Below are positions 1 to 15,072 of a stretch of 15,072 bases of DNA, in pieces; the stretch's first letter is position 1, and each line of letters starts with the position of its first letter. The notes beneath the pieces were generated by a model that was not told the origin of the DNA, did not search any database, and saw only the letters and a list, made by a program, of their open reading frames with translations. The stretch covers positions 1-15,072 of the forward strand of contig JAGCGE010000236.1 of the NCBI GenBank assembly GCA_017649745.1, given 5' to 3'. A program made the position numbers and the translations under genes. The stretch comes from Clostridiales bacterium (GTDB taxonomy: Bacteria; Bacillota_A; Clostridia; Saccharofermentanales; Saccharofermentanaceae).

Positions 1-393
1 AAGAAGGAAGTTGCTAAGCTCAAGCTCGACATGGAGAAGCTCGACAAGAACCTTGGTGGTATCGTTGGTATGAACGGTCTCCCATCAGCTTTGTTCATCG
101 TTGATACAAAGAAAGAGCACCTTGCAGTAGCTGAGGCTAGAAGACTTAATATCCCGATCATCGCTATCGTTGATACAAACTGTGATCCTGAGGAAGTTGA
201 TCACGTTATCCCTGGTAATGATGATGCTATCCGTGCAGTTAAGCTCATCGCAGGTAAGATGGCTGACGCTATCATCGAGGCTCGTCAGGATGAGCAGTTG
301 ACAGACGTTGCTTCTGAGGAGGCTTCCGAGGAAGTCGCTGAGGATGCTTCAATCGAAGAGATCGCTGCAGCAGAAGAGACAGCAGAAGCTTAA
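1..393 (+). CDS. rpsB: 30S ribosomal protein S2, C-terminal part (5' truncated by window edge)
   Basis: Small-subunit ribosomal protein S2, which sits between the head and body of the 30S subunit and is needed for S1 recruitment in many bacteria. The frame is open from base 1, giving the last 130 residues. Family landmarks are the stretch [19 protein letters not shown], then [34 protein letters not shown], which match the conserved C-terminal half of S2. The N-terminal roughly half lies outside the window, so its start cannot be judged. After the last conserved helix (about residue 95 of the visible part) there is a tail of about 34 residues made almost entirely of Glu, Ala, Asp and Ser. The gene ends 39 bases before tsf, its usual partner. 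Codon use is strongly biased (GTT, GCT, ATC, AAG), as expected for a highly expressed gene. Confidence 0.97.
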
Positions 394-432
394 TTAATCA
401 TCAATATAGAAATAACCAGGAGGAACAATTAT

Positions 433-1365
433 ATGGCAATTACAGCTCAGCAGGTTAAAGAACTTCGTGAGTTAACAGGTTGCGGAATCATGGACTGTAA
501 GAAGGCTCTTACAGAGTGTGACGCAGATATCGAGAAGGCTAAGGACTGGCTCCGTGAAAAGGGTATGGCTAAGGCTGAGAAGAAGGCAAGCAGAGCAGCA
601 GCAGAGGGTGTTGTTGCTTCTAAGATCACAGATGATGGCAAGAAGGGTATCATCGTTGAGGTTAACATCGAGACAGACTTCGCTGCTAAGACAGATAAGT
701 TCGTTTCTTTCGTAGATGCAGTTGCTAACCACATCATGGATACAGATGCTGCAGATGCAGAGGCTCTTCTTTCTACAACAATCAACGGTAAGGATGTTGA
801 TACATTCCGTAAGGAAGCTATCGCTGATATCGGTGAGAACATTTCTATCCGTCGTTTCGCTAAGTATGAGATCAATGGTAACGGTGCTGTTACTTCTTAC
901 ATCCATGCTGGTGGTAAGGTTGGCGTTCTCGTAGAGATCGTTACAGATAAGGACGATGTACTCTCCAGCGCTGAGTTCAAGCAGTTCGCTAAGGATATCG
1001 GAATGCAGATCGCAGCTTCTAACCCAACATGGGTTGATAAGGCTGATGTTCCTGCAGATGCTATCGAGCGTGAGACAGATATCATCAAGAACAAGGCTCT
1101 TGCTGAGGGCAAGCCTGAGAAGATCGTTATGGAGCGTATCGTTCCTGGTCAGATCAAGAACTTCTATTCCATCAACTGCCTCTTGCAGCAGGAATTCGTT
1201 AAGTCTGAGAACAACGCTTCTGTTGAGTCTTACATCGCTGATACAGCTAAGGCACTCGGTTGCGAGATCTCTATCGCTCGTTTCACAAGATTCGGAATGG
1301 GTGAAGGTCTTGAGAAGAAGGAAGATGACTTCGCTGCTGAGGTTATGAAGCAGGCTGGTCTCTAA
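433..1365 (+). CDS. tsf: Elongation factor Ts (nucleotide exchange factor for EF-Tu)
   Basis: EF-Ts releases GDP from EF-Tu in the cytoplasm so that EF-Tu can reload with GTP and aminoacyl-tRNA. The 310-residue product is slightly longer than the usual 280-295. The N-terminal UBA-like module (residues about 1-50) carries VKELRELTGCGIMDCKKAL, the standard EF-Ts opening. The core contains VEVNIETDFAAKTDKF, with the conserved Thr-Asp-Phe that contacts EF-Tu. HAGGKVGVLVEI and the QIAASNPTWV segment mark the first and second halves of the dimerisation core. The start is fixed by a perfect AGGAGG at 418-423, nine bases before ATG. It follows rpsB by 39 bases and the two are surely cotranscribed. 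The gene is followed directly by a strong intrinsic terminator, so the transcript does not continue into pyrH as it does in some relatives. Confidence 0.98.
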   Translation: MAITAQQVKELRELTGCGIMDCKKALTECDADIEKAKDWLREKGMAKAEKKASRAAAEGVVASKITDDGKKGIIVEVNIETDFAAKTDKFVSFVDAVANHIMDTDAADAEALLSTTINGKDVDTFRKEAIADIGENISIRRFAKYEINGNGAVTSYIHAGGKVGVLVEIVTDKDDVLSSAEFKQFAKDIGMQIAASNPTWVDKADVPADAIERETDIIKNKALAEGKPEKIVMERIVPGQIKNFYSINCLLQQEFVKSENNASVESYIADTAKALGCEISIARFTRFGMGEGLEKKEDDFAAEVMKQAGL

Positions 1366-1393
1366 TCTTTAGATTTTGATCAATAATCATTTG

Positions 1394-1424
1394 AGAGGTT
1401 TCTCGTAAGAGGAACCTCTTTTTT
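1394..1424 (+). terminator. Intrinsic terminator of the rpsB-tsf operon
   Basis: The arms AGAGGTTTCTC (1394-1404) and GAGGAACCTCT (1409-1419) form an 11-bp stem with a single G-U pair and a GUAA tetraloop of the stable GNRA kind, followed by a run of six T (1419-1424). It lies 28 bases after the tsf stop codon. Confidence 0.93.
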
Positions 1425-1428
1425 GTCC

Positions 1429-1474
1429 TGAAAAGGTAAATAGCACCGCTTTTCCTTACATGAAAAGGTAATAG
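1429..1474 (+). repeat. Pair of short direct repeats upstream of the DUF4190-type gene
   Basis: TGAAAAGGTAAATAG at 1429-1443 and TGAAAAGGTAATAG at 1461-1474 share an identical 11-base core (TGAAAAGGTAA) and differ only by one A in the tail. The starts are 32 bases apart, close to three helical turns. They lie between the tsf terminator and the next gene, where a promoter is expected, so a regulator binding pair is possible. The sequence is A-rich and short, so chance similarity cannot be excluded. Confidence 0.4.
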
Positions 1475-1477
1475 AAT
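1450..1477 (+). promoter_or_regulatory. Candidate promoter for the DUF4190-type gene
   Basis: A TAGAAT hexamer at 1472-1477 matches five of six bases of the vegetative -10 consensus. Sixteen bases upstream is TTTTCC (1450-1455), a weak -35. A promoter is needed here because the gene follows a strong terminator, but the -35 match is poor. The second TGAAAAGGTAA repeat fills the spacer. Confidence 0.3.
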
Positions 1478-1551
1478 ATAGACATAAAAGATTAATTATT
1501 ATATTTTCAAGGTGGTGTAAACCGAATAAAAAAATGAAAGAAGGGATGATT

Positions 1552-1953
1552 ATGACAAGTGTAAACAATTTTGAAGCATTGCAGATCTCAACGATGAATC
1601 CGTATCGTTACAGCTGGGCTGATAAGAAGCCTGTCGTTAAAGAAGGACCTGGTCATGATGCTGCTAAGAAATCGTTTGGATGGGGTGTTATGTCGTGTGT
1701 ATGCTCATGGTTCTCCATTCTTGGCATCATTTTCAGTTTTGTAGGTCTTGCTAAGGCTTCAAAGGCTAAGAGCTTAGGCGACAATTCAGAAGCAAGAAAG
1801 GCCGGTATTCTTTTCAGTGTTCTCGGTCTTCTCGGATCTCTTGCTATTGCTGCTTGTCTCGTATTTTGCATCATTTTTGGAAACATGTATTTGGTAAATG
1901 AAGTATTTAAGTCTGATACAGTTCAGAATTCTGTAACGCAGGTTCTTGAGTAA
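1552..1953 (+). CDS. Small membrane protein, DUF4190-like, function unknown
   Basis: A 133-residue protein I recognise only as resembling the DUF4190 group of small two-helix membrane proteins. Residues 1-41 are a polar N-terminal region expected in the cytoplasm. Helix 1 covers about residues 44-66 (GWGVMSCVCSWFSILGIIFSFVGLAK), with the small-residue and Phe-rich pattern typical of the group. A short basic loop (KASKAKSLGDNSEARKAG) follows, then helix 2 at about 83-110. The C-terminal 23 residues are polar. The start was placed at 1552 because AGAAGGG (1539-1545) lies six bases upstream; in-frame ATGs at 1534 and 1546 lack a properly spaced site. The gene is monocistronic, with terminators on both sides. 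No enzymatic motif is visible and no function is proposed. DUF4190 membership is by eye and would need a profile search. Confidence 0.75.
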   Translation: MTSVNNFEALQISTMNPYRYSWADKKPVVKEGPGHDAAKKSFGWGVMSCVCSWFSILGIIFSFVGLAKASKAKSLGDNSEARKAGILFSVLGLLGSLAIAACLVFCIIFGNMYLVNEVFKSDTVQNSVTQVLE

Positions 1954-1975
1954 TAATCTAAGATCTGAAAAAACG

Positions 1976-2008
1976 ACTGTTCCTTGATCATCAGGGAACA
2001 GTTTTTTT
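1976..2008 (+). terminator. Intrinsic terminator of the DUF4190-type gene
   Basis: ACTGTTCC (1976-1983) pairs perfectly with GGAACAGT (1995-2002). The stem can extend inward by a G-U and two more pairs to a loop of about five bases. Seven T follow at 2002-2008. It begins 22 bases after the stop codon. Confidence 0.93.
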
Positions 2009-2049
2009 GTGCCACAAAAATCACATAGTATTAAAAGGGAATAATGGTA

Positions 2050-2082
2050 TCATATACCTACATTGTTTTGGGAGGTATATGA
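2050..2082 (+). promoter_or_regulatory. Inverted repeat overlapping the ribosome binding site of the LRR/DUF4214 gene
   Basis: TCATATACCT (2050-2059) is the exact reverse complement of AGGTATATGA (2073-2082), giving a perfect 10-bp stem with a 13-base loop. The 3' arm contains the AGG half of the GGGAGG ribosome binding site (2070-2075) and ends three bases before the chosen start codon at 2085. The upstream bases GGTAT (2046-2050) can instead pair with ATACC (2054-2058), which would free the ribosome binding site. As RNA this could be a switch on translation; as DNA it could be an operator. The base pairing is seen directly, the function is inferred. Confidence 0.5.
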
Positions 2083-2084
2083 CA

Positions 2085-4595
2085 ATGAATAAGAAAGCAA
2101 GTGCCATTTTTATGGCAGCTGCCTTTGTTTGTACTGTGTTCAATTTCGCCGGTACAGCGATAGCAGATACCAATGGTGTTGCTGTTAGTAATGAGACTTT
2201 TCCTGATCCCAATCTTTATAGTGATGTTAAAGCATTTGATGCAGATGGTAATGACATTTTGGACTGTGAAGAGCTCTCCAAAGTAACAGATCTCAAATTT
2301 GATTCTGAACACACATTATCTGATGTTAAGGGTATTGATCTTCTTACCGAGCTTAAGTCGTTGACGGTGATCGGTTCTGAAGTATCTTCATTGGATCTTA
2401 GCAACAATACTAATCTTCAGTCAGTATCTTTAGTATCAGATAAGAATCTCAGTTCTCTTGAACTTAACGAAGATATTGAGTCTTTTATCATTGCAGATTG
2501 TCCTGAGATCACATCTCTTGACCTCAAAGATAATAAGAAACTTGATCTTTTCTATTGTGCTTCTATGAATCCGACAGTGGATTTCGGTGAAGAATCTTCT
2601 CTGACAAAACTTAGTTTTGCAGATGTTCAGATCGAAGAACTCGATCTTTCGAACTTTCCTTCGCTTACAAGCTTAGGTCTTCTTAAGACGGGAGTAACTT
2701 CTATTGATCTAAGTAAGGCACCTATGCTTAATGATTGTGAGATCGACCTTACACCGATCAACTCTATTGTATTAAATGAGAACCTTAAGTCTCTTGCTTT
2801 GATAAGCACTGACCTTGAATCATTGGACATTTCATCTTGTCCTCATCTAAGCAGATTCTATAACACTAATGAGCCTGTAGAGATAAGTGATACTCCAGCG
2901 ATCGAGTCCAATACTAAGAAGAATCTCGGAAATGTAAGTTTTAAGTATTGGGGTTCTGTGCCTAATTCAGTTTTGATGACTGATATTAGCGATATTAAGG
3001 CAGCTCCATATGAAGGTGTTGAACTTAAAACAGAGATCTTTAAGGACCAAAATTTCCTTAATGCCGTAAGAGAATTCGATAAGGACAGTGATGAGTATCT
3101 TACGATCGAAGAAATCGCTGATATCAAGGAGATAACTCTTTCAGGAAACGTTACAGTAAAGGACTTTTCCGGAATAGAGTATCTTACAGAACTTAAGTCT
3201 CTTACAGGAAATAATTGTTCCATCAAGGATATCGATCTTACATGTAATGCTAAGCTTGAAACTCTTATTATTTCCAATAATGCGATCCTTGAGAGTATTA
3301 AGGTTCCTTCTTCTGTAAGTACGTTTATGATCGCGGGTTGTCCTAATGTATCAAAGCTCGACCTTAAAGATCTCGTTAATCTTGAGACATTCTATATGGA
3401 ATCTATGTCTCCTGAGATCGACTTCGGAAGCTATTCTCCTATCAAGAACTTGGCTATTGCAGATTCTTCTATCAGTAAATTAGATCTGTCAGGATTTAGG
3501 AATCTCAATATGTTGGGACTCCTTAAAACAAATGTATCTGAACTTGATCTTAGTAAAGCGCCTAATCTTACTATGGTCGAGATCGATCTTACTAAGCTTT
3601 CTTCATTGAAACTAAACAAGAAACTCGTGTCTCTCGCTCTTCTTGATACAGGACTTAAGAGTGTTGATATTTCAGAGTGCGATGAACTTATTAAGTACTT
3701 TACGACTAATGAAGCCAAAGAGTTTAAGGATAAGACGGTTGAAAGCAAGTTTTCTGATAACGAACTTGGTAGTCTCAGCGGTAAGGTCTGGGGCGAGACT
3801 CCATATAGTCTCATGACTGATATTGAGGAGATCGTTACTGAGAAAAAGGATGATGAAGGTGCAAGAAACTTCGTTAAGAGACTATACAGCAATATCCTTA
3901 ATAGAGAAGCTGATGAAGACGGTCTTAACTTCTGGACAAATGATCTTATGAATAAGAATCAGACCGGAAGAGATATCGTATTTAAGTTCTTGAGAAGTCC
4001 TGAATTTGTTGCCAAGAATTATGATAACGAAGAGTACCTTAAGATCCTTTATACCGTATTCTTTGACAGGGAACCTGACGCTGACGGACTTAAGTATTGG
4101 AAGGAGCTTCTTGATGCTAAAACGATCACTAAAGATCAGGTAGCAGAGGGATTTGTTAATTCACCTGAATGGGCTGATACATGTTCGTCCTATGGCATTA
4201 AGTCAGGCAGTAAAGTGACAAGCAGCGCTGAAGCTGATCCAACAGAACTTATTGATTCCTTTGTTGAGAGAATGTATGAGAAGGTTCTTGGCAGATCTTC
4301 AGATGAGGATGGTAAAAAGTTCTGGGCTAAAGATCTTGCTGCTAAGAGGATCACAGGTGAAAAGCTTGGAGTAGCATTCTTTACAAGTAAAGAGATGACA
4401 GACAGGAATCTTTCCGATGAGGATTATATTGATTGCCTCTATGAGACTTTCCTTGACAGAGCAGCTGATGTGGATGGAAAGAGATATTGGAGCGAATTAC
4501 TTAAGGATCATACAAGAAAGGAACTTATCTTTGGTTTTACAAGAAGTGATGAGTTTAAAGCTGACTGTGATAAAGCAGGCATACTTCCTTATTGA
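2085..4595 (+). CDS. Large secreted protein: signal peptide, two EF-loop/LRR modules, two DUF4214 modules
   Basis: An 836-residue extracellular protein of unknown function. Residues 1-27 are a signal peptide (basic MNKK, hydrophobic core, cleavage after AIA before D28). Two copies of one module follow with an exact 280-residue period: F39 and F319 begin them, EF-hand-like loops lie at 52-63 (DADGNDILDCEE) and 332-343 (DKDSDEYLTIEE), and each has about eight leucine-rich repeats of the LDLSxxxxL kind. Both loops lack the usual Gly at position 6. The C-terminal part from about 592 is DUF4214, with four half-units marked R-x-x-D-x-DG-x-x-[FY]-W at 606, 661, 736 and 791 (spacing 55, 75, 55), so it is duplicated too. 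No LPXTG, SLH or transmembrane anchor was seen. The start was chosen at 2085 because GGGAGG (2070-2075) is nine bases away, whereas the in-frame ATG at 2079 is only three. Surface adhesion or protein binding is a guess from LRR proteins in general. Confidence 0.88.
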   Translation: MNKKASAIFMAAAFVCTVFNFAGTAIADTNGVAVSNETFPDPNLYSDVKAFDADGNDILDCEELSKVTDLKFDSEHTLSDVKGIDLLTELKSLTVIGSEVSSLDLSNNTNLQSVSLVSDKNLSSLELNEDIESFIIADCPEITSLDLKDNKKLDLFYCASMNPTVDFGEESSLTKLSFADVQIEELDLSNFPSLTSLGLLKTGVTSIDLSKAPMLNDCEIDLTPINSIVLNENLKSLALISTDLESLDISSCPHLSRFYNTNEPVEISDTPAIESNTKKNLGNVSFKYWGSVPNSVLMTDISDIKAAPYEGVELKTEIFKDQNFLNAVREFDKDSDEYLTIEEIADIKEITLSGNVTVKDFSGIEYLTELKSLTGNNCSIKDIDLTCNAKLETLIISNNAILESIKVPSSVSTFMIAGCPNVSKLDLKDLVNLETFYMESMSPEIDFGSYSPIKNLAIADSSISKLDLSGFRNLNMLGLLKTNVSELDLSKAPNLTMVEIDLTKLSSLKLNKKLVSLALLDTGLKSVDISECDELIKYFTTNEAKEFKDKTVESKFSDNELGSLSGKVWGETPYSLMTDIEEIVTEKKDDEGARNFVKRLYSNILNREADEDGLNFWTNDLMNKNQTGRDIVFKFLRSPEFVAKNYDNEEYLKILYTVFFDREPDADGLKYWKELLDAKTITKDQVAEGFVNSPEWADTCSSYGIKSGSKVTSSAEADPTELIDSFVERMYEKVLGRSSDEDGKKFWAKDLAAKRITGEKLGVAFFTSKEMTDRNLSDEDYIDCLYETFLDRAADVDGKRYWSELLKDHTRKELIFGFTRSDEFKADCDKAGILPY

Positions 4596-4620
4596 TCGTT
4601 TTCGAAAAGTATAAAAACTG

Positions 4621-4671
4621 AGGGCATCTTCGGGATATAGACAGAATCTATCCTGATTTTGCCCTTTTCTT
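4621..4671 (+). terminator. Probable intrinsic terminator of the LRR/DUF4214 gene
   Basis: AGGGCA (4621-4626) pairs with TGCCCT (4660-4665). An inner stem forms between GGATA and TATCC with a two-base bulge and a short loop. The 3' side runs into TTTTCTTATTT. The stem is longer and less perfect than the other terminators here. It begins 25 bases after the stop codon. Confidence 0.75.
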
Positions 4672-4698
4672 ATTTAAGAAAGAAATATAAAATATAAC
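4670..4698 (+). promoter_or_regulatory. Candidate promoter region for pyrH-frr
   Basis: pyrH lies behind a terminator and needs its own promoter. TATAAC (4693-4698) and TATAAA (4686-4691) each match five of six bases of the -10 consensus. No good -35 is seen (TTATTT at 4670-4675 is the best spaced for the first). The exact promoter is uncertain. Confidence 0.3.
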
Positions 4699-4720
4699 GA
4701 GTAAAGACGGAGGTAACTTT

Positions 4721-5428
4721 ATGGGTGACTTAAAATACAAAAGAGTCCTTCTTAAGATCTCCGGTGAAGCGCTCGCCGGTGAGAAGAAGCAAGGCATCAA
4801 TGATGACATTTTGAAGGAGATCACATCTAAGATCAAGGCTGTATCTGACCTCGGAGTAGAGGTTGCAGTTGTTGTAGGCGGTGGTAATTTCTGGAGAGGA
4901 AGGTCATCAGAAGCTATGGACCGTGTAACGGCTGACCATATGGGAATGCTCGCTACAACGATGAATGCACTTGCGATATCGGATGCGCTTGAACAACAGG
5001 GAGCTGTTACACGTGTTATGTCTGCTATCGATATCAGACAAATGTGTGAGCCTTATATCAGAAAGAGGGCAGTAAGACATCTTGAGAAGGGTCGTATCGT
5101 AGTATTTGCTTGCGGAACAGGTAACCCTTATTTCTCAACAGATACTGGTGCTGCTCTTCGTGCTAAGGAGATCAATGCAGATATCTTCCTTAAGGCAACA
5201 ATGGTTGACGGTGTTTACGATAAGGATCCTAAGGTCTATCCTGATGCTAAGAAGTATGACGTTGTAAGCCATGATGAAGTACTTAAGCTCAATCTTAAGG
5301 TTATGGATTCAACAGCTGCAGCTCTTTGCAGAGACAACGGAACAAAGATCTTGGTATTTTCCATGGAAGATCCAGAAAATATCGTTAGAATTGCCAAGGG
5401 TGAGAATCTCGGAACTTTGGTAGAATAA
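4721..5428 (+). CDS. pyrH: UMP kinase
   Basis: Phosphorylates UMP to UDP with ATP in the cytoplasm, the step that feeds all UTP and CTP synthesis. It belongs to the hexameric amino-acid-kinase family typical of bacteria. The 235-residue length fits the family (235-245). Motifs in order are LLKISGEAL (residues 10-18) for phosphate binding; the glycine loop [10 protein letters not shown] (51-60); [13 protein letters not shown] from residue 71, the UMP-binding helix; [17 protein letters not shown] (132-148); and [14 protein letters not shown] in the ATP site. GGAGG at 4709-4713 is seven bases before ATG. It is followed by frr after 24 bases, the usual partner, so the two form an operon. In many Firmicutes pyrH directly follows tsf; here two unrelated transcription units lie between. 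Confidence 0.98.
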
Positions 5429-5452
5429 TATAAAAATACGGAGGTTATATCT

Positions 5453-6019
5453 ATGATCGAGATCACAAAAGCTGATTATGATGCAGTTGAATCCAAGATG
5501 GACAAGACAATTGCAAATTTAACAGAGAACTTCAACACAATCCGTGCGGGAAGAGCTAATCCACACGTTCTTGATAAGATCACGGTAGATTATTATGGAG
5601 CACCATCTCCATTGAACGCCGTAGCTAATATTCAGGTTCCGGAAGCTAGAATGATCACTCTTGCTCCATGGGATCCTTCAATGCTTAAGGAGATCGAGAA
5701 GGCTATTCAGTCATCTGATCTCGGCATCAATCCTTCAAACGATGGTAAGATCATCAGACTCGTTTTCCCGATCCTCACAGAGGAGAGACGTAAGGAACTC
5801 GTTAAGGACGTTAAGAAGTACGGTGAAGAAGCTAAAGTTGCTATCCGTAACGTAAGACGTGATGCTATTGATAAGATGCGTGCAGCTAATAAGAAGAAAG
5901 AGCTCACAGAGGACGATCTTAAAGAATACGAAGAGAAAGTCCAAAAGATCACTGATAAGTATGTCAAAGATGTTGATAAGGCATGCGAAGTTAAAGAGAA
6001 AGAGCTCATGGAAATCTGA
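5453..6019 (+). CDS. frr: Ribosome recycling factor
   Basis: RRF splits post-termination ribosomes together with EF-G. The 188-residue product matches the usual length of about 185. The conserved segment NTIRAGRANPHVLDKITVDY (residues 28-47) and the second domain with YYGAPSPLNAVANI, APWDPSMLKEIEKAI and RLVFPILTEERRKELVK are standard. RNVRRDA at 132-138 carries the arginine (R132) known to be important in E. coli RRF at the same number. The C-terminal third is a long charged helix of the three-helix bundle. GGAGG (5440-5444) is eight bases before ATG. It lies 24 bases after pyrH and is cotranscribed with it. A terminator-like hairpin follows 20 bases after the stop codon, which suggests that the pyrH-frr transcript largely ends here. 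Confidence 0.98.
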   Translation: MIEITKADYDAVESKMDKTIANLTENFNTIRAGRANPHVLDKITVDYYGAPSPLNAVANIQVPEARMITLAPWDPSMLKEIEKAIQSSDLGINPSNDGKIIRLVFPILTEERRKELVKDVKKYGEEAKVAIRNVRRDAIDKMRAANKKKELTEDDLKEYEEKVQKITDKYVKDVDKACEVKEKELMEI

Positions 6020-6039
6020 TCTTAACATAAAGTGTTTTC

Positions 6040-6070
6040 AGGGCGGAAACGTTGTTCCGCCCTTTATTTT
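6040..6070 (+). terminator. Terminator-like hairpin between frr and uppS
   Basis: AGGGCGGAA (6040-6048) and TTCCGCCCT (6055-6063) form a perfect GC-rich 9-bp stem with a six-base loop, followed by TTATTTT (6064-6070). By structure it is an intrinsic terminator, with a tail interrupted by one A. The uppS ribosome binding site begins only five bases later, so there is no room for a promoter between the hairpin and uppS. Confidence 0.8.
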
Positions 6071-6088
6071 GATGAAGGGGAAAAGTTA

Positions 6089-6856
6089 ATGGCGATCCTT
6101 GGTTTCGGAAAGAAGAATACTCCAACAGGAGATGAACAACTTAATATTCCTGTATCCCTTGGCGTTATCATGGACGGTAACGGCAGATGGGCTAAAAAGA
6201 GAATGCTTCCGAGAAGTGCAGGACACAGAGCAGGTGCGGAGAACTTAAAAGAGCTTTGCCGTAATTGTGGTAATTACGGAGTCAAGTATCTGACCGTTTA
6301 TGCTTTTTCTACTGAGAACTGGTCAAGACCGTCTGATGAGGTTAATACACTCATGGATCTTTTCGTAGAGTTCTGGGAGAAATATGATCCGGAACTTGAG
6401 CAGGAAGGTATCAGGGTCAGGTTTACAGGCGATATCGATTCGCTTCCTGATAGGATTAAAGAAGTATGCCGTAAAGGTGAAGAACGCTCCAAGAATAGAC
6501 AGAAGATGCAGCTTATCGTTGCATTTAACTATGGCGGAAGACGTGAGATCGTTCACAGCTGTAAGACGATCGCTCAGATGGTCAAGGACGGTAAGATCGA
6601 TATAGATGACATTGATGAGCAGATGATCTCATCTAATCTCTATCTTCCTGATGTGCCGGATCCTGATCTTATAATCAGACCAAGCGGTGAGCAAAGACTC
6701 TCAAATTTCCTTTTATGGGAATCTGCTTATTCAGAACTCTGGGTATCTGATTGTCTTTGGCCTGATTTCGGTTTTGATGAATTGACTGAAGCTTTCAGAG
6801 CTTATACTAACAGAGACAGAAGATTTGGCGGATTATCCAAGGAGGACAATAAATGA
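6089..6856 (+). CDS. uppS: Isoprenyl (undecaprenyl) diphosphate synthase
   Basis: A cis-prenyltransferase that extends farnesyl diphosphate with isopentenyl diphosphate to C55 undecaprenyl diphosphate, the lipid carrier for peptidoglycan and other wall polymers. At 255 residues it is of normal size. The catalytic GVIMDGNGRWAKKR has Asp29. GHRAGAENLKEL, YLTVYAFSTENWSRPSDEV, NYGGRREI and the C-terminal PDLIIRPSGEQRLSNFLLW (ending near residue 209) followed by LWPDF are the five family regions. The start at 6089 is set by AAGGGG (6075-6080) eight bases upstream; a longer GTG start at 6032 would translate through the hairpin and adds no conserved residues. The stop overlaps the cdsA start (ATGA), so the two are translationally coupled. 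It opens a run of six membrane, isoprenoid and replication genes. Confidence 0.97.
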   Translation: MAILGFGKKNTPTGDEQLNIPVSLGVIMDGNGRWAKKRMLPRSAGHRAGAENLKELCRNCGNYGVKYLTVYAFSTENWSRPSDEVNTLMDLFVEFWEKYDPELEQEGIRVRFTGDIDSLPDRIKEVCRKGEERSKNRQKMQLIVAFNYGGRREIVHSCKTIAQMVKDGKIDIDDIDEQMISSNLYLPDVPDPDLIIRPSGEQRLSNFLLWESAYSELWVSDCLWPDFGFDELTEAFRAYTNRDRRFGGLSKEDNK

Positions 6857-7710
6857 AACAACGAGTAATTACAGGACTTATATTCTTGATCGTAATGCTC
6901 GCGTTTGTAGTTGGCATATATTTCCTTCCTCTTGTAGCCGTATTGCTGGCAGTTATCGTCGGTGCAGTCTCATTGCATGAAATGATAAAAGCTCTTAAGA
7001 GCGGTGGATATATTCCTTCAAATGTCCTTATGATCATTGGAGCAGTAATGGCTTTGGCAGTCGTTCTTATCGGCTGGGTAATGGAGTTAGGTGTCTTTAT
7101 TACAACTACAGTATTTATTCTCGTTATGATGATGTATTGCTTCGGCATGGCTATATTTCCACAGATCGCCAAACCTGAAGCGAAACTCAAGGATTCTGTT
7201 ACTTCGATAGCAGCTCTCTTGTATATCGTTTTTCCGATGTACTGTCTGTGCGCTATAGCTCTGTTCTTCGAGCATAGCTGGCTTTATGTAATTATCGGAT
7301 TATTCTCTTCATGGGTATCTGATACATTCGCATATTTTACAGGAGTACTTTTCGGTAAGCACAAGATCGTTCCTCATATTAGTCCAAAGAAGACATGGGA
7401 AGGATGTATCGGTGGTGCTGTTTTCTGCGGTATCTTCTTTGCGTTATATTTCGGTATCATTGTTTATTGGATCGATGATATCAATTTAGGAAGGATCTCT
7501 TTTGCGGTTATCATGTTCTTGTTCGGTCTCGTTATATCCGCTATGTCACAGATCGGAGACTGGCTTGCTTCCGCAGTTAAGCGTTCAGTCAATATTAAGG
7601 ACTACGGCAACTTTATGCCTGGTCACGGCGGTATGATCGATAGATTCGACAGTGTTTTCTTTACTCTTCCGATCGGTCTTTGTATCGCTATACTCAGTAT
7701 GTATGTTTAA
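6853..7710 (+). CDS. cdsA: Phosphatidate cytidylyltransferase (CDP-diacylglycerol synthase)
   Basis: Makes CDP-diacylglycerol from phosphatidic acid and CTP in the membrane, the precursor of phosphatidylglycerol and other phospholipids. The 285-residue product is mostly hydrophobic with about seven to eight predicted membrane helices, starting with two in residues 1-45. The family signature lies near the C terminus: SAVKRSVNIKDYGNFMPG then HGGMIDRFDS, with Asp263 and Asp266 in the catalytic position. HISPKKTWEGCIGG is the second conserved segment. GGAGG (6841-6845), seven bases upstream, lies inside the uppS coding region. The start ATG overlaps the uppS stop TGA by four bases. dxr follows after nine bases. 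Confidence 0.97.
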   Translation: MKQRVITGLIFLIVMLAFVVGIYFLPLVAVLLAVIVGAVSLHEMIKALKSGGYIPSNVLMIIGAVMALAVVLIGWVMELGVFITTTVFILVMMMYCFGMAIFPQIAKPEAKLKDSVTSIAALLYIVFPMYCLCAIALFFEHSWLYVIIGLFSSWVSDTFAYFTGVLFGKHKIVPHISPKKTWEGCIGGAVFCGIFFALYFGIIVYWIDDINLGRISFAVIMFLFGLVISAMSQIGDWLASAVKRSVNIKDYGNFMPGHGGMIDRFDSVFFTLPIGLCIAILSMYV

Positions 7711-7719
7711 GGTGTAAAG

Positions 7720-8904
7720 ATGAAGACTATTTCTATTCTCGGTTCTACCGGTTCTATCGGAACTCAGACCTTAGAGGTTATCCGTAATTGCGGCGGCTAT
7801 AAAGTCGCAGGTTTGTGCTGCGGTAGAAACGTCGATCTTCTTTTCGAACAGGCAAAGGAATTTAGACCTGAAGTTATTGGTATCTCTGATGAGGATAGTG
7901 CTGCTAAGTTTATCGACAGGATAAGCTATGAGATACCTGATTATGATCCTGAGATATTTATAGGAGAAACGGCACCTTCTGCTATTGCTACGATAGAAAG
8001 CGTTGACGTCGTACTTGGTGCGATGGTTGGTGTAAGCGGCTTAAAGCCTGTTATCGATGCTATAGAATGCGGTAAGGATATCGCTCTTGCCAATAAAGAA
8101 ACGTTGGTGGCAGGTGGCGACATCGTTATGCCTTTGTCTCGTAAGAAGAACATCAGGATCTTGCCAGTAGATAGTGAGCATTCTGCGATCTGGCAGTGCC
8201 TGTGGGGACAGCCAGAGGGAAGTCTCGACAGGATATTGATAACAGCATCAGGTGGACCTTTCAGAGGATATACCAGAGAAATGCTCGGTAATGTTACCCT
8301 CGAAAACGCTCTTGCACATCCTACATGGAAGATGGGCGGCAAGGTAACTATCGATTCGTCTACTATGATGAATAAGGGTCTTGAGATAATCGAGGCCAGC
8401 CATCTGTTTGATATATCTGTTGATAATATCGATGTAGTCGTCCATCCTCAGAGCGTCATCCATTCTATGATCAGATTGAAAGACGGATCTGTTCTTGCTC
8501 AGATGGGAAAGCCAAATATGATGATGCCGATCGAAGTGGCACTCTTTTATCCTGACAGGGGTCCGGGCTTTATGGAAAAGTTCGATCCGTTTGCACAGGG
8601 AATGAATGAACTTCAGTTCATGAAATGCGATACTAATGTTTTCGGACTTCTTGAACTTACTTATCATGCAGGCAGGACCAAAGGTTTGCTTCCTGCTGTA
8701 ATGAATGGTGCGAATGAAGTTGCAGTAAATGCTTTTCTTAACAATAAGATCAAATATCTTGATATTGAGAAGATCGTATCAACTGTCATGAATGAGTATG
8801 AGAAGAATAATACTTCATTGAAGGCAGGTTCTTTGGAAGATGTCTTGAACGCCGATAAAGAAGCAAGACGACTCGCATATGAAATAATGGGAATAGGGGA
8901 TTAA
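7720..8904 (+). CDS. dxr: 1-deoxy-D-xylulose 5-phosphate reductoisomerase
   Basis: Converts DXP to 2-C-methyl-D-erythritol 4-phosphate with NADPH, the first committed step of the MEP isoprenoid pathway and the fosmidomycin target. The 394-residue length is typical. The NADPH-binding loop is ILGSTGSIGTQT (from residue 6). ALANKETLVAGG, PVDSEHSAIWQC (Asp151 and Glu153 bind the metal), ITASGGPFR, then HPTWKMGGKVTIDSSTMMNK and GLE (Asn218, Lys219, Glu222) complete the active site. NGANEVAVNAFL is the conserved C-terminal stretch. AAGGTG (7709-7714) overlaps the end of cdsA and lies five bases before ATG. rseP follows after three bases. Together with ispG two genes downstream, it places two MEP pathway enzymes in this operon. 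Confidence 0.98.
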   Translation: MKTISILGSTGSIGTQTLEVIRNCGGYKVAGLCCGRNVDLLFEQAKEFRPEVIGISDEDSAAKFIDRISYEIPDYDPEIFIGETAPSAIATIESVDVVLGAMVGVSGLKPVIDAIECGKDIALANKETLVAGGDIVMPLSRKKNIRILPVDSEHSAIWQCLWGQPEGSLDRILITASGGPFRGYTREMLGNVTLENALAHPTWKMGGKVTIDSSTMMNKGLEIIEASHLFDISVDNIDVVVHPQSVIHSMIRLKDGSVLAQMGKPNMMMPIEVALFYPDRGPGFMEKFDPFAQGMNELQFMKCDTNVFGLLELTYHAGRTKGLLPAVMNGANEVAVNAFLNNKIKYLDIEKIVSTVMNEYEKNNTSLKAGSLEDVLNADKEARRLAYEIMGIGD

Positions 8905-8907
8905 TAA

Positions 8908-10245
8908 ATGTCGATCGCGATCAGTATAATAGCTGTAGTCATAGTGCTCGGAATTCTTTCGACTGCACATGAATTGGGACACTTTTTCGTAGCCAGAGCT
9001 TTAAAGGTAAAAGCTTATGAGGTTGCGATCTTTATGGGTCCGGCTCTTTTCAAGTGGAAAAAGAATGACATCGATTATTCTATAAGATGTCTTCCTATAG
9101 GTGCATATGTAAGGTTTACCGAGATTGATAATGAGGGAATGCCTGTTGAAAGTGACGATCCGACTCTTTTAGTTAATCAACCTCGTTGGAAAAGGCTTAT
9201 CATCGCTATTGCAGGACCTCTAGTTAATCTCTTTTTGGGAATCCTGATATTTGCTATCTTCTTCGTTTGCGCAGGATATACATCCAGAGAGATCAAAGAA
9301 GCTCCGGAAGATACTCAGCTTTACGCTCAGGAATACGAACCGGGTGATGAGGTTGTTGCTGTAAACGGCAGAAGAGTTTATACATTTTTTGAATTGAATG
9401 TTTCATTCTATTTCATTAATGAAGATGAAGTTTGCACATTAACATTCAAGTCCCAAAAAACGGGCAAAGAGTATGATATAACTCTTACACCTGAATTGAA
9501 GACATATCCTGTCATGCATGTAAGTGATGTTACTATAGATGATCACGGTTGGTATATCGGAAATGTCGGCGAAGAACAAAATGATGATAACCCGATACTT
9601 AAGGCCGGTGATTATATTCTTACCATAGATGGGTACGAAGCTGCAGACTATGATACTGTTTTACCTTATCTTCAGTCCAAAGAGGTTGGAGATGTTATCA
9701 GTATTACTTATGAGCGTGACGGAGAGACTCATGAAGGTGAGATCAAGCTTGGAGGTTCTGAATCCTACAATTATCGTGGTCTTAGTTTTGTTGAGCACAA
9801 AGTCAGAAGTGGCAAGGAATTCTTAGGTGCCTTAGGAAATGCATTTAAGATGCCGATCACGATCCTTAGATTAACACAATTGGTTATCAAGAACGCGATC
9901 AGCGGTGATATTAAGATCTATCAGGTTGTTTCCGGACCTGTCGGAGTCGTTAATGTAGTTGATACGGTTGTATCTAATCAACATGTTGATGTCTGGGGTA
10001 AATTAGTTGACCTTGTTACTTTGTCAGGTATGATCTCAATTGCACTTACTATCTCGAATCTCCTTCCTTTGCCGGGTTTGGATGGTTCTCAGATCATAAT
10101 TCTGTTTGTCGAGATGGTTATCGGAAGGAAACTTCCGAAGAAAGCTGAAGACATCATTACTGTTGTAGGCTTTTTCGTTCTTATTATATTGGTCTTACTT
10201 GCATTTGCGTCTGATATCGCGAAGATCGTTATAGAAGGGTGGTAA
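8908..10245 (+). CDS. rseP: Site-2 (intramembrane) zinc metalloprotease, RseP/RasP type
   Basis: A membrane-embedded protease that cuts single-span membrane proteins such as anti-sigma factors after a first cleavage outside the membrane. Zinc-binding HELGH is at residues 21-25 in the first membrane helix. The third ligand is Asp392 in NLLPLPGLDGSQ, where the family usually has LDGG. A soluble central region holds two PDZ-like segments: the first around YEPGDEVVAVNGRRVYTFFE, the second around NPILKAGDYILTIDGYEAAD. VSGPVGVVNVVD precedes the C-terminal helices. At 445 residues it is of RseP size. ATG follows the dxr stop by three bases, with AGGGG just upstream. The position between dxr and ispG is the usual one in Clostridia. 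The substrate cannot be told from the window. Confidence 0.96.
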   Translation: MSIAISIIAVVIVLGILSTAHELGHFFVARALKVKAYEVAIFMGPALFKWKKNDIDYSIRCLPIGAYVRFTEIDNEGMPVESDDPTLLVNQPRWKRLIIAIAGPLVNLFLGILIFAIFFVCAGYTSREIKEAPEDTQLYAQEYEPGDEVVAVNGRRVYTFFELNVSFYFINEDEVCTLTFKSQKTGKEYDITLTPELKTYPVMHVSDVTIDDHGWYIGNVGEEQNDDNPILKAGDYILTIDGYEAADYDTVLPYLQSKEVGDVISITYERDGETHEGEIKLGGSESYNYRGLSFVEHKVRSGKEFLGALGNAFKMPITILRLTQLVIKNAISGDIKIYQVVSGPVGVVNVVDTVVSNQHVDVWGKLVDLVTLSGMISIALTISNLLPLPGLDGSQIIILFVEMVIGRKLPKKAEDIITVVGFFVLIILVLLAFASDIAKIVIEGW

Positions 10246-10247
10246 AT

Positions 10248-11327
10248 ATGGATAATATCTACGGAAGGAAAGGAACAAAGGTTATTAATGTTGGCGGGCT
10301 TCTTATCGGTGGAGATAACCCGATAGCAGTTCAGTCTATGAATAACACGAAGACTTCTGATGTTGAAGCAACCTTGTGTCAGATCGAACAACTCAAAGAT
10401 GCAGGCTGCGACCTCACAAGAGTTGCTATTCCTGATATGGAAGCTGCAACAGCTCTTAAAGAGATAACAAGAAGATCACCTTTGCCTGTCGTAGCTGATA
10501 TCCATTTTGATTACAGACTTGCAATTGAGGCTGCTAAGAACGGAGCAGCTAAGATAAGGATCAATCCCGGAAATATTGGCGGTCAGGAAAATGTTATCAA
10601 GGTAGCATCAGTGTGTAAGGAGAGAAACATCCCAATAAGAGTAGGTGTTAATTCCGGATCTGTTGAGAAGAAACTTATAGAGAAATACGGTAAGGTATGC
10701 GCTGAAGCCATGACTGAAAGCGCGCTCTCTTCTGTTAAGATGCTCGAGGATGCTGATTTTGACGATATTATCATTAGTATCAAGTCATCAAGTCCAAGAC
10801 TTACTATTGAGACTTACAGAGCATTGTCTAAAGTTGTTGATTATCCTTTGCATGTCGGAGTTACTGAAGCGGGTACTGTAAGAGAAGGTATCGTTAAATC
10901 GTCAGTTGGTATCGGTTCACTCCTTTCTGAAGGTATTGGTGACACGATAAGGGTATCTCTAACAGGCGATCCGGTTGATGAAGTAATAGCAGGCATCAGT
11001 ATCCTTAAGGCATTAGATCTTCGCAAAGGCGGAATTACTTTTGTTTCTTGTCCTACATGCGGAAGGACGAGAGTTCCATTGATCGAACTGGCTACTGAAG
11101 TAGAGAAGAGGATCTTCAATCTTCCATATGATCTTAAAGTTGCTGTTATGGGCTGTGTAGTTAACGGTCCTGGAGAAGCAAAAGATGCTGACATCGGTCT
11201 TGCAGGTGGAATTGATGAATTCATCCTTTTTAAGAAGGGTGAGACTGTAAGACGCATCAAGGCTGAAAATGCCGTAGATGAATTTGTAGAAGAAGTTATA
11301 AAGTTGGGAGAGGCATCTAATGTCTAA
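10248..11327 (+). CDS. ispG: 4-hydroxy-3-methylbut-2-enyl diphosphate synthase (flavodoxin type, [4Fe-4S])
   Basis: Penultimate enzyme of the MEP pathway: it reduces MEcPP to HMBPP using a [4Fe-4S] cluster. The 359-residue product is the short bacterial form with a TIM barrel and a C-terminal iron-sulfur domain. The N-terminal landmark NPIAVQSMNNTKTSD and the segment VVADIHFDYRLAIEAAKNG are family-typical, as is RINPGNIG. Cluster ligands are Cys268 and Cys271 in SCPTCGR and Cys303 in GCVVNGPGEAKDADIG, with Glu310 as the fourth; the spacing matches E. coli IspG. The start was set at ATG 10248, five bases after AAGGGTGG (10235-10242) and two bases after the rseP stop. An in-frame GTG at 10239 lies inside that ribosome binding site and is unlikely. 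It overlaps polC by eight bases. In Bacillus this position is held by proS; ispG here is a clostridial arrangement. Confidence 0.97.
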   Translation: MDNIYGRKGTKVINVGGLLIGGDNPIAVQSMNNTKTSDVEATLCQIEQLKDAGCDLTRVAIPDMEAATALKEITRRSPLPVVADIHFDYRLAIEAAKNGAAKIRINPGNIGGQENVIKVASVCKERNIPIRVGVNSGSVEKKLIEKYGKVCAEAMTESALSSVKMLEDADFDDIIISIKSSSPRLTIETYRALSKVVDYPLHVGVTEAGTVREGIVKSSVGIGSLLSEGIGDTIRVSLTGDPVDEVIAGISILKALDLRKGGITFVSCPTCGRTRVPLIELATEVEKRIFNLPYDLKVAVMGCVVNGPGEAKDADIGLAGGIDEFILFKKGETVRRIKAENAVDEFVEEVIKLGEASNV

Positions 11328-14300
11328 TAAACTCGTAGATCTCTTTGACTTTCTCGATGAAGCCGAGAAGGTCCAGTTAGATTTTCTTAATATTGATAAG
11401 ATCGATTACAGAAAGAAGATCTCACGTCTTGATGTTTATCTGTCAGGCGGAGAATATCTTTCTGAAGAGAATCTTCTTGCACTCGTTTTTTATAAGGCTA
11501 AAACTGTCTTTGAGTGTGATGTAAGATTCATATTCAATAACTTTGAAGATAAGAGCCATGCTCTTAAGTGTCTTTCGGGACTTATTAAAAGCGAGTTGTC
11601 ACTTGAGAATTTCGAGTATTGTCAGCTTGCTACATCTTGCTCTTTTGAATTAGACGGATCAAAGATCGTTATTCATACTGATGAACTTAATAAAGACCTT
11701 ACAGATGTATTATTGAATGCATTTGCTAAGTCAGTCGGTGTTTTGTTCTTTAATCATACAGGCATTAAGATAAGTGATACTTCATTTGTTTTCGAACAGG
11801 CCTTTAAGAATGATTTCAGTTTCCTTCCATCAACAAAGAAAGTGGAAGTTGAGGAAGTTGATCCTGAATATGAAGCAGCAAAAGAAGCTTATCAGAAAGC
11901 TAGAGAAGAACAGCAACAAAAGCAGAGTAAAAAGTCTAAGGCTAAGGAAGAACCTGAAGATCCTGATAAGCCTGTAGATAAGAGTTCATGGCTCTACAAA
12001 TCCAATGAGCAGAAGAAACTCAATAAGAGTGAAGAAGGTTCTAAGAAGGATTTTCGTAAAGCTAATGCTGATGCATTATTTGGCAAAGTTAAAAAGGATG
12101 CTCCTTTCTATGCGATAAAGGACATCGGTATGCGTGAACCTTTAGTCAATTTTGAAGGTCGCGTTATTCTTAATGTTGATGATGATATGCGCCTTTCAAA
12201 GAGCGGAAAGTGCGTTGTTACGAACTTTACTGTAATAGATAAGACAGGTGGTATCAGTTGTCTTATGTTCATTAAGCCTGACGAAGCAGATGCTTTTGAG
12301 AAGGCTTTTAAGAAGGGCGGTTATGCTGGTTTTCAGGGAGAACCTTTTGATAACAGGGGTGAGCTTGGTGTCAAGGTCAGTGGTATCTTTGAAAAGGATC
12401 CTCCTAAGAAGAGATCTGAGAACTGTGAATATCACAGAGTAGAACTTCATGCCCATACTAAGATGAGTGCTCAGGACGCAGTTATTGTTCCTGAAGACCT
12501 CGTATCTACTGCAGCTAAATTCGGTCATAGGGCCTGTGCCGTAACAGACCACGGTGTCGTTCAGGCTTTCCCGGCTGTATTTAATAAGTCTAAGAAATTG
12601 ACTGTTGGTGACACTGATGAGAAGTTTAAATCTATCCTTGGTGTTGAGGGATACCTTGCTGATGATGGTCCTACGATCTGCTACAACCTGCCTTTTGAAA
12701 GACCTTCAAATTGTGCAGTAGGTAATCTTGTTTCTGTTGCTGTAAGGACAACCGGCGAAGATTCATGCGAAGATGTCATGACAGAGATCTGTCTTCGTAA
12801 GTATCACCTTAAGGGATATACTTCACCTAAGCCATATTCGGAAGGTGAGGATCCTCAGGCTGCACGTGATTTTTCTGAGAAGGATATCGACAGATCACTT
12901 TGGGAGGAAGGGGAGTATGAAGTTATTACTCCACCAACTAAAGTGCCTGCAGGATATAACAAAGAGGACTATGCTGAAGAGTTCTGGAGTAAGATAACAT
13001 ACGCTGACGGCAAGGAAGGATTTGTTTTCGAACATACTGGTACGGACGAGCCTGTAATCCCTGATTCTATTGAGTACGAGTTTATCTGTGAATATAAGAC
13101 TAAGTTTACCGGCGATAAGTGGGACGGTAAGTCTGAAGAACCAGTAGAGTCATATTTTAAAGCCGGTGAGATCGTTGAGTTTATCGGTGATGCATATCTT
13201 TGTGGTAACGAAGTGTTTAAGGCTTTAGACTTCCTTCGTAAGGCAGGTTATGCGATAAATATCGAAGATCACATGTACTATAGACATAAGTTCTTGCAGC
13301 CTGTTGTAAGTGTATATGACATAAGGCTTCATAAAGGACTCCCTCTTATCTTGTCTTATGACTCTCTTGAAAAGGAATGTGATGATGTAGCTAATGAAGT
13401 CATCGCTTACTTTAAAGAGGTTGAGACTGTTGATCCTTATGAGATAAATACAAAGATCGGACATTATCCTTTGGAAAAGATCAAGAGTAAGGAAGTTCCT
13501 GCTCGACATATCATTCTTTTAGCCAGAAATAACATGGGTCTTTATAACATGTATAGACTTATTTCTGACTCTCATATCAGATATTTTTACAGGCGTCCGA
13601 GAATGCCACGAAGCCTTCTTCGTTATTTTTCATCGAGTCTTATCATCGGAGCAGCATGTGAGCAAGGTGAAGTTTACAGGGCTATTTTGAACAAATATCT
13701 TGAATTAGAAAAAGACTACACGAAGACTTTTAAGTTTCTTAAGGTTGATCCGTCATTCGTAGAAATGAGTAAACTTTATGATTACTTCGAGATACAGCCT
13801 TTGACGAACAATATGTTCTTGACTAGAGAGTCAGAAGTGCCGTTTGATCGAAATGATGTAGTCAACATAAATAAACTTATAGTTGAACTTGCAGATAGCC
13901 TCAATAAGCCTTGCTGTGCTACGTGCGATGCTCACTTCCTTAACAAAGAAGATGGCATGTATCGTCAGTATCTTCTTATGGATCTTGGATTTAAGGATGC
14001 TTTGCAACAGGCTGATCTTTACTTCAGGACAACAGAAGAGATGCTTGAGGAATTCGACTATCTTGGTGAAGAAAAAGCTATTGAAGTTGTTTGTACAAAT
14101 ACGAATAAATTCGCTGATATGTGTGAGTATGGAATCAAGCCGTTCCCGGATGATTCATATCCTCCGCTTATCGCGACAGCAGCGGCTGATGTTCAGGATC
14201 TTACATGGACAAGAGCTAACAAGCTCTATAGGCACAATGGTGTTCTTAATGAACGTGTTAAGGCAAGACTTGAGAAAGAACTTAAGTCTATTATCGGTAA

Positions 14301-15072
14301 TGGTTATGCGATCATGTACTATATCGCTTACCGTCTTGTTAAAGAGTCAAATAACCAGGGTTATATCGTAGGATCAAGAGGATCTGTAGGATCTTCTCTT
14401 GTTGCTACCATGTGCGGTATCTCAGAGGTTAACCCTTTGGAAGCTCATTACAGATGTCCTGAATGTAAGTTCGTTGAATTTGCTGAACCTGGTGCATATG
14501 GTTCCGGTTTTGATATGCCTAAAAAAGCATGTCCTTGCTGCGGAACAGAGATGGTATGTGAAGGTCAGGATATTCCGTTCGAGACGTTCCTCGGATTCTA
14601 CGGAGATAAAGCTCCTGATATCGATCTTAACTTCTCGAGCCAATATCAGCCTAGAGCACATAAATATGTCGAATATCTTTTCGGTAAGACTCATACATTC
14701 CGTGCGGGAACTATCGGTGCTTATGCTGATAAGAACGCAGAAGCACTCGCTCGTAAATGTGCTGAAGAGCTTGGTCTTCCAATGACTAAGGCTCAGTATA
14801 AGTTTATGTCTGAAGGAATAATCGATGTTAAGAAAACAACCGGTCAGCATCCTGGAGGTATCGTCGTTATTCCTCAGGAGCAGGATATCTATGAGTTTAC
14901 TCCTATCCAGTATCCTGCTAATAAAGTACCGGGTGAAGGTGAAGAAGAGATCATCACTACACACTTCGACTTTAACTCTTTGCATGATACTATCTTGAAA
15001 CTCGATATTCTTGGACATGCAGATCCTACGGTTCTTCGTATGCTCCAGGATATAACAGGTATTGATGTTACA
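11320..15072 (+). CDS. polC: DNA polymerase III alpha subunit, PolC type, with degenerate exonuclease domain (3' truncated by window edge)
   Basis: Replicative polymerase of low-GC Gram-positives; 1251 codons are visible and the frame is open to the window end. Order: N-terminal domain (1-182); a charged linker (about 183-262); an OB fold (about 270-360); the PHP domain begins with HAHTKMS (377-383) and TDHG (409-412) and resumes after an insertion with RHIILLARN (729-737), ACE (779-781) and CDAH (869-872). The palm has GSRGSVGSS, a zinc knuckle (Cys1046, 1049, 1071, 1074), catalytic Asp1100 and Asp1102 in PDIDLNFSS, TTGQHPGG (1173-1180) and Asp1229 in KLDILGH. The exonuclease domain inside PHP (about 467-700) is recognisable but has lost most catalytic residues (see findings). 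Roughly 400 C-terminal residues (fingers, duplex binding) lie outside. GGGAGAGG (11306-11313) is six bases before ATG, inside ispG, with which it overlaps by eight bases. Confidence 0.96.
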   Translation, partial: MSNKLVDLFDFLDEAEKVQLDFLNIDKIDYRKKISRLDVYLSGGEYLSEENLLALVFYKAKTVFECDVRFIFNNFEDKSHALKCLSGLIKSELSLENFEYCQLATSCSFELDGSKIVIHTDELNKDLTDVLLNAFAKSVGVLFFNHTGIKISDTSFVFEQAFKNDFSFLPSTKKVEVEEVDPEYEAAKEAYQKAREEQQQKQSKKSKAKEEPEDPDKPVDKSSWLYKSNEQKKLNKSEEGSKKDFRKANADALFGKVKKDAPFYAIKDIGMREPLVNFEGRVILNVDDDMRLSKSGKCVVTNFTVIDKTGGISCLMFIKPDEADAFEKAFKKGGYAGFQGEPFDNRGELGVKVSGIFEKDPPKKRSENCEYHRVELHAHTKMSAQDAVIVPEDLVSTAAKFGHRACAVTDHGVVQAFPAVFNKSKKLTVGDTDEKFKSILGVEGYLADDGPTICYNLPFERPSNCAVGNLVSVAVRTTGEDSCEDVMTEICLRKYHLKGYTSPKPYSEGEDPQAARDFSEKDIDRSLWEEGEYEVITPPTKVPAGYNKEDYAEEFWSKITYADGKEGFVFEHTGTDEPVIPDSIEYEFICEYKTKFTGDKWDGKSEEPVESYFKAGEIVEFIGDAYLCGNEVFKALDFLRKAGYAINIEDHMYYRHKFLQPVVSVYDIRLHKGLPLILSYDSLEKECDDVANEVIAYFKEVETVDPYEINTKIGHYPLEKIKSKEVPARHIILLARNNMGLYNMYRLISDSHIRYFYRRPRMPRSLLRYFSSSLIIGAACEQGEVYRAILNKYLELEKDYTKTFKFLKVDPSFVEMSKLYDYFEIQPLTNNMFLTRESEVPFDRNDVVNINKLIVELADSLNKPCCATCDAHFLNKEDGMYRQYLLMDLGFKDALQQADLYFRTTEEMLEEFDYLGEEKAIEVVCTNTNKFADMCEYGIKPFPDDSYPPLIATAAADVQDLTWTRANKLYRHNGVLNERVKARLEKELKSIIGNGYAIMYYIAYRLVKESNNQGYIVGSRGSVGSSLVATMCGISEVNPLEAHYRCPECKFVEFAEPGAYGSGFDMPKKACPCCGTEMVCEGQDIPFETFLGFYGDKAPDIDLNFSSQYQPRAHKYVEYLFGKTHTFRAGTIGAYADKNAEALARKCAEELGLPMTKAQYKFMSEGIIDVKKTTGQHPGGIVVIPQEQDIYEFTPIQYPANKVPGEGEEEIITTHFDFNSLHDTILKLDILGHADPTVLRMLQDITGIDVT

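Follow-up and report, generated by a model that had tools for sequence, protein, structure and literature searches.

Proofreading is considered nearly essential for a replicative polymerase. Passages of a 2026 survey of bacterial polymerases (PMC12926913) describe mostly three active proofreaders in clostridial systems with both PolC and DnaE1, and give as the pattern for Pol III alpha that PHP, not DnaQ, is the inactivated proofreader. Parts of PMC3919608 call the PolC + DnaE1 system experimentally uncharacterized, and report that 6% of PolCs are without the Exo insertion – these are found only in Clostridia and Negativicutes, save for one extra PolC copy in Thermotogae.

The window, which is the whole stretch of 15,072 nucleotides analysed here, contains a polC gene that matches the canonical PolC of clostridial PolC + DnaE1 systems in its domain order, nine-ligand PHP site and polymerase motifs, and in the C-terminal clamp motif of its relatives, but differs in having lost the five DEDDh positions and in carrying an extra insert. 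It is also similar to the PolCs lacking the Exo insertion, as described in sections of PMC3919608: both have no working DEDDh site, are clostridial, and have a DnaE alongside. The window clade differs from these in that the domain is still present and conserved (span of 287 aa in the window), though the profile-based domain calls in those sections could have counted degenerate domains as lacking. PolA2/APEX and PolB2, as treated in passages of PMC12926913, likewise keep a DnaQ-like domain without catalytic residues, and PolA2 also carries a new binding motif; these are other polymerase families with suggested repair roles, whereas the window PolC is a replicative C-family subunit. The window clade, together with several branches elsewhere in the order, is an exception to the Pol III alpha pattern stated in PMC12926913. 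The clade fits neither of these published patterns – the domain is present and conserved, and the catalytic residues are gone – and a search of open-licence PMC papers found no description of a degenerate PolC exonuclease.

The polC gene is found at 11320..15072 (this and all other features below are on the forward strand) as an open ORF with 1251 aa visible and its 3' end beyond the window edge. Its best NCBIfam matches are the PolC models NF001688/TIGR01405. The score of the window piece against NF001688 is 820.8 bits, compared to a curated cut-off of 873, with the gene truncated by the window end; PolC exceeds this cut-off in 39 of 39 genomes of relatives. In the PDB, a PolC matched the window protein with an E-value of 3.1e-175, and the closest solved structures are 9qpc, the E. 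faecium PolC according to part of PMC12592400, and the G. kaustophilus PolC 3f2b. Pfam matched both PHP and DNA_pol3_alpha on the whole protein, and the PHP domain is split by the inserted exonuclease domain, as is characteristic of the PolC type. The palm motifs GSRGSVGSS, PDIDLNFS and KLDILGH are all present, with PDIDLNFS intact at 14614..14637 (first residue 1099). Ahead of polC are genes named by eye from their ORFs as rpsB, tsf, pyrH, frr, uppS, cdsA, dxr, rseP and ispG; Pfam backs the S2, uppS, cdsA and rseP families. Two other proteins are encoded among these: an 862-aa protein (2007-4595) between tsf and pyrH, which in Pfam matches leucine-rich repeats weakly and contains four DUF4214 stretches, and upstream of it a 139-aa protein (1534-1953) that is membrane-like by eye and had no Pfam match. 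As one element of the explanation favoured below, to which we give moderate confidence as a whole, we take the gene to be the normal polC of a clostridium resembling Saccharofermentans.

The DnaQ/DEDDh exonuclease domain of this protein (12703..13455, residues about 462-712) is catalytically dead. In alignments with PolCs that have an intact exonuclease, all five DEDDh residues are replaced: Asp by Ala474 and Glu by Arg476 in motif I (VAVRTTG, 12736..12756), Asp by Ala635 in motif II (GNEVFKA, 13204..13224), and His by Asp681 and Asp by Glu686 in the motif III region (residues 680-686, 13357..13377). MAFFT and hhalign agree on columns 681 and 686 for motif III, while bigger MAFFT sets move the His column. 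PF00929 gave no match on the whole protein at E<=1, nor on the domain alone at E<=10, a setting at which HMMER filters discard most matches above 0.1. In the phmmer alignment to 9qpc, A474 and R476 fall on an Ala-Val-Ala of the 9qpc chain. These are taken to be the deliberate D431A+E433A mutations, which part of PMC12592400 describes as made to abolish exonuclease activity in E. faecium PolC, with polymerase activity staying robust.

The initial annotation, made by eye, had already called the proofreading site lost, and this was borne out by the alignments and by the profile check it proposed. Its ORF, numbering and motifs (VAVRTTG at 473-479, EFIGDA at 620-625, GNEVFK at 629-634, LEKECDDV at 683-690) are correct, as are its motif I substitutions. 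For motif II it offered Lys634 or, with a one-residue shift, Ala635; MAFFT and hhalign both favour Ala635, and Lys634 was rejected. Its reading of motif III, with Glu684 in place of His and the catalytic Asp kept at 689, did not hold – Asp689 is three residues off the aligned column, and Asp is found there in 6 of the 72 clade rows described below.

The domain is present rather than missing, as had been proposed from flanking motifs: a DnaQ fold was found by VIA-align in a predicted model built from exo-dead sequences only. Foldseek matches listed for the model also include DEDDh-type exonucleases, with an rmsd that is large because of the insert, and the fold assignment is taken from VIA-align, not from the Foldseek table. 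Purifying selection acts on the dead domain, and it is not decaying. Median dN/dS over 149 pairs of loci was 0.066 for the dead domain, 0.047 for PHP and 0.031 for the polymerase part; these pairs lack independence, and saturation of dS set some of the PHP values to zero.

The dead domain contains an insert specific to the clade (12808..13134, residues 497-605, limits approximate), which the clade rows of the printed alignment have and its five other rows (P0112, P0113, P0114, P0117 and P0118) lack. The span from E443 to H730 is 287 aa in the window, compared to 224-238 aa in exo-intact rows, with one at 267 (the exo-intact L184 and L187 are left out of this comparison). Within the insert is an invariant motif, E-x-E-x4-A-x2-F-x3-D-I-D-x-S-L-W (residues 508-528, 12841..12903). 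All 72 clade rows share E508, E510, A515, D522 and D524, and the remaining positions are nearly as constant (F518 in 71, I523 in 70, S526 in 67, L527 in 69, W528 in 70). The initial annotation had left the domain as decayed or repurposed. This can be narrowed to repurposed, given the omega of 0.066, the new invariant motif, and the DnaQ fold in the exo-dead-only model; decay did not stand. The insert probably binds something. Its DxSLW is faintly like a clamp motif, but has no Gln. A role of the dead exonuclease as replacement for the clamp motif was rejected, as the C-terminal Qxx[LIM]F motif is still found in 21 of the 22 clade loci listed.

A new catalytic use of the domain was also considered, in which it still cuts DNA through other residues, for example the acidic ones of the insert. 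There are invariant acidic residues that could serve – E508, E510, D522, D524 and E649, in the insert or elsewhere in the domain – but most of the insert residues fall where the model has low confidence (pLDDT 51-64 in blocks), no nuclease motif was recognised in the insert, and it has no significant Pfam match. We regard this as very improbable.

The clade with a dead PolC exonuclease consists of Clostridia from gut and rumen. Of 4107 proteins matched in a protein search, the best 120 were used as alignment rows. None of the first 112 rows (the window and P0001-P0111) keep DEDDh, compared to 7 of the following nine rows (P0112-P0120) in the same alignment, the exceptions being P0112, which is likewise degraded, and P0116, which is partial; neither chance nor error comes near to explaining a loss on this scale. 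Scanning bacterial genomes gave 109 loci, of which 80 were retained. Clade counts refer to 72 exo-dead rows including the window, and leave out L070 and L078 (partial) and L032 (long branch). A check of relatives had been suggested in the initial annotation, and 0 of the 72 readable clade rows keep the DEDDh signature. The catalytic columns vary, with Asp at column 474 in 3 of the 72, Glu at 476 in 13, and Glu686 in just 16. In a tree of the polymerase part, with rows of less than 250 residues removed, the clade (69 rows) is split, with support of 98/91, from 12 rows whose site is intact and 2 that are degraded in other ways. Catalysis was probably lost before the window's clade radiated, at the moderate confidence of the joint explanation.

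The dead state is common to 71 loci, which come from separate genome records. Strains, not MAGs, are named in the titles of four of these (KHP2, YRB3002, AB4001 and YAD3003); most genomes compared are MAGs and may be incomplete. A pseudogene, sequencing error or binning artefact would predict otherwise than these 71 concordant loci, a frame that is open to the window end, and purifying selection. Nothing speaks in its favour for the window, and its probability is negligible; the earlier view that polC is not a pseudogene is upheld.

Additional or broken PolC copies were seen in a few genomes. One of 34 exo-dead clade genomes (G005) also encodes L081, an additional PolC of a distant lineage in which the DEDDh site is intact and a single PHP ligand differs. 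Its very long branch (2.63) leads us to guess that it is contamination of the MAG, though it may be an acquired gene. One of the 34 (G019) has a second PolC that is also exo-dead; the two PolCs of strain AB4001, both exo-dead, are L032 (1265 aa, highly diverged) and L054. In L035 (G021) the polC frame is 1228 aa long, and an in-frame TAA separates it from the remainder of the gene, by error or real truncation.

Loss of the DEDDh site is not confined to this clade. A second search, seeded with the differently degraded locus L074, found further exo-dead PolCs, and the order that holds strain KHP2 was sampled with 138 genomes. 111 of these have a strong PolC match: 44 continuous, 54 interrupted (a break in the exonuclease region, frame of at least 1400 aa) and 13 partial, counted by hand. 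Residues were read for 42 of the 54 interrupted proteins, all of them dead, and for all 44 continuous ones, of which 34 are intact and 10 dead. 52 of 86 complete PolCs read by residue are therefore exo-dead, with 12 more interrupted matches outside this count. The expectation in the initial annotation that such a polymerase would be unusual is thus not met within its own order.

A PolC tree of 109 rows (60 dead, 49 intact) has at least 10 changes of state, at least 7 of them forced by well-supported branches, and when rooted it has 11 maximal dead clades. The rows were hand-picked, not random. The tree was built quickly and contains several long branches, which makes these numbers uncertain; it supersedes an earlier tree of 109 rows (34 dead, 7 changes) without P0116 and P0217-P0230. 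The changes are read as separate losses, since so many residues are gone that reversal is unlikely. One further exo-dead lineage, L158-L161 (G089, G111, G126 and G103), has PolCs of 1420-1423 aa in which the PHP-ligand span has shrunk to 180-185 aa.

The initial annotation also described a polymerase without its own proofreading. That is not established, because the alignment showed the nine PHP metal ligands (HHDHEH[C/H]DH) to be complete in the window PolC. The first part of the PHP domain (12430..12687, Pfam PF02811) supplies H377, H379, D386, H411 and E443, and the second part (13495..13959) supplies H730, C780, D870 and H872. M. tuberculosis DnaE1 has the same nine ligands as its presumed proofreading site, and part of PMC5636811 reports that its PHP exonuclease proofreads; the activity was reported there for a DnaE1 and not a PolC, whereas we infer PHP proofreading in the window PolC. 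All 39 genomes examined, 34 of them exo-dead and 5 exo-intact, encode a DnaE subunit with 9/9 PHP ligands, which is taken as DnaE1, as DnaE1 is reported for Clostridia in a passage of PMC12926913.

In the explanation we favour, with moderate confidence, proofreading would fall to PHP, in PolC, in DnaE or in both, and the dead exonuclease would be a structural or partner-binding module. This draws together, from sequences and models, the five lost residues, the fold, the selection, the insert motif, the palm, the PHP site and the repeated loss. A mismatched 3' end would be removed at the PHP metal centre of either polymerase or of both. With three proofreading sites normally present in a PolC + DnaE1 pair, the DEDDh site would be dispensable, and it could be lost because PHP is intact in both polymerases. 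The dead domain would stay because PolC needs it as structure, with the insert motif binding a partner or fixing the dead domain on the polymerase. We infer a division of labour between PolC and DnaE.

Three observations weigh against this. In the 109-row tree all 60 exo-dead rows have the full set of PHP ligands, but so do 48 of 49 exo-intact rows; free DnaQ-like exonucleases could act in trans in some genomes; and PolC is seemingly absent from some genomes of the order, so that DnaE may be the main replicase. A test of complementarity between the exonuclease and PHP within the order was not significant, as PHP is nearly always intact. Complementarity is suggested instead by the Bacilli pattern published in PMC12926913, as given in its passages, and by one reverse case, L176 (G040), with intact DEDDh and a PHP metal site reduced to HKDRELLNH.

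The second of these observations leads to a rival in which a free DnaQ-like exonuclease serves PolC in trans, in the way that epsilon serves DnaE in E. coli. A PF00929 protein of >100 bits outside PolC is encoded in 16 of 34 exo-dead genomes. 14 of the 16 were read, leaving out G005 and G015, and 12 have DEDDh with a C-terminal zinc-ribbon pattern (218-259 aa); those of G007 (399 aa) and G033 (292 aa) are without the zinc-ribbon pattern. Such proteins are also found in 2 of 5 exo-intact genomes, both with DEDDh and the zinc-ribbon pattern, and none of >100 bits was found in the nearest relatives G001-G003 or in strains KHP2, AB4001 and YAD3003. In these six, PF00929 hits at E<=0.01 are to one frame of about 340 aa each, plus one of 463 aa in G003. 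The ca. 340-aa frame is present by length in 38 of 39 genomes (not G038), with an FDMEWNQ motif read in 6. We consider a trans-acting exonuclease improbable.

The third observation is the basis of a rival in which PolC has been demoted: DnaE with its intact PHP does the bulk of replication, and proofreading no longer pays in a PolC of limited role. Besides the DnaE in all 39 genomes, 27 of the 138 genomes have no strong PolC match, and 15 of 20 that were re-searched have DnaE and no PolC match (G056, G061, G064, G067, G070, G076, G078, G081, G087, G090, G098, G101, G107, G109 and G115). PolC has possibly been lost in these 15, though the genomes may be incomplete. A limited role of this kind for clostridial PolC was raised in a passage of PMC3919608. 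Against demotion, polC is within a housekeeping gene cluster, its polymerase part is the most constrained (median omega 0.031) with palm motifs kept, and nearly all clade loci listed retain the clamp motif. We consider demotion unlikely, though less so than action in trans.

A broader form of the PHP explanation is possible but tentative, at somewhat less than even chance. The order would have switched PolC from DnaQ-type to PHP-type proofreading repeatedly (at least 7 times, probably 10-11) and in the reverse direction once, and the abandoned exonuclease of the window's clade would have been rebuilt by its insert into a new replisome binding module. Natural pairs of relatives with and without DEDDh offer a direct test of PHP proofreading in PolC, which to our knowledge has been demonstrated in no PolC, and of which polymerase does the chromosomal copying where PolC and DnaE1 work as a pair.

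The idea that mismatch repair had been lost alongside was rejected – MutS matches were found in 39 of 39 genomes, 38 of them over the cut-off. The free DnaQ-like exonuclease of L092 and similar loci is patchy across the order, and has a C-terminal zinc ribbon of the topoisomerase type; Pfam confirms the zinc ribbon for one free exonuclease.
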